Assembly (NCBI RefSeq): GCF_030814715.1
Contig: NZ_JAUSVO010000003.1
Span: 372,001 to 436,000, forward strand
Origin: Kaistia dalseonensis
Lineage (GTDB): Bacteria; Pseudomonadota; Alphaproteobacteria; Rhizobiales; Kaistiaceae
Reading direction: 5' to 3'
DNA length: 64,000 nucleotides
Shown: in pieces, positions 1 through 64,000 of the stretch
Numbering within the stretch: position 1 is the stretch's first letter
How the letters are laid out: every line of letters begins with the position of its first letter
Notes under the pieces: model-generated
Databases searched by the model: none
The model's input: the letters and a program-made list of their open reading frames with translations, nothing else
Told to the model about the DNA's origin: nothing
Program-made: the position numbers and the translations under genes

Positions 1-19
1 CCGCTAGCGCAAGAGGAAA

Positions 20-850
20 ATGATTATGGATATCAAGGATATCACCGTCGTGGTCGACCTCGGCGGCGATCGTCCCGCCACCGGGGTGGCGATCGATCTG
101 GCACAGAAGCTCGGCGCGCACCTGACCGGCCTGGCGCTGGCCTATGATCCGGTCGTGCCGGGTTATGCGGTCACCCCTGTCCCGGTCGATTTCATGATCA
201 GCGCCCGCAACCAGGCGCTCGACGAGGCCAAGAACGCCCAGCAGGCCTTCACCAAGCTCGCGACCGAAGCCGGTATCTCCTCCGAGGCGCGGATCATCGA
301 GGTCATGTCCGGCGGCGGCCTCGACGGCATCGTCCATGACGTCCGCCTCGCCGATCTCGTCGTCATCAGCGAAGATAACCCCGAGCAGCCCGAGCCGGTG
401 CGTGACGCGCTGATCGAAGCTGTCCTCTTCCATGCAGGCGCGCCGATCCTGATCACCCCGCGCAAGCTGAGCGGCCCTGTCGATACGAGCCATGTGCTGA
501 TCGCATGGGACGGCTCGATCACCGCCGCCCGCGCCGTCCGCGCCGCCATGCCGTTCCTGAAGGCGGCGGAGAAGGTCGACATCGCCATTGTCGATGACGG
601 CAAGGAACTGCCGACCGGCCAGCGCGTCACGGCCTATCTCGCCCGCCACGGCATCACCGCCACGCCGACGACGGTTCCCAATCCGAAGAAGGACGTCGCA
701 GCGGCCCTGAAGCACTACGCCACCGAATCAGGCGCCGGCCTGATCGTGATGGGCGCCTATGGCCACAACCGCCTGCTCGAGTGGATTCTCGGCGGCGCGA
801 CGCGCGGCATGCTCAAGGACCTGACGATTCCTCTCATCATGACCCACTAA
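20..850 (+). CDS. Universal stress protein, tandem UspA domains
   Basis: A 276-residue protein with two Usp domains in tandem. The N-terminal half (about 1-145) is the more diverged one. The C-terminal half (about 155-276) begins LIAWDGS and ends with a GAYG-x9-G type nucleotide-binding loop (MGAYGHNR...GGATRG). Tandem Usp proteins are cytoplasmic and bind ATP or similar ligands during stress or growth arrest; the exact role is not predictable. An AGAGGAA ribosome site at 12-18 sits 3 nt before the ATG at 20 and 9 nt before an in-frame ATG at 26, so either start is possible. It appears monocistronic. Confidence 0.9.
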   Translation: MIMDIKDITVVVDLGGDRPATGVAIDLAQKLGAHLTGLALAYDPVVPGYAVTPVPVDFMISARNQALDEAKNAQQAFTKLATEAGISSEARIIEVMSGGGLDGIVHDVRLADLVVISEDNPEQPEPVRDALIEAVLFHAGAPILITPRKLSGPVDTSHVLIAWDGSITAARAVRAAMPFLKAAEKVDIAIVDDGKELPTGQRVTAYLARHGITATPTTVPNPKKDVAAALKHYATESGAGLIVMGAYGHNRLLEWILGGATRGMLKDLTIPLIMTH

Positions 851-952
851 GGCGGCCGGCCGAGAGCCGCGCGTCCCGCCCCCTGCCTACGGGATTTGAC
901 GCCTTGCTCCTGCCGCCCGATCATAGCGAACAAGGCCGGCCGGAGCAGAGCC

Positions 953-1636
953 ATGAAAACCTTCTATGATCTGATGCAGGAAGCCCAGCAGAACGCCATG
1001 GCATCTGTCATGGCGAAGGAATTCGGGATCACGGCCGAACAGCAGGCCAAGGCGTTCGAAGCGCTGATGCCGGCGTTCTGGCTCGGCATGCGGCGCAGCG
1101 CGTCGGATCCGTTCGGCGTCGCGGCCTTCTGGCAATCGCTCGGCACCGGCCAGTACAAGTCCTATTTCGACAACCCGTTCGCCGCCATGACGCCCTCGGC
1201 GCTCAAGGAGGGGAACGGCCTGCTGGAAAAGATGTTCGGCTCGCCGGAAGTGGCCAAGGCCGTCGCCCTGCAGGTCGAGGCCGCCACCGGCATCACGCAG
1301 GACATCGTACGCCGCATGATGCCCGTCATGGCCAACATGATGGTCGGCGGCATGCAGAGGCAGACGGAGAGTTACGAAAACCCCTTCCTTCGCTTCATGC
1401 AGGACATGACGCCGGGCGCTGCCAAGCCGAAGAAGAAACAAGCGCCGGACCTTCCATTCGTGACGCTGATGGAGAGCTTCCTCGGCAAACAGCCGGAGCC
1501 CGAGCCCGACAACGAGCCGATGAGCAATGAAGAGGTGATCGACCGCCTCTTCGACGCCGGGCGCAGCATGCAGGACAGCTATCGCAAATCCATGGAACGG
1601 ATTTTCGATCAGTTCGCCGAAAGCTCGAAGAAATAG
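953..1636 (+). CDS. DUF937-like protein
   Basis: A 227-residue protein starting MKTFYDLMQEAQQ. Its body (about 1-130) is helical and rich in Ala and Met and resembles the DUF937 family, with the recurring pattern of a short helix, a FG.T..QA stretch and a Met-rich helix (RRMMPVMANMM). The C-terminal part is charged, has a Lys-rich linker near residue 160, and ends in acidic and basic helices. No signal peptide or membrane span is evident. Function unknown. I chose the ATG at 953 because the conserved part begins there and GGAG-type bases (GGAGCAGAG) lie just upstream; an ATG 57 bases earlier adds only unconvincing residues. Confidence 0.75.
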   Translation: MKTFYDLMQEAQQNAMASVMAKEFGITAEQQAKAFEALMPAFWLGMRRSASDPFGVAAFWQSLGTGQYKSYFDNPFAAMTPSALKEGNGLLEKMFGSPEVAKAVALQVEAATGITQDIVRRMMPVMANMMVGGMQRQTESYENPFLRFMQDMTPGAAKPKKKQAPDLPFVTLMESFLGKQPEPEPDNEPMSNEEVIDRLFDAGRSMQDSYRKSMERIFDQFAESSKK

Positions 1637-1683
1637 GCAGCGGTCGTCGACTGTCGCCGCAGAGCGGACGAGGCGCCTGAATC

Positions 1684-1712
1684 AAAAAGGCCCGCCGTGC
1701 GAACGGCGGGCC
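1684..1712 (-). terminator. Rho-independent terminator of the DUF1127 gene
   Basis: Inverted repeat GGCCCGCCGT/ACGGCGGGCC (1689-1698 and 1703-1712). Read on the minus strand it is followed by five T residues (AAAAA at 1684-1688 on the plus strand), which suits termination of the minus-strand DUF1127 gene that ends at 1799. It may also stop the plus-strand DUF937 gene. Confidence 0.75.
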
Positions 1713-1798
1713 AAGTTCGGAACCACCCAGGGGATTGAAGGGGGGCTCCGGCTGCAGGCAAACGGATGACGGATCGGCCGTCATCCAAAAGGTAGCAT

Positions 1799-2149
1799 TC
1801 AGGCCTTGCGGCGATAGCGCGCCGAAGCGACGCGGACTTCACTGCCGCGATTGAGCCTGTCGCGCATCTGGGCCTGGTGGGCGAAGCGGCGCTCGAGCGC
1901 CAGCATGGAAAGCTGCACCGACGGGTCCTCATCGGCGCGAGCCGACATGGCACAATAGACGTCGCCCTGCGTCAATCCGATATCGCTCAGCATGCGATCA
2001 TCCCATTCGAGGAGCCGCGCCACGGAGCGACGATTTTTCCAGGCGCGGACACGCGCCGTGACCGGGGCGGCAACAGCAGCGACGATCGTCAGGATCGTGC
2101 GCCCACGCCGAACACGGGTCGAAGTGGAAAAGGTCTCATAGGTGGTCAT
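1799..2149 (-). CDS. DUF1127 (YjiS-like) small protein
   Basis: A 116-residue basic protein. The DUF1127 signature occupies about residues 36-65: an Arg-rich stretch, then RSVARLLEWDDRMLSDIGL. DUF1127 proteins are small Arg-rich proteins of Alphaproteobacteria, some of which bind RNA or affect phosphate and carbon metabolism; the role here is unknown. The residue-27 Met of the long open frame (position 2149) is chosen because TGGAGG lies 6 nt upstream. The gene is divergent from the LysR gene at 2439, an arrangement seen for VtlR/LsrB-type regulators and their small-protein targets. The C-terminal part after the motif is longer than in minimal family members. Confidence 0.85.
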   Translation of the reverse strand: MTTYETFSTSTRVRRGRTILTIVAAVAAPVTARVRAWKNRRSVARLLEWDDRMLSDIGLTQGDVYCAMSARADEDPSVQLSMLALERRFAHQAQMRDRLNRGSEVRVASARYRRKA

Positions 2150-2239
2150 GGCAGCCTCCATCGGCAAGCGCAGCGAGGGCCTTCCACCACTCGGAAGGGG
2201 TTGCTCAGCAACGCGTCTTGGGAACAAACGAACAATCGC

Positions 2240-2252
2240 TCAATCTGATTGA
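2240..2252. promoter_or_regulatory. Candidate LysR operator between DUF1127 and lysR
   Basis: Perfect inverted repeat TCAAT-CTG-ATTGA. It has the T-N11-A shape of LysR sites and lies in the 289-bp divergent intergenic region, about 90 bp upstream of the DUF1127 start. The surrounding region (2215-2285) is AT-rich compared with the genes. Assignment to the adjacent LysR protein is inference. Confidence 0.4.
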
Positions 2253-2438
2253 TCATTCCAACGAATGTTTTTAATATCAGCCATCGCTATTCATGATGCG
2301 TCCATCGGTTGGCGTTTTCCTTCTTCGCACCGCGCCAACGAGCAGACCACCCGATTCTTGCCGTTTTCGACGCCGGCTCATGATTTGGAACCGGAAGAAG
2401 GCGGCGCGAAGGCACGAACGCAATGTGAGGATTCGCAC

Positions 2439-3320
2439 ATGGCCAATATGCTCGATCTCGATCAACTTAGGACGTTCGTCGCGATTGCCGACAGCGGCAG
2501 CTTCACGCGCGCGGCCGACACCGTTCACAAGACCCAGTCCGCCGTATCGATGCAGATGCGCCGGCTGGAAGAGCGCATCGGCAAGCCGATCTTCGGCCGC
2601 GACGGCCGCAGCGCCAAGCTGACGGAAGATGGCGAACGCCTGCTCGGCTATGCCCGCCGCATGGTGCGCCTCTCCGACGAGACGGTCGCAGCCTTCGACG
2701 ATGACGAATTGTCGGGCCGCGTGCGGCTCGGCACGCCTGACGACTATGCCGATCGATTCCTGCCCGAGATCCTGGCGCGCTTCTCGCGTTCCAATCCGCG
2801 CGTCGAAGTGACGGTCGTCTGCGAGCCGACCTTGCAGCTGGTGGATTGCCTGCGGGCCGGCGAGCTCGACCTCGGCATCATCACCAACATCAAGGAAACG
2901 CCGATGGCGGAGGTGGTGCGACAGGAGCCGCTGCTCTGGGTCGTCTCCAACCATCACCGGCTGGAAGAGGAAGAGGTGCTTCCGCTCGCGCTCGGCCGCA
3001 ACACCTGCTGCTGGCGCCGCACGGCGATCGACGCGCTGCAATCATCGAGCCGGAAATATCGCCTTCTCTATGCGAGCAACAATTCGACCGCGCTCGCGGC
3101 GGCCGTGCTTGCGGGCCTCGCCATCTCGGTGCAGCCGGAATCAGCATTGCGTCCAGGCATGCGGGTCCTCGGCGAATCCGACGGTTTCCCGCGCCTCGCG
3201 CCCTGTGAGATCGGCCTGCTGCGCGCCTGGAACCAGCCTTCCTCGCCGATTGTCGATGCGTTGGCCGAGCATATCGTATCGTCGCTCGACAACCTCTCAA
3301 TGCGGATCGCCGCGGAGTGA
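2439..3320 (+). CDS. LysR-family regulator, LsrB/VtlR-like
   Basis: A 293-residue LysR-type regulator. The winged HTH is at about 4-63 (LDLDQLRTFVAIADSGSFTRAAD, then TQSAVSMQMRRLEE) and the periplasmic-binding-protein-like effector domain at about 95-290. The pattern DDYADRFLPEILARFSRSNPRVEV and the C-terminal LRPGMRVL are those I associate with the rhizobial/Brucella LsrB/VtlR group, which governs envelope and redox traits, small RNAs and DUF1127 genes. This subgroup call is from memory, not a tree. The ATG at 2439 has TGAGG about 10 nt upstream; the longer frame from 2265 is not needed. Its TGA overlaps the GTG start of the next gene. Confidence 0.8.
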   Translation: MANMLDLDQLRTFVAIADSGSFTRAADTVHKTQSAVSMQMRRLEERIGKPIFGRDGRSAKLTEDGERLLGYARRMVRLSDETVAAFDDDELSGRVRLGTPDDYADRFLPEILARFSRSNPRVEVTVVCEPTLQLVDCLRAGELDLGIITNIKETPMAEVVRQEPLLWVVSNHHRLEEEEVLPLALGRNTCCWRRTAIDALQSSSRKYRLLYASNNSTALAAAVLAGLAISVQPESALRPGMRVLGESDGFPRLAPCEIGLLRAWNQPSSPIVDALAEHIVSSLDNLSMRIAAE

Positions 3321-3958
3321 GCGAGATCAAAGCGGGGCGCATCGTTGTCCTCAACGGCGCGCCACGATCCGGGAAGTCCTCGATCGTCGCCGCTCTGCAG
3401 GCGCGCGAGGACGCCGTCTGGGTCAATTTCGGCGTCGACATGCACAATGCCGCGATGCTGCCGCCACGACTGCGCCCGGGTATCGGATTGCGACCCGGCG
3501 GTGAAATGCCCGGTCTCGAAGTGCTGCTGCCGCGCCTTTACGCAGGCCTTTACGAATCGATCGCGGCGCATAGTCGGCTCGGCTTCGATGTCGTCGCCGA
3601 TCTCGGTCATCACGACGATTATTCGCAGCCCCTCGGCATTCTCGCCGATTGCGCCCGGCGCCTGCATGGCTTGCCGGCGCTGCTGGTCGGTGTTCATTGC
3701 CCGCTCGACACGATCATGGCGCGGCGACGTGTCCCTGTTGCCGGTCGCGAGGGCCTCTATGCCGCGGACGGCGAGGATGGGGCCATTCCCGCGCCGGTTC
3801 GACGCTGGCAGGAGGCGGTGCATGCGCATCAGGCCTATGATCTCGAACTCGACACATCGTTGATGAGCCCGGAAGCCTGTGCAGAGGCTATTCTGGCACG
3901 CCTTGCGGCCGGACAGGCGGGCCCTTCCGCTTTCGAGCGACTGGAGCGCGGTATCTGA
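3317..3958 (+). CDS. Chloramphenicol phosphotransferase-like P-loop kinase
   Basis: A 213-residue P-loop protein of the CPT family (PF07931 type). Walker A is GAPRSGKSS at residues 14-22; the WVNFGVDMHN segment matches the region that carries the catalytic Asp in Streptomyces CPT; DVVADLGHHDDY and LLVGVHCPL follow as in the family. These enzymes transfer phosphate to a hydroxyl of a small molecule; the natural substrate here is unknown and drug resistance should not be assumed. The GTG start overlaps the TGA of the LysR gene (GTGA), so translation is probably coupled to the regulator. Confidence 0.8.
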   Translation: MSEIKAGRIVVLNGAPRSGKSSIVAALQAREDAVWVNFGVDMHNAAMLPPRLRPGIGLRPGGEMPGLEVLLPRLYAGLYESIAAHSRLGFDVVADLGHHDDYSQPLGILADCARRLHGLPALLVGVHCPLDTIMARRRVPVAGREGLYAADGEDGAIPAPVRRWQEAVHAHQAYDLELDTSLMSPEACAEAILARLAAGQAGPSAFERLERGI

Positions 3959-3976
3959 GCGCTCGGCGGGGCCGGA

Positions 3977-4906
3977 TCACGGCCCGAAGATCGACCAGTC
4001 CATGGCTTTCGCCAGCCGCTCCAGCGCGAGCGAGCCGAGAAGCGAATTGCCGACCTTGTTCAATCCCGGCGACCAGACGGCAATCGACGCCTTGCCCGGC
4101 ACGATCGCCAGAATGCCGCCGCCGACGCCGCTCTTGCCGGGAATGCCGACCCGGAATGCGAATTCGCCCGATCCATCATAATGGCCGCAGGTCAGCATCA
4201 ACGCGTTGATGCGGCGCGCGCGCTCGCTTGAGACCACCTTGATGCCGGTCAGCGGATGGCGGCCCTGGGTGGCGAGAAAGCTGCCGGCCGTCGCAAGCTG
4301 GCGGCAGTTCATGGCGATCGCGCATTGATGGAAGTAGACCCCGGTCGTCATCTCGACCGGATGATGCAGATTGCCGAACGCTTTCATGTAATTCGCGAGC
4401 GCGCGATTGCCGAAGCCCGTTTCCTCCTCGGAGCGGGCCACCGCATTGTCGATATAGATCCCCTCATCATCGGCGAGCGAGCGCATGAAGCGCAGGATCT
4501 GGCCGATCGCTTCGCGCGGCTTGTGTCCGGCGAGGACGACATCGGTGACGACGATGGCGCCGGCATTGATCAGCGGGTTGCGCGGTATGCCGTGCTCGTG
4601 TTCGAGCTGGACGATCGAATTGAACGCATTGCCCGATGGCTCGCGCCCAACGCGCTTCCAGAGCGAATCGCCGACCTGGCCGAGCGCCATGGTCAGCGTG
4701 AACACCTTGGAGACGCTCTGGATCGAAAACGGCGCATCGGCGTCGCCGGCGCCGTAGAGCTGGCCGTCATTGGTCAGCACGGCGATGCCGAACTGGTTCG
4801 GGTCCACCTTGGCGAGCTGCGGAATATAATGGGCGACATGGCCGCGCTCGGTCATGGAGGCCATGGACGCGGCGATTTCGTCGAGGACGGTCTGCAGTTC
4901 GGGCAT
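3977..4906 (-). CDS. glsA: Glutaminase
   Basis: A 309-residue serine-dependent glutaminase (L-glutamine to L-glutamate plus ammonia, cytoplasmic). The family motif [10 protein letters not shown] contains the catalytic Ser-Lys pair (S-x-x-K), followed by [28 protein letters not shown] and [12 protein letters not shown]. Length matches the usual 305-310 residues when started at the ATG at 4906 ([11 protein letters not shown]). The frame stays open to a GTG at 4948, with no better ribosome site. The gene follows the PdhS-like kinase on the same strand after 115 bp and converges on the CPT-like gene with an 18-bp gap. Confidence 0.93.
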
Positions 4907-5021
4907 AGGCAATCGGCTGGTTGCGACCAAAGCCATTCTCGCGAACACCCGTTCGCCCGAAGGGCTCCGTCTCCTTGTTTCATCGAATCGTCTTCACGCG
5001 ATCCGCTTCGCTCGAAGATGC

Positions 5022-7889
5022 TCAGCTCGCGAGAACGCGATTCGTCGGGAAGGTGATGCGGATCAGCGTACCTTGTCCGACTGCGCTGTCGATCGCAAAG
5101 GCGGCGCGGTTGGCCTCGACCAGGGCCTTGGTCAGCGGCAGGCCGAGACCTGTCCCGTCGCTTCTCGGCTTGCTCGACGTGGCGAGCTGCCGGAACGGCT
5201 TCAGCGCCGTCTCGATGTCCTTTTCCGACATGCCGACGCCGGTGTCGCGGATCCTGAGCGCTACCTCGCCCTGCTCTTCCATCGCCGTCGAGACGATGAC
5301 CTGGCCACCAGCAAGCGTGAACTTGATCGCATTGGAGACGAGGTTCAGCACGATCTGCCGGATCGAGCGCGGATCGGCGACGATGCTCGGCACCTGGCTG
5401 GACAGGCTGGTGCGAATGATGATCCGCTCGCGATTGGCCTGCGGCTGCATCAGGGCCACGCACTCCATCACGATCTCGTTCAGCGATACCGCTTCGAAGG
5501 AAAGGTCGAGCTTGCCGGCCTCGATCTTGGAGAGATCGAGCAGATCGTTCAGAAGGCTCATCAGATGCGCGCCGGACACATGGATATCGCGCAGATATTC
5601 CTTGTAGCGCTCGGTACCGATCGGCCCGAAACGCTCCTCCATCATCACTTCGGAAAAGCCGATGATGGCATTGAGCGGCGTGCGGATTTCATGGCTGATC
5701 TTGGCGAGGAAGTCCGATTTCTGCATCGACGCGGTCTCGGCCGTGCGCCGGGCCGTGATCAGTTCCTCCTCGGCATTCTTCCACTGCGTGATGTCGCGCA
5801 GAACCGCACAGAACTTGCCCGTATCACCGAGGCGGCCCATCGTCATGAAGAGCGGGATCAAACCGCCCTGCGGCACGCGCCCGATCACCTCGCGGCCATC
5901 ATTGAGGACGCTGGCGACACCGTTGCTGGCAAGACCATCGAGATAGTCGAGCGCGGATTTCCAGCTCTCCTCGGCGAGAAGGTCCGTGAAGGGCAGCCCG
6001 GCAACCCGCGCTGCATCGATGCCGAACAGGGCCTCGGCGCTGTGGTTGATGCGCTCGATGCGTCCTTCGCGATCGATCACGACAACACCGTCCGTCGCCG
6101 TATCGAGGATCAGTTCCAGCTCGACGATCTTCTGCTCGGACAGCGCCAATTGCGCCTCGATTGCCGCGATGACGGCTAATGCCGCATCACTGGCGGGTGC
6201 GGCGGACGGCTCTGGAACAGACGCGACAACGGGTTCGACCAAGGCGGCGTCGATCGTCACCTCCGCCGGCGCCTCAGGAACAGCGGCCACGACCTCGGCC
6301 TCAGGCGGGGTCGGCACCGGGAGCGCGACGGGCTCGGGCTGTTCCGGCTCGGCTTTCGGCGTTGCGGCAGCGACCGGCGCACCGAGCGCCGCGGCGATGC
6401 GGCGGAACGCATCCTGCTCGGGCGGGCTCAGCCGCTCCGTTTCCACCGTCGAAGCACGCGAGAGACGCACGACATTGGACGGCGGGGCCGACGGCGCCTC
6501 CACCGGCTCATCAATGGCCGGGGGTGCAATGGCCGGCACAGGCGTTTCGACGACCGCCTCGGCCGGCGCGCGGTGTTCGATCGGACGGATGACGCCGAAG
6601 CCGCGATAGCCCTCGAACTGACGGTCCCGCGCAAAGGCCGGCAAGGCGGCGAGATCGACGGCGACGCGCACACCGGAACCATCGACTGACCAATCGAGCG
6701 TCACGCCGCTCCATGGTTGGCGCCGCGCGATGAGGGCCGCGATCTCGCCCGCGCGATCGAGCCCGCGGGCGGCCGCGACATTGCTCCAGGACATGCCGAC
6801 GATCGCGCCGGATCGGGGCCCGACCACCGCCGCGAATTCGGGCGAAACCAGGATGAAGCGCCCGTCCTGATCCATCTGGAAAACAAACCGCACCGGGCCG
6901 GCCGGCTGCTCGAATTGAAACGCCGCTTCTCTATCGGTCGTCTCGGCCGGCACAGCGGACGGCGGTTCGGCTGTCGCGCTTTGCTCAATAGAGGCAGGCA
7001 CATCGATATCGGCCGATGGAACTGGCTCTTCGGCCGCCGCAAGCAGATCGACAGGCAGCGATGGCGCGACGATCTCCGGAGAGGCCGGAGCGCTCTGTTC
7101 ATCGCCCTCGGTCTCGTTCTCGGCTCCTTCGCTCGCCTGAACCTGAGTTTCATCCGGGCTCGCGACGGGTTCGGCCTCGGCCATCGGCTCCGGGCGCGCA
7201 GAGACAGGCTCCACGACGATCCGCTCGGCCGGTCCGACCACGAGGAGATGGAATATGCCCTCCGGCGCCTCGAACCGCGCAAGACCGGCGGCCCGGCGGC
7301 TGTCGTCGATGCGGAAGGCGCGCTTGACCAGTGGTCCGCCGCCCTGCTCCATCGCGGCGGCGAGTTCGGCAATAGCGGCCTCGCCGGCCGAGAGCACGCC
7401 GAAGCCACCCGACGCCGCGATCACCTCGCCATCATCGTCGAGCACGGCGATGAGGCAGTCCTCGGCCGCAATCGCCTCGACGAGCGATTCGGCACGCTCC
7501 CCAAGCGCCTGCACCCTGCCCCGCTCGCCATCGAGCGTCATGAGCACGGCCGCGACGCCATCCGGCAGGATCAGCCGCATGCAGGACGCGGCAAGGTTCA
7601 GCAGACGGCCGCCGGTTGCGAAACTGATCCGCTCCATGCGCGCGACATCGACGGGCGCCTGTCGCGCGAGACGCGCGATCTGGTCAGTCGAGGGCAGCGT
7701 CGCGGAAAAATGGCGATCGAGCAGCGTTGCCATGTCGGCGGCGCCGAAGAAGCGCATGCCGGCCGCGTTCGCCCAGAGCAAGCGCCGGCCGTCGGCCGCC
7801 CAAAGCAGGGTCGGTCGTTCGGACAAGAGCGCCGCCCCGACCGGCGGCAATGCCGCCAGATCGAGATAGGCATGATTGCGCCCGCTCAT
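5022..7889 (-). CDS. pdhS: PdhS-like PAS-domain histidine kinase (PleC/DivJ family)
   Basis: A 955-residue cytoplasmic sensor kinase with no membrane span. A PAS-like N-terminal part (about 15-220) is followed by a Pro/Ala/Glu-rich low-complexity region (about 220-330 and 470-590), PAS domains (about 330-450 and 600-720), an HisKA domain with the H-box FLAKISHEIRTPLN (His733), and a HATPase domain ending in DGTGLGLPLTK. The H-box context FSEVMMEERFGPIG and LLNDLLDLSKIEAGK is that of PleC/DivJ/PdhS kinases, which act on DivK and so on the CckA-ChpT-CtrA cell-cycle pathway. Length and lack of transmembrane segments favour PdhS. ATG 7889 has AGGTGG upstream; a GTG at 7904 is the alternative. Two CtrA-like boxes lie 70-125 bp upstream. 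Confidence 0.8.
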   Translation of the reverse strand: MSGRNHAYLDLAALPPVGAALLSERPTLLWAADGRRLLWANAAGMRFFGAADMATLLDRHFSATLPSTDQIARLARQAPVDVARMERISFATGGRLLNLAASCMRLILPDGVAAVLMTLDGERGRVQALGERAESLVEAIAAEDCLIAVLDDDGEVIAASGGFGVLSAGEAAIAELAAAMEQGGGPLVKRAFRIDDSRRAAGLARFEAPEGIFHLLVVGPAERIVVEPVSARPEPMAEAEPVASPDETQVQASEGAENETEGDEQSAPASPEIVAPSLPVDLLAAAEEPVPSADIDVPASIEQSATAEPPSAVPAETTDREAAFQFEQPAGPVRFVFQMDQDGRFILVSPEFAAVVGPRSGAIVGMSWSNVAAARGLDRAGEIAALIARRQPWSGVTLDWSVDGSGVRVAVDLAALPAFARDRQFEGYRGFGVIRPIEHRAPAEAVVETPVPAIAPPAIDEPVEAPSAPPSNVVRLSRASTVETERLSPPEQDAFRRIAAALGAPVAAATPKAEPEQPEPVALPVPTPPEAEVVAAVPEAPAEVTIDAALVEPVVASVPEPSAAPASDAALAVIAAIEAQLALSEQKIVELELILDTATDGVVVIDREGRIERINHSAEALFGIDAARVAGLPFTDLLAEESWKSALDYLDGLASNGVASVLNDGREVIGRVPQGGLIPLFMTMGRLGDTGKFCAVLRDITQWKNAEEELITARRTAETASMQKSDFLAKISHEIRTPLNAIIGFSEVMMEERFGPIGTERYKEYLRDIHVSGAHLMSLLNDLLDLSKIEAGKLDLSFEAVSLNEIVMECVALMQPQANRERIIIRTSLSSQVPSIVADPRSIRQIVLNLVSNAIKFTLAGGQVIVSTAMEEQGEVALRIRDTGVGMSEKDIETALKPFRQLATSSKPRSDGTGLGLPLTKALVEANRAAFAIDSAVGQGTLIRITFPTNRVLAS

Positions 7890-7958
7890 CGCCACCTGGG
7901 CCACCTTGCTCCACCTGCGCCACCGGCCGTTCCGGCTCCTGAGAAAGCCGGACGGAGC

Positions 7959-8013
7959 TTAAGGTCGCGCTAAGACGTCGTCGGAAACATCGCGATCCTT
8001 AACAATATCCTAA
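7959..8013. promoter_or_regulatory. Two CtrA-like boxes, TTAA-N7-CTAA
   Basis: TTAA-N7-CTAA occurs at 7959-7973 and again at 7999-8013, exactly 40 bp apart. The CtrA consensus is TTAA-N7-TTAA, so each has one substitution. They sit between the PdhS-like kinase (start 7889, minus) and the first phasin gene (start 8154, plus). Function as CtrA sites is inference from the motif and from the kinase family. Confidence 0.5.
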
Positions 8014-8153
8014 TAGACCGCCGGTGTTTCGCGGTCCACGCACGGGCGGCCTGGACGGCGGACTCTTCTGCGGTTTGGTTAATCACGGCCAGCTGTCTTT
8101 CGATCGTCGCCTGCAAGCGCTATGCTCCCCACAGCCAGCGAGGGAGGAAACCG

Positions 8154-8534
8154 ATGGCCGACAAGACCGCGTTCGAGATTCCAGAACAGATGCGCGCCTT
8201 CGCCGACAAGAGCGTCGACCAGGCCAAGAAGGCGTTCGACGACTTCATGAACGCGACCGTCAAGGCCGTCGACAAGGTCGAGACCTCGACCAAGTCGCTG
8301 CAGGAAGGCGCGCTCGACGTCAACCGCAAGGCCCTCGGCTACATTGAGGAGAACATCGCCGCCTCGTTCGACTTCGCGCAGAAGATGGTGCGGGTCAAGA
8401 CGATCGAGGAGCTCGGCGAGCTGCAGCAGAGCTTCCTGAAGCAGCAGGTCGAGTCGGTGCAGGCGCAAGGCAAAAACATGACTGAGATACTCGGCAAAGT
8501 AGCAGGACAAGCTGCACATAAGTCCGAGCGTTGA
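8154..8534 (+). CDS. Phasin family protein (first of two)
   Basis: A 126-residue, almost entirely helical protein of the phasin_2 type (PF09361). The amphipathic core is FADKSVDQAKKAFDDFMNAT, then a repeat region ALGYIEENIAASFDFAQKMV and ELGELQQSFLKQQVE. Phasins coat polyhydroxyalkanoate granules; some alphaproteobacterial members serve stress or surface roles instead. The start has AGGGAGG 9-15 nt upstream. A second phasin gene follows at 8863 after 328 bp with its own control elements, so the two are probably separately transcribed. Confidence 0.9.
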   Translation: MADKTAFEIPEQMRAFADKSVDQAKKAFDDFMNATVKAVDKVETSTKSLQEGALDVNRKALGYIEENIAASFDFAQKMVRVKTIEELGELQQSFLKQQVESVQAQGKNMTEILGKVAGQAAHKSER

Positions 8535-8574
8535 GCGGACGCGCCGCAACGAGCCGACAGCGGAAAAGTCCGGA

Positions 8575-8598
8575 ATCGATGCGCCATGGCGCATCGAT
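8575..8598. terminator. Perfect 24-bp palindrome after first phasin gene
   Basis: ATCGATGCGCCA/TGGCGCATCGAT, fully symmetrical, 41 bp after the phasin stop codon. As RNA it can form a stem of about 10 bp with a 4-nt loop followed by CGCCTTTG. It lacks a real T-tract, so it may be a weak terminator, an mRNA 3' end or a protein site. Confidence 0.45.
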
Positions 8599-8718
8599 CG
8601 CCTTTGAATTGCGCTTCCTGCCAGTGAATGAGGCGACAGCGCCGTCATAAATTCGACAAGCGCAGAAAACGGCGCATTTTGCGCGAACATTCTATCGCCT
8701 TGAAACGTCTCGGCTTTT

Positions 8719-8747
8719 GTGCGTTGCAAAATAATGTTGCAATGCAC
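8719..8747. promoter_or_regulatory. Candidate PhaR-type operator before second phasin gene
   Basis: Arms GTGCGTTGCAA and TTGCAATGCAC separated by 7 bp form an inverted repeat with one mismatch, giving two TTGCAA cores. TGC/GCA-rich dyads are what PhaR-type phasin repressors bind. It lies 116 bp upstream of the phasin start. Attribution to PhaR is inference; no phaR gene is in the window. Confidence 0.4.
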
Positions 8748-8862
8748 CAACAACCTGCGCTATGTATTGATCGAAGTCGATCGGGGCGTTGGATTGATCG
8801 GTTGATACCGTCAAGGCTAGTGCAGCTCCGAGAAACGGCAGTTCAGCCCAAGGAGCGCCCCA

Positions 8863-9363
8863 ATGTCCGAAACATCTGCCCCCAAGACCGTGAAAGCCGC
8901 CGCCGCCAAGACCGCCAAGGCGTTCGAAGCCCCGTTCGAGGCTTTCAATGTGACCATCCCGAACGTCGAGATTCCGGCGGCCTTCCGCGAATTCGCCGAG
9001 AAGTCGGTGAACAGCAGCAAGGAAGCCTACGCCAAGTTCAAGACGGCGGCTGAAGAGGCCACCGAGGTCTTCGAGGACAGCTACGAGACCACGCGCGCCA
9101 GCACGCTCGAGTTCGGCCACAAGTCCCTCGATGCCGCCAAGACCAATGTCGACGCTGCCTTCACCCTCGCCAGGGATCTCCTCTCGGCCAAGACCTTCGC
9201 CGAAGTGATCGAGCTTCAGACCGCCTTTGCCCGCAAGCAGGCTGAGACGCTGGCCGCCCAGGTCAAGGATTTCCAGGCCCTCTCGCAGAAGCTGACGACC
9301 GATGCTTCGCGTCCGGTCAAGGAAGGCGTCGAGAAGGCCATGAAGGCGTTCAAGCTCAACTGA
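8863..9363 (+). CDS. Phasin family protein (second)
   Basis: A 166-residue phasin_2-type protein. A Lys/Ala-rich N-terminal extension (1-25) precedes the helical core (IPAAFREFAEKSVNSSKEAY, then STLEFGHKSLDAAKTNVDAAFTLARDLL), and EVIELQTAFARKQAETLAAQ corresponds to the ELGELQQSFLKQQVE segment of the preceding phasin. It is expected to coat PHA granules. Lys/Ala-rich tails in this family can resemble histone-like DNA-binding tails. GGAGCG lies 7 nt upstream of the start. A strong terminator follows. Confidence 0.92.
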   Translation: MSETSAPKTVKAAAAKTAKAFEAPFEAFNVTIPNVEIPAAFREFAEKSVNSSKEAYAKFKTAAEEATEVFEDSYETTRASTLEFGHKSLDAAKTNVDAAFTLARDLLSAKTFAEVIELQTAFARKQAETLAAQVKDFQALSQKLTTDASRPVKEGVEKAMKAFKLN

Positions 9364-9396
9364 GCCGCCGACAGCCAGACACGATCGAATGCAAGG

Positions 9397-9422
9397 GGCC
9401 CGGACATCGTCCGGGCCTTTTT
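9397..9422 (+). terminator. Rho-independent terminator after second phasin gene
   Basis: Stem GGCCCGGA/TCCGGGCC with a 5-nt loop (9397-9417) followed by TTTTT (9418-9422), 33 bp after the stop codon. Confidence 0.9.
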
Positions 9423-9525
9423 CTGTGCATAGTGCACGTCCAGCCGACGATCACTCTGGAAAATTCCCGCTTTCGCCCTTGAATCGCGGCGGCTTTGCTT
9501 CTAGGTTCCGCACGCTTTCGAATAG

Positions 9526-9602
9526 GCAGCTGTAGCTCAGTTGGTTAGAGCGTCGGATTGTGGCTCCGAAGGTCGGTGGTTCGAGCCCACCCAGCTGTAC
9601 CA
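9526..9602 (+). tRNA. tRNA-His (GTG), alphaproteobacterial A73 type
   Basis: A complete cloverleaf with encoded CCA. Acceptor strands are GCAGCTG (9526-9532) and CAGCTGT (9592-9598), the anticodon stem is TCGGA/TCCGA around loop TTGTGGC (anticodon GTG), and the T-arm is GGTGG-TTCGAGC-CCACC. The discriminator base is A73 rather than C73 and the first acceptor pair is G1-U72. This is the variant known from a subset of Alphaproteobacteria where the usual G-1:C73 identity pair has been lost. The genomic base before G1 is G. Confidence 0.95.
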
Positions 9603-9762
9603 TTCGCCACGCACCTCCCCCACATCGTTGAATTGACGATTTCGCCCCCCACGGCGAACTGGGAGCGTTTCTGCACCTCGTGACGCCTCCACCAATGTGG
9701 CCGCCCTCGCCTGACCGGGGACAGAGGCGCGCGTGGAGACGAGCATATCGCGCGATACCCGA

Positions 9763-9793
9763 ACTGCCTGAGACGCAGGTCGCCTCAGGCAGT
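9763..9793 (+). promoter_or_regulatory. Inverted repeat in the leader of the PLP-enzyme gene
   Basis: ACTGCCTGAG and CTCAGGCAGT form a perfect 10-bp stem with an 11-nt loop, 60 bp before the start codon at 9853. There is no T-tract. It could be a leader hairpin or an operator. I could not match it to SAM riboswitch folds. Confidence 0.35.
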
Positions 9794-9852
9794 CTGATTG
9801 CCGATGCCGCCGCAGTTTGACACGATGCGGCAGCGATTTGAGGATCAGGCTC

Positions 9853-11058
9853 ATGGCACGACGCATCGGGACACGGACATTGGCGCTGCATGGTGGCGCG
9901 GGACCGGCAAAGCCGGGCGATCCCGTCTCTCCGCTGATCGTGACGGCGACCAGTTTTCACACCGAGCCCGACGCGATCGGATTCTCGGCCAACGATCTCG
10001 CCGGCACGCCGCCCCCCTTCTATACCCGCTGGGGCAATCCGACCGTGCAACTGCTCGAAGACCGGCTGACGGCGCTGGAAGGCGGCGCCGGCACCGTGGC
10101 TTTTGGGAGCGGCATGGCCGCGATCTCGGCGCTGTTCCTGTCGCGCCTTTCCGCCGGAGACCATCTCGTCCTCTCCAATGTCTGCTATGCCGGCGTCGCC
10201 GAGCTGGCGCAGGATATCCTGCCGCGCTTCGGCATTACGGCGACATTGGTCGATACCTCGAATACGGACGCGGTCGCAGCCGCGATCAGGCCCGGCGTGA
10301 CGCGGCTCGTCCATATCGAGACGCCCGCCAATCCGATCCTGCGCCTCAGCGACATTGCGGCGATCGCCGATATCGCCCATGGCGCAGGTGTTGCCCTATC
10401 GGTCGATTCGACCATCGCCACGCCGATCGCGACGCAACCGCTCTCGCTCGGCGCCGATTATGTCGTGCATTCGCTGACCAAATATATCTGCGGCCATGGC
10501 GACGCGTTGGGCGGCTCCGTGACGGTGCGCGATGCCGATCAGTTGGCGCCGCTGCGAAGCGGAGCGCTGATCCATCATGGCGGCGCGCTGTCGCCCTTCG
10601 CCGCCTGGCTGCTGCTGCGCGGCCTGGAGACCTTACCGGGCCGCATGAGCCTTCATGAGGCCAATGCGCGGATCCTTGCGCACTTCCTCTCCCAGCACCG
10701 ATCCGTGAAGAGCGTGCTTTGGCCAGGCCTCGACAGTCATCCGCAGGCGGAACTCACCGCCCGGCAGATGCGCAACGCCTCCGGCCTGCTCTCCTTCACC
10801 GTCCAAGGCGACAGCAAGGCACTCGCCGACAGGCTGGCGCGAGACCTGAAGGTCATCGCCTATGCAGTGTCGCTTGGGAAGACCAAGAGCCTGCTGTTCT
10901 ACATTCCGACCGAGGACATCCTACGCTCGTCCTTCCGCCTCGAAGGCGAGGCGGCGGCCTCGTACCGGGCGATCGCGGGAAGCGGCGTGTTCCGCTTCTC
11001 CGTCGGACTGGAGGATCAGGACGATCTCATCGACGATCTCGCGCGCTGCCTTGATTGA
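9853..11058 (+). CDS. Cys/Met-metabolism PLP-dependent enzyme (trans-sulfuration family)
   Basis: A 401-residue fold-type I PLP enzyme of the cystathionine gamma-synthase/lyase, methionine gamma-lyase and O-acetylhomoserine sulfhydrylase family. Typical elements are YTRWGNPTVQLLEDRLTALEGG, FGSGMAAIS, ETPANP, DSTIATP and the Schiff-base lysine in HSLTKYICGHGD (Lys210). These enzymes make or break C-S bonds using homoserine or cysteine derivatives; the exact reaction cannot be told from sequence. The ATG at 9853 (MARRIGTRTLALHGG) follows GAGGATCAGG; an ATG at 9817 is the alternative. It converges with the hyu operon, leaving only 12 bp. Confidence 0.88.
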   Translation: MARRIGTRTLALHGGAGPAKPGDPVSPLIVTATSFHTEPDAIGFSANDLAGTPPPFYTRWGNPTVQLLEDRLTALEGGAGTVAFGSGMAAISALFLSRLSAGDHLVLSNVCYAGVAELAQDILPRFGITATLVDTSNTDAVAAAIRPGVTRLVHIETPANPILRLSDIAAIADIAHGAGVALSVDSTIATPIATQPLSLGADYVVHSLTKYICGHGDALGGSVTVRDADQLAPLRSGALIHHGGALSPFAAWLLLRGLETLPGRMSLHEANARILAHFLSQHRSVKSVLWPGLDSHPQAELTARQMRNASGLLSFTVQGDSKALADRLARDLKVIAYAVSLGKTKSLLFYIPTEDILRSSFRLEGEAAASYRAIAGSGVFRFSVGLEDQDDLIDDLARCLD

Positions 11059-11070
11059 CGGGCCGGCTGG

Positions 11071-12816
11071 TCAGGTCCCCGTCGCCCGTCGCCGCTCGCG
11101 CTCCCGCTTTGTCGCGTCGCTGACGAGGGCGCCCTGCTCGTCCAGCACGACGCCATAGTCGCGCAACGCCCCTTCCCGCGAGACATAGCCATCGCGCACA
11201 TCCTCGCGGACGCGCTCGGCGGGACGGTCGAGCGCATCGCCCCAGCCACCACCGCCGCCGCGGATCGTTTCCAGCCGTCCGCGCGGCGGAAGGCGGTGTT
11301 GGAAAGCCGCCTCGGGGACCTCGACGGCGCTCTCTTCGTCGTCGCGCAGCAGCACGCGGTTGGCGCCGCCATCACCACCGCCGGCATAACCGCGCGACGT
11401 GTTGCGGACGCCATCCATCATCACGCTGTTCCGCGTCTCCGTCAGGTGCTCGACGACCGTCTCGAGCCCCGGCGCGCCGCGCCAATAGCCGGGTCCGGTC
11501 CTGTCGGGGATATATTCGTGCTTCACGATCCGGCTCGGATACTGGATCTCCGTCATCTCGATCGAGGGCGTCGTGACGCCCGTCATCAAAGGCGCATAGA
11601 GGCCCCAGCCATCGGTGCCGTAGGCCGCGCCCGCCCCGCCGGTGAAGCCGAGGAAATTCAGCTGAACCCACATGCGCCCATCGGCGTAATTCCCGAAGGA
11701 GAAGGCGAGCGGGTTCTTGTGGCAATTGACGCCGACGCGCTGCGGCGCGAGCCCGCCGATCGCAAGCAGCACGACCTCGGCGATCTCGGCGCCGGAGACG
11801 CAGGTGCAATTACCGACTGGCGCGGGACGCCTCGGATTGACGACCGTGCCTTCGGGCGCGATCACCTTGACCGGCGCCATATAGCCCTCGTTGATCGGGA
11901 TATCCTCGTCGCAACAGCCCGCGACTGCGAGGAAGACGAAGGACAGCGTGTTGGCGATCGGGCTGTTGATGAAGCCTTGCACCTGCGGCGCCGTGCCGGT
12001 GAAGTCCAGCGTCAGGTCCGAGCCCTTCACGATCGCCTTGCAGGCGATGCGGATATCCCTGCCGCCGGCATAGTCGTGGTCGACGAACGTCTCGGCCGAG
12101 AATTCGCCGTCCGGCCAGCTCGCGATCTCGGCCCGCACGCGCTTTTCGGCATAGTCGATGTTCGACTGCAGCGCCTTGCGAACCACTGGCAGGGTGTAGC
12201 GGTCGAGCAGTTCACCGATGCGCCGCGATGCGAGACCGCACGCGCCGATCATCGATTCGAGATCGCCCTGTACCCAATGGGCCAGCCGATTATTGCCGAC
12301 GATGAGATCGAAAGCGTCGCGCCGTCGCTCGCCACGGCTCACGATCTTGAGCGGCGGCATGACGAGACCGTCCTGCCAGATGTCGCGCGCATGCGGATTG
12401 TATCCGCCAGCGACCGGCCCACCGACATCGCCCATATGGGCGCGTACCGCCGGAAAGAGCACCGGCTTGCGATCATGAAAGACCGGCGCGATCACGACGA
12501 GATCGGGAATATGCGTGCCGCCATCATAGGGATCACTGGCGAGAATCACGTCGCCCGGCTGAAGGTCGTATTTGAAGGCCTCGATGGCCCGGTCTACCGC
12601 CATCACCACGGCATAGAGATGGAGCGTGCAGCCCGGCGACTGGGCGACCAGACGCGATTTCTGGCCATCGAACTCGAAGATCGCGGTGGTGAAATCATGC
12701 GCTTCGTTGAACACGGGCGAGCGCGCCGTGCGGGTCACGGTCGCGCTCATTTCGTCGGCAATGGTGTTGAGCGAACCGCCGATGATCTGCGAGAGGATCA
12801 GGTCACGTTTCGTCAT
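11071..12816 (-). CDS. Hydantoinase B/oxoprolinase family protein, canonical B subunit
   Basis: A 581-residue HyuB-type protein. Conserved motifs are ARSPVFNEAHDFTTAIF, DPYDGGTHIPDLVVIAPVF (GGTH-x-PD), HMGDVGG, NSPIANTLSFVF and a Gly-rich WGLYAPLM/GGAGGAAYG region. With HyuA proteins these form N-methylhydantoinases, 5-oxoprolinases or acetone/acetophenone carboxylase-type complexes that phosphorylate a carbonyl or amide with ATP. The start MTKRDLILSQ at 12816 overlaps the end of the upstream HyuB-like gene by 14 bases. It is the last gene of gntR-hyuA-hyuB'-hyuB. The putative metal-binding residues are retained, unlike in its neighbour. Confidence 0.9.
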   Translation of the reverse strand: MTKRDLILSQIIGGSLNTIADEMSATVTRTARSPVFNEAHDFTTAIFEFDGQKSRLVAQSPGCTLHLYAVVMAVDRAIEAFKYDLQPGDVILASDPYDGGTHIPDLVVIAPVFHDRKPVLFPAVRAHMGDVGGPVAGGYNPHARDIWQDGLVMPPLKIVSRGERRRDAFDLIVGNNRLAHWVQGDLESMIGACGLASRRIGELLDRYTLPVVRKALQSNIDYAEKRVRAEIASWPDGEFSAETFVDHDYAGGRDIRIACKAIVKGSDLTLDFTGTAPQVQGFINSPIANTLSFVFLAVAGCCDEDIPINEGYMAPVKVIAPEGTVVNPRRPAPVGNCTCVSGAEIAEVVLLAIGGLAPQRVGVNCHKNPLAFSFGNYADGRMWVQLNFLGFTGGAGAAYGTDGWGLYAPLMTGVTTPSIEMTEIQYPSRIVKHEYIPDRTGPGYWRGAPGLETVVEHLTETRNSVMMDGVRNTSRGYAGGGDGGANRVLLRDDEESAVEVPEAAFQHRLPPRGRLETIRGGGGGWGDALDRPAERVREDVRDGYVSREGALRDYGVVLDEQGALVSDATKRERERRRATGT

Positions 12817-14281
12817 CAAGGTCGCCTGCATAGCGAGGATAGGTGAAGCGCAGCAATGCGCCATCGGGAATCGGGCCACCGGTCACGCAGTCGAGCGGCG
12901 TTTCGCGGTCGCCCTCGACCAGGACGAGCGCGCCACAGGCGTGGCCGGACCGCTGCGGCACGATGGCGGCCGCCTCGAGATCGCCGCGTCGATTGCGGAC
13001 GAGTACATCGATGGCGCCCATCGGCGAACGCTCGCGAAAGAGAACCTCGAAGCCATCGCGCGCTTCGAGGATTTCCGCCGATGGCAGCAGGCGGTGACCA
13101 GCCAGGACGGGCGAGCCCCAGCCGGCACCCGATATGGCAAAGCCAGGATCGAGAGCAAATGGCGGATTGTCCTCGCGCGAGCCGATCGGCGCAAACAGAA
13201 CGATGGCCGGCGCGGGGCCGTCGATCGGGGCCATGCCGTCGCCATCGCCCTGAAGCATGGCGCGGACGAGCCCGGCAACGGCATGACCCGTCACGAGATC
13301 GGAAAGGCCGGTTGCCGAGGGAAGGATGGGGTCGACAATGCTCCCGCGTTCCGCCCGAACCTCGAGGCGATCGAGAACGCCGTCATTGAGCGCGACGTCG
13401 TCGAGCATTTCGGCCACGGCGGCGACCAGCACATAGCCCCGCACATGCCAACGCGTGATGTTGTAAGGTTCGGCGACCTGCGGATTTGAACCAACGAAAT
13501 CAGCCAGAAGCGTTCCGCCCTCCGCGGAGAGCCGCAGCTTCAATGCGATCGGGTTGGAGCCGATTCGCTCGATTGTCGTCGCACCGGCGCGCTCCATGCC
13601 GTTCCATCGCGACAGATAAGTGCCGACAAGCCGCCGGCCATGGTCGATGGCGTCGTCGATCGCGCCCTCGACCGCCTGCCGGCCGCGATCCCGCAGCAGC
13701 GTATCGAGATTGCGCCCGGCGGCGCGGAGCGCAGAAACGATCGCCTCGATATCCGAGCGGACGAGGTCGGCGGCGCGGCTATTGCGGAGCAGAAACCGCA
13801 GTATGTCACGCTGGAGCACGCCATTGCGATAGAGCTTCACCGGCGTGACCCGTATGGCCTCCTGCCAGGTCTCGCTCGCGGTCGGGTGCAACGTGCCCGG
13901 ATATTCGCCGGCGAGATCAGCGAGTTCGGCGCGAATGGCGGGGAAGAGGACCAGTTCGCCCTCGTGAAAGAAGGGAGCGAGGAAGGTCAGAACCTGCGGT
14001 GTCGATCCGCCGCTATAGGGATCGCCCACCACCACGATGTCGCCATCAGCGAGATCGAAAGCGAAATAGTCGATCAGCGCCGCCGCGCTGGCACGGATCA
14101 GATAGGAGTGGCTGGCGTCGAACTGCACTTGCGCGGCGATGCGCGGCGCGCCGGTCAATGCAGCGACGGCATAGCGCCGCCCCTCGGCGAGGCCTTTGGA
14201 GCGGGCCGTCCGTGCCACCGTATCGGACATTTCCCGGACGATCGCCGCGAGCCTGCTATAGACAACCTGAGACCTGATCAT
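12803..14281 (-). CDS. HyuB-like second subunit with degenerate metal motifs
   Basis: A 492-residue HyuB paralogue, about 90 residues shorter than the downstream HyuB. It aligns through VREMSDTVARTARS, DGDIVVVGDPYSGG, FLAPFF, LVLFPAIRAELADLAGEYPG and NPIALKLRLS. Where the canonical protein has GGTH-x-PD it has GGSTPQV, and where the canonical has HMGDVGG it has ELADLAG, so the conserved His and Asp residues are missing. It is likely a structural or regulatory partner rather than a second active B subunit (inference). Its ATG at 14281 overlaps the hyuA stop (ATGA), indicating coupled translation and probably a defined subunit ratio. Confidence 0.85.
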   Translation of the reverse strand: MIRSQVVYSRLAAIVREMSDTVARTARSKGLAEGRRYAVAALTGAPRIAAQVQFDASHSYLIRASAAALIDYFAFDLADGDIVVVGDPYSGGSTPQVLTFLAPFFHEGELVLFPAIRAELADLAGEYPGTLHPTASETWQEAIRVTPVKLYRNGVLQRDILRFLLRNSRAADLVRSDIEAIVSALRAAGRNLDTLLRDRGRQAVEGAIDDAIDHGRRLVGTYLSRWNGMERAGATTIERIGSNPIALKLRLSAEGGTLLADFVGSNPQVAEPYNITRWHVRGYVLVAAVAEMLDDVALNDGVLDRLEVRAERGSIVDPILPSATGLSDLVTGHAVAGLVRAMLQGDGDGMAPIDGPAPAIVLFAPIGSREDNPPFALDPGFAISGAGWGSPVLAGHRLLPSAEILEARDGFEVLFRERSPMGAIDVLVRNRRGDLEAAAIVPQRSGHACGALVLVEGDRETPLDCVTGGPIPDGALLRFTYPRYAGDLDDET

Positions 14282-16389
14282 CCGGGGAACCGCTCCGGCT
14301 CGAGCGTAGCCTTGCGGTTCCGCGCCGCCTGGCCGATCTCGATGATGATGTTGCCATAGGCGTCGATCAGGCATTCATGACCGGGATGAACGACGATGGT
14401 CGTGCCCCATTGCTCGATGATCGCCGGCCCCTCGATGAAATTGCCGGGCTTCAGCAGCGCGCCGTCATAGACCGATGCTTCCAGCGCCTCGACGTCGAAA
14501 TGAACCGGCCGGACATTCTTCAGCGCCACCGACGGATCCTCGTCGCCGAAATCCGCCGCCGGCAAGCGCGGCTTCTCGCGCACGCCGATCAGATCGACGC
14601 GCAGCGTGAGAATCTCCACCGGCTGGGCCAGGTCCTTGTGCGCGAACAGCCTTTCATGCAGGGCGTGGAAATCTGCGATGGTCGCGTCGAGATTCAGCCG
14701 GGTGATGCGGCGGGTACGCGCGCGGACCGGCACGGTCACCTCATGCACCTCGCCGGCATAATGCAGGTCGAGGCTGCGGCGAACATCGAAGTTGCGGACG
14801 AGCGACTGGGTCGAGAGCCGCTGGCGGGCGCGCGCTTCAATCTCCTGGAAGGCATCGTTCAGCGCTTCGAAATCGACCGTTTCCGCCAATCCAATATGGG
14901 TCCGTGCCTCGCTGACGCGGAGATCCGCCACCGTGTCGCCGAGCGCGCAGAAGACCGGCGCGAGACTCGGCACGATCACGGTCTGGATGCCGAGTTCCTC
15001 GGCCTGCTTGCCCACGTGAAGCGCGCCGGCGCCACCGGCCGCGACAAGCGCGAATTGCTGCGGATCATGGCCGCGCTTGGTGGTGACGAGCCGCGTCGCA
15101 TTGGCCATGTTGTTGTTGACGATCTCCGAGATGGCGAGCGCCGCCTCGACCACCGACAGGCCGAGCGGCTCGGCGATCTCATGCAGGATCGCGTCCTCGG
15201 CCGCCTTGCGGTCGAGCTGCATTTCTCCGCCCAGGAAGAAATCCGGATTGAGCAGCCCGAGAACGACATTGGCGTCGGTGACGGTCGGGCGCGTGCCGCC
15301 GCGGCCATAGCAGGCCGGTCCCGGATTGGAGCCGGCGCTGGCGGGGCCGACCTGCAGGGCGCCGCCGGCATCGATCCAGGCGATCGACCCGCCACCGGCA
15401 CCGATCGTATGGATATCGAGCATGGGCAGCGCGATCCGGTAGCGCCCGATCCAGCTCTCGGTCGTGACGGCCGGGCGCAGGCTCTCGATCAGCGCGATAT
15501 CGTAGCTCGTGCCGCCCATGTCGACGGTGATCAGGTTGGGATAGCCCGCGATCTCGCCGAGAAAGCTGCCCGCCGTCACGCCACCGGCCGGGCCCGAGAG
15601 CAGCCCGTTCACGGCAAAGCTGCCGGCCTCGCCCGCCGACTGCACGCCGCCATTCGACTGGATGACAAAGAGCTCGCCACCAAAGCCGCGCTCGCGCAAA
15701 CGGCTTTCCAGATGAGTGAGATAAGCGTTCATGCGCGGCCCGACAAAGGCATTCACCACCGTCGTCGAGACCCGTTCGAACTCGCGGATTTCGGGCAGAA
15801 CCTCCGAGGAGAGCGACAGGAACGCCTCCGGCATGACCTCCCTGACGATCTCGGCAACACGCCGCTCATGCGCGGGATTGACGAAGGAGAAGAGGAAGCA
15901 CACGGCGACCGCCTCGATGCCCTCGGCCCGGAAGCCGGCCAGCGCCGCGCGAACCTCGTTTTCGTCGAGCGGCGTCAGCACCGTGCCCTTGTGATCGACA
16001 CGCTCGCTGACACCAATCCGGTAGCGGCGCGGCACGATGGCATACGGCGCCTTCAGACGTGGGTCGAAGACGCTCTCCTTGTAGGAACGGCGAAACTCGA
16101 TCTCGTCGCGAAAGCCGGAGGTGGTGATCAGGCCGACCTTGGCGCCGTCATATTCGAGCAGTGAGTTCGTCGCGACCGTGGTGCCGTGGACGATCAGTGG
16201 CAGTTCGGCGAGGAGTTGATCGAGATCCATACCGAGATCGGCGGCAAGGCGCGCGAGCGCCGTCAGCACGCCGTCGGACTGGTCGCGGGTCGAAGGCGTC
16301 TTGGTGGCGTGGATCTTGCCGTCGGGTCCGACGGCGACGAGGTCGGTAAAGGTGCCGCCGACATCGATGCCGACAATCCATCTGCTCAT
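14278..16389 (-). CDS. Hydantoinase A/oxoprolinase family protein
   Basis: A 703-residue HyuA-type ATPase subunit. N-terminal actin-like nucleotide site DVGGTFTDLVAV (residues 8-19), HGTTVATNSLLE, the long central FERVSTTVVNAFVGPRMNAYL and QSNGGVQS region, then VDMGGTSYDIAL, GAGGGSIAWID and GPACYGRGGTRPTVTDANVVLG. These proteins bind ATP and the substrate carbonyl and work with HyuB. Possible substrates include hydantoins, 5-oxoproline, lactams or ketones. No transporter or dedicated downstream enzyme lies next to it, so the substrate is open. It begins ATG 16389 with AAGGTAG upstream, and is preceded by a 331-bp gap and a same-strand gntR gene. Confidence 0.92.
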   Translation of the reverse strand: MSRWIVGIDVGGTFTDLVAVGPDGKIHATKTPSTRDQSDGVLTALARLAADLGMDLDQLLAELPLIVHGTTVATNSLLEYDGAKVGLITTSGFRDEIEFRRSYKESVFDPRLKAPYAIVPRRYRIGVSERVDHKGTVLTPLDENEVRAALAGFRAEGIEAVAVCFLFSFVNPAHERRVAEIVREVMPEAFLSLSSEVLPEIREFERVSTTVVNAFVGPRMNAYLTHLESRLRERGFGGELFVIQSNGGVQSAGEAGSFAVNGLLSGPAGGVTAGSFLGEIAGYPNLITVDMGGTSYDIALIESLRPAVTTESWIGRYRIALPMLDIHTIGAGGGSIAWIDAGGALQVGPASAGSNPGPACYGRGGTRPTVTDANVVLGLLNPDFFLGGEMQLDRKAAEDAILHEIAEPLGLSVVEAALAISEIVNNNMANATRLVTTKRGHDPQQFALVAAGGAGALHVGKQAEELGIQTVIVPSLAPVFCALGDTVADLRVSEARTHIGLAETVDFEALNDAFQEIEARARQRLSTQSLVRNFDVRRSLDLHYAGEVHEVTVPVRARTRRITRLNLDATIADFHALHERLFAHKDLAQPVEILTLRVDLIGVREKPRLPAADFGDEDPSVALKNVRPVHFDVEALEASVYDGALLKPGNFIEGPAIIEQWGTTIVVHPGHECLIDAYGNIIIEIGQAARNRKATLEPERFPG

Positions 16390-16720
16390 TCTGAACTACC
16401 TTGCAACACAGGTTCGCCAGGACCGCTCAAGGCCTGGAATGACATTCGAAGCTTGCCGACCCCGTCCGCTATGCCCCTCCAGGACACGAAGATCCGGCCC
16501 AACTGCGCCATGGCGAGTGCCATGCCCTCGGTTCATCGGCCAAGGCGGATTGGCGAAAAGCCACGCGAATTTTAGTGTAGCAAAAATTCTCCGAGTCTCC
16601 ACACGCAGCGACGCTCACAGAGGGTCGGCGCGACGGCGTGTTGGAGAGGCCGGCCACCACAGGCTGAAAATCAAGCGCCCCACCAGACAGCTCCGGCCGG
16701 ATCGCCTGGCGAACTGGTCG
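16390..16720. other. 331-bp gap between gntR and hyuA
   Basis: No convincing gene. It includes an AT-rich dyad, GAATTTT (16567-16573) and AAAATTC (16583-16589) with a 9-bp spacer, about 180-200 bp upstream of the hyuA start, which is the likeliest place for the hyu promoter or an operator. The rest is GC-rich with no recognised motif. Confidence 0.5.
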
Positions 16721-17464
16721 TCAGACGTCGAAATCGTCACGGTCGAACAGTTGCGCCATGCTCTGGTCAGAACTGTCGAGATGGCGCAACAGCCGATCGA
16801 CGGAGGCGTCCGGATCACGCGCCACGAGAGCGTCGAAGATCGCCTGGTGTTCGGTCAAGGTAGCATCGGCGCGCCCCATCGCCGGGAGCGCCATGTAGCG
16901 GGTGCGGTCGATCTGCGCCTTGGCGCCGTCGATCATCCTCCAGAGACGGGGAAAGCCCGAGAGATCGCAGATATAAGCGTGGAAACGGTCGTCGAGATCG
17001 AGAAGGCGCTCGAAATCCCGTGCTTCGACCGCCCGCCTCTGCTGCGTCATCAGCATGTCGATCTCGTCAATATGCCTCGCCTCGATCCGCGAGGCAGCGA
17101 GACGAATGCCCTCGATCTCCAGAGCGCGGCGGATCAGCCGGCCCTCCTCCCAGCGAACACGGTCGATCGACGACACATAGGTGCCGGCCTGCGGACGGAT
17201 AACCACCAGTCCATCGGCCGCGAGCTGCCGCACCGCCTCGCGCAGGGGCGAACGTGACACGTCGAACCGCTTCGTCACCAGCGCCTCCGGAATGACGTCG
17301 CCCGGACGAAGCCGCCAGTTCGTGATCGCGTGACGCAACAACAGGTAGACCTGCTCGCCGATCGGGCGCGAACGATCGATCTCCGCTCCCGGCGGGAACG
17401 GATCGGCTCCGCCCGACAGGCCGGGCGCCTTACTTCTTTTCGGGTCGGACAGCGCAATCGCCAT
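16721..17464 (-). CDS. GntR-family regulator (FadR/FCD subfamily)
   Basis: A 247-residue regulator. Winged HTH at about 35-100 (LRPGDVIPEALVTKRFDVSRSPLREAVRQL, GLVVIRPQAGTYVS) followed by an all-helical FCD effector domain with the metal-ligand pattern LDDRFHAYI and HQAIFDAL. FCD regulators usually respond to small organic acids or sugars. The ATG at 17464 is preferred (TAGGGG 4-9 nt upstream); a GTG lies 6 bases before it. It is upstream of hyuA on the same strand and divergent from the GH172 gene, so it could serve either. A perfect 12-bp palindrome lies 13 bp upstream of its start. Confidence 0.88.
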   Translation of the reverse strand: MAIALSDPKRSKAPGLSGGADPFPPGAEIDRSRPIGEQVYLLLRHAITNWRLRPGDVIPEALVTKRFDVSRSPLREAVRQLAADGLVVIRPQAGTYVSSIDRVRWEEGRLIRRALEIEGIRLAASRIEARHIDEIDMLMTQQRRAVEARDFERLLDLDDRFHAYICDLSGFPRLWRMIDGAKAQIDRTRYMALPAMGRADATLTEHQAIFDALVARDPDASVDRLLRHLDSSDQSMAQLFDRDDFDV

Positions 17465-17477
17465 TGACACCCCCTAA

Positions 17478-17489
17478 CTAGGATCCTAG
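17478..17489. promoter_or_regulatory. Candidate GntR operator, perfect 12-bp palindrome
   Basis: CTAGGATCCTAG, 13 bp upstream of the gntR start and in the 298-bp region divergent to the GH172 gene. FCD-type GntR proteins commonly bind short perfect palindromes beside their own gene. Link to this protein is inference. Confidence 0.45.
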
Positions 17490-17762
17490 CATCATAGCCA
17501 GAATAAGAGAGCCGTCTACGGTTCAATAACAAGCTTATAAAAGCTCTGAGTAACCGGGTTGGAAATTGTCGCCTAAGTCGAGGCAACTGACGCCACAATC
17601 TCAAATATAATACCTGTTCTAGTGCTCGCATGAATGCTGTCACGTTCACAGCAATCGCGTTCTTGCGCACACTTGATAGGCAATACAATGAAATCGATGG
17701 ATCGGACTTGTCGTGCTCGTCTTTGGAGCATGCCTGGTCGTAAATAATCGTGCGGAGGAATT

Positions 17763-18893
17763 ATGTCTGACGGATTCTCGGGTCTCGGTATGCATCTCGG
17801 CAATCTCTCGCGATTGTCCCATGCCAAGACCCGCTCGATCAGCCCGGAGAACTTCACCGGCGAGAAGGGCAAGGGCGGGATGGCGCTCGAGGGAACCGGC
17901 GCGATCCATGCGCGCGGCCTCGGCAAGGACGGCAAGGGCCAGGGCTGGAAGGTTTCGCCCTCGATCTCGATTGCGGCCGGAGAAACGCGCGTTCTCGCCG
18001 ACATCGATGGTCCGGGAGCGATCCAGCAGATCTGGTGCGTCGTTTCGAATGTGCGCTGGCGCAACCTGATCCTGCGGATCTACTGGGACGACCAGGAGAA
18101 TCCTTCAGTCGAATCGCCACTCGGCGATTTCTTTGCATCGGGCTGGAACCGTTTCGCGCAGGTTTCCTCGCTGGCCGTGTGCGTCAATCCGGGCCGCGCC
18201 TTCAATTGTTACTGGGAGATGCCCTTCCGCAAGCGGGCGCGCGTCACGCTTGAGAACCGCGATCCCGATGAATCGGTGATCCTCTACTATCAGATCAACT
18301 ATGCGCTGACGGATGTTCCGGCAGACGCGGCCTACTTCCACGCCCATTTTCGCAGGACCAATCCGCTTCCCTTCGGCGAAGACTATGTGATCCTCGACGG
18401 CATCAAGGGTCAGGGCCACTATGTCGGCACCTATATGGCCTGGGGTGTCAACAATGCCGGCTGGTGGGGCGAAGGCGAAATCAAGTTCTTCCTTGATGGC
18501 GACAAGGAATTCCCGACGATCTGCGGCACGGGAACCGAGGATTATTTCTGCGGCGCCTATAATTTCGACGGCGGCGTGATCGATCCCAACATGACGAGCG
18601 CCTATAGGGAATTCACGACGCCCTATGCTGGCCTGCCGCAAGTACTCCGCCCCGACGGAACCTATCAGTCCCAGACCCGTTTCGGCATGTATCGCTGGCA
18701 TATCGCCGATCCGATCCGCTTCGAGAACGACATCAAGGTGACGATCCAGGCGATCGGCTGGCGGACGGAAAAGAAGGATCGGCGTTACCTTCCGTTGCAG
18801 GACGATATCGCTTCCGTTGCCTTTTGGTATCAGGCGTTGCCCACGGCACCGTTCCCCGCCCTCCCCGGCAACGATTACCTCGAGATCATCTGA
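17763..18893 (+). CDS. GH172 (DUF2961) family glycoside hydrolase
   Basis: A 376-residue DUF2961 protein, the family reclassified as GH172, whose characterised members act on fructofuranosides (difructose dianhydride) or D-arabinofuranosides. Family hallmarks are DIDGPGAIQQIW, ILRIYWDD, EMPFRKRARVTLEN, GEGEIKFFLDGD and GTGTEDYFCGAYNF. Glu239 and Glu259 fall at the positions expected for the catalytic pair. No signal peptide is seen, so it is cytoplasmic and would act on imported oligosaccharide. GGAGGAATT precedes the ATG. A complete Dpp-type importer follows in the same direction. Confidence 0.88.
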   Translation: MSDGFSGLGMHLGNLSRLSHAKTRSISPENFTGEKGKGGMALEGTGAIHARGLGKDGKGQGWKVSPSISIAAGETRVLADIDGPGAIQQIWCVVSNVRWRNLILRIYWDDQENPSVESPLGDFFASGWNRFAQVSSLAVCVNPGRAFNCYWEMPFRKRARVTLENRDPDESVILYYQINYALTDVPADAAYFHAHFRRTNPLPFGEDYVILDGIKGQGHYVGTYMAWGVNNAGWWGEGEIKFFLDGDKEFPTICGTGTEDYFCGAYNFDGGVIDPNMTSAYREFTTPYAGLPQVLRPDGTYQSQTRFGMYRWHIADPIRFENDIKVTIQAIGWRTEKKDRRYLPLQDDIASVAFWYQALPTAPFPALPGNDYLEII

Positions 18894-18902
18894 CCGGCCG
18901 CG

Positions 18903-18974
18903 ACCGCGATCAGTCGCGGTGAGCGCATTCGACGGAAATGACCCGTCTCCTTCGGAACATCCGAAGGAGACGGG
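18903..18974 (+). repeat. Tandem hairpins between GH172 and transporter genes
   Basis: ACCGCGA/TCGCGGT (18903-18909 and 18914-18920, 4-nt loop) is followed by a perfect 15-bp stem CCCGTCTCCTTCGGA/TCCGAAGGAGACGGG (18942-18956 and 18960-18974, 3-nt loop). There is no T-tract. Probably an RNA-processing or stabilising element that sets expression of the glycosidase apart from the importer. Confidence 0.6.
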
Positions 18975-19000
18975 AAACAGTACGAAGGGACGGGTCCCGG

Positions 19001-19999
19001 ATGAGACTGCTGAGCCAGATCGCCACGCGACTGATTTCCTATTTTCTCGTGATCGCCTTCGGCCTGACCACGATTTTCTTCGTGCCCCGCTTCGCGCCGA
19101 ACGATCCGGTCGAGGCCATGCTGGCCAAGGTCTCGTCGACCGGCTCGTTCATGGACGCGGCGCAATCCGACGCCCTGCGCGCCTCGCTGACCGATGCCTT
19201 CGGCCTGCAGGGCTCGCTGCTCGAGCAATATGGACGCTTCGTGAAGCGCGTCCTGCTCACCGGCGATTTCGGGCCGTCACTCGCCATGTACCCGACACCG
19301 GTCAGCGAACTGATCGGGCGGGCCTTGCCCTGGACCTTCGGTCTGCTGCTGTCCTCGACGCTGATCGCCTGGGTACTCGGCAATTTCGTCGGGCTTCTCG
19401 CGGGATGGCGGCCGAACAAGGCATCATCGCGGATCATGGAGGCCGTGGCGATCACGATCTATCCGATCCCCTACTACATCCTGGCGCTCGTTCTCTCGAT
19501 CCTGTTCAGCTACATCTGGACGGTCTTTCCGCTCACGACCTCCGTGCACGGGGCACCCTGGTCGTGGGCCTTCGTGAAGAGCGTCGTCTGGAACTCGATC
19601 CTCCCGGCTGCCTCGATCGTCATCGTCGTCTTCGGCTGGTGGGTGATCAGCGTCAAGGCGCAGACCACGGCGCTCGCTGAAGAAGAATTCATCCGCTACG
19701 CCCGGCTCAAGGGCCTCTCCGATCGGCGGATCATCACGCGGTATATTCTGCCCAACGCGATCCTGCCGCAGATCACCTTCCTGGCGCTGCAGATCGGACT
19801 GATGTTCAACGGGTCGATCGTCACCGAGATCCTGTTCGAATATCCGGGCCTCGGCCACCTGATCTACACCGCCGTGATCCAGGGTGACTACAACCTCCTC
19901 ATGGGCACGATCAGCCTGTCGATCGTCGCGGTCGCCACCGCGACCATGATCATCGACCTGATCTACCCGCTCCTCGATCCGCGCATCCGGGCGAGATGA
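19001..19999 (+). CDS. ABC transporter permease, DppB type
   Basis: A 332-residue inner-membrane permease of the oligopeptide/oligosaccharide (family 5) ABC class. N-terminal span at about 10-30 (YFLVIAFGLTTIFFV), a periplasmic loop to about 100, then five more spans. The EAA-type loop is EEFIRYARLKGLSDRRIITRYILPNAILP, and EILFEYPGLGHL is typical of DppB. The ATG at 19001 is used; an upstream ATG at 18938 would lie inside the 15-bp hairpin. It overlaps the next gene by 4 bases (ATGA). Confidence 0.92.
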   Translation: MRLLSQIATRLISYFLVIAFGLTTIFFVPRFAPNDPVEAMLAKVSSTGSFMDAAQSDALRASLTDAFGLQGSLLEQYGRFVKRVLLTGDFGPSLAMYPTPVSELIGRALPWTFGLLLSSTLIAWVLGNFVGLLAGWRPNKASSRIMEAVAITIYPIPYYILALVLSILFSYIWTVFPLTTSVHGAPWSWAFVKSVVWNSILPAASIVIVVFGWWVISVKAQTTALAEEEFIRYARLKGLSDRRIITRYILPNAILPQITFLALQIGLMFNGSIVTEILFEYPGLGHLIYTAVIQGDYNLLMGTISLSIVAVATATMIIDLIYPLLDPRIRAR

Positions 20000-20847
20000 T
20001 CATCATGCGCAAGTTCAAGATTCCCGAAATCGGCTCGTTTCGCCTCGGCCTGGGCCTCGTCCTGCTCTTCATCTTCGTGGTGCTCGGCGTCATCCTGCCC
20101 TGGTTTGCGCCAACCAACCCGCTCACCTGGTACAAATCCCCGCGCAACCAGGGCGCCAGCCTGCATCATCTGCTGGGCACCACCAATCTGGGCCAGGACA
20201 TCTTCTGGCTGCTGACCTGGGCCTTGCAGAATTCGCTCGTGCTCGGCCTCAGCGTCGCCTTCTTCTCGACGCTGATCGGCGTCTTCGCCGGCCTTGCCGC
20301 GGGCTATGCCGGCGGCTGGGTCGACCGGGTACTTTCCTTCCTGATGGATGCGCTGCTCTGCATTCCGAGCCTGCCCATCCTCATCCTGCTCGCGGCGCTT
20401 TTCGGCGGACAATTGTCGCTGCCGGTCGTCGGCATGGCGCTGGTGCTGTTCAACTGGCCCTATCCGGGACGGCAGGTGCGCGCCGTGGCGCTCACCATGC
20501 GCGAGCGCGAGTTCGTCAATGTCGCCTGGTTCTCCGGTGAATCGAGCCTGCGCATCCTGGGGCGGCATGTCTTCCCCTATATTGCGGGCTGGTCGGCGGC
20601 GAACTTCATCAACACCGTGCTCGTCGGCATCGCCACCGAAACGAGCCTCGCCGTCATCGGCCTTTCGAGCGCGCAGCAGGCGACGATCGGCACGATGATC
20701 TATTGGGCGCTCAAATATCAGGCGCTTCTCTCGCAGCGTTATCTCTGGGTCGGCGCGCCGGTGCTTTCCATCGTGCTGATGTTCATCGCGCTGTTCCTGG
20801 TTTCCTCGGGCCTCGCCATCCGGTCCGCCGCACGGAGGATCGGCTGA
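19996..20847 (+). CDS. ABC transporter permease, DppC type
   Basis: A 283-residue second permease. One N-terminal span (LGLGLVLLFIFVVLGVIL), the LLGTTNLGQDIFWLLTWA segment typical of DppC (LGTDxxGRD in others), then five spans with the coupling loop TMREREFVNVAWFSGESSLRILGRHVFP. It pairs with the DppB-type protein and the two ATPases downstream. The start codon overlaps the upstream stop, giving a tightly coupled operon. The GQD in place of the usual GRD is a minor variation. Confidence 0.92.
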   Translation: MIIMRKFKIPEIGSFRLGLGLVLLFIFVVLGVILPWFAPTNPLTWYKSPRNQGASLHHLLGTTNLGQDIFWLLTWALQNSLVLGLSVAFFSTLIGVFAGLAAGYAGGWVDRVLSFLMDALLCIPSLPILILLAALFGGQLSLPVVGMALVLFNWPYPGRQVRAVALTMREREFVNVAWFSGESSLRILGRHVFPYIAGWSAANFINTVLVGIATETSLAVIGLSSAQQATIGTMIYWALKYQALLSQRYLWVGAPVLSIVLMFIALFLVSSGLAIRSAARRIG

Positions 20848-20848
20848 G

Positions 20849-21685
<837 letters not shown>

Positions 21686-21693
21686 GAGGCGAG

Positions 21694-22572
21694 ATGACTG
21701 ACGCCCCCGTCCTCGATATCCGCGCCGTCCGCAAGGTCTACAAGGCCGGCGGGCTGTTCTCCGCCAAGACGCTCAACGCCGTCGACAATGTCTCGATCAC
21801 GCTCGACCCGAAGCCGCAGGTCTTCTCCATCGTCGGCGAATCCGGCTCCGGCAAGACGACGCTGGCGCGCATGGTGCTGCGCCTGGTCGAGCCGACCGAA
21901 GGCACGATCAGCCTGCTCGGCCGGCCGCTCGCCGGCAAGGGCGTGGAACGGATCAGCGATTTCGAGTTTCGCCGTCTGGTGCAACCGATTTTCCAGAATC
22001 CGTTCGAGGCCTTCAGCGCCTATCTGCCGATCGAGAGCTATCTGATCCGGACGGCGCTCAATCTGAAGATCGCGCCGAACGAGGCGGGCGCCAAAGAGGT
22101 CGCCGATGGCGCGCTGCGGTCCGTCGGGCTCTCCTATGAACGCATTCGCGGCAAATATATCCGCCAGTTCTCGGGCGGCGAATTGCAGCGCCTCAGCATT
22201 GCCCGCGCGCTCATTCCCAATCCGCGCCTGATCGTCGCCGACGAGCCGGTCTCCATGGTCGACGCCTCGCTGCGCATGAGCATCGTCAACCTGTTCAAGC
22301 AGATCAAGGAAGAGAAGGACGTCTCCTTCGTCTACATCACGCATGATCTGTCGACGGCCTATTACCTGTCCGACACTGTCGTGATCATGAACAAGGGCCG
22401 CATCGTCGATGCCGGCAAGCCCCAGGACATACTGAACAATCCCACCGAGGCCTATACGCGCGAACTGATGGACGCGATCCCGCGTCTCGGTGAGCGCTGG
22501 CCGGAGATCGACCTCTTGAAGGCGGCTGAGGAGACGCCTTCCAGGACAGCGCCGATGAGATCGCGCGGCTGA
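21694..22572 (+). CDS. ABC transporter ATP-binding protein, DppF type
   Basis: A 292-residue ATPase. Walker A GESGSGKTT, Q-loop PIFQNPFEAFSAYLP, signature FSGGELQRLSIARAL, Walker B LIVADEPVSMVD, switch ITHDLSTAYY. DEPVSMVDASLR is characteristic of this subgroup, seen in sugar/oligosaccharide family 5 importers. The ATG at 21694 has GAGGCGAG immediately upstream; an ATG at 21682 overlapping the previous stop (ATGA) is equally possible. It is followed after 36 bp by the binding-protein gene. Confidence 0.92.
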   Translation: MTDAPVLDIRAVRKVYKAGGLFSAKTLNAVDNVSITLDPKPQVFSIVGESGSGKTTLARMVLRLVEPTEGTISLLGRPLAGKGVERISDFEFRRLVQPIFQNPFEAFSAYLPIESYLIRTALNLKIAPNEAGAKEVADGALRSVGLSYERIRGKYIRQFSGGELQRLSIARALIPNPRLIVADEPVSMVDASLRMSIVNLFKQIKEEKDVSFVYITHDLSTAYYLSDTVVIMNKGRIVDAGKPQDILNNPTEAYTRELMDAIPRLGERWPEIDLLKAAEETPSRTAPMRSRG

Positions 22573-22608
22573 AGAAGACTGAAGAAACATAACCCGGAGG
22601 AGAACGAA

Positions 22609-24531
22609 ATGTCCGAGACGAGGAACAGATCCGGTATTCGAAGCGGCGGCATCGCCGTCTTCGGAGCCGCGGCACTGATGGTTGGCTCCATGCTCGCAGG
22701 CGTGCCGGCGCTCGCCCAGGAGATGACCGATGTCGGAACGCCGCGCGACCAGACGCTGATCGTCGACATGCTGAATGCGCGTGTCGCCAATCCGAACACG
22801 ATGAACCCCTACCAGCAGGGCGTCACCATCAACCAGGGCCTGCACCAGATGGCGGAAGCCCTGATGTGGGACATCGATACGGCATCGGGCAAGCAGATCC
22901 CCGATCTGGCCGCCGACATGCCGGAAGCGCTGAATTCCGACTACACGAAGTTCAAGGTCAAGCTGCGCCAAGGGCTGACCTGGAGCGATGGCAAGCCCTT
23001 CACCGCCGACGACGTCGTCTTCACCGCCGACATGATCGCCAAGACCAGCGGCATCGCCTACAGCGCCGCCTTCAACAATGCGATCAAGAAGTTCACCAAG
23101 GTCGACGACTACACGGTCGAGATCGAGACGACGAAGCCGACGCCGCGCCTGCCGATCGTGCTCGGCTCGCTGATCTACGGCAACCCCTTCCATGTCGTGC
23201 CGAAGCATGTCTGGGAGAAGGTAGACCCCGCGACGTTCTCGAACTTCCCGCCCGTGACGATCAGCGCCTACAAATACAAGTCGAGCGACCCGAACGGCTC
23301 GTGGTTCCTGTGGGAGAAGCGCGAGGACTGGAAGAATTCGGATGTCGGCCAGATCGTCGGCGAGCCGAAGGCGCAATATGTGCTGTTCCGCTCCTATGGC
23401 ACCGAGGAAAAGCGTGTCCTCGCCATGGCGCAGAACAATATGGACATTCTGACGGATATCTCGCCGGAAAGCCTCGACATCCTGCGCAAGCAGAATCCGA
23501 ACGTCCATGCCTGGTATGACGGCTTCCCCTACGCCAATCTGGACGATCCCTGCGAACGCGGCATCCACTTCAACACGAGCAAGGCGCCCTACGACAAGGC
23601 GGAGACCCGCTGGGCTCTGGCGCTGGCGATCAACCTGCAGCAGGCGAGCATCGCGACCTTCTCGGGCATGCTGCGGGCGTCCCCGCTCGGCATGCCGCCG
23701 ACCAGCGTGCTGATGAAGACCTATCACAAGCCCATGGTGCCGTGGCTGACCGACTTCGCGCTGTCGGACGGCTACAAGCCCTTCGACCCGGACTATGCGG
23801 TGAAGCTCGCCGACCAGCTCCGCTCGGAAGGCGCCACCGATATCCCGACCGATCCCGACAAGGTTCGCGATCTGCTCGGCGTCGGCTGGTGGAAGTTCGA
23901 TCCGGACGAGGCCTCGAAGCTTCTGACGGCGCAGGGCTTCAAGAAGGATGGCGACAAGTGGCAGACGCCGGACGGCAAGCCCTGGACGATCACCATCAAC
24001 GCGCCCGCCGATTTCGAGGTCCAGTCGCAGCGCCTCGCCTTCGCGGTCGCCAATGAATGGAATGCCTTCGGTATCGAGACCAACGTCCAGCAGATGCAGG
24101 ACGGACCGTTCTTCACCGCCGAGAACACCGGCAACTATGAAGTCGGCTCCTATTGGGGCTCGTCCTGCGGCATCGTTCCCGACCCGTTCGTCCGCATGGA
24201 AGGATGGCACAAGGACTATGTTCGTCCCAACGGCACGGCAACCTCGTCCAATCAGGGTCGCTACTCGAACGACGAACTGAGCGCGTTGATCGACAAGCTG
24301 CGGACCGTCCCGTCGGAAGATCCGCAGGTGGTCGAGATCGGTACGGACATCCTCAAGGAACTCGTGAAGGGCCTGCCCTCGATCGAGATGTTCGGAACGT
24401 CGAAGTTCGTGCCCGTGAACGAGACCTACTGGACCAACTATCCGAGCGCCACGAACTATTATGAAGGTCCGTGGTGGTGGTGGTCGAACTTCAAGTTCAT
24501 CGCCGCCAAGATCGAGCCCAAGGCAAAGTAG
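22609..24531 (+). CDS. ABC transporter substrate-binding protein, family 5
   Basis: A 640-residue periplasmic binding protein (SBP_bac_5). Signal peptide at about 1-37, cleaved after VPALAQ. Core motifs are LRQGLTWSDGKPFTADDVVFT and the long two-lobed domain ending WWWWSNFKFIAAKIEPK. It is longer than typical dipeptide binders (about 530), as in members that take oligosaccharides. The neighbouring cytoplasmic GH172 enzyme suggests a furanose-containing oligosaccharide as ligand (inference). GGAGGAGAACG precedes the start. It is the last gene of the operon and is followed by a strong terminator. Confidence 0.93.
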   Translation: MSETRNRSGIRSGGIAVFGAAALMVGSMLAGVPALAQEMTDVGTPRDQTLIVDMLNARVANPNTMNPYQQGVTINQGLHQMAEALMWDIDTASGKQIPDLAADMPEALNSDYTKFKVKLRQGLTWSDGKPFTADDVVFTADMIAKTSGIAYSAAFNNAIKKFTKVDDYTVEIETTKPTPRLPIVLGSLIYGNPFHVVPKHVWEKVDPATFSNFPPVTISAYKYKSSDPNGSWFLWEKREDWKNSDVGQIVGEPKAQYVLFRSYGTEEKRVLAMAQNNMDILTDISPESLDILRKQNPNVHAWYDGFPYANLDDPCERGIHFNTSKAPYDKAETRWALALAINLQQASIATFSGMLRASPLGMPPTSVLMKTYHKPMVPWLTDFALSDGYKPFDPDYAVKLADQLRSEGATDIPTDPDKVRDLLGVGWWKFDPDEASKLLTAQGFKKDGDKWQTPDGKPWTITINAPADFEVQSQRLAFAVANEWNAFGIETNVQQMQDGPFFTAENTGNYEVGSYWGSSCGIVPDPFVRMEGWHKDYVRPNGTATSSNQGRYSNDELSALIDKLRTVPSEDPQVVEIGTDILKELVKGLPSIEMFGTSKFVPVNETYWTNYPSATNYYEGPWWWWSNFKFIAAKIEPKAK

Positions 24532-24561
24532 CCCGCGGCTGCGCCAGAGTTGAACCAGACG

Positions 24562-24590
24562 AGGTGAGCGGCATGCCGCTCACCTTTTTT
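24562..24590 (+). terminator. Rho-independent terminator of the GH172-Dpp operon
   Basis: Stem AGGTGAGCGGC/GCCGCTCACCT with a 2-nt gap at the centre, followed by TTTTTT (24585-24590). It lies 31 bp after the binding-protein stop. Confidence 0.92.
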
Positions 24591-24774
24591 CATGGGCACA
24601 TGGGAAGAAGAGATCGCTCGGTAGAAGCCGGGCATGGATCGGCTGCGCCATCAGATAGAAGTAGCGTCCCCTCGCCCTCCAGCATTATCGTGCAGGGAGT
24701 ATTCCGGAATCGAGCCGCCGGCCACGGCCAGCCAGAGCACTGGCAAGGCCGGCGCAGTCAGCCAGAGGCGAGGC

Positions 24775-25863
24775 GTGCGATCGTTGACCAAGGCCGTGTC
24801 GGGACGTCACTTCGGTTGGAACGGCTTTGCGTTCCTGGTCGTGCTGATGGGGTTCTGCATTTCGGCCAAAGCCGAGGACACGGACGGACCCGTCAAGCTG
24901 GAGATCGTCGGCGGGCTTGATGCCGTCACCCAATATACCAAGCTGGAACAACCCTTCTGGGAGAAGGAGATCGAGCAGCGCTCGAACGGACGCATCAAGG
25001 CCACGATCCGTCCGCTCGACAGCAGCGGCCTGCGCGGCCAGGAAATGCTCCAGCTGATGCGCCTCGGCGTGGTGCCTTTCGGCACGGCGCTCGCAGCGGT
25101 CGTCGCCGGCGACGAGCCCGAGTTCAATGCGCTCGACCTGCCGATCCTCAACCCCGACATGGCGACGCTCCGCAAGACGGCCGACGCCTTTCGTGGCCGG
25201 CTCAGCACCCTGCTGCGCGAGCGTTACGATATCGAGCTTCTGGGAATCTACACCTACCCGGCGCAGGTCGCCTTCTGCGTCTCCGACTTTTCCGGTCTCG
25301 ACGACCTCTCCGGCCGCAGGGTCCGCACCTCGTCGGTCGGCCAGTCCGAGCTGATGACGGCGCTCGGTGCCGTTCCGGTGCAACTCCCCTTCGCGGAGGT
25401 CGCGTCGGCACTGCGCGACGGCGTGGTCGACTGCGCGATCACTGGCACGCTCAGCGGTTATGAGATCGGTCTCGATCAATATACGACGCATGTCCACGCC
25501 ATGGCGCTCAGCTGGGGGCTGTCATTCTTCGGCGCCAATGTCACGACCTGGCAGGCACTGCCGCCGGCGGATCGCGAGATCATCAGGGCCGGTGTCGCCG
25601 ATCTCGAAAAGCGCATCTGGGCACAGGCCGAGCAGGATACCGAGCGGGGCCTTGCCTGCAACACTGGCGCATCGCTGTGCGGGCCCGCACCCGCGCGGCC
25701 GATGACGCTGGTGCCGACGTCGAAGGCCGATGCCGAGCGACGGCGGCAACTGCTTTCCGAGGTGGTGCTTCCCCGATGGATCGCGCGGTGCGGCGACGCC
25801 TGCGCGCAGGACTGGAACAGCTATCTCGCCGCCGTCCACGACATCAAGGTCGGCGCAGAGTGA
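24775..25863 (+). CDS. TRAP-type (DctP-like) solute-binding protein, no cognate permease
   Basis: A 362-residue periplasmic protein. Signal sequence FAFLVVLMGFCISAKA, then the DctP fold with FWEKEIEQRSNGRIKATI, LRLGVVPFGTALA, GRRVRTSSVGQSELMTALGAVPVQLPFAEVASAL and GVVDCAITGTLSGYEIGL. The Arg in RRVRTS is in the position of the carboxylate-binding Arg of TRAP receptors. No DctQ or DctM membrane subunit is present. A GGDEF-EAL sensor follows after 26 bp, so it may be a ligand sensor rather than a transporter part. Four Cys near the C-terminus could form disulfides. The GTG at 24775 (GAGGCGAGG upstream) is preferred over an ATG at 24634. Confidence 0.8.
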   Translation: MRSLTKAVSGRHFGWNGFAFLVVLMGFCISAKAEDTDGPVKLEIVGGLDAVTQYTKLEQPFWEKEIEQRSNGRIKATIRPLDSSGLRGQEMLQLMRLGVVPFGTALAAVVAGDEPEFNALDLPILNPDMATLRKTADAFRGRLSTLLRERYDIELLGIYTYPAQVAFCVSDFSGLDDLSGRRVRTSSVGQSELMTALGAVPVQLPFAEVASALRDGVVDCAITGTLSGYEIGLDQYTTHVHAMALSWGLSFFGANVTTWQALPPADREIIRAGVADLEKRIWAQAEQDTERGLACNTGASLCGPAPARPMTLVPTSKADAERRRQLLSEVVLPRWIARCGDACAQDWNSYLAAVHDIKVGAE

Positions 25864-25889
25864 CCCCCTTCCTGGCGCGGGATTGATCG

Positions 25890-28571
25890 ATGCTCTGGCG
25901 CCACATCAAGCTGATCGTTGCCGCGGCCACCCTGCTCATCCTGATCGTCAGCATCGCCCTGCCCGCAATCATGATCGAGCATGGTCGCATCGCCACGATC
26001 TCGATCGCCGAATCCTCGCTCGAACGCTCGGCCCAGGCGGTGGAGGATGCCCTCAATCGCCAGCTTCTCCAGGTCCACGGCGCGCTTGCGAGCGTGCCGT
26101 CGATCTTCGCCGCGGCCGGCGCCTCGCCGGATTCTCGGCAGATTTCGGATCAATTGCTGCAAGGGCTGAACTTCCAGACGCTCGCCTATCGCGATCTGCT
26201 GCTGGTCCGCGCCGACGGAACCATCCTGGCCACGGCGCGCTATCGCCGCCCACATCAGCCCCTCGCCATCGACCTTTCCGAACTCAGCACCAACCCGACC
26301 GCGCTGATCGGCCCGACGCGCAACACGGTGACCGGCGAGTGGTCGCTCTATGTCGCCCGCAGCATTCCCGAATGGCACGGCGTCATCGCCGTCGCCGAGG
26401 TGCCGCTGCTGACGCTGATGGGATTACTCGCCGAGACACGCATGCCCCCGGGGGCGACGCTGCGACTCGAGCGGCGCAACGGGCAGCTGATCGCGGCGCT
26501 GCCCCATGACGAGGTCCGCACGGGCCGCATCGATTCGTCCGCGCTCGGCCTGCGATCGGCTGATGGCCAAGCCTTTATCAGCACGGCGACAGGCGGAACC
26601 GAGCGGCTCGCCGTCGTCCGCGCCTCGCTCTATTCCGACGTGCGCGTCGTGCTGGCGCAGGATCTGAACTCCGTGCTGGCCGATTGGCGCGCCGAGCGCG
26701 GCCGCGGCATCGTCGGACTCACGATCCGCGCCATCCTCATCGCGGCCTTCGCCGCAGCCCTCGTCTTCGCAATCCGCCAGCGCGAACGGGCCGAGGCCGA
26801 GCGCGCCCGGTCCACGGCCGTGCTCGAAGGCGCGATCGAGACGATGTCCGACGGCTTCGCCATGTGGGACACGCAGGATCGGCTCGTCACCAGCAACCAG
26901 CGCTATCGCGATCTCTATACGCGGATTGCGCCCCTGATGGTCCCCGGCTGCGGCTATGAGGAATTGCTGCGCCGCGGCGTGGCGCTCGGCCAGTATCCCC
27001 AATCCGAGAGCGATCCCGCCGGGTTCATCGAGCGGACGCTCGACTGGCATCGCCGCGCCGACGGTCCGCAGGAGCTGCTCGTGCCGGACGAGCACTGGCT
27101 GCTCATGCAGGATCGCCGGATGGCCAATGGCGGCATCGTCAGCATCAGGACCGACATCACGCCGCTCAAGGCGACCGAGGCCAAGCTGGCCGAGGCCAAC
27201 AGGCGCGCCAATGCGGCGACCGAAGAGGCAAAGCGCCAGAACGAGGCGCTTTCCGAGCGCGAGGGCCGCATTCGCTTCCTGGCACACCATGACGAGCTGA
27301 CGCGGCTGCCCAACCGGGCGCTTTTTCATGAGCAGATCAGCGAGACGCTCCATCTGAGCCGCGCCCATGGCGCGCCGATGGCGCTGCTCTATCTCGATCT
27401 CGACCGCTTCAAGGAGGTCAACGACACGCTCGGCCACCAGGTCGGCGATGCCCTCCTGAGGACGGTGGCCGAACGGCTCGGCACCTGCGTGCGCGATACG
27501 CAGACCGTGGCGCGCCTCGGCGGCGACGAGTTCGCCGTGATCAGCCCGGCGCCCATGTCGCGGGGCGATGCGGAATCGCTGAGCGCCCGCATCATCAGCG
27601 CGCTCAGCGAGCCCTATGACGTTCTGGGCCACACGATCGGCAGCGGCGTCAGCATCGGCATCGCCCTCGGCGACGGCTCGGTGACCGATCCCAACACACT
27701 GCTGCAGCAAGCCGATCTCGCGCTCTACGAAGCGAAGGCCAAGGGACGCTCGACGACCTGCGTCTTCGCGCCGGAAATGGAGGCCCGCTTGCGCGATCGG
27801 CTCCAGATCGAATCCGACCTGCGCGTGGCGCTCGCCGAACAGCAGTTCGCCCTCGCCTACCAGCCGATCTTCAATCTGGAGACGGACCGGCTCTGCGGCT
27901 TCGAGGCCCTGCTGCGCTGGCGGCACCCCGAGCGCGGGCTGATTTCGCCGGCCGCCTTCATCCCGATCGCCGAGGAAACGCGGCTGATCGTCGAGATCGG
28001 GGCGTGGGTCCTCCGGCAAGCCTGTCGCGACATTGCGAGCCTGCCAGGCGAGTTGAAGATCGCGGCCAATCTGTCGCCGGTACAGCTCGCCGTCGGCGAT
28101 ATCGCGACGACGCTCGCCGACATCGTGCGCGAGACCGGGCTCGACCCCAGCCGTATCGAGCTGGAGATCACGGAGACGGCGCTCTTCGCCGACGACCAGC
28201 GCAATCTGGATGCGCTGCGACGCCTGAAGGCGCTCGGCGTGCGCATCGTGCTCGACGATTTCGGCACCGGCTATTCGAGCCTCAGCCATTTGCGGCTCTT
28301 CCCGCTCGACAAGATCAAGATCGATCGCTCCTTCGTCCAGGACATGGTCGACCGGCCCGACAGCGCAGCGATCGTCGAGGCGGTCACCAGCCTGGCCCGC
28401 CGGCTCGGCATGACGACGACGGCAGAAGGCATAGAGACGGCCGAACAGCTGGCCGTCGTCCGTCGCATCGGCTGCACGGAGGCGCAGGGCTACCTCCTCG
28501 GCCGCCCCGAGCCGATCGCGGCCGCTCTGGAGACGGTTCGCTGCTCGGCGAGGGTTGAAATCGGGGCCTGA
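25890..28571 (+). CDS. Membrane sensor with PAS, GGDEF and EAL domains
   Basis: An 893-residue inner-membrane c-di-GMP enzyme. A span at about 7-28, a periplasmic Cache-like domain (about 30-270), a second span (about 272-292), a PAS domain (about 305-425), a short coiled linker (about 425-455), GGDEF (motif GGDEF at 544-548) and EAL (EALLRW at 672-677). The inhibitory RxxD I-site is absent (RDTQ at that spot). EAL residues look intact: NLSPVQL, ELEITETALF, DDFGTGYSSL, KIDRSF and EGIET. Both synthesis and hydrolysis are possible. The preceding DctP-like gene suggests a periplasmic ligand-sensing partner. Confidence 0.92.
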   Translation: MLWRHIKLIVAAATLLILIVSIALPAIMIEHGRIATISIAESSLERSAQAVEDALNRQLLQVHGALASVPSIFAAAGASPDSRQISDQLLQGLNFQTLAYRDLLLVRADGTILATARYRRPHQPLAIDLSELSTNPTALIGPTRNTVTGEWSLYVARSIPEWHGVIAVAEVPLLTLMGLLAETRMPPGATLRLERRNGQLIAALPHDEVRTGRIDSSALGLRSADGQAFISTATGGTERLAVVRASLYSDVRVVLAQDLNSVLADWRAERGRGIVGLTIRAILIAAFAAALVFAIRQRERAEAERARSTAVLEGAIETMSDGFAMWDTQDRLVTSNQRYRDLYTRIAPLMVPGCGYEELLRRGVALGQYPQSESDPAGFIERTLDWHRRADGPQELLVPDEHWLLMQDRRMANGGIVSIRTDITPLKATEAKLAEANRRANAATEEAKRQNEALSEREGRIRFLAHHDELTRLPNRALFHEQISETLHLSRAHGAPMALLYLDLDRFKEVNDTLGHQVGDALLRTVAERLGTCVRDTQTVARLGGDEFAVISPAPMSRGDAESLSARIISALSEPYDVLGHTIGSGVSIGIALGDGSVTDPNTLLQQADLALYEAKAKGRSTTCVFAPEMEARLRDRLQIESDLRVALAEQQFALAYQPIFNLETDRLCGFEALLRWRHPERGLISPAAFIPIAEETRLIVEIGAWVLRQACRDIASLPGELKIAANLSPVQLAVGDIATTLADIVRETGLDPSRIELEITETALFADDQRNLDALRRLKALGVRIVLDDFGTGYSSLSHLRLFPLDKIKIDRSFVQDMVDRPDSAAIVEAVTSLARRLGMTTTAEGIETAEQLAVVRRIGCTEAQGYLLGRPEPIAAALETVRCSARVEIGA

Positions 28572-28750
28572 CTGACGGCCGCGCACGAGATGTCGTGGAT
28601 CGGCGGCGGGGCCCCGGGATCAGGACCAGAACACATAGGCCGGATCCTCGTATTATTATTCGATCGCGCGGGATCGAAATTCACGTCTGCGTATTGAGTT
28701 GCGCCCGATGCAGCCCGAGCCCCGCATGCTGCACGCCTTGAGCCGAAGAG

Positions 28751-29854
28751 ATGTCAGATCCGTTGGTGAAGTTCGAGGTTCCGACCACCGAGACACAAGC
28801 GCTCGAGCCGCCGGACCTTGCCGGGGAGACGGGTCCGATCACGTCGGATCTCAAATTGCTCGTTCTCACCTGTCTCCTGATCATCGCGCTGCTCGCCGTC
28901 GCCTATTTCGCGGCCGATATCATCCTGCCCATCGTGCTCGCCATCGTGCTGAAACTCCTGCTGCAGCCCGGCATGCGGGCGCTGGAGAAGCTGAGACTGC
29001 CGCGCAGCCTGGCCGCGCTGCTTCTGATCACCGCGATCTTCGCCTTCATCGTCGCGATCGGGGCCGCCATGTCCGGCCCGGCGGCGGCATGGGCCGCGAA
29101 ACTGCCCGAGGGCATCGCGAAGATGGAGGAGCGGCTGCGCTTCCTGAGCCGGCCGATCCAGACGCTGCAGACCTTCCTGCACCAGTTCGATGCCGGCGCG
29201 TCGGCCGGAGGCACGGGCCCGACCATGTCGGAGATGCTGCTCAAGGGCACGCAGCATTTCGCCAGCGGCTTCTTCGAGACCTTGCTGATCCTGTTCTTCC
29301 TGCTGATATCGGGCGATACGTTCCTGCGCCGCATGGTCGAGATCGTGCCGAGCTTCCGGGACAAGCGCCGCGTGGTGGAGCTGTCGCAGCAGATCGAGGA
29401 GAATGTCTCCGCCTATCTCGTCACGATCACGCTGATGAATGCGGCCGTCGGCGTCGCAACCGGCATTGCCATGTGGGCCTGCGGGCTCGGCGATCCGATC
29501 CTCTGGGGCGGCGTCGCCTTCCTGCTGAACTATGTGCCGATCATGGGCCCGTTCGTCGGTGTCGGCCTGTTCCTGCTCGCAGGCCAGCTCTCGATCGACG
29601 CGTTCTGGCAATCCCTGTTGCCGGCCGGGCTCTATCTGGTGATCCACGTCATCGAGGGGGAGACGGTCACGCCGATCCTGCTCGCACGTCGCTTCACGCT
29701 CAATCCGGTGCTCGTGATCATATCGCTGATCTTCTGGTTCTGGATGTGGGGCGTGCCGGGGGCGATCCTGGCGGTACCAATGCTCGCCATCACCAAGATC
29801 GTGTGCGACGGAATCAGGCCGCTGAACCCGCTCGGCCATTTCCTCGAAGGGTGA
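28751..29854 (+). CDS. AI-2E transporter family membrane protein
   Basis: A 367-residue multi-span protein of the AI-2E family (PF01594 type; YdiK, TqsA, PerM). Early spans at about 38-80 (LVLTCLLIIALLAVAYFAADIILPIVLAIVLKLLL), a cytoplasmic helical loop (90-170), then spans around 180-200, 240-330. The family motif NYVPIMGPFVG is present near 262-272, and PVLVIISLIFWFWMWGVPGAILAVP ends the core. The substrate of this group is usually unknown; some export autoinducer-2, others are ion antiporters. It stands alone between the GGDEF-EAL gene and a convergent gntR. Confidence 0.88.
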   Translation: MSDPLVKFEVPTTETQALEPPDLAGETGPITSDLKLLVLTCLLIIALLAVAYFAADIILPIVLAIVLKLLLQPGMRALEKLRLPRSLAALLLITAIFAFIVAIGAAMSGPAAAWAAKLPEGIAKMEERLRFLSRPIQTLQTFLHQFDAGASAGGTGPTMSEMLLKGTQHFASGFFETLLILFFLLISGDTFLRRMVEIVPSFRDKRRVVELSQQIEENVSAYLVTITLMNAAVGVATGIAMWACGLGDPILWGGVAFLLNYVPIMGPFVGVGLFLLAGQLSIDAFWQSLLPAGLYLVIHVIEGETVTPILLARRFTLNPVLVIISLIFWFWMWGVPGAILAVPMLAITKIVCDGIRPLNPLGHFLEG

Positions 29855-29872
29855 CGCCGGCAGGCTTTCAGC

Positions 29873-30637
29873 TCATCGCGTGCCGCGCGCCGCGCCGGGC
29901 CTGCGGCCCTCCAGGGCGCGACGGCCGCCAAACTCGATGATCGCGCGCATGGCGGCGACAGCGCCGGGCGCGTCGCCCGCCTCGATCATCTCGATCAGTT
30001 CCCGGCTCAGCGTCGTCAGCGCGACCCGGGCCGCCGCGCGCTCGGCTTCGGATCCCGCCACGGCCACGAGCGCGAGGGTGAGTTCCACCAGCCCGATCGC
30101 GGAACGCAGGAGCGGATTGCCGGAGGCCTCGGCGATGACACGGTGCACTTCGAGCACGGCGAGAGCGTGCGATTCCACGTCGCCGTTCACCAGCTCCATC
30201 TGGTGCACCCAATATTTGAGCAACCGGATCTGCTCGGCCGTGCGCCGGCGGGCAGCGAGATCGGCCGCCCTCGTCTCGAGCGCGGCGCGGATATCGAACA
30301 GGCCGACCAGGAATTCAGCCTCGAGCTCGGCCTCGAAATGCCAGGCGAGAACCTGCTGGTCAAAGAGGTTCCAGCGGCTGCGCTGCGAGACGCGCGTGCC
30401 GACCTTCGGCCGCGCCTCGACCATGCCCTTGGCCTCGAGAGTCCGCAGCGCCTCGCGCAGGACGGTGCGCGAAACACCGTAGCTCGCCATCATCTCGGCG
30501 TCGCTCGGCAGGATCGTCCCGACCGCGAACTTGCCCGAGACGATGGCGACGCCGATTTCGTTGATGACGAAGGTATGGAAATTCCGCGCCGCAGGCCGGC
30601 CCGAGAGCGAGCGTAAGAGACTGCCAGGCTCGCTCAT
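29873..30637 (-). CDS. GntR-family regulator (FadR/FCD) of the furanose importer
   Basis: A 254-residue regulator. Winged HTH (about 25-95) with ILPSDAEMMASYGVSRTVLREALRTLEAKGMVEARPKVGTRV, then FCD helices with LFDIRAALETRAADLAA, EVHRVIAEASGN and a late acidic helix. It starts one base after the stop of the second permease gene, so it is the distal gene of ytfQRT-yjfF-gntR and probably controls that operon. A TAGTACTA palindrome at the ytfQ promoter is the likely target. The conserved FCD metal His residues are only partly recognisable. Confidence 0.88.
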   Translation of the reverse strand: MSEPGSLLRSLSGRPAARNFHTFVINEIGVAIVSGKFAVGTILPSDAEMMASYGVSRTVLREALRTLEAKGMVEARPKVGTRVSQRSRWNLFDQQVLAWHFEAELEAEFLVGLFDIRAALETRAADLAARRRTAEQIRLLKYWVHQMELVNGDVESHALAVLEVHRVIAEASGNPLLRSAIGLVELTLALVAVAGSEAERAAARVALTTLSRELIEMIEAGDAPGAVAAMRAIIEFGGRRALEGRRPGAARGTR

Positions 30638-30638
30638 T

Positions 30639-31616
30639 TCAGGCTTTCTGCGGCGCCCTGTCTCCGCGGGACGAGGCGGCGAACACCAGCCGCTGCAGCA
30701 CGATGAAGAGGAACAGGAGGAAGCCGATCACGATCTTGGTCCACCAGCTCGACAGCGTGCCATCGAAGATAATGTAGGTCTGCACGAGGCCGAGCAGCAT
30801 GACGCCGACGAAAGTGCCGAACACGAATCCGTAGCCTCCCGTAAGCAGCGTGCCGCCGATGACCACCGCGCCGATCGCATCGAGCTCGACGCCGACAGCC
30901 GCCAGTGGATAGCCGGCAGAGGTGTAGAGCGAGAAGACGATTCCCGCCAGACCGGCGAGCACACTGGAAAGCATGTAGATCTGGATCGTGGTGCGCGCGA
31001 CCGGGACGCCCATCAGCGAGGCCGATGTCGTATTGCCGCCAAGCGCGTAGACATAGGAGCCGAACCGCGTGCGGTGGGCGACGATCGCGCCGACGATGAA
31101 CACGGCCACCATCAAGAGGCCAACGAAGCTGAGCCGCCCGCCGCCGGGGAGGCGGAAGTAGAGCGACGAGAGATAACTGTAGAAAGCGTGGTTGATCGGC
31201 ACCGAATCCTGCGTGATGACAGAGGCTCCGCCGCGCGCCAGGAACATGCCCGCCAATGTCACGATGAAGGCCGGCACCTGCAGATAGTGGATCGCGAAGC
31301 CCATGGCGGCGCCGAACAGCGCCGCCACGACGAGCGCGATGGCAAAAGCTACAAGTGGATGCAGCCCGAGCGAGCTGATCAGCACGGCGACGAGAACGCC
31401 GGTGAAGCCGATCACCGCCCCGACCGACAGATCGATGCCGCCCGACAGGATGACGAAGGTCATGCCCACGGCGGTGATCCCGAGGAAGGCGTTGTCGGTC
31501 AGGAAATTGCCGAGCACACGGGTCGAAAGCAGGCCCGGGAACTGCATGACGGCGGCGGCATAGGCGATGGCGAATATGATGACGGTCGCCATCAGCGGAC
31601 GAAGGCTGCGGTTCAT
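30639..31616 (-). CDS. yjfF: Sugar ABC transporter permease, YjfF type
   Basis: A 325-residue permease of the ribose/galactofuranose class (BPD_transp_2). Eight to ten spans with GMTFVILSGGIDLSVGAVIGFTGV (residues about 50-75) and IGAVVIGGTLLTGGYGFVFGTFVG, both hallmarks of the family. It forms the transmembrane pore with the YtfT-type protein. The ATG at 31616 overlaps the stop of the upstream permease by 4 bases. Expected ligand is a furanose-form pentose or hexose. Confidence 0.9.
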   Translation of the reverse strand: MNRSLRPLMATVIIFAIAYAAAVMQFPGLLSTRVLGNFLTDNAFLGITAVGMTFVILSGGIDLSVGAVIGFTGVLVAVLISSLGLHPLVAFAIALVVAALFGAAMGFAIHYLQVPAFIVTLAGMFLARGGASVITQDSVPINHAFYSYLSSLYFRLPGGGRLSFVGLLMVAVFIVGAIVAHRTRFGSYVYALGGNTTSASLMGVPVARTTIQIYMLSSVLAGLAGIVFSLYTSAGYPLAAVGVELDAIGAVVIGGTLLTGGYGFVFGTFVGVMLLGLVQTYIIFDGTLSSWWTKIVIGFLLFLFIVLQRLVFAASSRGDRAPQKA

Positions 31617-32614
31617 CGCGCCGCTCCCCGGTTGCGCCGCCCGAGCCAGTTCATGAACTGGCTGGAGAAGGGCGACTGGATCACCAGGATGAGCGTGATC
31701 ATGCCGGCCTTGACGACGAGGTTGAACTCCGGCGGGAAGCCGGAAACGAGGATGCCGGTGTTCATCGCCTGGATGATCAGCGCACCAACGACCGACATGG
31801 CGATGGAAAACCGTCCGCCGAGCAGCGAGGTCCCGCCGATGACGGCGGCGAGGATCGCATCGAGCTCCAGCCAAAGACCCGCATTGTTGGCATCGGCGCC
31901 ATGGATGTCGGCGGTCACGATCAGGCCGGCGATCGCGGCGCAGAGGCCGCTCAGCGCATAGACGACGATCAGCAGCAGGCGGCTGCGAATGCCGGCGAGC
32001 GTCGCGGCCGAGCGATTGACGCCGACGGCCTCGATGAAGAGCCCGATCGCCGTCTTGCGCACCGCGAGCGTGACGAGCACCAGCAGGGTGAAGGCGATGA
32101 CGACCGGCATGGGAAAGCCGAACAGCGAGCCGGTTCCGATGAAGATCAGAGCCGGATCAGAGAAGGTGACGATCGAGCCTTCCGTGATCAATTGCGCGAT
32201 GCCACGGCCGGCAACCATCAAGACCAGCGTCGCGATGATCGGCTGGATGTCGAGCAGGGCGACCAGTATGCCGTTCCAGAGGCCGCAGAGGAGTCCGACC
32301 GCGAGGGCGGCCACAATCGCGAGCGCCGTGGGATAGCCGGCCACGACCAGCGTCGCCGCGACCGCGCCGGCCATCGCCATCACCGCGCCGACGGAAAGGT
32401 CGACGCCCTTGGTGGCGATGACCGCCGTCATGCCGATCGCGAGGATCGCCACCGGCGCGCCGCGATTCAGCACGTCGATCAGGCTACCGAACAGGCGGCC
32501 ATCCTGCCACTCGATCTTGAAGAAGCCGGGGAAGAGCAGCCAGTTCAGCAGCAGGACGCCCACAAGCGCGACGGTCTGCGTATTGACGAGGCGGCCGAAA
32601 GCGAGCCGGTTCAT
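31613..32614 (-). CDS. ytfT: Sugar ABC transporter permease, YtfT type
   Basis: A 333-residue permease. N-terminal span VALVGVLLLNWLLF, then GMTAVIATKGVDLSVGAVMAMAGAVAA, an alternative to the GGIDLSVG motif of the partner, and LDAILAAVIGGTSLLGGRFSIAMSVVGALI. YtfT-type subunits carry this KGVDLSVG variant. It overlaps the ATPase gene upstream (4 bases) and the YjfF gene downstream (4 bases). Confidence 0.9.
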   Translation of the reverse strand: MNRLAFGRLVNTQTVALVGVLLLNWLLFPGFFKIEWQDGRLFGSLIDVLNRGAPVAILAIGMTAVIATKGVDLSVGAVMAMAGAVAATLVVAGYPTALAIVAALAVGLLCGLWNGILVALLDIQPIIATLVLMVAGRGIAQLITEGSIVTFSDPALIFIGTGSLFGFPMPVVIAFTLLVLVTLAVRKTAIGLFIEAVGVNRSAATLAGIRSRLLLIVVYALSGLCAAIAGLIVTADIHGADANNAGLWLELDAILAAVIGGTSLLGGRFSIAMSVVGALIIQAMNTGILVSGFPPEFNLVVKAGMITLILVIQSPFSSQFMNWLGRRNRGAAR

Positions 32615-34125
32615 GCCGCCTTCTCCCCATGCGTGGCGATCGCCTGCACGATGACGCCGGGACTGATATCCTCGCCGCGCAATTCGGCGACCATTTCCCG
32701 GTCGCGCATGACGACGATGCGCGAGGAATAGGCGACGACCTCGTCGAGCTCTGACGAGATGACGACGAGCGCCATGCCATCGTCGCGCAGGCGGTTGATA
32801 GTGCGGACGATCTCGGCATGGGCGCCGACATCGATGCCGCGGGTTGGCTCGTCGAGGATGAGGAAGGCCGGATCGGTGGCGAGCCAGCGGGCGAGGATGA
32901 CCTTCTGCTGGTTGCCGCCGGAAAGCAGCTTCACCGGCATGTCGAGCGAGGCGGCGCGGATATCCATCGCCTCGCCGAACTGGCCGGCGAGATCGAGCTG
33001 TTCGTCGCGGTTCAGCGCGCGGAACCAGCCGAGCTTGCCCTGCAGCGCGATGACGATGTTCTCGCGCACGGAGAGTTCGCCGAAGATGCCATCCGCCTTG
33101 CGATCCTCCGGACAGAAACCGAAGCCGTGCTTGATCGCGTCGACGGCGGTTTTGATCGCAACCGGCCGGCCATTGAGCGTGGCCGTTCCCTGGTCGGCGG
33201 GATCGATGCCGAACATGATGCGCGCCATCTCGGTCCGCCCGGAGCCGAGCAGCCCGGCGACACCGATCACCTCTCCCTTGTGGATCGTGAGCGAGAAGGG
33301 ATGGACGCTGCGCTTCTTGCCGTAGCCCTCATAGTCGATCAGCACATCCGTGACCGGCCGTTCGGTCTTGAGGCTGGTCGAGCCGGAAAAGGCGATGTCC
33401 TTGCCGAGCATCTTGCGCACGAGCTCGGTGCGGGTGAGTTCGTCGAGACGACGCGTATCGATCAGCTTGCCGTTGCGCAGGATGGTGACGCGGTCGGCGA
33501 GCGCGAAGACCTGATCGAGGAAATGGGTGATGAAGACGATCGCGAGCCCGTCGCGCTTCAGGCCCGCGACGACCTCGAACAGGCGCTGGACTTCGTCGCG
33601 ATCAAGGCTCGCCGTCGGCTCGTCCAGGATCAGCACCTTGCCGGAAAGCTGGACGGCGCGCGCTATCGCCACGATCTGCTGCACGGCGACGGAATGGGTG
33701 CCGAGTTCGCTGGACGGATCGATGCCGAGCCCGTAGCGCTGCAGTAGCACGCGCGCCTCGCGATCCATGCGGCGCCGATCGACCAAGCCGAACCGCGTCG
33801 GCTGATGGCCGAGGAAGAGGTTTTCAGCCACCGATCGGTTCGGCAGCAGGTTCACTTCCTGGTAGACCGCGCCAATGCCGAAGGACTGAGCGTGCAGCGG
33901 GCTGTTCAGCACCACCTCCTCGCCATCGACGAGGATCTTGCCGCCATCCGGCTGGTAGGCGCCGGTGAGAATCTTGATCAAAGTGGACTTGCCGGCCCCG
34001 TTCTCGCCGAGCAGGGCGTGGACTTCGCCGGGCAGCAGCCCGAATTCGACCGCATCGAGCGCCGTGTGATTGCCAAAAATCTTGGAAACCCCACGCGCCT
34101 CCATCCTGAAGGCCGTCTGCTCCAC
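32611..34125 (-). CDS. ytfR: Sugar ABC transporter ATPase, double-domain, YtfR type
   Basis: A 504-residue ATPase with two nucleotide-binding domains, as in RbsA/AraG/YtfR. Domain 1: Walker A GENGAGKST, a degenerate signature region SVAVQQIVAIARAV, Walker B LILDEPTASLD. Domain 2: LLGSGRTEMARIMFG (degenerate Walker A, usual for this class), signature LSGGNQQKVILARWL, Walker B LILDEPTRGIDVG. It starts at GTG 34125 with GGGGGCGAG just upstream; an ATG at 34104 is possible. Confidence 0.9.
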   Translation of the reverse strand: MEQTAFRMEARGVSKIFGNHTALDAVEFGLLPGEVHALLGENGAGKSTLIKILTGAYQPDGGKILVDGEEVVLNSPLHAQSFGIGAVYQEVNLLPNRSVAENLFLGHQPTRFGLVDRRRMDREARVLLQRYGLGIDPSSELGTHSVAVQQIVAIARAVQLSGKVLILDEPTASLDRDEVQRLFEVVAGLKRDGLAIVFITHFLDQVFALADRVTILRNGKLIDTRRLDELTRTELVRKMLGKDIAFSGSTSLKTERPVTDVLIDYEGYGKKRSVHPFSLTIHKGEVIGVAGLLGSGRTEMARIMFGIDPADQGTATLNGRPVAIKTAVDAIKHGFGFCPEDRKADGIFGELSVRENIVIALQGKLGWFRALNRDEQLDLAGQFGEAMDIRAASLDMPVKLLSGGNQQKVILARWLATDPAFLILDEPTRGIDVGAHAEIVRTINRLRDDGMALVVISSELDEVVAYSSRIVVMRDREMVAELRGEDISPGVIVQAIATHGEKAA

Positions 34126-34165
34126 CTCGCCCCCCTGTCACCGATCACCGTTCACGCATGGCTAT

Positions 34166-34194
34166 GGCCTCGCCGGCGCGATGCCGGCGAGGCC
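34166..34194 (-). repeat. Hairpin between ytfQ and ytfR
   Basis: Perfect 12-bp stem GGCCTCGCCGGC/GCCGGCGAGGCC with a 5-nt loop. It lies in the 86-bp gap after ytfQ and has no T-tract in either direction. Such hairpins after a binding-protein gene usually stabilise that part of the message, giving excess binding protein. Confidence 0.7.
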
Positions 34195-34211
34195 GAGATC
34201 AGGCTACCCGA

Positions 34212-35174
34212 TCAGTAGCCGAGACCCTTGCGTGCATCATACTCGCCCTGGGGATTATCCGCCGGGGTATAGAGCTTCGATTCGGTGATGATGAACTTCG
34301 GCGGAACCGTGCCGTCCTTCTTGTAGGCAGCGAGCGCATCGAGAGCAGGGCCGGCCATGTTCGGCGTCAGCTCGACAGTGGCGTTCGCCTCGCCCGCCAC
34401 CATGGCGGCGAAGATATCCGGCACGCCGTCGATCGAGACGACGAGAATGTCGGTGCCCGGCTTCAGGCCGGCATCCTTGATCGCCTGGATGGCGCCGACC
34501 GCCATGTCGTCATTATGCGCATAGACGGCGCAGATGCCCTTGCCGCCATTCTCGGCCTTCAGGAAGCCTTCCATCACTTCCTTGCCCTTCGAGCGGGTGA
34601 AGTCACCCGTCTGGCTGCGGACGATGGAGATGTTGTTGTGGCCGGCGATCGCCTCCTCGAAGCCCTTCTTGCGGTTGATGGCCGGCGTCGAGCCGACCGT
34701 GCCCTGAAGCTCGACGACCTTGCAGTCCTTGTCCTTGACGGCGCCGACCAGCCAGTCGCCGGCGACCTTGCCTTCCTTGACCTGATCGGATGCGACGGAG
34801 GTCAGATAGAGATCCTGCGAGGCATCGACACCGCGATCGAGCAGGATCACGGGGATCTTGGCTTCCTTCGCTTCAGTCAGGACGTCGTCCCAGCCGGTGG
34901 CAACGACGGGCGCAACCAGGATCGCGTCGACGCCCTGGGCGATGAAGCCACGGATCGCCTTGATCTGGTTTTCCTGTTTCTGCTGTGCGTCGGCGAATTT
35001 CAGCGTGATGCCACGCTTCTCGGCCTGCTGCTTGGTGACCGAAGTCTCGGCGGCGCGCCAGCCGGATTCCGAGCCGATCTGCGAGAAGCCGATGGTCATG
35101 TCGGCCGCCATCGCCGACGAAGACAAGGCGGTAGCGATGCTCGCCGCGAGGGCAAGCTTCTTGAAATAGGTCAC
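34212..35174 (-). CDS. ytfQ: Sugar ABC transporter substrate-binding protein, YtfQ type
   Basis: A 320-residue periplasmic binding protein (Peripla_BP_4). Signal peptide at 1-24 (LALAASIATALSSSAMA). The mature start ADMTIGFSQIGSESGWRAAET and FADAQQKQENQIKAIRGFIAQGVDAILVAPVV are typical of YtfQ, which binds galactofuranose in E. coli. The ligand may be another furanose, e.g. arabinofuranose, given the GH51 and GH172 genes in the window. The start is GTG at 35174 with GGGAGGAAATC upstream, giving almost the same length as E. coli YtfQ; the frame runs further upstream without a better start. Confidence 0.9.
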   Translation of the reverse strand: MTYFKKLALAASIATALSSSAMAADMTIGFSQIGSESGWRAAETSVTKQQAEKRGITLKFADAQQKQENQIKAIRGFIAQGVDAILVAPVVATGWDDVLTEAKEAKIPVILLDRGVDASQDLYLTSVASDQVKEGKVAGDWLVGAVKDKDCKVVELQGTVGSTPAINRKKGFEEAIAGHNNISIVRSQTGDFTRSKGKEVMEGFLKAENGGKGICAVYAHNDDMAVGAIQAIKDAGLKPGTDILVVSIDGVPDIFAAMVAGEANATVELTPNMAGPALDALAAYKKDGTVPPKFIITESKLYTPADNPQGEYDARKGLGY

Positions 35175-35231
35175 GATTTCCTCCCTTAGCCGCGAGCGTT
35201 CCTCCCTCGGCGGCATGAGAGTCGATACCAT

Positions 35232-35244
35232 TAGTACTATTATA
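35232..35244 (-). promoter_or_regulatory. ytfQ promoter -10 with adjoining palindrome
   Basis: On the minus strand a perfect TATAAT (35239-35244) is followed at once by TAGTACTA (35232-35239) and then TGGTAT (35225-35230), about 65 bp before the ytfQ start. The -35 is poor. The palindrome position over the start site suits repression, probably by the operon's own GntR protein (inference). Confidence 0.5.
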
Positions 35245-35432
35245 TGTAAATACTGCCCCGGCGCAGTGAATAGCACCGTGAATGGCGGGAACCGGCCGAT
35301 CCGGGCCGATGGCTCCAACCCACACTGTCATGATATCGGGCCTGCGCTCAACGAAGGCGCGAGACAATGTCTGGCACACGTGCTTTCAAAGCGGCCGGCA
35401 CGATCTGTCTTCGTCGAAGCTGAGGCGGCGTA

Positions 35433-36353
35433 TCAGCCGCCATTGCCACCGCCGCGCGGCGTCGAAAGCCAGGGATAGGAGAAATCGAGATAGGCATCGG
35501 CGAGTTCGCCGGCCACGGCGCGGCACTGATGCGTGACGCCGGCGATGAGGGCCTCGATCAGGCCGAGGATCGCCGTATCGGAGGTGGAGCTGTACTGGCG
35601 GGCCGCGCGGACATAGAGCGTGAGATCACCAAAGGCTGCGAGCGGCGAATTCTGGTTGTCGGTGATCGCCAGCACGCGGAGGCCGCGCTGCCGGACATAA
35701 TGGGTCAGTTCGACCGTATCCTTGAGATAGCGGGGAAAGGCGATCGAGATGACGAGGTCTTCGTCGCCGAAGCGATAGAGCTGCCGCGCCGCGCCGGCAG
35801 CGCCCCCGGCATTCTCCACCATGCGGACATTGCAGCCGGCGAGTTCGAGGCCATTGGCGAGCAATTCCGCCAGGCTTCCCGCCCTGTCGAAACCGATGAT
35901 GAAGATCTTGCGTGCCTGCGCGATCATGGTGACGGCCTGCGCGCAGCGCTCGTCGTCGAGATTGAGGATCGTCGCCTTCAGGTTCTCGATATCCTCCTCC
36001 AGCGAGGCGACCAGAACCTCGCGCGCGGTCGATTCCTCCGACAGCTTCCGCTTCAGCCGGTCATCCGGCGACAGGACGGATTCAAAGCCCCGGATCAGTT
36101 CCTGCCGGAACTGCGCATAGCCGTCGAAACCGATCGTCCGGGCGAAGCGGTTCGCCGTCGCGACCGAGACGCCCGACGCCGCGACCGTGTCGTTGATGCT
36201 CATGCGCGCGATGCGCAGCGGCTCGGCCAGCACGAAATCCGCGAAGGTTCGCAGCGCCTGCGACAGCTCCGGATAGGCTGCGGCGATGCGTTCCGCCACG
36301 ATGGCGCTGGCGGGGAGCATCGGAACCGCTGGCTTGCCGAATTCCCGGCTCAT
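35433..36353 (-). CDS. MurR/RpiR-family regulator
   Basis: A 306-residue regulator with an N-terminal HTH_6 domain (about 10-85; FADFVLAEPLRIARMSINDTVAASGVSVATANRFARTIGFDGYAQFRQ) and a C-terminal SIS domain (about 130-270; ARKIFIIGFDRAGSLAELLANGLELAG, VISIAFPRYLKDTVELTHYVRQRG). SIS domains bind phosphosugars or nucleotide-like ligands. It is divergent from the NMT1-type transporter operon with an 86-bp gap carrying two dyads, so it is the obvious local regulator. The ATG at 36353 is preceded by AGAGGCGG. Confidence 0.9.
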   Translation of the reverse strand: MSREFGKPAVPMLPASAIVAERIAAAYPELSQALRTFADFVLAEPLRIARMSINDTVAASGVSVATANRFARTIGFDGYAQFRQELIRGFESVLSPDDRLKRKLSEESTAREVLVASLEEDIENLKATILNLDDERCAQAVTMIAQARKIFIIGFDRAGSLAELLANGLELAGCNVRMVENAGGAAGAARQLYRFGDEDLVISIAFPRYLKDTVELTHYVRQRGLRVLAITDNQNSPLAAFGDLTLYVRAARQYSSTSDTAILGLIEALIAGVTHQCRAVAGELADAYLDFSYPWLSTPRGGGNGG

Positions 36354-36367
36354 CGTATACCGCCTCT

Positions 36368-36413
36368 TGTAATCATAATTACATATGGTAGCGTATCTGT
36401 AACAAAAATACAG
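36368..36413. promoter_or_regulatory. Two candidate RpiR operators in the divergent gap
   Basis: TGTAAT-N4-ATTACA (36368-36383) and CTGTA-N7-TACAG (36397-36413) share a TGTA/TACA core, are 16 bp each or close to it, and fill the AT-rich gap between rpiR and the binding-protein gene. Assignment to RpiR is by position. Confidence 0.5.
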
Positions 36414-36439
36414 GGGGAGGAAGGCCAAGGGAACCACTC

Positions 36440-37483
36440 ATGCGGATGGCTCCAATGACCTTCTCGAATTCGTTCAGACCAAACCGTCGCGCCGTGCTGG
36501 CAGCCGGCATCGGTGCAGCAGCATTCGGCCTTGGCGGCAGGCCCGCTTTCGCCGCCGAAAGCCTGCCGATCACAACGGCATTCGGCTGGATTTCCAATGT
36601 CGAATTCGCGGGCTTCTGGATCGCACTCGACAAGGGTTACTTCGCCGCCGAAGGAGTTGACTCGAAGTTCCTGCCCGGCGGGCCGAACGCGCCCGACGCC
36701 CTCGTCACGCTCGTCGCCGGAAGCGCCGATGTCGCGAGCCCCGACTGGCTGCCCTTCCTCGAGGCGGTCGACAAGGGCAACGATCTGGTGATCCTCGGCG
36801 CCAGCTGGGCGAAGAGCCCGGCCGCCCTGCTCTCGCTTGCCAAGCGGCCGATGCGCGAGCCGAAGGATCTGGTCGGCGGCAAGTTCCTGATCCAGAGCCC
36901 CAATAATCGCCAGATCATCGACACCGTGCTGACCAAGGCCGGCCTGCCGCTCGAATATGAGACGGTGCCGACCGGCTTCTCGCCCGAGCCGCTGCTGAAT
37001 GGCGATGGCGACGGCTATTTCTGCTTCGCAACCAACCAGCCGATCACGCTGGAAAAGATGGGCATGGTCCGCGACAAGGATTTCTTCGTCACCCTCTGGG
37101 ACGACCTCGGCTTCAAGGTGGTCCAGGGCTATATTGTGGTGAAGCGCGAATTCCTCGAGAAACACCGCCCGCAGGTGGTCGGCTATCTGAAGGCGCTCAT
37201 CAAGGGCTGGAAGGACAATGCGGCCGATCCCAGTCTCGCGGTCAGGCTCGTCACCGAGAATTACGGCGCCGATCTCGGCCTCGATCCGGCCCAGCAGCTG
37301 CGCCAGAACGAGTTGCAGATCCCGCTGATCGCCGCCAACGGCCCCAACAAATTGCTTTGGTTCGATACCGCGCTCGTCTCCGGGACGATGACGGATGTCG
37401 CCAAGATCTCCGGTCGCACGGTGCCCGCGCTTTCGAAGATCGTCGATCTCGGTCCGCTCGACGAAGCGCTGAAAGCGAGCTGA
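36440..37483 (+). CDS. NMT1/THI5-like ABC substrate-binding protein (first)
   Basis: A 347-residue exported binding protein of the NMT1/THI5-like class. A twin-arginine-like leader (RPNRRAVLAAGIGAAAFGLGG) is cleaved near AFAAE. The mature part starts ITTAFGWISNVEFAGFWIALDKGYFAAEGVD, the pattern of binding proteins for pyrimidine or thiamine-precursor-like ligands (ThiY, RibY). GFSPEPLLNGDGDGYFCFATNQPITLEKMG is shared with the next gene's product. The ligand is unknown; a nucleobase-like compound fits the operon. AAGGGA lies upstream of the first ATG, and two further in-frame ATG codons occur within 20 bases. Confidence 0.87.
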   Translation: MRMAPMTFSNSFRPNRRAVLAAGIGAAAFGLGGRPAFAAESLPITTAFGWISNVEFAGFWIALDKGYFAAEGVDSKFLPGGPNAPDALVTLVAGSADVASPDWLPFLEAVDKGNDLVILGASWAKSPAALLSLAKRPMREPKDLVGGKFLIQSPNNRQIIDTVLTKAGLPLEYETVPTGFSPEPLLNGDGDGYFCFATNQPITLEKMGMVRDKDFFVTLWDDLGFKVVQGYIVVKREFLEKHRPQVVGYLKALIKGWKDNAADPSLAVRLVTENYGADLGLDPAQQLRQNELQIPLIAANGPNKLLWFDTALVSGTMTDVAKISGRTVPALSKIVDLGPLDEALKAS

Positions 37484-37545
37484 CACATCGACCACGCTCA
37501 CGCCTCCATCAAAAACGCCCGAAACGGGCCTTCCAGGGAAAACTC

Positions 37546-38577
37546 ATGACCATCGATCGCCGCTCCTTGCTCAAATCGCTTGCCGTCGGCGCCATGGCAG
37601 CGCCGATCCTGCCGAGCCTCTTCTCCAGCGCCGCGTCGGCGGCGGAACTGGTCAAGCTCAAGGTCCAGTTGGGCTGGGTGTCCAATGTCGAGCACGCCGC
37701 GCACTGGATCGCGCTCGACAAGGGCCTGTTCACGGCGGCGGGGCTCGATGTCACCGTCTCGCCCGGCGGGCCGAACGCGCCGGATCCGCTGGTGGTCGTG
37801 GCGGCCGGCGACGCGCAGATCGGCTACACCTCATGGCTGCCCTTCCTCGATGCGGTGGCGCAGGGCAATGATTATGTGCTGACCGCAACCCTGTTCCAGT
37901 CCTCGCCACTCGGCATCATCTCGCTGAAGAAGAAGCCGATCCTGACGCCGAAGGATATTCTGGGTTCGAAGATCCTGGCCCAGGGACCGAACGAGAAGAC
38001 CTCGATCGAGGCGACGCTGGCGCTCGCCGGCCTCAAGACCGATGATTGGACCATGGTCCCGGCTGGCTTCTCGCCCGAGCCGCTCGTGGCCGGCGAAGGC
38101 GACGGCTATACGGCCTTTGCGACCAACCAGACCATCACGCTCGAAAAGATGGGCCTGAAGCGCGACGAGGACTTCTTCTTCCGCTCCTTCGACGAGCTCG
38201 GCTTCAAGAGCTATGCCGGCCTTCCGTTCGTCACGCGCCAGTTCCTCGCCGAGAACCGGCCGGCGATCGTCGCCTATATCCGCGCGCTGATCGCCGCCTC
38301 GAAGCTGAACGAAGCCGATCCCGCCTATGCCGCGAAGCTCGCCGTCGACACTTATGGCGCCGATCTCGGCCTCGATCTCGCGCAGCAGACGCGCCAGAAC
38401 GAGCTGCAGATCCCGATCATCCATCCCGGTATGAAGCCCGATTTCAAGCTCCTGTCGATGGATCGCGACTTGATGGCCGGCGACATGATGGCGGCCGCCA
38501 GGGCGACGGGCCGAACCAATTTGCCGGATATCGACAAAATCGTCGATTTTTCCGTCGTGACGGAAGCTCTGGGCTGA
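37546..38577 (+). CDS. NMT1/THI5-like ABC substrate-binding protein (second)
   Basis: A 343-residue paralogue of the preceding binding protein, beginning MTIDRRSLLKSLAVGAMAAP with a Tat-like leader cleaved near ASAAE. The same landmarks recur: LGWVSNVEHAAHWIALDKGLF, GGPNAPDPLVVVAAGDAQIGY, GFSPEPLVAGEGDGYTAFATNQTITLEKMG and a shared C-terminal DLGLDLAQQTRQNELQIPII. The pocket-lining first motif differs (EFAGF versus EHAAH), so the two may bind different but related ligands. AGGGAA precedes the start. A small GCCCG/CGGGC hairpin lies in the gap between the two genes. Confidence 0.87.
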   Translation: MTIDRRSLLKSLAVGAMAAPILPSLFSSAASAAELVKLKVQLGWVSNVEHAAHWIALDKGLFTAAGLDVTVSPGGPNAPDPLVVVAAGDAQIGYTSWLPFLDAVAQGNDYVLTATLFQSSPLGIISLKKKPILTPKDILGSKILAQGPNEKTSIEATLALAGLKTDDWTMVPAGFSPEPLVAGEGDGYTAFATNQTITLEKMGLKRDEDFFFRSFDELGFKSYAGLPFVTRQFLAENRPAIVAYIRALIAASKLNEADPAYAAKLAVDTYGADLGLDLAQQTRQNELQIPIIHPGMKPDFKLLSMDRDLMAGDMMAAARATGRTNLPDIDKIVDFSVVTEALG

Positions 38578-38581
38578 TCCG

Positions 38582-39373
38582 ATGAGCCTCGTTCCGGCGC
38601 CGGTCACGGCGATCCATCTCGATCATATCAGCAAGTCGTTCACCCTCGACGGCGGCGGCACCATCGCGGCCCTCGGCGAGGTGACGCTGAAGATCGACAA
38701 GGGCGAGTTCGTGGCCCTGCTCGGCCCCTCGGGCTGCGGCAAGAGCACGATCCTGCGCCTGGTCGCGGCACTCGAAGAGCCGAGTACCGGCGCTGTCACG
38801 ATCGAGGGCCGCGCGCCGGTCGAACTATCGCGCCAGCATAGGCTCGGCGTCGCTTTCCAGGACCACGCTCTGCTGCCCTGGCTCACCATCGCGCAGAATG
38901 TCGCTCTGCCCTACCAACTGGCCGGCAAGCCGGTCGACAAGGCCCGCGTCTCAGCGCTCATCGCGCTGGTCGGCCTTGCCGGTTTCGAGGCCGCGCGGCC
39001 GAAGCAACTTTCCGGCGGCATGCGCCAACGTGCCTCGATCGCCCGCGCGCTGGTGCTGAAGCCGGACGTGCTGCTGCTCGACGAACCGTTCGGCGCGCTC
39101 GATGCCGTCACGCGGCGGCAGATGAACGTCGAATTGCAGCGCATCTGGAGCGAGCAGCGCATCACGACGCTGCTCGTCACCCACGCGGTCGACGAGGCAT
39201 TGTTCCTGGCCGACCGCGTCGTCGTCATGACCGGACGACCGGGGAAGATCCTGAAGACGGTCGAAGTGCCCTTCGCCCGTCCGCGCCACCCCGACGTGAC
39301 CCGCGAGCCGCGCTTCCACGAACTCGTCGATGAACTCACGCTCGCACTCGAGCCGGCAGGAGGGCACGGATGA
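38582..39373 (+). CDS. ABC transporter ATPase (SsuB/TauB/ThiZ type)
   Basis: A 263-residue ATPase. Walker A GPSGCGKST, Q-loop VAFQDHALLPWLTI, signature [15 protein letters not shown], Walker B VLLLDEPFGALD, switch VTHAVDEALFLADRVVVM. This is the subgroup used by nitrate, sulfonate, taurine and pyrimidine importers. It starts 4 bp after the second binding protein and ends overlapping the first permease gene. A single ATPase serving two permeases and two binding proteins is consistent with a heterodimeric pore. Confidence 0.92.
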   Translation: MSLVPAPVTAIHLDHISKSFTLDGGGTIAALGEVTLKIDKGEFVALLGPSGCGKSTILRLVAALEEPSTGAVTIEGRAPVELSRQHRLGVAFQDHALLPWLTIAQNVALPYQLAGKPVDKARVSALIALVGLAGFEAARPKQLSGGMRQRASIARALVLKPDVLLLDEPFGALDAVTRRQMNVELQRIWSEQRITTLLVTHAVDEALFLADRVVVMTGRPGKILKTVEVPFARPRHPDVTREPRFHELVDELTLALEPAGGHG

Positions 39374-40125
39374 AGCATCGCCAGCGCATCCGCACCATCA
39401 CGCTCGGCGCGATCGGCATCGCGCTGTTTCTCGCACTTTGGGAACTGATCGGCATCCGGGGTTGGGCCGGTCTGACCTGGCCGCCGCTTTCGACCGTGCT
39501 CGCCTTCCTGTTCGATCCATCGCGCCGGCCTTTGTTCCTGCGCGCGATGACCGCGAGCTTTTCCATGATCGCATTTGGCTATGCGATCGGCCTGGTCCTC
39601 GGGCTTGCTGCGGCGGCGCTCGGCCATCTCGTGCCCCCGCTCCGGCCCGGCCTCGACCGGCTGGCGAGCATCATCCACGCGATCCCGACCATCGCGCTGG
39701 CGCCGCTTTTCATCGTGCTCTTGTCGCGCGAACTGACCGGCATGGCGATCGCCGCACTCGGCGTGTTCTTCGTGATCTATGTTTCGGCGACCTCCGGCCT
39801 TGCCGCAAGCAGCGCGGCGCATCGTGATCTGTTCCAGGTTTTCGGGACGTCGCGCCTAACGCAGCTTCGCCGCCTGGACATGCCCGCCGCCCTGCCCGCT
39901 CTGGTGAGCGGCATGAAATACGCCGTCCCCGCCGCCTTCATCGGCGCCATTCTCGGCGAATGGTTCGGATCGAGCCGCGGCCTCGGCCTGTTGATGGTCA
40001 GCGCCATGCAGAACTTCCAGATCCCGTTGCTCTGGAGCGCCGTGTTGATCGCCTCGACCGCCTCGCTACTGATCTTCGGCCTGATGAGCCTCGCCGAACG
40101 CCTCGCCTATGAGCGCTATCGATGA
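39370..40125 (+). CDS. ABC transporter permease (first of pair)
   Basis: A 251-residue inner-membrane permease (BPD_transp_1, SsuC/TauC type) with six predicted spans: 13-32, 58-80, 95-130, 135-155, 175-200, 215-240. The coupling loop is AAHRDLFQVFGTSRLTQLRRLDMPAALP. The start overlaps the ATPase stop (ATGA) and the stop overlaps the next start in the same way. Confidence 0.9.
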   Translation: MKHRQRIRTITLGAIGIALFLALWELIGIRGWAGLTWPPLSTVLAFLFDPSRRPLFLRAMTASFSMIAFGYAIGLVLGLAAAALGHLVPPLRPGLDRLASIIHAIPTIALAPLFIVLLSRELTGMAIAALGVFFVIYVSATSGLAASSAAHRDLFQVFGTSRLTQLRRLDMPAALPALVSGMKYAVPAAFIGAILGEWFGSSRGLGLLMVSAMQNFQIPLLWSAVLIASTASLLIFGLMSLAERLAYERYR

Positions 40126-40871
40126 CGAAAATGCTCAAGACCTTCGTTTCGCGCTATTGGGGCGTCGCGGGCGTGCTGCTGTTCTGGCAGGCCTGGGTGA
40201 CGATCACCGGCGTCAACAGCATCGTGGTGCCGCATCCGATCGACGTCGCACGCGATATCGTCACCGAGCCCGGCGTCTATCTGAGCAATGGCAGCCAGAC
40301 GTTGTTCCTCGCAGCCCTCGGCCTCGTGCTCGGCATGGCGCTCGGCACGCTGGTCGCCGTGCTCGCCTGGTCGTCCGACATATTGAGCGGCATACTGACG
40401 CCACTCGGCCTCGTCTTCTCCTCGGTCCCCGTGGTGGCGTTGATCCCGATCATCGCACGCCTGTTCGGCTATGACGTCAAAACCGTGCTCGCGATCGTCG
40501 TGATCATCTCGTTCTTCCCGGCCTTTGTCTTCACCTCGGCCGGGCTCAAGACCCTGCCGGCCGGCAGCGACGATCTCTTTCGGGTCTTCGGCGCCAGCCG
40601 CTGGACGCGCTTCGTGCGGCTGGTGCTGCCTTCGGCCGTGCCGAACTGGATGATCGCCTTCCGCCTCGCCGCGCCGCCAGCCGTGCTCTCGGCGATGGTG
40701 GCCGAGTTCCTGATGGGAACGTCGGGGCTCGGTTATCTCTTCCGCTCCGCCGCTTCCAACTTCCAGACCGACCGCGCCTTCGGCACCAGCGTGGTCGCGA
40801 CGATCATTTCGGTCATCTGTTTCGGCCTGGCGCTATCGGCCGAACGCGCCGTGCTGAAGCGCTGGACCTGA
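40122..40871 (+). CDS. ABC transporter permease (second of pair)
   Basis: A 249-residue permease similar in design to the preceding one, with coupling loop LPAGSDDLFRVFGASRWTRFVRLVLPSAVP and C-terminal EFLMGTSGLGYLFRSAA. Most SsuC-type importers use a homodimer of one permease, so two different permease genes in tandem suggest a heterodimer. Starts ATGA-overlapped with the first permease. Confidence 0.9.
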   Translation: MTKMLKTFVSRYWGVAGVLLFWQAWVTITGVNSIVVPHPIDVARDIVTEPGVYLSNGSQTLFLAALGLVLGMALGTLVAVLAWSSDILSGILTPLGLVFSSVPVVALIPIIARLFGYDVKTVLAIVVIISFFPAFVFTSAGLKTLPAGSDDLFRVFGASRWTRFVRLVLPSAVPNWMIAFRLAAPPAVLSAMVAEFLMGTSGLGYLFRSAASNFQTDRAFGTSVVATIISVICFGLALSAERAVLKRWT

Positions 40872-41001
40872 CCCATTGCAAGGGCGACACCCGTCGCCCT
40901 TGATCCCGCATGACGCGACCCGGGCGGGCCGCGTTGAACCGCCGAAGTTCGCCGATCGCAAGACCGGACACCTTCGACCAACCCCGAAGGAAAGAGAAAA
41001 C

Positions 41002-41583
41002 ATGACGAAAGTGACGCTCGCCAAGGACCCCTGGCAGGATGTGAAGACGTGGCACGGCGTGCCGGCCGACGAGGTGATCTCCGGCCTGCAGAAGTGCCTG
41101 CGCCGCGGACTGGCCGAGAACGCGCTGCTCATCGCCTATGAGATGTACATCACCAGCCCGCAGCTGGAGCAGATGCTCTGGGACCGGCTGATGGTGATCT
41201 CGGTCGAGGATGTCGGCTTCGGCAACATGATGGCGCCGGTTCTGGTCGATACGCTCTATCGCAACCACACGCGCTATCCCCGCCCGATCGGCGACCGCTT
41301 CCTCTTCGCCGCGCATGCGATCCGCATCCTCGCCTCGAGCGCCAAGGACCGCACGACGGACGACATGGTCAACTGGGCCAAGCTCGAGATCGAGCGCCGC
41401 GACAAGGCGCCGCCGATCCCCGATTTCGCCATCGACATGCACACCAAGCGCGGCTGGGAAATGGGCCGCGGCTATGAGCATTTCATGAAAGAGGCCTCGC
41501 GGACCGAGAATGTCTCCAACGAGGTCGACCCGACCTATCGCGACCGCATCATGGCCGCGATCGAAGCCGGCGAGCTCAGCTGA
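41002..41583 (+). CDS. RarA/MgsA C-terminal-like protein, no ATPase domain
   Basis: A 193-residue soluble, helical protein. Residues about 20-115 (EVISGLQKCLRRGLAENALLIAYEMY, LWDRLMVISVEDVGFGN, FLFAAHAIRILASS) resemble the C-terminal oligomerisation/helical part of RarA/MgsA-type AAA+ proteins, but no Walker motifs are present. The tail has a conserved-looking DMHTKRGWEMGRGYEHFMKE. Function unknown. It lies between the transporter and the deoxyribosyltransferase, starting after AAGGAAAGAG, and likely belongs to the same transcript (130-bp gap). The RarA resemblance is by eye. Confidence 0.6.
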   Translation: MTKVTLAKDPWQDVKTWHGVPADEVISGLQKCLRRGLAENALLIAYEMYITSPQLEQMLWDRLMVISVEDVGFGNMMAPVLVDTLYRNHTRYPRPIGDRFLFAAHAIRILASSAKDRTTDDMVNWAKLEIERRDKAPPIPDFAIDMHTKRGWEMGRGYEHFMKEASRTENVSNEVDPTYRDRIMAAIEAGELS

Positions 41584-41584
41584 G

Positions 41585-42172
41585 ATGGCCGCGATGAAGG
41601 TCTATCTGGCCGGTCCAGACGTGTTCCTGAAGAATGGCCGCGAAGTGATCGCGGCCAAGCAGGAACTCACCCGCCGCTATGGCTTCGTGCCGAATGTCTG
41701 GATGGGCGAAGACGATGCGCCCCATTCGACGCCGTTCGCCTTCGGCCTCCACATCAGCGCCGCCAACGAGGCGGTGATGCGCGACAGCGACTTCATCATC
41801 GCCAACCTGACGCCGTTTCGCGGCATCAGCGCCGATGTCGGCACGGCCTATGAGCTCGGCTTCATGGTCGCGCATGGCAAGCCGGCCTTCGGCTATTCCA
41901 ATGACGGCCGGCTCTACGCCGAGCGGCTGACGGCGGATTACTACAAGGGCGCCGTCGCCAAGGCCGATGACGGCATGATGCGCGGACCGGACGGGCTGAT
42001 GGTCGAGAACAACGACATGGGCGACAACCTCATGCTCGATGGCGGCATCGAGCATATGGGCGGCGTCTTCATTCGCCGTTCCGTCGCGCCCGAGCACCTG
42101 CTCGACGATCTCGGTCCGTTCGAGGAATGCCTCGCCGCCGCCCGTGCAAGGCTGCTCGGCGTCGCCGCCTGA
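41585..42172 (+). CDS. Nucleoside 2-deoxyribosyltransferase-like protein
   Basis: A 195-residue protein of the nucleoside 2-deoxyribosyltransferase superfamily (PF05014 type). MKVYLAGPDVFLKNG at the N-terminus, then DSDFIIANLTPFRGISADVGTAYELGFMVAHGKPAFGYS, where the Asp-rich strand and the GTAYELGFM Glu correspond to the family's active-site region. Members swap bases between deoxynucleosides or hydrolyse the N-glycosidic bond. With the importer it suggests nucleoside or nucleobase salvage (inference). The ATG at 41585 is two bases after the preceding stop; an in-frame ATG at 41594 is possible. Confidence 0.8.
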   Translation: MAAMKVYLAGPDVFLKNGREVIAAKQELTRRYGFVPNVWMGEDDAPHSTPFAFGLHISAANEAVMRDSDFIIANLTPFRGISADVGTAYELGFMVAHGKPAFGYSNDGRLYAERLTADYYKGAVAKADDGMMRGPDGLMVENNDMGDNLMLDGGIEHMGGVFIRRSVAPEHLLDDLGPFEECLAAARARLLGVAA

Positions 42173-42202
42173 GACGATCATCGCCTGCTCGACGAAAGGA
42201 AA

Positions 42203-42229
42203 GGTGACGGCGCGACCAGCGCCGTCACC
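42203..42229. terminator. Terminator between convergent deoxyribosyltransferase and mhpR genes
   Basis: Perfect 11-bp stem GGTGACGGCGC/GCGCCGTCACC with a 5-nt loop. On the minus strand it is followed by TTTCCTTT, fitting termination of mhpR; it also lies 31 bp after the plus-strand gene. Confidence 0.75.
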
Positions 42230-42237
42230 GACACGGC

Positions 42238-43056
42238 CTATGGCTCCTGCGGCAGTTCGCTCCCCGCCGGCGCCTCGGCGGATGATGTCCGCGCGATGGC
42301 CTCTTCGGCCGATTGGACACAGGCCCTGAGGGCCGGCAGATAGCGCTCCGCCGCATCCTCGATGCTCATGGCGCTGCGGAAGAACAACACGTTGACCGAG
42401 CCCAGCACATGCTGCGGGCCACGGATCGGCAAGGCGATGGCGCTGATCGCGCTATCCGATCCGCCAATGCTCCAGGCATAGCCGCGGCGCTGCACATCCG
42501 CGATGGCGCGATCGATCGTGCGCCGATCGGCGGCCGCCTCGCTGTCCACCGTGCCGGCACGCGCGGTGATCTCGAGCATGGTGGTTCGCTCGGCCTCGCT
42601 CGCCGCCGAAAGCAGCGCCAGCCCGAGCGCGCTGCGCGTCAGCGGACGGCGCCGGCCGATCATGGAGCGATGGACGGAGAACGGGCTGAAGCGATGGGTC
42701 GTCTCGCGTATGACCATCCAGCCCTTCTCGAAGGTCGCGAAATCGCTGGGCCACAGCACCTGCGGCATCAGCTTGCCGAGCTCGGGCGCAATGATCGCGG
42801 CGATCCAGTCCGTATCGGTGAAGCCCTCGCTGAGCTGGCGCACGGCCGGAAGCAGCCCGTAGCTGTCGTCAGCCGCGCGCTGGGCCACCAGGCCGCGCTT
42901 GGCGAGGGTCGCGAGCAGCCGGTAGACCGTCGTCCGGTCGATCCCTGTCGCCTCCGCCAGTTCCGATGGGCGCGCATGACCGCGCTGGTTCAGCTCCATC
43001 AGGATGTCGAGCCCGCGTTCCAGTGCGCGGACATTGCGATAGGACGAGTCGGACAT
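42238..43056 (-). CDS. mhpR: IclR-family regulator, MhpR type
   Basis: A 272-residue IclR regulator. N-terminal winged HTH (about 10-70; ERGLDILMELNQRGHARPSELAEATGIDRTTVYRLLATLAKRGLV), C-terminal IclR effector domain (about 85-255). It is divergent from mhpB with a 157-bp gap that contains a 17-bp dyad of MhpR type. In E. coli MhpR activates the mhp catabolic genes with 3-(3-hydroxyphenyl)propionate as inducer. The ATG at 43056 is taken; a GTG directly before it is an alternative (GAGG upstream serves both). Confidence 0.85.
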   Translation of the reverse strand: MSDSSYRNVRALERGLDILMELNQRGHARPSELAEATGIDRTTVYRLLATLAKRGLVAQRAADDSYGLLPAVRQLSEGFTDTDWIAAIIAPELGKLMPQVLWPSDFATFEKGWMVIRETTHRFSPFSVHRSMIGRRRPLTRSALGLALLSAASEAERTTMLEITARAGTVDSEAAADRRTIDRAIADVQRRGYAWSIGGSDSAISAIALPIRGPQHVLGSVNVLFFRSAMSIEDAAERYLPALRACVQSAEEAIARTSSAEAPAGSELPQEP

Positions 43057-43066
43057 CACGGACCTC

Positions 43067-43083
43067 TGTGCACCTAGTGCACA
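43067..43083. promoter_or_regulatory. MhpR-type operator
   Basis: TGTGCAC-CTA-GTGCACA, a perfect 7-bp-arm dyad. It resembles the E. coli mhp operator as I recall it (built on GGTGCAC/GTGCACA). A weak -35/-10 pair (TTGTGA at 43099, 17 bp, AATAGC at 43122) would place the dyad near -58 relative to the start, the position of an IclR-type activator site. It also lies just before the mhpR start, allowing autoregulation. Confidence 0.7.
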
Positions 43084-43213
43084 TTTCTAACAGCTCCATT
43101 GTGACACGTCATGCCCTTGTGAATAGCTCCCTTCCAGCACGGCCGGGGAGGACGTCGATCGCACAGCGATTATCGATGCCCGGCCGACGACATCGAACAG
43201 GGAGAATAAGCCG

Positions 43214-44161
43214 ATGATCGCGGGCGCCGTCTGCCTCAGCCATTCACCGCTTATGGATCACAATCGCGCCGATGCCGGCGTCGAAGCCCGCTTCAACGCG
43301 GCGCTGAAATCTGCGTCGCGCAAGATCGCCGAGTGGGAGCCCGATCTCTGCGTCGTCTTCTTCCCGGATCATTTCAACGGCTTCTTCTACGACCTGATGC
43401 CGGCATTCTGCATCGGTGCTGCCGCCAATTCGATCGGCGATTTCGGCTCCGTCCCCGGCCAGCTCGATGTTCCCGAGGATATTGCCGTCGACATCGCCAC
43501 CTCCTGCACCCGCTCCGGCGTCGATATTGCGCTGTCCTATCGCATGCAGGTCGATCATGGCGCCGTGCAGCCGGTAGAACTGCTCTCGGAATTTCATTCG
43601 CTGACGCGCATCGTCCCGATCTTCATCAACTGCGCAGCGCCGCCGCGCCCGACCTTCGCGCGGGTCCGCGCGCTCGGCGAGGCGGTCGGCGTCTGGGCCA
43701 ACCGGACCAGCCAGCGCGTGCTGTTCCTGGCCTCGGGCGGCCTGTCGCATGATCCGCCGATCCCGGCCATGAAGGGCGCGACGCCGGATGTGCGCGCCAA
43801 GCTGATCGACGGCCGCGCCGCGAGCCACGCGGCCCGCCTGTCGCGCCAGACGCGGATCCACGGCGCCGGCCATGCCTATGTCTCAGGCACCAGCCCGCTC
43901 CGTCCGCTCAACCCGACCTGGGATCGCGACTTCCTCGATCATCTGACGCGTGAAGACCTGACGGTCGGCGACGACTGGCGCGACGACGACATCACCGAGG
44001 CCGCAGGACGCGGCGCGCATGAAGTGCGCAGCTGGATCGCGGCCTTCGGTGCCCTGTCGGCGGCCGGCCACTTCCAGACAACCGTCGAATTCTACGAGCC
44101 CGTTCCGGAATGGATCACCGGCATGGCGATCGCGACCGCGACGCCGCGTTCGGCCACCTGA
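43214..44161 (+). CDS. mhpB: 2,3-dihydroxyphenylpropionate 1,2-dioxygenase
   Basis: A 315-residue class III extradiol dioxygenase (LigB fold, Fe(II)). It opens 3-(2,3-dihydroxyphenyl)propionate by meta cleavage. Landmarks are AVCLSHSPLM with the N-terminal His, PDHFNGFFYDLMPAFCIG, YRMQVDHGAVQPVE and FLASGGLSHDPP. Length equals E. coli MhpB (314). The start follows AGGGAGAATAAGCCG. It is the first gene of the mhp operon, whose order is B, C, A, binding protein, D, F, E, then the ABC importer. Confidence 0.95.
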   Translation: MIAGAVCLSHSPLMDHNRADAGVEARFNAALKSASRKIAEWEPDLCVVFFPDHFNGFFYDLMPAFCIGAAANSIGDFGSVPGQLDVPEDIAVDIATSCTRSGVDIALSYRMQVDHGAVQPVELLSEFHSLTRIVPIFINCAAPPRPTFARVRALGEAVGVWANRTSQRVLFLASGGLSHDPPIPAMKGATPDVRAKLIDGRAASHAARLSRQTRIHGAGHAYVSGTSPLRPLNPTWDRDFLDHLTREDLTVGDDWRDDDITEAAGRGAHEVRSWIAAFGALSAAGHFQTTVEFYEPVPEWITGMAIATATPRSAT

Positions 44162-44192
44162 TCCCAAGCCTATCAAGAAGAGGAGCCAATTC

Positions 44193-45104
44193 ATGTCCGA
44201 GGCAGCGAAGCCGGCACCGTTCCAGAGCGTCTGGGGCGATCTTCGCGGTGTTTCCTTCTCGCAGGGCTTCATCGAGGCCAACGGTGTGAAGACCCGCTAT
44301 CTGCATTCGGGCCGCACGGGCCTGCCGCCGCTCATCCTGCTGCACGGCGTCGGCGGCCATGCCGAGGCCTATGTCCGCAATCTCGGCTCGCATGGCGAGT
44401 TGTTCGATGTCTGGGCGATCGACATGCTCGGCCATGGCTGGACCGACAAGGCCTCGCATGATCTCGAGGTGAAGCACTATGTCGAGCACGTGCTCGCCGT
44501 CATGAAGGTCCTCGGCTTCGAGAAGGCGTCCTTCAGCGGTGAATCGCTCGGCGGCTGGGTCGCGTCGCGCATCGCCGCCGACCATCCCGAGAAGGTGGAC
44601 CGCCTGGTTCTCAACACGGCCGGCGGCTCGCAGGCCGACCCGGTGGTGATGGAGCGCCTGAAGACGCTCTCGCTGCGCGCCGCCAGCGATCCGACCTGGG
44701 AGTTCATCAAGGCCCGCGTCGAATGGCTGATGGCCGACAAGTCCAAGGCCTATGACGATCTCGTCGCGACACGCCAGGCGATCTACGCCCAGCCCGGCAT
44801 GGCCGAGGCCATGAAGCACAACATGATCCTGCAGGAGATGGAGGTCCGGAAGCGGAACCTCATGTATCCGGCCGACTATGGGCGCATCAAGGCGCCGACG
44901 CTGGTTCTATGGACCTCGGATGATCCGACGGCCGATGTGAGCGAAGGCCGCCGCATCGCATCCATGATCCCGGGTGCGCTGTTCACGGTCATGGAAGGTT
45001 GTGGTCACTGGCCGCAATTCGAGGATGCCGAGACGTTCAACCGGATTCATCTCGGCTTCCTCAAGGGAGAAACGGTTCCGGAGGCACAGCCCGTCGCCGC
45101 ATAG
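44193..45104 (+). CDS. mhpC: Meta-cleavage product hydrolase (alpha/beta fold)
   Basis: A 303-residue alpha/beta hydrolase. It hydrolyses the ring-opened 2-hydroxy-6-oxonona-2,4-diene-1,9-dioate to 2-hydroxypenta-2,4-dienoate and succinate. HGVGGHAE oxyanion loop, nucleophile Ser118 in GESLGG, an Asp in WTSDDPT (243/244) and His272 in GCGHWPQFE. It is a little longer than E. coli MhpC. The ATG at 44193 has AAGAGGAGCC upstream; the open frame continues farther but only by overlapping mhpB. Confidence 0.92.
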   Translation: MSEAAKPAPFQSVWGDLRGVSFSQGFIEANGVKTRYLHSGRTGLPPLILLHGVGGHAEAYVRNLGSHGELFDVWAIDMLGHGWTDKASHDLEVKHYVEHVLAVMKVLGFEKASFSGESLGGWVASRIAADHPEKVDRLVLNTAGGSQADPVVMERLKTLSLRAASDPTWEFIKARVEWLMADKSKAYDDLVATRQAIYAQPGMAEAMKHNMILQEMEVRKRNLMYPADYGRIKAPTLVLWTSDDPTADVSEGRRIASMIPGALFTVMEGCGHWPQFEDAETFNRIHLGFLKGETVPEAQPVAA

Positions 45105-45166
45105 GCACGGGGGAGAGGACGCGGCGACGTGCGGAGGCGCGTCGCCTGCCATGAGAGGGAGGCGAC

Positions 45167-46816
45167 ATGAGCACTACATCACATGATGCGGATCACTGGA
45201 CCGGCTTAGCCGAGCCGGACGCCGTCATTGTCGGGGCCGGCCCGGTCGGGCTGCTGATCGCGAACCAGCTCGGGGCGCAGGGCCTCTCGGTGCTGGTGCT
45301 CGAGCAGTTGCCAGAGCTGATCGATTATCCCCGCGGCGTCGGCATGGATGACGAGTGCCTGCGGGCGATCCAGGCGGTCGGCCTTGTCGACGGCGTGCTG
45401 CCGCACACGACGCCCAATCAGTGGATGCGCTTCGTCACCGGCAAGGGTCGCTGCTTCGCCTCGATCGAGCCGCGCACCGACGAATTCGGCTGGCCCCGGC
45501 GCAATGCCTTCATCCAGCCGCTCGTCGACCGCGTGCTCGCCGACGGCCTCTCACGCTATCCCGGCGTCTCGCTCGAACTGGGCACGCGGCTCGATAGCTT
45601 CACGCAGGACAATGAAGGCGTCACGCTCAAGGTCGTCGACCGGACCGGCACGACGCAGACGATCCGCACCCGCTACATGGTTGCCGCCGACGGCGGCAAA
45701 AGCGCCATCCGCAAGGCGCTCGACATTCCCTTCGAAGGCACCACCGATTCAAACCGGTGGATCGTGATCGATGTCGCCAACGATCCCGTCGCCAGCCCCA
45801 ACGCCTACATGCATTGCGACCCGGCGCGGCCCTATGTGTCGATCGCGCTGCCGCATGGCATTCGCCGTTTCGAGTTCATGCTGTTTGCGGGCGAGGCACC
45901 GGGCGACGTCGTGCCGCCGGAAATGCTGCGCCAGATGCTCGCCAAGGTCGTCGCCGACCCCGACAACATCGACCTGATCCGCGCCCGCATCTACACGCAT
46001 AATGCGCGCCTCGCGAAACACTTCCGCAAAGGCCGCGTGCTGCTCGCCGGCGACGCCGCCCACATCATGCCGGTCTGGCAGGGCCAGGGCTACAATAGCG
46101 GCGTGCGCGACGCGGCCAATCTCGGCTGGAAGCTCGCTCTGGTTCTGAAGGGCATAGCCGGCGACGAACTGCTCGACACCTATGAGGAAGAGCGGCGTGA
46201 GCATGCCCGCGCCATGATCGACCTGTCGCAGACTGCCGGACGGATCTTCTCGCCGACCAATCCGATCGTCGTCGGCCTGCGCGACGCCATCACCTGGCTC
46301 CTCAATTATATCCCGCCGGTGAAGCGCTATTTCCTCGAAATGCGCTTCAAGCCGATGCCGCGCTACAAATCCGGCGCGCTCTTCTATGGCCACGGTTTCG
46401 ACGCCGCCTCGCCTGTCGGGCGCATGTTCATCCAGCCCATGGTCGAGACCGCCGACCGGCGCGTGGTGCGCCTCGACGACATCATCGGCAATGGCTTTGC
46501 GCTGATCGCCTGGGGCATCGACCCCTCGCGCTGGCTGTCGCCCGCAACGCGGCGCACGCTCGATCGGCTCGGGGCGCGCATCATCTCCGTGGTGCCGAGC
46601 GTCCAGCTCCAGCACGAACATGCCCGCTACAACGACGTGACCGTGGTCGGCGATCGCGATGGACGGCTCAAGGAATGGTTCGGCCGCAATGCCGATCCGG
46701 TGATCCTCGTCCGTCCGGATCGCTTCGTCGGCGCGGCCTGCAAGCCGCAATCCATCGATGACGGCGTCGTGGCGCTGACGCGCGCCATGTCGTGCCACGT
46801 GGAGGCGATCGCCTGA
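45167..46816 (+). CDS. mhpA: 3-(3-hydroxyphenyl)propionate hydroxylase (FAD monooxygenase)
   Basis: A 549-residue class A flavin monooxygenase. It hydroxylates 3-(3-hydroxyphenyl)propionate at position 2 using NADH and O2. FAD-binding GxGxxG in VIVGAGPVGLLIANQLG (about 21-37), DG motif YMVAADGGKSAIRK, and the second FAD motif VLLAGDAAHIMPVWQGQGYNSGVRDA. Length is close to E. coli MhpA (554). GAGGGAGGCGAC precedes the start codon. Confidence 0.95.
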   Translation: MSTTSHDADHWTGLAEPDAVIVGAGPVGLLIANQLGAQGLSVLVLEQLPELIDYPRGVGMDDECLRAIQAVGLVDGVLPHTTPNQWMRFVTGKGRCFASIEPRTDEFGWPRRNAFIQPLVDRVLADGLSRYPGVSLELGTRLDSFTQDNEGVTLKVVDRTGTTQTIRTRYMVAADGGKSAIRKALDIPFEGTTDSNRWIVIDVANDPVASPNAYMHCDPARPYVSIALPHGIRRFEFMLFAGEAPGDVVPPEMLRQMLAKVVADPDNIDLIRARIYTHNARLAKHFRKGRVLLAGDAAHIMPVWQGQGYNSGVRDAANLGWKLALVLKGIAGDELLDTYEEERREHARAMIDLSQTAGRIFSPTNPIVVGLRDAITWLLNYIPPVKRYFLEMRFKPMPRYKSGALFYGHGFDAASPVGRMFIQPMVETADRRVVRLDDIIGNGFALIAWGIDPSRWLSPATRRTLDRLGARIISVVPSVQLQHEHARYNDVTVVGDRDGRLKEWFGRNADPVILVRPDRFVGAACKPQSIDDGVVALTRAMSCHVEAIA

Positions 46817-46820
46817 TCGC

Positions 46821-46842
46821 GGCCCCGGAGGGAGCCGGGGCC
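46821..46842 (+). repeat. Intra-operon hairpin before the binding-protein gene
   Basis: GGCCCCGG/CCGGGGCC with a 6-nt loop, directly after the mhpA stop and 26 bp before the binding-protein gene. No T-tract. Confidence 0.6.
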
Positions 46843-46867
46843 GACTGACTTTTCGAGGGAGGATGGA

Positions 46868-48028
46868 ATGAAGATGATCAATGGTTCGATGCGGCATCTG
46901 GGGACCGGCCTGGTCGCCCTGCTCATGGTGGGGGCGAGCAGCCTGGCGGCACGGGCCGACATCACCGTCGGCGTGCTCGCGCCGCTCACGGGGCCGGCCG
47001 CCGCACTCGGCGCCGAGACGAAGCGGGCGATTACGCTGATCCCCGATACGTTGGCCGGCGAAAAGGTCACGGTCGTCATTCTCGATGACGCGACCGATCC
47101 GACCGCCGCCGTGCGCGCGGCCCAGCGTCTCGTCTCGGAGAACAAGGTCGACGTCATTCTGGGACCGGGCATCAACGCCCTCGCCGCGGCCGTGACGCCT
47201 GTGGCGCAGGAATCCGGCACACCCATGATCGCGCTCACGCCTTATCAGCCGCCGGCCGACAAGCAGAAATGGGTCTTCCGCTCGGTGCAGAACGCGGATT
47301 CCATGGTCCGCCGCATCGTGCAGGACATGACCGAGAAGAAGGTCAAGACGGTCGGCTATATCGGCTTCGCCGACGCCTGGGGCGACCTGCTGGCCAAGGA
47401 GCTCGACAAGGCCCTCGCCGGTACGGACATCAAGCTGGTGGCGAGCGAACGCTTCAATCGGCAGGACACGACGGTGACCGCGCAGGTCCTGAAGCTGCTC
47501 GCCTATCATCCCGAGGTCGTCTTCGTCGGCGGATCGGGCACCCCGGCCACGCTGCCGGAGATCGAGCTGAAGAAGCGCGGCTTCAAGGGCCAGATCTACC
47601 AGTCGCACGGCGTCACGACGCGCGAGTTCATCCGTGTCGGCGGCGCGGCCGTCGAAGGGACCTTGATACCGGTCGGACCGATCCTGGTCGCCGAGCAACT
47701 GCCGGACGGTCACCCGAGCAAGGCGGCCGGCGTCGCCTTCAACAAGGCGATCGAGGATGCGAACGGCCCCAACTCGCGCTCGGCGCAGGCGGGAACCGCG
47801 TGGGACTCCTGGCTGCTCTTCGCCAACGCCGTCCCAACGGCGCTCAAGACCGCCCAGCCCGGCACGCCCGAATTCCGCGCGGCGGTTCGCGATGCGCTCG
47901 AAAACACCAAGGGCCTCGTCGGCGTCCACGGCGTCTACACGATGACACCCGAGGACCATACCGGCCTCGATGACAATGCTCGCGTCCTGATCGAGATCGT
48001 CGACGGACAGTGGAAGCTCGTGAAGTGA
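46868..48028 (+). CDS. ABC transporter substrate-binding protein, Liv type, within the mhp operon
   Basis: A 386-residue periplasmic binding protein (Peripla_BP_6, LivJ-like). Signal peptide about 1-27 (LGTGLVALLMVGASSLAARA). Mature start DITVGVLAPLTGPAAALGAE, then LDDATDPTAAVRAAQRLVSENKVDVILG, typical of binders that in soil Alphaproteobacteria also take aromatic acids. It sits between mhpA and mhpD, apart from its permease and ATPase genes, and is bracketed by GC-rich hairpins. Likely ligands are hydroxyphenylpropionates or related phenylpropanoids (inference). GGGAGGATGGA precedes the start. Confidence 0.9.
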   Translation: MKMINGSMRHLGTGLVALLMVGASSLAARADITVGVLAPLTGPAAALGAETKRAITLIPDTLAGEKVTVVILDDATDPTAAVRAAQRLVSENKVDVILGPGINALAAAVTPVAQESGTPMIALTPYQPPADKQKWVFRSVQNADSMVRRIVQDMTEKKVKTVGYIGFADAWGDLLAKELDKALAGTDIKLVASERFNRQDTTVTAQVLKLLAYHPEVVFVGGSGTPATLPEIELKKRGFKGQIYQSHGVTTREFIRVGGAAVEGTLIPVGPILVAEQLPDGHPSKAAGVAFNKAIEDANGPNSRSAQAGTAWDSWLLFANAVPTALKTAQPGTPEFRAAVRDALENTKGLVGVHGVYTMTPEDHTGLDDNARVLIEIVDGQWKLVK

Positions 48029-48032
48029 GACC

Positions 48033-48060
48033 GGACCGGGCCGAAAAACCGGCCCGGTCC
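48033..48060 (+). repeat. Intra-operon hairpin after the binding-protein gene
   Basis: Perfect 11-bp stem GGACCGGGCCG/CGGCCCGGTCC with a 6-nt A-rich loop, 4 bp after the stop. No T-tract follows, so it probably stabilises the upstream message or partly attenuates rather than ends transcription. Confidence 0.65.
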
Positions 48061-48078
48061 GTTACCTGAGGATGGACA

Positions 48079-48888
48079 ATGAACGACGTCAGCAACAGCC
48101 TGGCCATTCGATCGCTCGCCGACAGGCTCATCGCCGCCGAAACCGATCGTAGCGCCTGCCCGCCGATCCGCGAGGAAATCGCGGCGCTTTCCGTCGGCGA
48201 CGCGGTCTCGGCCGCCTATGCCGTGCAGAACGAGGTGAACCGTCGCCGCAGCGATGCAGGCGAACGCATCGTCGGCCGCAAGATCGGACTGACGTCGAAA
48301 GCGGTCCAGAAGCAACTCGGCGTCGATTCCCCCGATTTCGGCACGCTCTTCGCCGCCATGGCGATCGGCGACGGCGCGGAGATTTCGCTCGGCGGACTGA
48401 TCCAGCCGAAGGTCGAGGCAGAAATCGCCTTCATCCTCGGCCGTGACCTGACCTTCGAGCGCAACACCACCGCCGATATCCTGCGCGCGGTCGATTATGC
48501 CGTTGCCGCCATCGAGGTCGTCGACAGCCGTATCGCCAGATGGGACATCCGCCTGCTCGACACGGTCGCCGACAATGGTTCGAGCGCGCGCTTCGTGCTC
48601 GGCACCAGGCCGCTGTCGCTCGGCGCCGTCGATCTCTTCAACTGCACCATGTCGCTCGACCGCGCGGGTCAGGAAGTCTCGAAGGGAGCCGGTGCCGCCT
48701 GCCTCGGCAATCCCGTCAACGCCGCCTGCTGGCTCGCCGACATGATGGTCGCGATCGGCACCCCGCTGCGCGCCGGCGACGTGGTGATGACGGGCGCGCT
48801 CGGCCCCATGGCCGTCGTGACGGAGCCCGGCACGTACACCGCCAATATCGAAGGTTTCGGCTCGGTCAGGGCCGTGTTCACCGCATGA
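48079..48888 (+). CDS. mhpD: 2-keto-4-pentenoate hydratase
   Basis: A 269-residue FAH-superfamily hydratase. It adds water to 2-hydroxypenta-2,4-dienoate to give 4-hydroxy-2-oxovalerate. [26 protein letters not shown], then [16 protein letters not shown] with the metal-binding Glu residues, and VVDSRI. Length matches E. coli MhpD. Its stop overlaps an in-frame ATG of the next gene (ATGA). Confidence 0.95.
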
Positions 48889-48896
48889 GGACTGTC

Positions 48897-49847
48897 ATGA
48901 GTGATGAGAAGATCGCGGTCGCGATCATCGGATCCGGCAATATCGGCACGGATCTGATGATCAAGGTCATGCGCTATGCCAAGCACCTCCGCATGGCCGC
49001 ACTGGTCGGCATCGACCCGAAATCAGACGGTCTCGCCCGCGCCGCCCGCCTCGGCGTGGCCACCACCGCCGGAGGCATAGACGGCCTGCTGGCGCTGCCC
49101 GATTTCGCCGATATCGGCATCGTCTTCGACGCGACATCGGCCGGAGCCCATGTCGAGCACGACAAGCGGCTCGCCGCGCATGATGTGCGCGTGATCGATC
49201 TGACGCCTGCCGCCGTCGGTCCCTATGTCGTGCCGGTGGTCAATCTCGGAGCGCACAGCAAGGCGCGCAACATCAACATGGTGACATGCGGCGGCCAGGC
49301 GACCATTCCGATGGTCCACGCCGTCTCGCGCGTCGCCCCCGTTGCCTATGCCGAGATCGTCGCCTCGATTGCGAGCAAATCGGCCGGCCCCGGCACCCGC
49401 GCCAATATCGACGAATTCACTGAAACAACATCGCGCGCCCTCGTCGAGGTTGGTGGTGCCGCACGCGGCAAGGCGATCATCGTGCTCAATCCGGCCGAGC
49501 CGCCGCTGATGATGCGCGACACGGTCTATTGCCTCACCGATCTCGACGCCGACCGCGATGCGATCGTCGCCTCGGTCGCCGAGATCGCCGCGGCGGTCCA
49601 GCGCTATGTTCCCGGCTATCGGCTGAAGCAGGCGGTGCAGTTCGACGCCTTCGACGCGTCGAACCCTCTGACCATCCCCGGCATCGGCACCCGCACCGGC
49701 CTCAAGGTCACGATCTTCATCGAGGTCGAAGGCGCTGCCCATTACCTCCCGGCCTATGCCGGCAATCTCGACATCATGACGAGCGCGGCGCTGGCCGCGG
49801 CCGAGCATATGGCGGCGGAGCGCCAGTCGCTCGCCGTCGCCGGCTGA
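48897..49847 (+). CDS. mhpF: Acetaldehyde dehydrogenase, acylating
   Basis: A 316-residue NAD+-dependent dehydrogenase that converts acetaldehyde from the aldolase to acetyl-CoA, working in a channelling complex with MhpE. Rossmann motif [10 protein letters not shown] at about 12-21, nucleophile Cys131 in MVTCGGQAT, and the C-terminal dimer region [22 protein letters not shown]. The ATG at 48897 ([10 protein letters not shown]) has GAGG 7 nt upstream and gives exactly the E. coli length; an ATG at 48885 overlapping the mhpD stop adds four residues. Confidence 0.95.
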
Positions 49848-49860
49848 CAGGGAGATCGCG

Positions 49861-50889
49861 ATGACCATCGCAAACCGCAGGATTTATGTTTCCGACGTGA
49901 CGCTGCGCGACGGCATGCACGCCGTCCGCCATCGCTATTCGATCGAGCAGATCGAGACGATCGCCGCCGCCCTCGACGCCGCCGGCGTCGCGAGCATCGA
50001 GGTCGCCCATGGCGACGGCTTGCAGGGCTCGAGCTTCAACTATGGCTTCGGCGCCCACACCGATATCGAGTGGATCGAGGCCGCCGCCTCGGTCGTCAAG
50101 AATGCGCGGATCGCGACGCTGCTGCTGCCCGGCATCGGCACGACCCATGATCTCGATGCCGCCTACAAGGCCGGCGCGCGCGTCGTCCGCATCGCGACCC
50201 ACAGCACCGAGGCGGACATTGCCCGCCAGCACATCGAGCATGCGCGCAAACTCGGCATGGACGCCGTCGGCTTCCTGATGATGAGCCATATGAATACGCC
50301 GCAGGGCCTCGCCGCGCAGGCGAAGCTGATGGAAAGCTATGGGGCGACCTGCGTCTATGTCGTCGATTCCGGCGGCGCCATGAACATGTACGACGTCGCC
50401 GATCGCGTCCGCGCCTTCAAGGACACGCTGCAGCCGGAGACCGAAGTCGGCATGCACGCGCACCATAATCTCGCGCTCGGCGTCGCCAACAGCATCACCG
50501 CGCTTGAGCACGGCGCCGACCGCATCGATGCGAGCCTCACCGGCATGGGCGCCGGTGCCGGCAACGCGCCGCTCGAAGCCTTCGTCGCCGCCATCGACAA
50601 GATGGGCCTCGATCATGGCTGCGACGTCCGTCGCCTGATCGACGCGGCCGAGGACCTCGTCCGTCCGCTGCAGGAGCGCCCGGTCCGCGTCGACCGCGAG
50701 ACCCTCGCGCTCGGCTATGCCGGCGTCTATTCGAGCTTCCTGCGCCATACCGAGGCGGCTGCGAAGAAATACGGGCTTTCCTCCTTCGACATACTGGTCG
50801 AGCTCGGGCGTCGGCGCATGGTCGGCGGCCAGGAGGACATGATCATCGACGTAGCGCTGGATCTTCTGGCCGAGAAGGCTGCCGTCTGA
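49861..50889 (+). CDS. mhpE: 4-hydroxy-2-oxovalerate aldolase
   Basis: A 342-residue class II (metal-dependent) DRE-TIM aldolase that splits 4-hydroxy-2-oxovalerate to pyruvate and acetaldehyde. [15 protein letters not shown] carries the catalytic Arg and metal-binding Asp; [15 protein letters not shown] and [15 protein letters not shown] supply the catalytic and metal His residues. The C-terminal helices contact MhpF. With mhpB, C, A, D and F this completes the route to pyruvate, succinate and acetyl-CoA. Confidence 0.95.
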
Positions 50890-50964
50890 CCCTGAGGAGG
50901 GCAGCCGGAGGGGAGGATATCTGAGGAGCGGCCCGCTGCTTGCCGGCGGGTCGAGGGAGGACGA

Positions 50965-52002
50965 ATGGACGGCACGATCGCCTTGATGCTCGTGCAGGAT
51001 GGCGTGACGACAGGAGCGATCTATGCGCTCCTGGCGCTCGCCATCGTGCTTGTTTTCACCGTCACGCGGATCATCTTCGTTCCGCAGGGAGAGTTCATCT
51101 CCTTTGGCGCGCTGACCCTTTCACAGTTGCAGCAGGGCACCGCGCCATCGATCGTCTGGCTGCTCGTCGGCTTCGGTGGTCTTGCAGCGATCTTCGAACT
51201 GGTCGAGGCGCTGCGGCATCGCCGCTTCTCGGCCGTGCCGCGGATTCTCGGCTGGAATGTCGGCCTTCCCGTGCTGCTCGCGTTCCTGGCTATCTGGCTC
51301 GCCCCACTCAAGCTCGGCCTCGGCGTCGAAATCGTGCTGTCGCTGGCGCTCGTCGCGCCGCTCGGCCCCTATCTCTACCGCATCGTATTCCAGCCGCTCG
51401 CCGAATCCTCGGTGCTGGTGCTGCTCATCGCCGCCATGGCCGTCCATGTGGCGCTGACCGGTTTCGGCCTGCTGTTCTTCGGCGCCGAGGGCTCGCGCAC
51501 CGAAGCCTTCTCCGACGCCATGTTCAATGTCGGCCCGGCCATGATCACCGGCCAGAGCATTGCGGTGGTCGCCGTCAGCTTCGTCCTGATGCTCGGCCTC
51601 TATCTCATCTTCGAGCGCACCATGATCGGCAAGGCGCTCCGCGCCACGGCCGTCAACCGCCTCGGTGCCCGGCTCGTCGGCATCAGCACCAGCCTCTCGG
51701 GCAGGACCGTGTTCCTGATCGCGGCATTGCTCGGCGGCCTCTCGGGCATACTGATCGGGCCGCTCACCACGGTCTACTACGACACGGGCTTCCTGATCGG
51801 CCTCAAGGGCTTCGTCGCCGCGATCATCGGCGGGCTGATCAGCTATCCGATCGCGGCGGTCGCGGCGATCCTGATCGGCATACTGGAGTCCATCTCCTCC
51901 TTCTGGGCCAGCGCCTTCAAGGAGGTGATCGTCTTCACCGCGATCATCCCGTTCCTGATCTGGCGTTCGTTGCGCGCCGGCCCCGCCGAGGATGAGGAGT
52001 AA
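50965..52002 (+). CDS. ABC transporter permease, LivH type
   Basis: A 345-residue inner-membrane permease of the branched-chain amino acid class. GVTTGAIYALLALAIVLVFTVTRIIFVPQGEFISFGAL at the N-terminus, a longer than usual insertion of hydrophobic segments (about 60-140), then AVNRLGARLVGISTSLSGRTVFLIAALLGGLSGIL and GFVAAIIGGLISYPIAAVAAILIG. The extra central span region is common in importers linked to aromatic catabolism. GAGGGAGGACGA precedes the start. Confidence 0.9.
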   Translation: MDGTIALMLVQDGVTTGAIYALLALAIVLVFTVTRIIFVPQGEFISFGALTLSQLQQGTAPSIVWLLVGFGGLAAIFELVEALRHRRFSAVPRILGWNVGLPVLLAFLAIWLAPLKLGLGVEIVLSLALVAPLGPYLYRIVFQPLAESSVLVLLIAAMAVHVALTGFGLLFFGAEGSRTEAFSDAMFNVGPAMITGQSIAVVAVSFVLMLGLYLIFERTMIGKALRATAVNRLGARLVGISTSLSGRTVFLIAALLGGLSGILIGPLTTVYYDTGFLIGLKGFVAAIIGGLISYPIAAVAAILIGILESISSFWASAFKEVIVFTAIIPFLIWRSLRAGPAEDEE

Positions 52003-52007
52003 CCCGC

Positions 52008-53771
52008 ATGGACCGTCGCCTGCTCGGCGTTATCGCCATCCTCATCCTGTTCGCGCTGCCGTCCATCCCGGGCATTCCGCCCTACTGGATCACGCTGCTG
52101 AACTATATCGGCCTCGCCTCGATCGTCACCATGGGCCTCGTCGTGCTCACCGGCGTCGGCGGCATGACCTCCTTTGGACAGGCCGCCTTTGTCGGCTTCG
52201 GCGCCTATACGACCGCCGTCCTGACGACGCATTATGGCTTCTCGCCCTGGCTGACCCTGCCGATCTCGCTGGTCGTGACCGGCATTGCGGCGGCGATCCT
52301 CGGCGCCGTCACGCTTCGCCTCTCCGGCCACTACCTGCCGATCTGCACGCTGGCCTGGGGCATCAGCCTCTACTACCTCTTCGGCAATCTGGATTTTCTC
52401 GGCCGCCATGACGGCATCGCCGACATTCCGGCCCTGGCGGTTGGTGGCCATGCGCTGATCGCATCAAGTGAATACTACTATGTCGTGGCGATCGCCTTGG
52501 TGCTCGCAGCGGTCGGAACGAGCAACCTGCTCGGTTCCCGCACCGGGCGGGCGATCCGCGCGCTGAAGGGCACGGCACGGGCGGCCGAATCCTTCGGCAT
52601 CAACACGATCCGCATCCGCCTCGTCGCCTTCACCTATGCGGCCGTGCTCGCCGGGCTCTCCGGCTGGCTCTACGCCCATATGCAGCGCGCCGTGAACCCG
52701 ACGCCCTTCGGCCTCGGCGCAAGCATCGACTATCTCTTCATGGCGGTGATCGGCGGGGCGAGCCATGTCGGCGGGGCGATCCTCGGCGCCGGCATCGTCA
52801 TCGTGCTGAAGGACCAGCTCCAGTCACTGCTGCCGCGCCTCTTCGAGACGGAAGGTAATTTCGAGACGATCATCTTCGGCATCCTGATCATCGTCTTGCT
52901 GCAGACTTTGCGCGACGGCCTGTGGCCGCACTTCGCGCGCCTGCTGCCGGGCGCACGGCGGCGGAAATCCGGCTATGCCGAGCCGCTACCTCGCCGTTCG
53001 CTCCCGGAGGCCGGCTCGGCGCTGCTCGACGTCACCGATCTGCGCAAGACGTTCGGCGGACTGGTCGCGGTCAACGACATCAATTTCTCGCTGAAGGCGG
53101 GCGAGATCGTCGGGCTGATCGGCCCGAACGGCGCCGGCAAGAGCACGACCTTCAACCTCGTGACCGGCGTGCTGCATGCGACCAGCGGCGCGGTCCGCTT
53201 CGCCGGCGAGACCATATCCACCCTCTCGGCGCGGATGATCGCCCGGCGTGGCGTCTCGCGCACCTTCCAGCATGTGAAGCTGGTGCCGGACATGAGCGTG
53301 CTCGAAAATGTCGCCCTCGGCGCGCATCTGCGCGGCGAGGCGGGTGCGATGCGCGGCCTGTTCCGGTTCGATCGCACCGAGGAAGCACGCATCTTCCGCG
53401 AGGCCGAACACCAACTCGAACGCGTCGGCCTCGCTGATCTCGCGGCGAAGCCCGCGGGCAGCCTCGCGCTCGGCCAGCAGCGCGTGCTCGAGATCGCCCG
53501 TGCGCTCTGCCTCGATCCCGTGCTGCTTCTGCTCGACGAGCCGGCAGCCGGCCTGCGCCACCTCGAAAAGGAGGCGCTGGCCGCGCTACTGAAGCGTCTG
53601 TCGCAGGAAGGTGTGGCGATCCTCCTCGTCGAGCACGACATGGATTTCGTCATGGGACTGACCAACCGCCTCGTCGTCATGGATTTCGGCACCAAGCTCG
53701 CCGAAGGCCCGCCGGCGGAGATCCAGGCCAATCCGGTCGTGATCGAGGCCTATCTCGGAGGCGTCGCATGA
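52008..53771 (+). CDS. LivM-LivG fusion: permease plus ATPase
   Basis: A 587-residue protein joining a LivM-type permease (about 1-310; [48 protein letters not shown]) to a LivG-type ATPase (about 340-587). The ATPase has Walker [10 protein letters not shown], signature [15 protein letters not shown] (LSxGQ variant), Walker [12 protein letters not shown] and switch VEHDMDFVM. The reading frame is continuous and the linker is a basic stretch ([16 protein letters not shown]). It starts after GATGAGGAG; the stop overlaps livF (ATGA). Fusions of this type occur in several Alphaproteobacteria. Confidence 0.92.
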
Positions 53772-54502
53772 CCCGCACCGTTCTCAGCCTGCGCGATATC
53801 TCCGTCTCCTACGGCAAGGCCGAGGCGGTCAGGAACGTCTCGCTCGACATCAGCGCCGGCAGCATCGTCACCGTGATCGGCGCCAACGGCGCCGGCAAGT
53901 CGACGCTCCTCAATGCCGCCATGGGTGTGGTGCGCGGTGAAGGCCGCATCCAGTTCGACGGCGCGGATTGCAGCGACGAGCCCGTCGAGACGCGCGTGAT
54001 GGCCGGCATGAGCCTGGTGCCGGAGCGGCGCGAGCTCTTCTCCACCATGAGCGTCGAGGACAACCTGACGCTGGGCGCCTTTCGCGCCAAGGTCACGCGG
54101 GGGGAAAAGGCCGACCGGCTCGCCCGGATCTATGACCGCTTCAAGCGCCTCGGCGAGCGGCGCCATCAGCTCGCCGGAACGCTGTCCGGCGGCGAGCGGC
54201 AAATGCTGGCCATGGGCCGTGCGCTCATGATCGAGCCGAAGCTGCTGATGCTCGACGAGCCGAGCCTCGGCCTCGCGCCGCTGATCGTGAAGGACATCTT
54301 CCGCATCATCGTCGAACTGCGCTCGACCGGCGTCTCCATCCTGCTCGTCGAGCAGAATGCCCGCGCCGCCCTCGAGGTCGCGGACTATGCCTATGTCATG
54401 GAAACGGGATCGGTCACGCTCGAAGGCCGAGCGGCCGACCTGATCCATGACCGCCGTGTGGTCGCGAGCTATCTGGGTCTCCGCGAGGCAGTCCCCGCCT
54501 GA
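53768..54502 (+). CDS. ABC transporter ATPase, LivF type
   Basis: A 244-residue ATPase. Walker [11 protein letters not shown]-loop [19 protein letters not shown], signature [15 protein letters not shown], Walker [14 protein letters not shown], switch VEQNARAAL. It pairs with the LivG-type domain of the fusion upstream. Last gene of the mhp operon. The TGA stop lies inside a hairpin, followed by a second hairpin. Confidence 0.93.
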
Positions 54503-54554
54503 GGCAGGCGGGGCTCGAGCGAGGCGTCTTCACGCGAATCCTCTCGCGTGAAGA
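54493..54554. terminator. Tandem hairpins between the mhp operon and the cytochrome gene
   Basis: CCCCGCCT/AGGCGGGG (54493-54500 and 54506-54513) spans the livF stop codon. TCTTCACGCGA/TCGCGTGAAGA (54527-54537 and 54544-54554, 6-nt loop) is a perfect 11-bp stem. They separate convergent genes and probably end transcription both ways, though T-tracts are poor. Confidence 0.6.
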
Positions 54555-54560
54555 ACAGGC

Positions 54561-55181
54561 TCAGGGACAGGCCGCGCCGGAATTGGCCCAGGCCGCGACC
54601 AGTGCGCCCGCCTGCTGCTGCGTGCCGGGGGCCGGCGTGCGGCCGAAGCCGGGCGCCCAGGCCCAGCCGACCAGCGTGTCGGTGCCGATATGCTTGACGA
54701 GGTCCTGCAGCGAGCGGTTTCCGTTCCGCTTCGGATCCTTGATCTGGGCGCAGATCTCCGAGACGGTCTTGCCCTCCCAGGCCATCTCCAGCGGCGCCAG
54801 ATGCCATTCGGGGTGCCCCGGTACGCGTCCCGGCTCGAAATTGGCGTCCTGGTGGCAGGTGGAACAGCGCATGGTTTCGAGCCCGAAGCCATCAGGACCA
54901 CGAAAGACCGGCGGCTCGTGCAGGCGGCTCATATCGCCCTGGCGCGGCCGATTGCCGGCGGGATGGCAATTCGTGCAGCGCGGATTGGTCAGCACCTTCC
55001 CGAGTTCGGTGAAATAGGCGGCCGAACGCTTCGCCGGATCGCTGATCGTGGCGAAGCTCTCGGGCGAGGCGAGAGCGTTCGACGTCGTCGCCGAGACCGT
55101 GTAGCCGGCAAGGCAGGCGGCCGCGATATTGATCGCCATCACCGCCAGGACGAGGACCGGAATCCGCCATTCGCGCTTCAT
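54561..55181 (-). CDS. c-type cytochrome partner of the molybdenum hydroxylase
   Basis: A 206-residue exported protein. N-terminal signal/anchor at about 8-30 ([23 protein letters not shown]) and two haem-c motifs, CTNCH (about 69-73) and CSTCH (about 106-110), so diheme. The spacing and the [12 protein letters not shown] segment resemble the small proteins often annotated as isoquinoline 1-oxidoreductase subunit. It follows the 2Fe-2S and molybdenum subunit genes on the same strand with a 64-bp gap and would pass electrons from them to the respiratory chain. Confidence 0.82.
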
Positions 55182-55245
55182 CTTCGACTATCCTTCAGCC
55201 CGATGGGACCGGTTGGGTCTTGCCCATACACGCGATACAGAGCGC

Positions 55246-55761
55246 CTAGATCAGATAGCGGCCGGGGTCTGCCAGTATGACGGCCCGCACGGCCTCGTGA
55301 TATTTGACGTAGCCCGTGCACCGGCAGAGATGGCCGTCGAGCGCTTCGGCAATGGTCGCCTCGACATCCGCCCGCGCGACCTTCTGCCGGGCCAGCCGCT
55401 CCAGCAGCACCTGCCCCTCATTGAGGAAGCCGGCCGTGCAATAGCCGCACTGGAAGGCGAAATGCTCGATGAAGGCCGTCTGCAGCGGAGTGAGCGCGCC
55501 ATCGCTCGCATGCCCCTCGACGGTGCGGATCGACTTGCCGTCGAAATTCACCGCCGGAACGATGCAGGTCGGGTTGGTATAGCTGCTGCCATCCGGCCGA
55601 TCGACGATGACTGCGCAGCTCAGGCATTGCGCTGCCCCGCAGCCGAATTTCGTCCCGGTCATGCCGAGAAACTCGCGCAGGAAATCGTTCATCGTCAGTT
55701 CGTCGCGCACATCCATCGGGCCATAGGCGCGGCCGTTGATGGTCAAGGCGAGGTTCGTCAC
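55246..55761 (-). CDS. 2Fe-2S subunit of a xanthine-oxidase-family dehydrogenase
   Basis: A 171-residue two-cluster ferredoxin subunit (IorA/CoxS type). The plant-type cluster has CGAAQCLSC plus a later Cys (TNPTC); the second helical domain has CGYC and CRC. Start is GTG at 55761 (VTNLALTINGRAYG), overlapping the TGA of the molybdenum subunit gene (GTGA). It has no signal peptide, so it must be carried to the periplasm by the Tat-exported partner. Confidence 0.92.
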   Translation of the reverse strand: MTNLALTINGRAYGPMDVRDELTMNDFLREFLGMTGTKFGCGAAQCLSCAVIVDRPDGSSYTNPTCIVPAVNFDGKSIRTVEGHASDGALTPLQTAFIEHFAFQCGYCTAGFLNEGQVLLERLARQKVARADVEATIAEALDGHLCRCTGYVKYHEAVRAVILADPGRYLI

Positions 55762-58523
55762 GCGAGCGCTCCCTTCAGCATGGCCCCGGTCACCGGCAGC
55801 GATTGAAAGCGGTGGCCGGTGGCGTCGAAAATGGCGTTCAGCAGGGCCGGCACGATCGGTATCATCACGACCTCGGCCATACCCTTCGGCGGCTCGTTGG
55901 CCGCGAGCGGCGGCAGCACCTCGATCTCCAGATCGTGCAGCGGCAGGTCCGAACCGCGCGCGACGAGATATTGGCCGAGATTCCACTGGCCGTTGCCGGG
56001 CCCGTCCTCGAAGGGCGGCAGCGTCTCCAGCAGCGCATAGCCGACGCCCATAGCGAAACCGCCCTGCGCCTGGCCGACCACGACCTCGGGCACGAGCGCC
56101 TGGCCGCATTCGAGCACGCTATAGGCGCTGGCGATGCGCAGCAGGCCGGTTGCGCGTTCGATCTCGACGCGGACGAGCGTGCCGCAGAGCGAGGAAAATG
56201 CCGTGCCGATCCGGTTATAATCGGCGGGCGGGAAAGCGACCACCGACCGATCGAGGCGCGTGAAGGCATCGCCACCACGGCGGATGGCGAGCGCGTCGAT
56301 ATCGCCCGTCCAAGCCTCGCCGGCGATATCGAATGTCGCCTGCGCCCAGGCCCAGCGCGAGAAGGCGTGGGCCATCGCGCCGGTCACGCCCTTCTGCGCA
56401 TGGGCCTTGGCCGCTATCGCTTCGAGCGGCAGCGGGGAAAGGCCGGTCATGATGAGGTGCCGGTCCTGCCAATAGGCTTCGCCCGCCTGCTTCGCCCTTG
56501 GATCGGTTGGTGCAATGCCCCAGAGCGCCAGGGCGGCCGGCCAAAGGCCGAAGCGGAACACGACCCGCGCCGCCTCCGCCGCCGCCTGCGTGCCGACATG
56601 GGCGCCGATCGAGGCGCTGGTCGCGGAACTGATCGCCGGCACCCATCGCGTATCCTTTGCGGCCGTGTCCTGTTCCGCCTGACTGATCGTGTAGGAATCG
56701 CCGCTCGTGAACAGTTCCAGCGCGTCGAAGACGTCGACCTGCGCCACGGTCACCGCGTCGGCAATGCCGCCAATATGGATCGCGACACGGTTCGCGAGCG
56801 CAGTGCCGATGCCATTACCCATCTCGACGGCGTCGCCGTGGATCGAAATGCGGCCGTCGGGCGCGATTTCGACGGTCCCGAGCGCACAATCCGCCCCCGT
56901 GCCATAATCCTTCGCCGCGCACGCCACCCCGGTCCCGACGAGATAGCCCGGCTTGGCTCCGGCCTTCTCCACGCCGCGGTTCTGCCAGATCGCGTGCGCC
57001 TCGAGCTTGTCGAGGATTTCCCGGGTGCGGACCGAGACCGAATAGGGGTTGCCGGCCATCGTCCGGCCGCCGGTCTTCAGCGCGTTCAGCCGCCGGAAGG
57101 CGATCGGATCGATTGGAAGGGTTGTCGCGACCTCGTCGATCAGTACTTCGAGCGCCGTCATGGTCTGCAATGTGCCGTAGCCGCGCATCGATCCGGCCGT
57201 GACGCCGCGCGAATGGACGGCGACCGTGGTGACATCGACTTTCGGTATGTCGTAGATGCCGATCGCGCCCGTGGCACCGACGACGGCGACGCTGACCGAA
57301 TAGTTCATCAGCCCGCCGCCATCGAGCACGTGATCGGCGGCAAAGGCCGTGATCTTGCCACTCGCGCGGTCGACGCCGATCTGCGTACGCATCTTGAATG
57401 CGTGGCGCTTGATGCCGCCCTGGAACTGCTGGAAGCGGTCATGCGCGAGGCGCACGGCGTGGCCCGGATAGAACATCGCCGCCAGCGCGACATAGAGCGG
57501 AAACGGCGTGTGATCGCGCCCACCAAAGCCGCCGCCGACATAGGCGAACTGCGCATCGATGCGCTTCGGCTTGAAGCCGTCACCGGCCTCGCCGAGCAGG
57601 AAGGCCACCGCGCTCGCGGCCTCGAAGGGAGACTGCACGCCGAGCACGATCGAAAGATCGCCCTCCCCCGCATCGTACCAGGCGAGCCCGCATTCCGGCT
57701 CCAGGAACATCGGATCGACCGACTGAGTCTCGAAGTCACGGTCGAGCGTCAGCAGCGCCGGGTCACCGCTGCCGAGCTCGGCCCGGATCTTCTCGCCGAA
57801 GACCGCGCCCTTGACGTATTCCCCGCCCTTGGCGACGGGAAGCGGCGCCCAGATGGGGCGCCCGGAACTCTCCAGGAAACCCGGACTGATCCAGCCCTCC
57901 TGGATCGGCGAATAGATGTCGGGCGCATCCGGCGTCGCTCCGGCAACGCGTGTGAAGCGGAACGCGGCATAGTTCGGCACCGCGACCGGCCCCGTCTCCG
58001 CCCCGAACTTCAGGAAATTGCCGTCGCGCAGAGCGAGCCGCGCCTTGTCGAAATCGTCGAACCGCTCGAAGATCAGCAGGGCGACCGGCTGGCCGAGATA
58101 GAGCGGCGTCTTGCCGACCGGACAGAACAGATCGCCGGCATAGAATGACGGCACCCGTGTCCCGATGCGATCGAGATCCTCGGCCGTGACCACGACAGTC
58201 GGCTTTGCAATCGCGCCGAGCCGCGCCAGATCGAGGCCCTCATAAGAGTGGGTCGCGTCGGCCGCGCGTACGAGCAGGGCATGGGACGTCTCGGCCGGCC
58301 AGCCCGGAAGATCGGCCGCGCGAAAATCGGAGGCGTAGAGCTTGGCCCCGGTGACCTTGGCGACGCCATCGACGCGGCCCGTCGCCGGCCTCGGAACGCC
58401 CCGCCCCGGCAAGGTCTCACGCACGAGAAAGCTCGGCGTATCGGCCGAGGCCAACCGTGACAGGCCGAGCGAAATGCCGCTCACCATGCTCCAGCGCATA
58501 AACTCGCGTCGCGACGGTCTCAT
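55758..58523 (-). CDS. Molybdopterin-binding subunit, periplasmic xanthine-oxidase-family dehydrogenase
   Basis: A 921-residue Mo hydroxylase large subunit of the IorB/aldehyde-oxidase-like group. A Tat leader SRREFMRWSMVSGISLGLSRLASA (residues 4-27) indicates a periplasmic enzyme. FGGRDHTPFPLYVALAAMF, GSMRGYGTLQTMTALE and EMGNGIGTALANRVAIH are molybdopterin-binding motifs; the tail is VPALLNAIFDATGHRFQSLPVT. Substrate could be an N-heterocycle or aldehyde. Gene order is large subunit, 2Fe-2S, cytochrome. No XdhC-type maturation gene is adjacent. A 19-bp dyad lies 41 bp upstream of the start. Confidence 0.88.
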   Translation of the reverse strand: MRPSRREFMRWSMVSGISLGLSRLASADTPSFLVRETLPGRGVPRPATGRVDGVAKVTGAKLYASDFRAADLPGWPAETSHALLVRAADATHSYEGLDLARLGAIAKPTVVVTAEDLDRIGTRVPSFYAGDLFCPVGKTPLYLGQPVALLIFERFDDFDKARLALRDGNFLKFGAETGPVAVPNYAAFRFTRVAGATPDAPDIYSPIQEGWISPGFLESSGRPIWAPLPVAKGGEYVKGAVFGEKIRAELGSGDPALLTLDRDFETQSVDPMFLEPECGLAWYDAGEGDLSIVLGVQSPFEAASAVAFLLGEAGDGFKPKRIDAQFAYVGGGFGGRDHTPFPLYVALAAMFYPGHAVRLAHDRFQQFQGGIKRHAFKMRTQIGVDRASGKITAFAADHVLDGGGLMNYSVSVAVVGATGAIGIYDIPKVDVTTVAVHSRGVTAGSMRGYGTLQTMTALEVLIDEVATTLPIDPIAFRRLNALKTGGRTMAGNPYSVSVRTREILDKLEAHAIWQNRGVEKAGAKPGYLVGTGVACAAKDYGTGADCALGTVEIAPDGRISIHGDAVEMGNGIGTALANRVAIHIGGIADAVTVAQVDVFDALELFTSGDSYTISQAEQDTAAKDTRWVPAISSATSASIGAHVGTQAAAEAARVVFRFGLWPAALALWGIAPTDPRAKQAGEAYWQDRHLIMTGLSPLPLEAIAAKAHAQKGVTGAMAHAFSRWAWAQATFDIAGEAWTGDIDALAIRRGGDAFTRLDRSVVAFPPADYNRIGTAFSSLCGTLVRVEIERATGLLRIASAYSVLECGQALVPEVVVGQAQGGFAMGVGYALLETLPPFEDGPGNGQWNLGQYLVARGSDLPLHDLEIEVLPPLAANEPPKGMAEVVMIPIVPALLNAIFDATGHRFQSLPVTGAMLKGALA

Positions 58524-58563
58524 GGCTTCCCCCGCCCCACACGCTTCGCTTCCTGGAAATCAA

Positions 58564-58582
58564 GACTATTGCCGCAATAGTC
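58564..58582. promoter_or_regulatory. Candidate operator of the molybdenum hydroxylase operon
   Basis: GACTATTGC-C-GCAATAGTC, perfect 9-bp arms around one base, 41 bp upstream of the large-subunit start. It also contains a T-N11-A core (ATTGCCGCAAT), typical of LysR sites, but no regulator gene is adjacent. Confidence 0.5.
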
Positions 58583-58713
58583 CAGAAAATCTCCGAAGCA
58601 CAGGATATCGCCAGCATAGAACGTGGAAGGCGCCGCAGTCTTCCAAATAATATTGTGCACCGCAAACCGAACAGTTACGGCATCACGCTTTGTCGGGAGC
58701 CAATATTGTCCTC

Positions 58714-58729
58714 GTCGTCAATTGACGAC
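58714..58729. promoter_or_regulatory. 16-bp perfect palindrome in the same gap
   Basis: GTCGTCAATTGACGAC, about 190 bp upstream of the large-subunit start. Symmetry and AT core suggest a protein site; the protein is unknown. Confidence 0.35.
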
Positions 58730-58889
58730 ATCAAGCGCCGGCATGCGGTTCTGGTCACGCGTGATGAAATGCAGCCCAAAGCACGGTCTCAACCGCGTGC
58801 AATGAGAGGCGGAGCCGGTCCAGCGATGCAGCCGGGCCGCGCGGCGGATCAGGACGAGCGCTGCATCGGCGACCGATCCGGAATGAAGC

Positions 58890-58916
58890 GTCGCGGCCGA
58901 TGCCATCGGCCGCGAC
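58890..58916 (-). terminator. Hairpin after the GH51 gene
   Basis: Perfect 12-bp stem GTCGCGGCCGAT/ATCGGCCGCGAC with a 3-nt loop, starting 8 bp past the GH51 stop. The T-tract is poor (GCTTCATT), so termination is likely but not certain. Confidence 0.6.
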
Positions 58917-58923
58917 GGGAGGC

Positions 58924-60432
58924 TCAGACTGAGAGCCTGATCACATTGTAGGAGAGCGGCGGCAGCTTCGACATGAGCGTGCCCGCTTCGACATGCGTGC
59001 CCGAAACGGTCTTCGGCACGACGTTGTCCGGGTTCGCCGCCGTATTGATGGCGCGCAGATCCGGATGCGTCATCTGGATGTGCTCGACGAGGCTCGCCTT
59101 CGGGAAGCCTTCGAGCGCAGCCGTCAGATCGAGCGTTTCGGTCAGATGGCGGTTGACGACGAAGAAGGTGACGGCGTCGCCCTCGGGCGAGCGGACCGCA
59201 GAAACGTCGAGATAAGGAACGTCGTCGCCGGACGTGCTGTCATAGGTCGGGCCGTCGACGACCGCGCGCAGCGAGGTGCCACGGCCATAGAGCGAGGCAT
59301 AGAGGAACGGATAGTAGATGGTCTGCTTCCAGGCCGGACCGCCCTCTTCCGTCATGATCGGCGCGATGACGTTCACGAGCTGCGCGATGCAGGCGATCTT
59401 CACCCGGTCGGCGCGACGAATGAAGGTGTTGAGAATGCCGCCGACCTGCAGCACGTCCTCGAAATTATAGAGGTCTTCGAGCAGATGCGGCGCATCCGGC
59501 CACTCGTCGCCCTCGAGGATCTTCTTGTCCTGCTCGCGGCTATGATACCAGACGTTCCACTCGTCGAAGGAGATCTTCACGTCCTTCTTCGAACGCTTCT
59601 TCGCCTTGATGAAGTCGATCACGCCGCCAATCGTGTTGATATAGCGATCGAGCTTCTCCGCCTTAGCCAGATAGTTGAGCGTGTCGTGCTCGTTATTGGC
59701 AAAGTACATGTGCAGCGAGATGTGGTCGATCGAATCATAGGTGTGTTCGAGGACCGTCGCCTCCCAGTCGGGATAAGTCGGCATGTCGGAATTGGACGAG
59801 CCGCAGACGACGAGTTCGAGCGACTTGTCGAACAGGCGCATGGCCTTCGCCGTCTCATTGGCAAGGCGGCCATATTCCTCCGCCGTCTTGTGGCCAACCT
59901 GCCAGGGACCGTCCATCTCATTGCCGAGGCACCAGAGCTTGACGTTGTGCGGGTCCTTCCAGCCATGACTGCGGCGCAGGTCGCTCCAATAGGAACCGCC
60001 CGGATGGTTGCAATATTCGACGAAATTGCGCGCTGCATCGAGGCCGCGCGAGCCGAGATTGACCGCCAGCATCGGCTTGGTGTCGGCCTTCTTGCACCAA
60101 TCGACGAATTCGTTGACGCCGATCCGGTTGTCGTCGCGCGTGCGCCAGGCGAGGTCGAGGCGGGTCGGGCGCTGGTCGCGCGGGCCGATGCCATCTTCCC
60201 AATTATAGGCCGAGACGAAATTGCCGCCGGGATAGCGCACATAGGGCGTCTTCACCGCACGGACGAGATCGAGCACGTCGCCGCGAAACCCGTCGGCATC
60301 AGCCGTCGGATGGCCGGGCTCGTAGATGCCCGTATAGATCGCGCGGCCCAAATGCTCGAGGAATGAACTGTAGACCCGATCGTCAATCGGAGAGATCGCG
60401 AAGTCCCTATGGACGGTCACGTTCGCTTTCAC
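58924..60432 (-). CDS. abfA: Alpha-L-arabinofuranosidase, GH51
   Basis: A 502-residue GH51 enzyme that removes alpha-L-arabinofuranosyl residues from plant polysaccharide fragments. (beta/alpha)8 barrel at about 20-390 with the acid/base Glu172 in CLGNEMDGPW and the nucleophile Glu291 in SFDEWNVWY. VRYPGGNFVSAYNWEDGIGP is a family signature. A beta-sandwich domain forms the C-terminus (about 400-502). No signal peptide, so it works in the cytoplasm on imported arabino-oligosaccharides. A TATC-N9-GATA element lies 33-49 bp upstream. Confidence 0.95.
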   Translation of the reverse strand: MKANVTVHRDFAISPIDDRVYSSFLEHLGRAIYTGIYEPGHPTADADGFRGDVLDLVRAVKTPYVRYPGGNFVSAYNWEDGIGPRDQRPTRLDLAWRTRDDNRIGVNEFVDWCKKADTKPMLAVNLGSRGLDAARNFVEYCNHPGGSYWSDLRRSHGWKDPHNVKLWCLGNEMDGPWQVGHKTAEEYGRLANETAKAMRLFDKSLELVVCGSSNSDMPTYPDWEATVLEHTYDSIDHISLHMYFANNEHDTLNYLAKAEKLDRYINTIGGVIDFIKAKKRSKKDVKISFDEWNVWYHSREQDKKILEGDEWPDAPHLLEDLYNFEDVLQVGGILNTFIRRADRVKIACIAQLVNVIAPIMTEEGGPAWKQTIYYPFLYASLYGRGTSLRAVVDGPTYDSTSGDDVPYLDVSAVRSPEGDAVTFFVVNRHLTETLDLTAALEGFPKASLVEHIQMTHPDLRAINTAANPDNVVPKTVSGTHVEAGTLMSKLPPLSYNVIRLSV

Positions 60433-60462
60433 GGCAACCTCACTCTGCGTTTTCCCGGTATT

Positions 60463-60483
60463 TGTATCATTATTTTCGATACA
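60463..60483. promoter_or_regulatory. Operator candidate before GH51 (TGTATC-N9-GATACA)
   Basis: Perfect 6-bp arms with a 9-bp spacer. The inner TATC-N9-GATA part recurs upstream of the adjacent HTH regulator gene with the same spacer and the same TTTCGATA half. See the finding on the shared element. Confidence 0.6.
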
Positions 60484-60595
60484 TAACGCTGAGTATGGTT
60501 CGAACCCGACGAGGTGTCAATCAACCAATGGTCATTTCATATGCTGAAAGACGGTCCACCGTGACGCCTGGCGTCGCCGGATCGTCCAGCGGTTT

Positions 60596-61534
60596 TCACG
60601 CTCGTTCAGGCGCGCGATAGAGCCGCATCACGATGTCCTGATCGTAATTGCCAAAGCCGCGGCCGAAGATATTGATGCCGCCCGGATGCTTCGCCTCGTC
60701 GGCAATGCCGATGCGCATGCGGATGGAATGGTGGTTCTCCAGGTCCAGATCGGCCAGTGTCACATCGGAGATCCTGATACCGTCGATGAACGTGCCGCGC
60801 GCTGAAATGGTCCAGGTCTTGAGCTTGCCATATTGCGAGCCTTCGAGCTTCCACCAGCGCGGCGTATAGACACCCCGCTTGTCGCCAAAATCGCCGGGCG
60901 AGGTCCAGGTGCCGACGGCGACATTGTTGACCCAGAGCGTGATGTCGGAGGGCCAAACGGGATTGGTTCCCGGCACCTCGGAGGAGAGCTCCATCGAGAA
61001 CTCGATCGCGCTGATGGCCTCGTTCAAGATCTTGGCGTTGTTCGGGAATTTGTATTCGACATAGCCGCGGCCAAACCAGATCAGGCCGGCCTGCATGCGG
61101 TTCGGATCAAGGAAGAAATTCGGCACGTCGAGCAGGCCGATCACGCCCTCGCTGGAGCAGAGGCCGCAGGGCGCGCGGGTATCGCAACTCGTATAGAGCC
61201 CGATCGGCATCGAGACCTCGATCGTCTCCTCATCCGGGGTCTTCGAGGCCGTATCGAAGCGGATGACGATCTCGTCATAGCGCGCCGAGCACAGCTTCTG
61301 GTGCCCCTTCTTCGCCTTCACGGTCTTGGTGTCGATCAGTTCCGCTTCCTCGAGCATTTGCACGGCCGTCGCCACGCTCGATTGCGGCAGCTTGAGCGCC
61401 GCGCTGATCTCGTTCACGTTCATCGGCCCCTTGTCGTGGAGCAGGCGCAATATGTCGATGCGCACCGGGGACGCGATGCCTTTCAGCGCCGCATAGCTGT
61501 CGGCGACGTCGAGAGTCAGGAAATTTCTCTTCAA
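60596..61534 (-). CDS. ArsR-like HTH regulator with cysteine cluster and C-terminal sensor domain
   Basis: A 312-residue protein. Winged HTH of ArsR type at about 10-75 (ALKGIASPVRIDILRLLHDKGPMNVNEISAALKLPQSSVATAVQMLEEAELI). A middle part with Cys117, Cys123 and Cys126 (SCDTRAPCGLCSSEG) that could hold a metal. A C-terminal beta-rich region (about 165-305; IEFSMELSSEVPGTNPVWPSDITLWVNN, GTWTSPGDFGDKRGVYTPRWW), probably a sugar-sensing domain. It is upstream of and in line with the GH51 gene and probably controls it. Plain ArsR proteins are only about 100 residues, so this is a distinct architecture. Confidence 0.8.
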   Translation of the reverse strand: MKRNFLTLDVADSYAALKGIASPVRIDILRLLHDKGPMNVNEISAALKLPQSSVATAVQMLEEAELIDTKTVKAKKGHQKLCSARYDEIVIRFDTASKTPDEETIEVSMPIGLYTSCDTRAPCGLCSSEGVIGLLDVPNFFLDPNRMQAGLIWFGRGYVEYKFPNNAKILNEAISAIEFSMELSSEVPGTNPVWPSDITLWVNNVAVGTWTSPGDFGDKRGVYTPRWWKLEGSQYGKLKTWTISARGTFIDGIRISDVTLADLDLENHHSIRMRIGIADEAKHPGGINIFGRGFGNYDQDIVMRLYRAPERA

Positions 61535-61582
61535 GCTTCGATCCCCAAAGGTCCATGCGCCGGCCTTGCGATCAAAGGTACA

Positions 61583-61599
61583 TATCAGGAATTTCGATA
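61583..61599. promoter_or_regulatory. Operator candidate before the HTH regulator (TATC-N9-GATA)
   Basis: TATC (61583-61586), nine bases, GATA (61596-61599), with TTTCGATA identical to the site before GH51. It lies 49-65 bp upstream of the regulator start, consistent with autoregulation. Confidence 0.55.
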
Positions 61600-61663
61600 A
61601 TGTCGACGGTCACGCAGGCGACGACAGCGCCGGCGCCGATGGAAGCAGCCGTTTTCGCCACCG

Positions 61664-62467
61664 CTAGAGAACGCGCGAGAGGAATTCCCTGGTGCGCGGT
61701 GATTGCGGATTGGCGATCATCTCGCGGGGCACGCCGCGTTCGACGATGACGCCCTGGTCCATGAAGATCAGTTGGTCGCCGACCTCGCGGGCGAAGCCGA
61801 TCTCATGCGTCACCACGACCATGGTCATGCCGCTCGCCGCCAGATCGCGCATGACCTGCAGCACCTCGCCGACGAGTTCGGGATCGAGCGCCGAGGTCGG
61901 CTCGTCGAAGAGCAGCACCTTGGGGTTCATCGCCAGCGCCCTCGCGATCGCCACCCGTTGCTGCTGGCCGCCCGAGAGTTCACGAGGATAGCGAGCCGCC
62001 TTGTCGGAGAGGCCGACACGGGCGAGCAGGATCTCGGCCTTGGCCCTGGCCTCACCGACCGGCATGCCGCGCACCCGCAGCGGCGCCTCGATCAGGTTCT
62101 CCATCACCGTCATGTGGGAGAAGAGATTGAATGACTGGAACACCATGCCGATATCTGCGCGGCGCTTGCAGAGCAGGCTGTTCTTGACCTCATAGAGCTT
62201 GCCGTCGCGCAGATCGTAGCCGACGAACTCTCCGTCCACGAGGAGGATCCCGCCCGATAGCTGCTCCAGATGGTTGATACAGCGCAGGAACGTGCTCTTG
62301 CCCGAGCCGGAGGGTCCGATGATGCAGGCGACCGAACCGGCGGGGACCGTCGCGTCGATCCCTTTCAGGACCTCAAGCGGACCATAGGATTTGCGCACCC
62401 CGCGGGCGAAGACCATGGCATCGGGCGCCACGCCGAAGCGCGCCTGGTTTTCCGCCTTCGGCGTCAT
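61664..62467 (-). CDS. Polar amino acid ABC transporter ATPase
   Basis: A 267-residue ATPase of the GlnQ/HisP class. Walker [11 protein letters not shown]-loop [16 protein letters not shown], signature [15 protein letters not shown], Walker [16 protein letters not shown], switch [11 protein letters not shown]. The insertion [22 protein letters not shown] before the Q-loop resembles HisP-type members. It follows the permease gene with a 4-base overlap and is the last gene of the operon. Confidence 0.93.
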
Positions 62468-63411
62468 GGCAGCACTCCGACACGGCGCGGGGCAAAGGCG
62501 AGGCGTATCAGCCGCGCGAAGGGGCTTTCGTCGAGCTTGTCGCTCCGCCCGTAATAGCGCTCGAGAAAATGCTGTCCGATCGACATCACGGTCACGACGA
62601 AGAGATACCAGAACGCCACCACGATCAGCAGCGGGATGGTCTCGAAGGTCCGGGCATAGATGCTCTGCGCCGTATAGAACAGGTCATCCACGGCGATGAA
62701 GGTCACGAGCGACGTCATCTTCAAAAGGCTGATCGCCTCATTGCCCGTCGGCGGCACGATGAAGCGCATGGCTTGCGGCAGGATGATCCGCCGCAGGATC
62801 TGGCCGTAGGAAAGGCCCAGGCCGCTGGCAGCTTCCGATTGGCCGCTCGGCACGGATTTGATGCCCGCGCGGATGATCTCGGCGAGATAGCCCGCCTCGC
62901 AGAGCGACAACGCCACCACCGCCGAAACGAAGGGCGTCATGAAATCGTTGGTGTTGACCGAAAAGACCGGCCCGATCCAGGGCAGCGACAGCGAGAAGGT
63001 GCGGAAGAGCAGCGAGAGGTTGAACCAGAAGATGAGCTGGATCAGCGCGGGGACGCCACGGAAGAACCAGACATAGGCGCTGGCGAAACTCTGCAGCACC
63101 AGGCTCGGCGAGACGCGCATGATGGCGATGATCGTGCCGACGACGATGGCCGCCGCCATGATCACGACAGTGAGCAGAAGCGTCTTGGCGAGGCCGCGCA
63201 TGATCGAGGGATGGAACAGATAGCCGGCAGCGACATCCCAGGCGAAGGCTGGGTTCGTGGCGAGCGCACGGATGATCACGAAGGCGAACAACAGCGCGAC
63301 GACCATGCCAATCCAGATGCCGTAATGCCGGCGCGGCACCACGACCAGATCGTCAATGGGATCGGAAGGACGCTCGATCATGTTGTCCGGCTCGGCCAGG
63401 CTCATCCGCAT
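62464..63411 (-). CDS. Polar amino acid ABC transporter permease
   Basis: A 315-residue permease of the HisM/GlnP class. Cytoplasmic N-terminus of about 35 residues, spans at about 37-55, 85-110, 120-150, 170-200, 250-285. Coupling-loop signature [42 protein letters not shown] is typical of the family. The ATG at 63411 ([10 protein letters not shown]) follows GGGGGAAC; the open frame goes on upstream without need. Only one permease gene is seen, so a homodimer is expected. Confidence 0.92.
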
Positions 63412-63441
63412 GTTCCCCCGGAAAGGTAGGGACAGAAAGAA

Positions 63442-63468
63442 GCGCCGGGAACGCAGAGGCCCCGGCGC
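63442..63468 (-). repeat. Hairpin between binding-protein and permease genes
   Basis: GCGCCGGG/CCCGGCGC with an 11-nt loop, 10 bp after the binding-protein stop and before the permease start. No T-tract. Confidence 0.5.
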
Positions 63469-63477
63469 CACTCGCGA

Positions 63478-64000
63478 TCAATCGTTGCGGACTTTGTCCA
63501 TGCTGTCGACCAGATAGGGTTCCTTGATGGCATATTTGCCCATGCCGTATTTATCGAGGACCTTCTGATAGGTGCCGTTCTTGAACAATTCCGCGAGCGC
63601 CTCGACCATCATGGTCTGCGTCGCAGCATCGCCCTTGGCGACCGCCATGCCGAGCGGCGCGACGTCATAGAGGGTCGGCAGCACGACCAGCTTGCCGCCG
63701 CTCGTCACCTCGAAATAGCTCGATGCGGTCGCATCGTCGAGCCGCGCATCGACGCGGCCGGAAAGCACCGCCTGGATGATGTCGGTCGAGGCATTGAAGA
63801 CGGATTTCTGGATCGGCGGCAGACCGGCCGTCTTGCATTCCGCATCCAGCTTGTCGACGAGGAAATCGGACGCCGTGCCGGCCGAGACGCCGACGCGCTT
63901 GCCGCAGAGCGGATGATCGCCCGAGAACGACGCCACCAGATCCGGCGTCGTCGAGGCGGCCACGCCGGCCTTCAGGAACATGACGAAATCGACCTGCTTC
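63478..64000 (-). CDS. Polar amino acid ABC transporter substrate-binding protein (partial)
   Basis: The C-terminal 173 residues or so of a family 3 binding protein (SBP_bac_3). The N-terminal part and signal peptide lie beyond the window edge. Visible are GKRVGVSAGTASDFLVDKLDAEC, DIIQAVLSGRVDARLDDATASSYF and the final AELFKNGTYQKVLDKYGMGKYAI, all typical of the second lobe. It is the first gene of the operon in this window, ahead of the permease and ATPase genes. Confidence 0.9.
   Translation of the reverse strand, partial: KQVDFVMFLKAGVAASTTPDLVASFSGDHPLCGKRVGVSAGTASDFLVDKLDAECKTAGLPPIQKSVFNASTDIIQAVLSGRVDARLDDATASSYFEVTSGGKLVVLPTLYDVAPLGMAVAKGDAATQTMMVEALAELFKNGTYQKVLDKYGMGKYAIKEPYLVDSMDKVRND

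Follow-up and report, generated by a model that had tools for sequence, protein, structure and literature searches.

In Kaistia dalseonensis, an operon controlled by an RpiR-type regulator was identified, through which the cell is likely to take up and salvage nucleosides, probably deoxynucleosides, or closely related base-containing compounds. The operon lies in a stretch of 64,000 nucleotides of contig NZ_JAUSVO010000003.1, the whole of which is referred to as the window. One ABC importer would be fed by two NMT1/THI5-type binding proteins, BP1 and BP2, and inside the cell an enzyme of the nucleoside 2-deoxyribosyltransferase family, NDT, would break or exchange the N-glycosidic bond, giving a base and (deoxy)ribose. 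In relatives, the same cluster also contains a nucleoside hydrolase, an amidohydrolase of a base-deaminating type and enzymes of sugar-oxidising kinds. A further protein, designated MGSC, has the predicted fold of the RarA tail and may be a soluble, conserved enzyme or accessory protein in nucleoside salvage that binds a nucleoside, a base or a sugar phosphate, and RpiR probably senses a sugar phosphate derived from the sugar half. The first-pass annotation knew of no described system with this gene set; likewise, neither the gene set nor standalone MgsA_C proteins were described in the papers listed by a literature search at the abstract level, mostly of open-access papers.

Gene content and control region

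The RpiR gene is divergent from a run of seven genes in the order BP1, BP2, ATPase, permease 1, permease 2, MGSC and NDT (Table 1). All genes of the first-pass annotation were recovered at their positions as open frames with family profiles, and its limits for the region, 35433 and 42172, were exact. The ATGA overlaps that it described through the transporter part are present at two junctions only, 39370 and 40122, whereas BP2 and the ATPase gene are separated by 4 bases. A single base lies between MGSC and NDT, and 130 bases lie between permease 2 and MGSC. For RpiR, both profile matches exceed their cut-offs of 28.3 bits (HTH_6) and 25 bits (SIS).

Table 1. Features of the operon in the window
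Feature	Coordinates	Strand	Basis and remarks
RpiR/MurR-type regulator (HTH_6 + SIS)	35433..36353	-	HTH_6 48.5 bits, SIS 66.7 bits
Conserved promoter/operator-like element, TTGnAA..TTACATATGCTAGC..TGTAACAAAAA	36367..36415		19 invariant columns in 13 aligned stretches
BP1, NMT1/THI5-type solute-binding protein	36440..37483	+	NMT1 94 bits; alternative start 36455 possible
BP2, NMT1/THI5-type solute-binding protein	37546..38577	+	NMT1 97.6 bits
ABC importer ATPase	38582..39373	+	Open frame and profile matches
ABC permease 1	39370..40125	+	ATGA overlap with ATPase gene
ABC permease 2	40122..40871	+	ATGA overlap with permease 1 gene
Hairpin, 10-bp stem, no T run, between permease 2 and MGSC	40879..40902	+	Folding of 140-nt region
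MGSC, standalone RarA/MgsA C-terminal-domain-like protein, 193 aa	41002..41583	+	MgsA_C match 24.2 bits, predicted fold
NDT, nucleoside 2-deoxyribosyltransferase-family protein	41585..42172	+	PF05014 90.5 bits; alternative start 41594 possible

The promoter/operator-like element was aligned from 13 of 14 intergenic stretches, the window included; locus L047 was left out for lack of a clear match. Inside the element, a perfect palindrome, TGTAAT-CATA-ATTACA, was identified at 36368-36383, with a single match in the window at up to 2 mismatches, where 0.12 were expected. The palindrome is reminiscent of HexR sites. A HexR-like operator is not claimed, since no motif is printed in the consulted passages of PMC3223726. 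For the 140-nt region holding the hairpin, a folding z of -3.49 was obtained relative to 200 shuffles.

In 13 other loci that contain a divergent RpiR (46-70% identity), a binding protein, the ATPase, both permeases and an MGSC of at least 57% identity, NDT directly follows MGSC in every case. These loci are found in several families of the Rhizobiales and in one Paracoccaceae genome. The last two genes are thus linked to the importer elsewhere, as the first-pass reading would have it. Both MGSC and NDT are also found in places where this importer is missing, and four loci of the same genus contain a diverged RpiR-importer-MGSC operon without NDT. In two relatives of the operon, L029 and L119, BP1 and BP2 are accompanied by an amidohydrolase of the nucleobase/nucleoside-deaminase group, with all equivalog scores below cut-off. 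L119 additionally contains a nucleoside hydrolase (307.5 bits), a dehydrogenase and an amidase, and L029 a lactonase-type gene. In the genome of the window, no close orthologue of the L029/L119 amidohydrolase was identified (best match 31%).

The importer and the deoxyribosyltransferase-family protein

BP1 and BP2 share 50% identity, and both exceed the PF09084 cut-off of 20.5 bits. NMT1 proteins bind varied ligands. For BP1, the nearest solved sequence is the formyl-aminopyrimidine binder 3ix1 (E 8e-8). The predicted model of BP2 (pLDDT 89) has the binding-protein fold and is closest to thiamin and pyrimidine binders, its best matches being 4nmy, 3ix1 and Thi5 at about 20% identity, with sulfonate binders lower in the ranking. 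With the SsuA subfamily profile, the two binding proteins reached 31.6 and 38.3 bits, compared to a cut-off of 163.5, and the best NCBIfam match of the ATPase, a nitrate-importer subfamily, reached 226.7 bits and stays below its cut-off of 291.8. A sulfonate or nitrate importer is considered unlikely on these profile scores and on the lower rank of the SsuA folds for BP2.

Importers of the NMT1/THI5 class include those of the ThiXYZ, RibXY and SsuABC kinds. The operon of the window shares with them the binder family, the fold and the ABC layout, but differs by its two binding proteins, two permease genes, RpiR, MGSC and NDT. Compared to Bmp/PnrA-type nucleoside ABC importers with salvage enzymes, the task would be the same, and relatives of MGSC are found in such clusters; however, no Bmp-type protein is present among the binding proteins of the window, both of which belong to the NMT1 class.

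NDT matches PF05014 well above the cut-off of 28.8 bits, and its stretches YxAGPxVF and DxGTxxE align to both 6qai and 2a0k. At about 195 aa it is longer than these proteins (156-161 aa), with an extra C-terminal part, and it is encoded in an importer operon. Deoxyribosyltransferases of this family use a catalytic Glu/Asp and a C-terminal Asn. In NDT, residues D66, D81, E87 and N145 (numbered from the start at 41594) are invariant in all eight aligned sequences, and N145, which may correspond to the C-terminal Asn of the family, lies outside the 2a0k and 6qai alignments. NDT-family genes were identified in 40 of 297 genomes of the order Rhizobiales. Among 17 NDT loci away from MGSC, out of at least 40, one was found near a nucleoside hydrolase and one near an adenine deaminase and an amidohydrolase; with so few nucleoside genes nearby, NDT alone is no proof of nucleosides.

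MGSC and its genomic neighbourhoods

The MgsA_C match of MGSC is its only Pfam match at E 0.01 and falls below the 27-bit cut-off of Pfam, which makes "RarA-tail-like" a fair wording, as chosen in the first-pass annotation. Of six MGSC matches from the survey, five passed this cut-off (27.2-35.2 bits) and one failed (26.4 bits). The predicted fold agrees: in the model (pLDDT 93.5), Foldseek ranks 1 to 18 are all RarA tails or RarA, with TM scores of 0.57-0.63 by query for 2r9g and 0.87-0.89 by target for 8g28. In the Pfam search, no AAA+ ATPase domain was found in front of the tail-like part of the 193 residues.

Judged from the alignments, MGSC proteins form a family of their own, separate from RarA and free-standing. 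MGSC shares with the C-terminal domain of RarA/MgsA/WRNIP1 (PF12002) the fold and eight residues, S27, K31, R34, R62, E69, D70, G72 and K115, which are common to MGSC and 10 RarA sequences, but it has a charged signature of its own and is located in transport and salvage operons. Residues D23, R35, E47, W60, R117 and G151 are each missing from no more than one of the 22 MGSC rows and occur in none of the 10 RarA. For this comparison the phage and haloarchaeal rows were set aside from the 24 available, and one of 11 RarA loci, L171, was left out because none of its frames matched the P-loop letters searched for. In the full alignment of 24 rows, 13 positions are invariant, of which 10 are polar or charged, and the charged invariants suggest a ligand pocket. 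A gene of RarA size is separately kept in all ten MGSC genomes compared. For the RarA family of repair proteins itself, the molecular function "remains obscure", as worded in the abstract of PMC8735627.

MGSC recurs in differently built nucleoside-salvage clusters of several bacterial phyla. In Alphaproteobacteria, 20 clusters of a LacI/GATase type were identified, 16 with a Bmp binding protein, 15 with a nucleoside hydrolase and 16 with an amidohydrolase. One locus in Chloroflexota and one in Actinomycetota each combine Bmp, hydrolase and amidohydrolase. In Bacillota, three loci contain a purine-nucleoside phosphorylase, two of them also a phosphopentomutase, and the importers are of the PTS or Bmp type. 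The first-pass annotation regarded MGSC as an uncharacterised partner in uptake and salvage; it did not anticipate that MGSC is what recurs from cluster to cluster and that the importer can be exchanged.

Nucleoside markers were present in 38 of 63 MGSC loci (4.8-24.6 kb) and in none of 20 control stretches (19 kb each, from 20 contigs, some sampled phyla missing), a contrast which is not an independent test, since the marker sequences come from those very MGSC loci, many of which nearly duplicate one another. The 63 loci exclude the window, the repeats L050-L052 and L060-L064, and L028 (36%, partial, with a 367-aa frame). The 25 loci without a marker include six of the same genus beside a 234-aa gene without a family, the four same-genus RpiR-NMT1-MGSC operons that lack NDT, three PTS loci and others.

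MGSC was also matched by 62 phage records; among the 20 listed, 19 reached 32% and one, an unverified faecal scaffold, 50%. A search of viral contigs with exact patterns from one sequence gave no match, and a reading of MGSC as a viral gene was not adopted. In the phage locus L073, the MGSC relative is encoded beside a glycosyltransferase and a UDP-glucose dehydrogenase.

Alternative readings and implications

The folds nearest to BP2, a thiamin-bound binder, the formyl-aminopyrimidine binder and Thi5, together with the sequence match of BP1 to 3ix1, would also fit an operon in which NDT and MGSC process an imported flavin or pyrimidine-type vitamin precursor, of the thiamin, HMP or riboflavin kind. 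This is unlikely: the fold matches are at only about 20% identity, and the enzymes beside the relatives belong to nucleoside and base catabolism. Thiamin and flavin uptake operons may carry an upstream TPP or FMN riboswitch as an optional feature. Between 35000 and 43000, no Rfam family matched at gathering scores, and therefore no curated riboswitch lies there, which speaks against a vitamin operon. A sugar or sugar acid as the substrate, with the nucleoside genes nearby being incidental and MGSC serving sugar-phosphate metabolism, is quite improbable as well. It would suit the RpiR/SIS and LacI regulators, the EIIC of lactose/cellobiose-family PTS beside MGSC, the GH4 gene in L058 and L120, the lactonase-type gene of L029, the dehydrogenase of L119 and a gene weakly similar to KDG dehydratase that follows the paralogous same-genus operon, but it leaves NDT and the deaminases unexplained, and phosphorylase, phosphopentomutase, hydrolases and deaminases recur across phyla.

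The RarA tail is an oligomerising domain, and from its shared fold MGSC might be regarded as an inert structural relic of RarA riding along with transport operons. This is very improbable in view of the invariant positions, which reach to the phage and haloarchaeal relatives, the six residues that set MGSC apart from RarA, and the separate RarA-size gene. The proposal of the first-pass annotation, in which a nucleobase or nucleoside is taken up and salvaged and the 193-residue protein is a partner, is supported by the linkage, the salvage genes of the relatives and the BP2 model. Against a nucleoside substrate speak the 25 MGSC loci without a marker, the few nucleoside genes near NDT elsewhere, the missing close orthologue of the L029/L119 amidohydrolase, the nitrate-type best match of the ATPase and the varied ligands of NMT1 proteins.

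By this proposal, the uncharacterised and scattered MGSC family can be tested in a concrete pathway, starting from a conserved operon and a predicted class of ligand, and certain PTS and NMT1-type importers are proposed to have a nucleoside role. If MGSC binds nucleosides, it would be a small relative for probing the conserved residues of the RarA tail. A more far-reaching and doubtful possibility is that the RarA tail fold has given rise, in MGSC, to a new enzyme or ligand-binding protein that belongs to nucleoside catabolism and is retained beside NMT1-type ABC, Bmp-type ABC and PTS importers alike. If so, some lactose/cellobiose-family PTS of Bacillota would carry nucleosides or nucleoside glycosides, and S27, K31, R34, R62, E69, D70 and K115 would mark a nucleoside or nucleotide pocket in RarA/WRNIP1 itself.

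The window operon and its relatives

The eight genes proposed for the window operon in the first-pass annotation were confirmed by open frames and families, with exact outer coordinates. Opposite RpiR, the run consists of the genes for BP1 and BP2, two NMT1/THI5-type solute-binding proteins, an ATPase, permeases 1 and 2, the 193-residue RarA/MgsA-tail-like protein MGSC, and NDT, a nucleoside 2-deoxyribosyltransferase-family protein. ATGA overlaps, described throughout the transporter part, were identified at two junctions and are absent from the remaining ones. A strong 10-bp hairpin lies within the 130-base gap 5' of MGSC, perhaps allowing transporter and enzyme levels to be set separately. 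The RpiR/binder intergenic element has 19 invariant columns across 13 stretches and, in the window, contains the perfect palindrome TGTAAT-N4-ATTACA. The neighbouring galactofuranose-type importer includes a binder scoring over the YtfQ cut-off (591.8 bits, cut-off 510) and an ATPase under that for YtfR (755.4 bits, cut-off 850); in the aromatic-degradation cluster, a 3-carboxyethylcatechol 2,3-dioxygenase-like gene reached 384 bits (cut-off 291), and the last frame reads like an alpha/beta hydrolase.

Coordinates of features in the window and in comparison loci (L numbers)
Feature	Location	Strand	Remarks
Galactofuranose-type ABC importer genes	window 32611-35225	-	adjoin RpiR
RpiR	window 35433-36353	-	divergent from the BP1 to NDT run
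Hairpin	window 40879-40902		
MGSC	window 41002-41583	+	open frame and family search
NDT	window 41585-42172	+	last gene of run
Aromatic-degradation cluster	window 42238-45104		beside operon; IclR-type regulator, dioxygenase-like gene, then hydrolase-like frame
GATase1-like PF07090 protein	L043 9240-9989		333.8 bits
Run with PTS, MGSC, phosphorylase and phosphopentomutase-type genes	L056 5895-14048		Bacillota
Run with PTS, MGSC, phosphorylase and phosphopentomutase-type genes	L058 4472-14803		Bacillota
Distant MGSC-like protein	L071 7845-8630		Halobaculum plasmid
Distant MGSC-like protein	L073 3986-4606		Microbacterium phage
NDT-family gene, then FtsJ-like methyltransferase gene	L156 7997-9297		genome of the order
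NDT-family gene, then FtsJ-like methyltransferase gene	L157 9002-10323		genome of the order

Gene content was surveyed by tblastn at 63 distinct loci. Thirteen of them combine RpiR, a binder, the ATPase and both permeases with MGSC and NDT: L029 (Faunimonas), L038, L039, L041 (Devosia), L047 (Aquimixticola; RpiR at 46%), L110-L116, which are near copies from seven genomes of one family, and L119. Each of these 13 has NDT immediately after MGSC, so that the last two genes are linked to the importer elsewhere, and the earlier inference of nucleobase or nucleoside uptake and salvage stands. At L107, MGSC and a short NDT match (~78 residues) lie beside a diverged NMT1 importer, and RpiR was not found there. 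Four same-genus near copies (L023-L026) carry a diverged, paralogous RpiR-binder-MGSC-ATPase-permease operon with MGSC amid the transporter genes, from which NDT is absent by tblastn; the L024 locus (also numbered L062) has, 3' of this operon, a weakly KDG-dehydratase-like gene encoding 313 residues. In the tree, the window clusters with L029 and L119 (support 100/99), the remaining operons of this kind are placed elsewhere, and the starred branches require at least two changes of context.

Besides the two binders, L029 and L119 each encode an amidohydrolase (the two enzymes are 75% identical) of a group including 5'-deoxyadenosine, 8-oxoguanine and guanine deaminases; the L029 protein is above no equivalog cut-off. 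More distant amidohydrolases (28-29%) are near the L115 and L116 operons. In L119, a nucleoside hydrolase gene adjoins RpiR, and genes for a short-chain dehydrogenase, a cupin and an amidase lie 3' of NDT; in L029, an SMP-30/gluconolactonase-type gene sits between permease 2 and MGSC. Dehydrogenase and lactonase would fit an oxidation of released deoxyribose, which is speculative because they occur in different genomes. A second NDT of the 5.18-Mb window genome (76%) has the gene order NDT-amidase-nucleoside hydrolase.

The fold of the BP2 model (pLDDT 89) comes closest to a binder with bound thiamin (E 1.2e-21), followed by a formyl-aminopyrimidine binder (6.9e-20) and Thi5, with SsuA proteins next from 1e-13, and the best solved sequence for BP1 is the same formyl-aminopyrimidine binder. 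This proximity to thiamin and pyrimidine binders, seen at an identity of about 20%, favours a flat heteroaromatic ligand; against it, the ATPase scores best on the nitrate subfamily, under the cut-off. The acidic residues of the NDT family are retained in the window NDT; past gene content, we infer the steps of the mechanism.

MGSC in relation to RarA and its distribution

The sole sequence match of MGSC is the RarA/MgsA tail, weakly at 24.2 bits (cut-off 27), with E 0.0012 to the sequence of the solved structure 2r9g. The AlphaFold2 model (25-row alignment) has a mean pLDDT of 93.5, and ranks 1-18 of its PDB fold matches are all RarA tails or RarA. The alignment of 24 relatives has 13 invariant positions, of which 10 are polar or charged. 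S27, K31, R34, R62, E69, D70, G72 and K115 are common to MGSC and ten RarA tails, whereas D23, R35, E47, W60, R117 and G151 each occur in 21 or more of the 22 MGSC rows and are absent from those tails. In addition, each of ten MGSC-bearing genomes has another frame, of 422-560 residues, that matches MgsA_C strongly (160-252 bits); P-loop letters were read in nine of these frames. The signature and the separate frame indicate that MGSC is a separate subfamily and not RarA. In the model, several invariants would lie on one face of helix 22-34, consistent with a putative pocket.

Apart from the window itself, a single-sequence search of a sample of 385 genomes of the class gave one match, partial and doubtful. 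Among 40 relatives, MGSC is present in 10/13 same-genus genomes and 0/27 others. A profile search of the order matched 24 of 397 genomes at E 1e-15; two of the matches are partial, their frames (445 and 416 residues) being probably RarA itself, and 22 remain. The phylum of the Lachnospiraceae locus gave 2/398, that genome included. Scanning genome contigs yielded 37 loci; matches were also found in 18 plasmid records (28-51% identity) and 62 phage records. Glycosyltransferase/UDP-glucose dehydrogenase and nucleotide-sugar genes neighbour the distant proteins of L073 and L071.

MGSC in nucleoside-salvage clusters

Any nucleoside marker was present at 38/63 MGSC loci versus 0/20 control stretches (19 kb each, on MGSC-holding contigs, mostly ~0.2 Mb off), and N-glycosidic enzymes at 34/63 versus 0/20, a contrast which shows linkage and gives no calibrated probability, since the markers were seeded from MGSC loci, the loci are related and their lengths vary from 4.8 to 24.6 kb. 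No marker was found in 25/63 (L017-L027, L032, L034, L046, L059, L065, L066, L068-L073, L109, L120), L034, L046, L072 and L073 being short or cut. In the same-genus loci L017-L022, a second kind of MGSC (61-63%) adjoins a 234-residue protein, for whose L051 copy neither Pfam nor NCBIfam gives a match; around these loci no salvage markers were found. Of 17 NDT loci apart from MGSC, a single one contains a nucleoside hydrolase, and another an adenine deaminase; two genomes of the order have an FtsJ-like methyltransferase gene 3' of the NDT-family gene.

In Alphaproteobacteria, MGSC belongs to LacI/GATase-type clusters at 20 loci, four of which are cut to a few genes by contig ends: LacI and GATase1-like proteins in 18 each, adenine-deaminase-like in 17, the Bmp binder of nucleoside importers and a guanine-deaminase-like amidohydrolase in 16 each, nucleoside hydrolase in 15, creatininase-family in 12 and double cytidine-deaminase-like genes in 10, with family names taken from L043, where none exceeds an equivalog cut-off. 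L055 (Chloroflexota) and L057 (Actinomycetota) combine MGSC with Bmp, hydrolase and amidohydrolase. In the Bacillota loci L056 and L058, PTS EIIC-PRD-EIIB-EIIA-MGSC is joined by a phosphopentomutase-type gene and one for a nucleoside phosphorylase, and L122 has the order LacI-MGSC-phosphorylase-Bmp-ATPase; the DeoD profile exceeds its curated cut-off in L056 and L122 and the phosphopentomutase profile in L058, the remaining copies being assigned by Pfam. A guanine-deaminase-like gene of L058 reaches 345.8 bits, under the 375.4 cut-off. It is possible that the lactose/cellobiose-family PTS of L056 and L058 serves nucleosides or nucleoside glycosides. Enterococcus plasmids and one Cetobacterium plasmid contain RpiR/SIS-MGSC-EIIC, and L059 with a PTS and L120 with a GH4 gene are without phosphorylase.

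Across these clusters, therefore, MGSC is the constant member, and both the importer class and the enzyme that cleaves (NDT, hydrolase or phosphorylase) vary; the MGSC family is the more interesting part.
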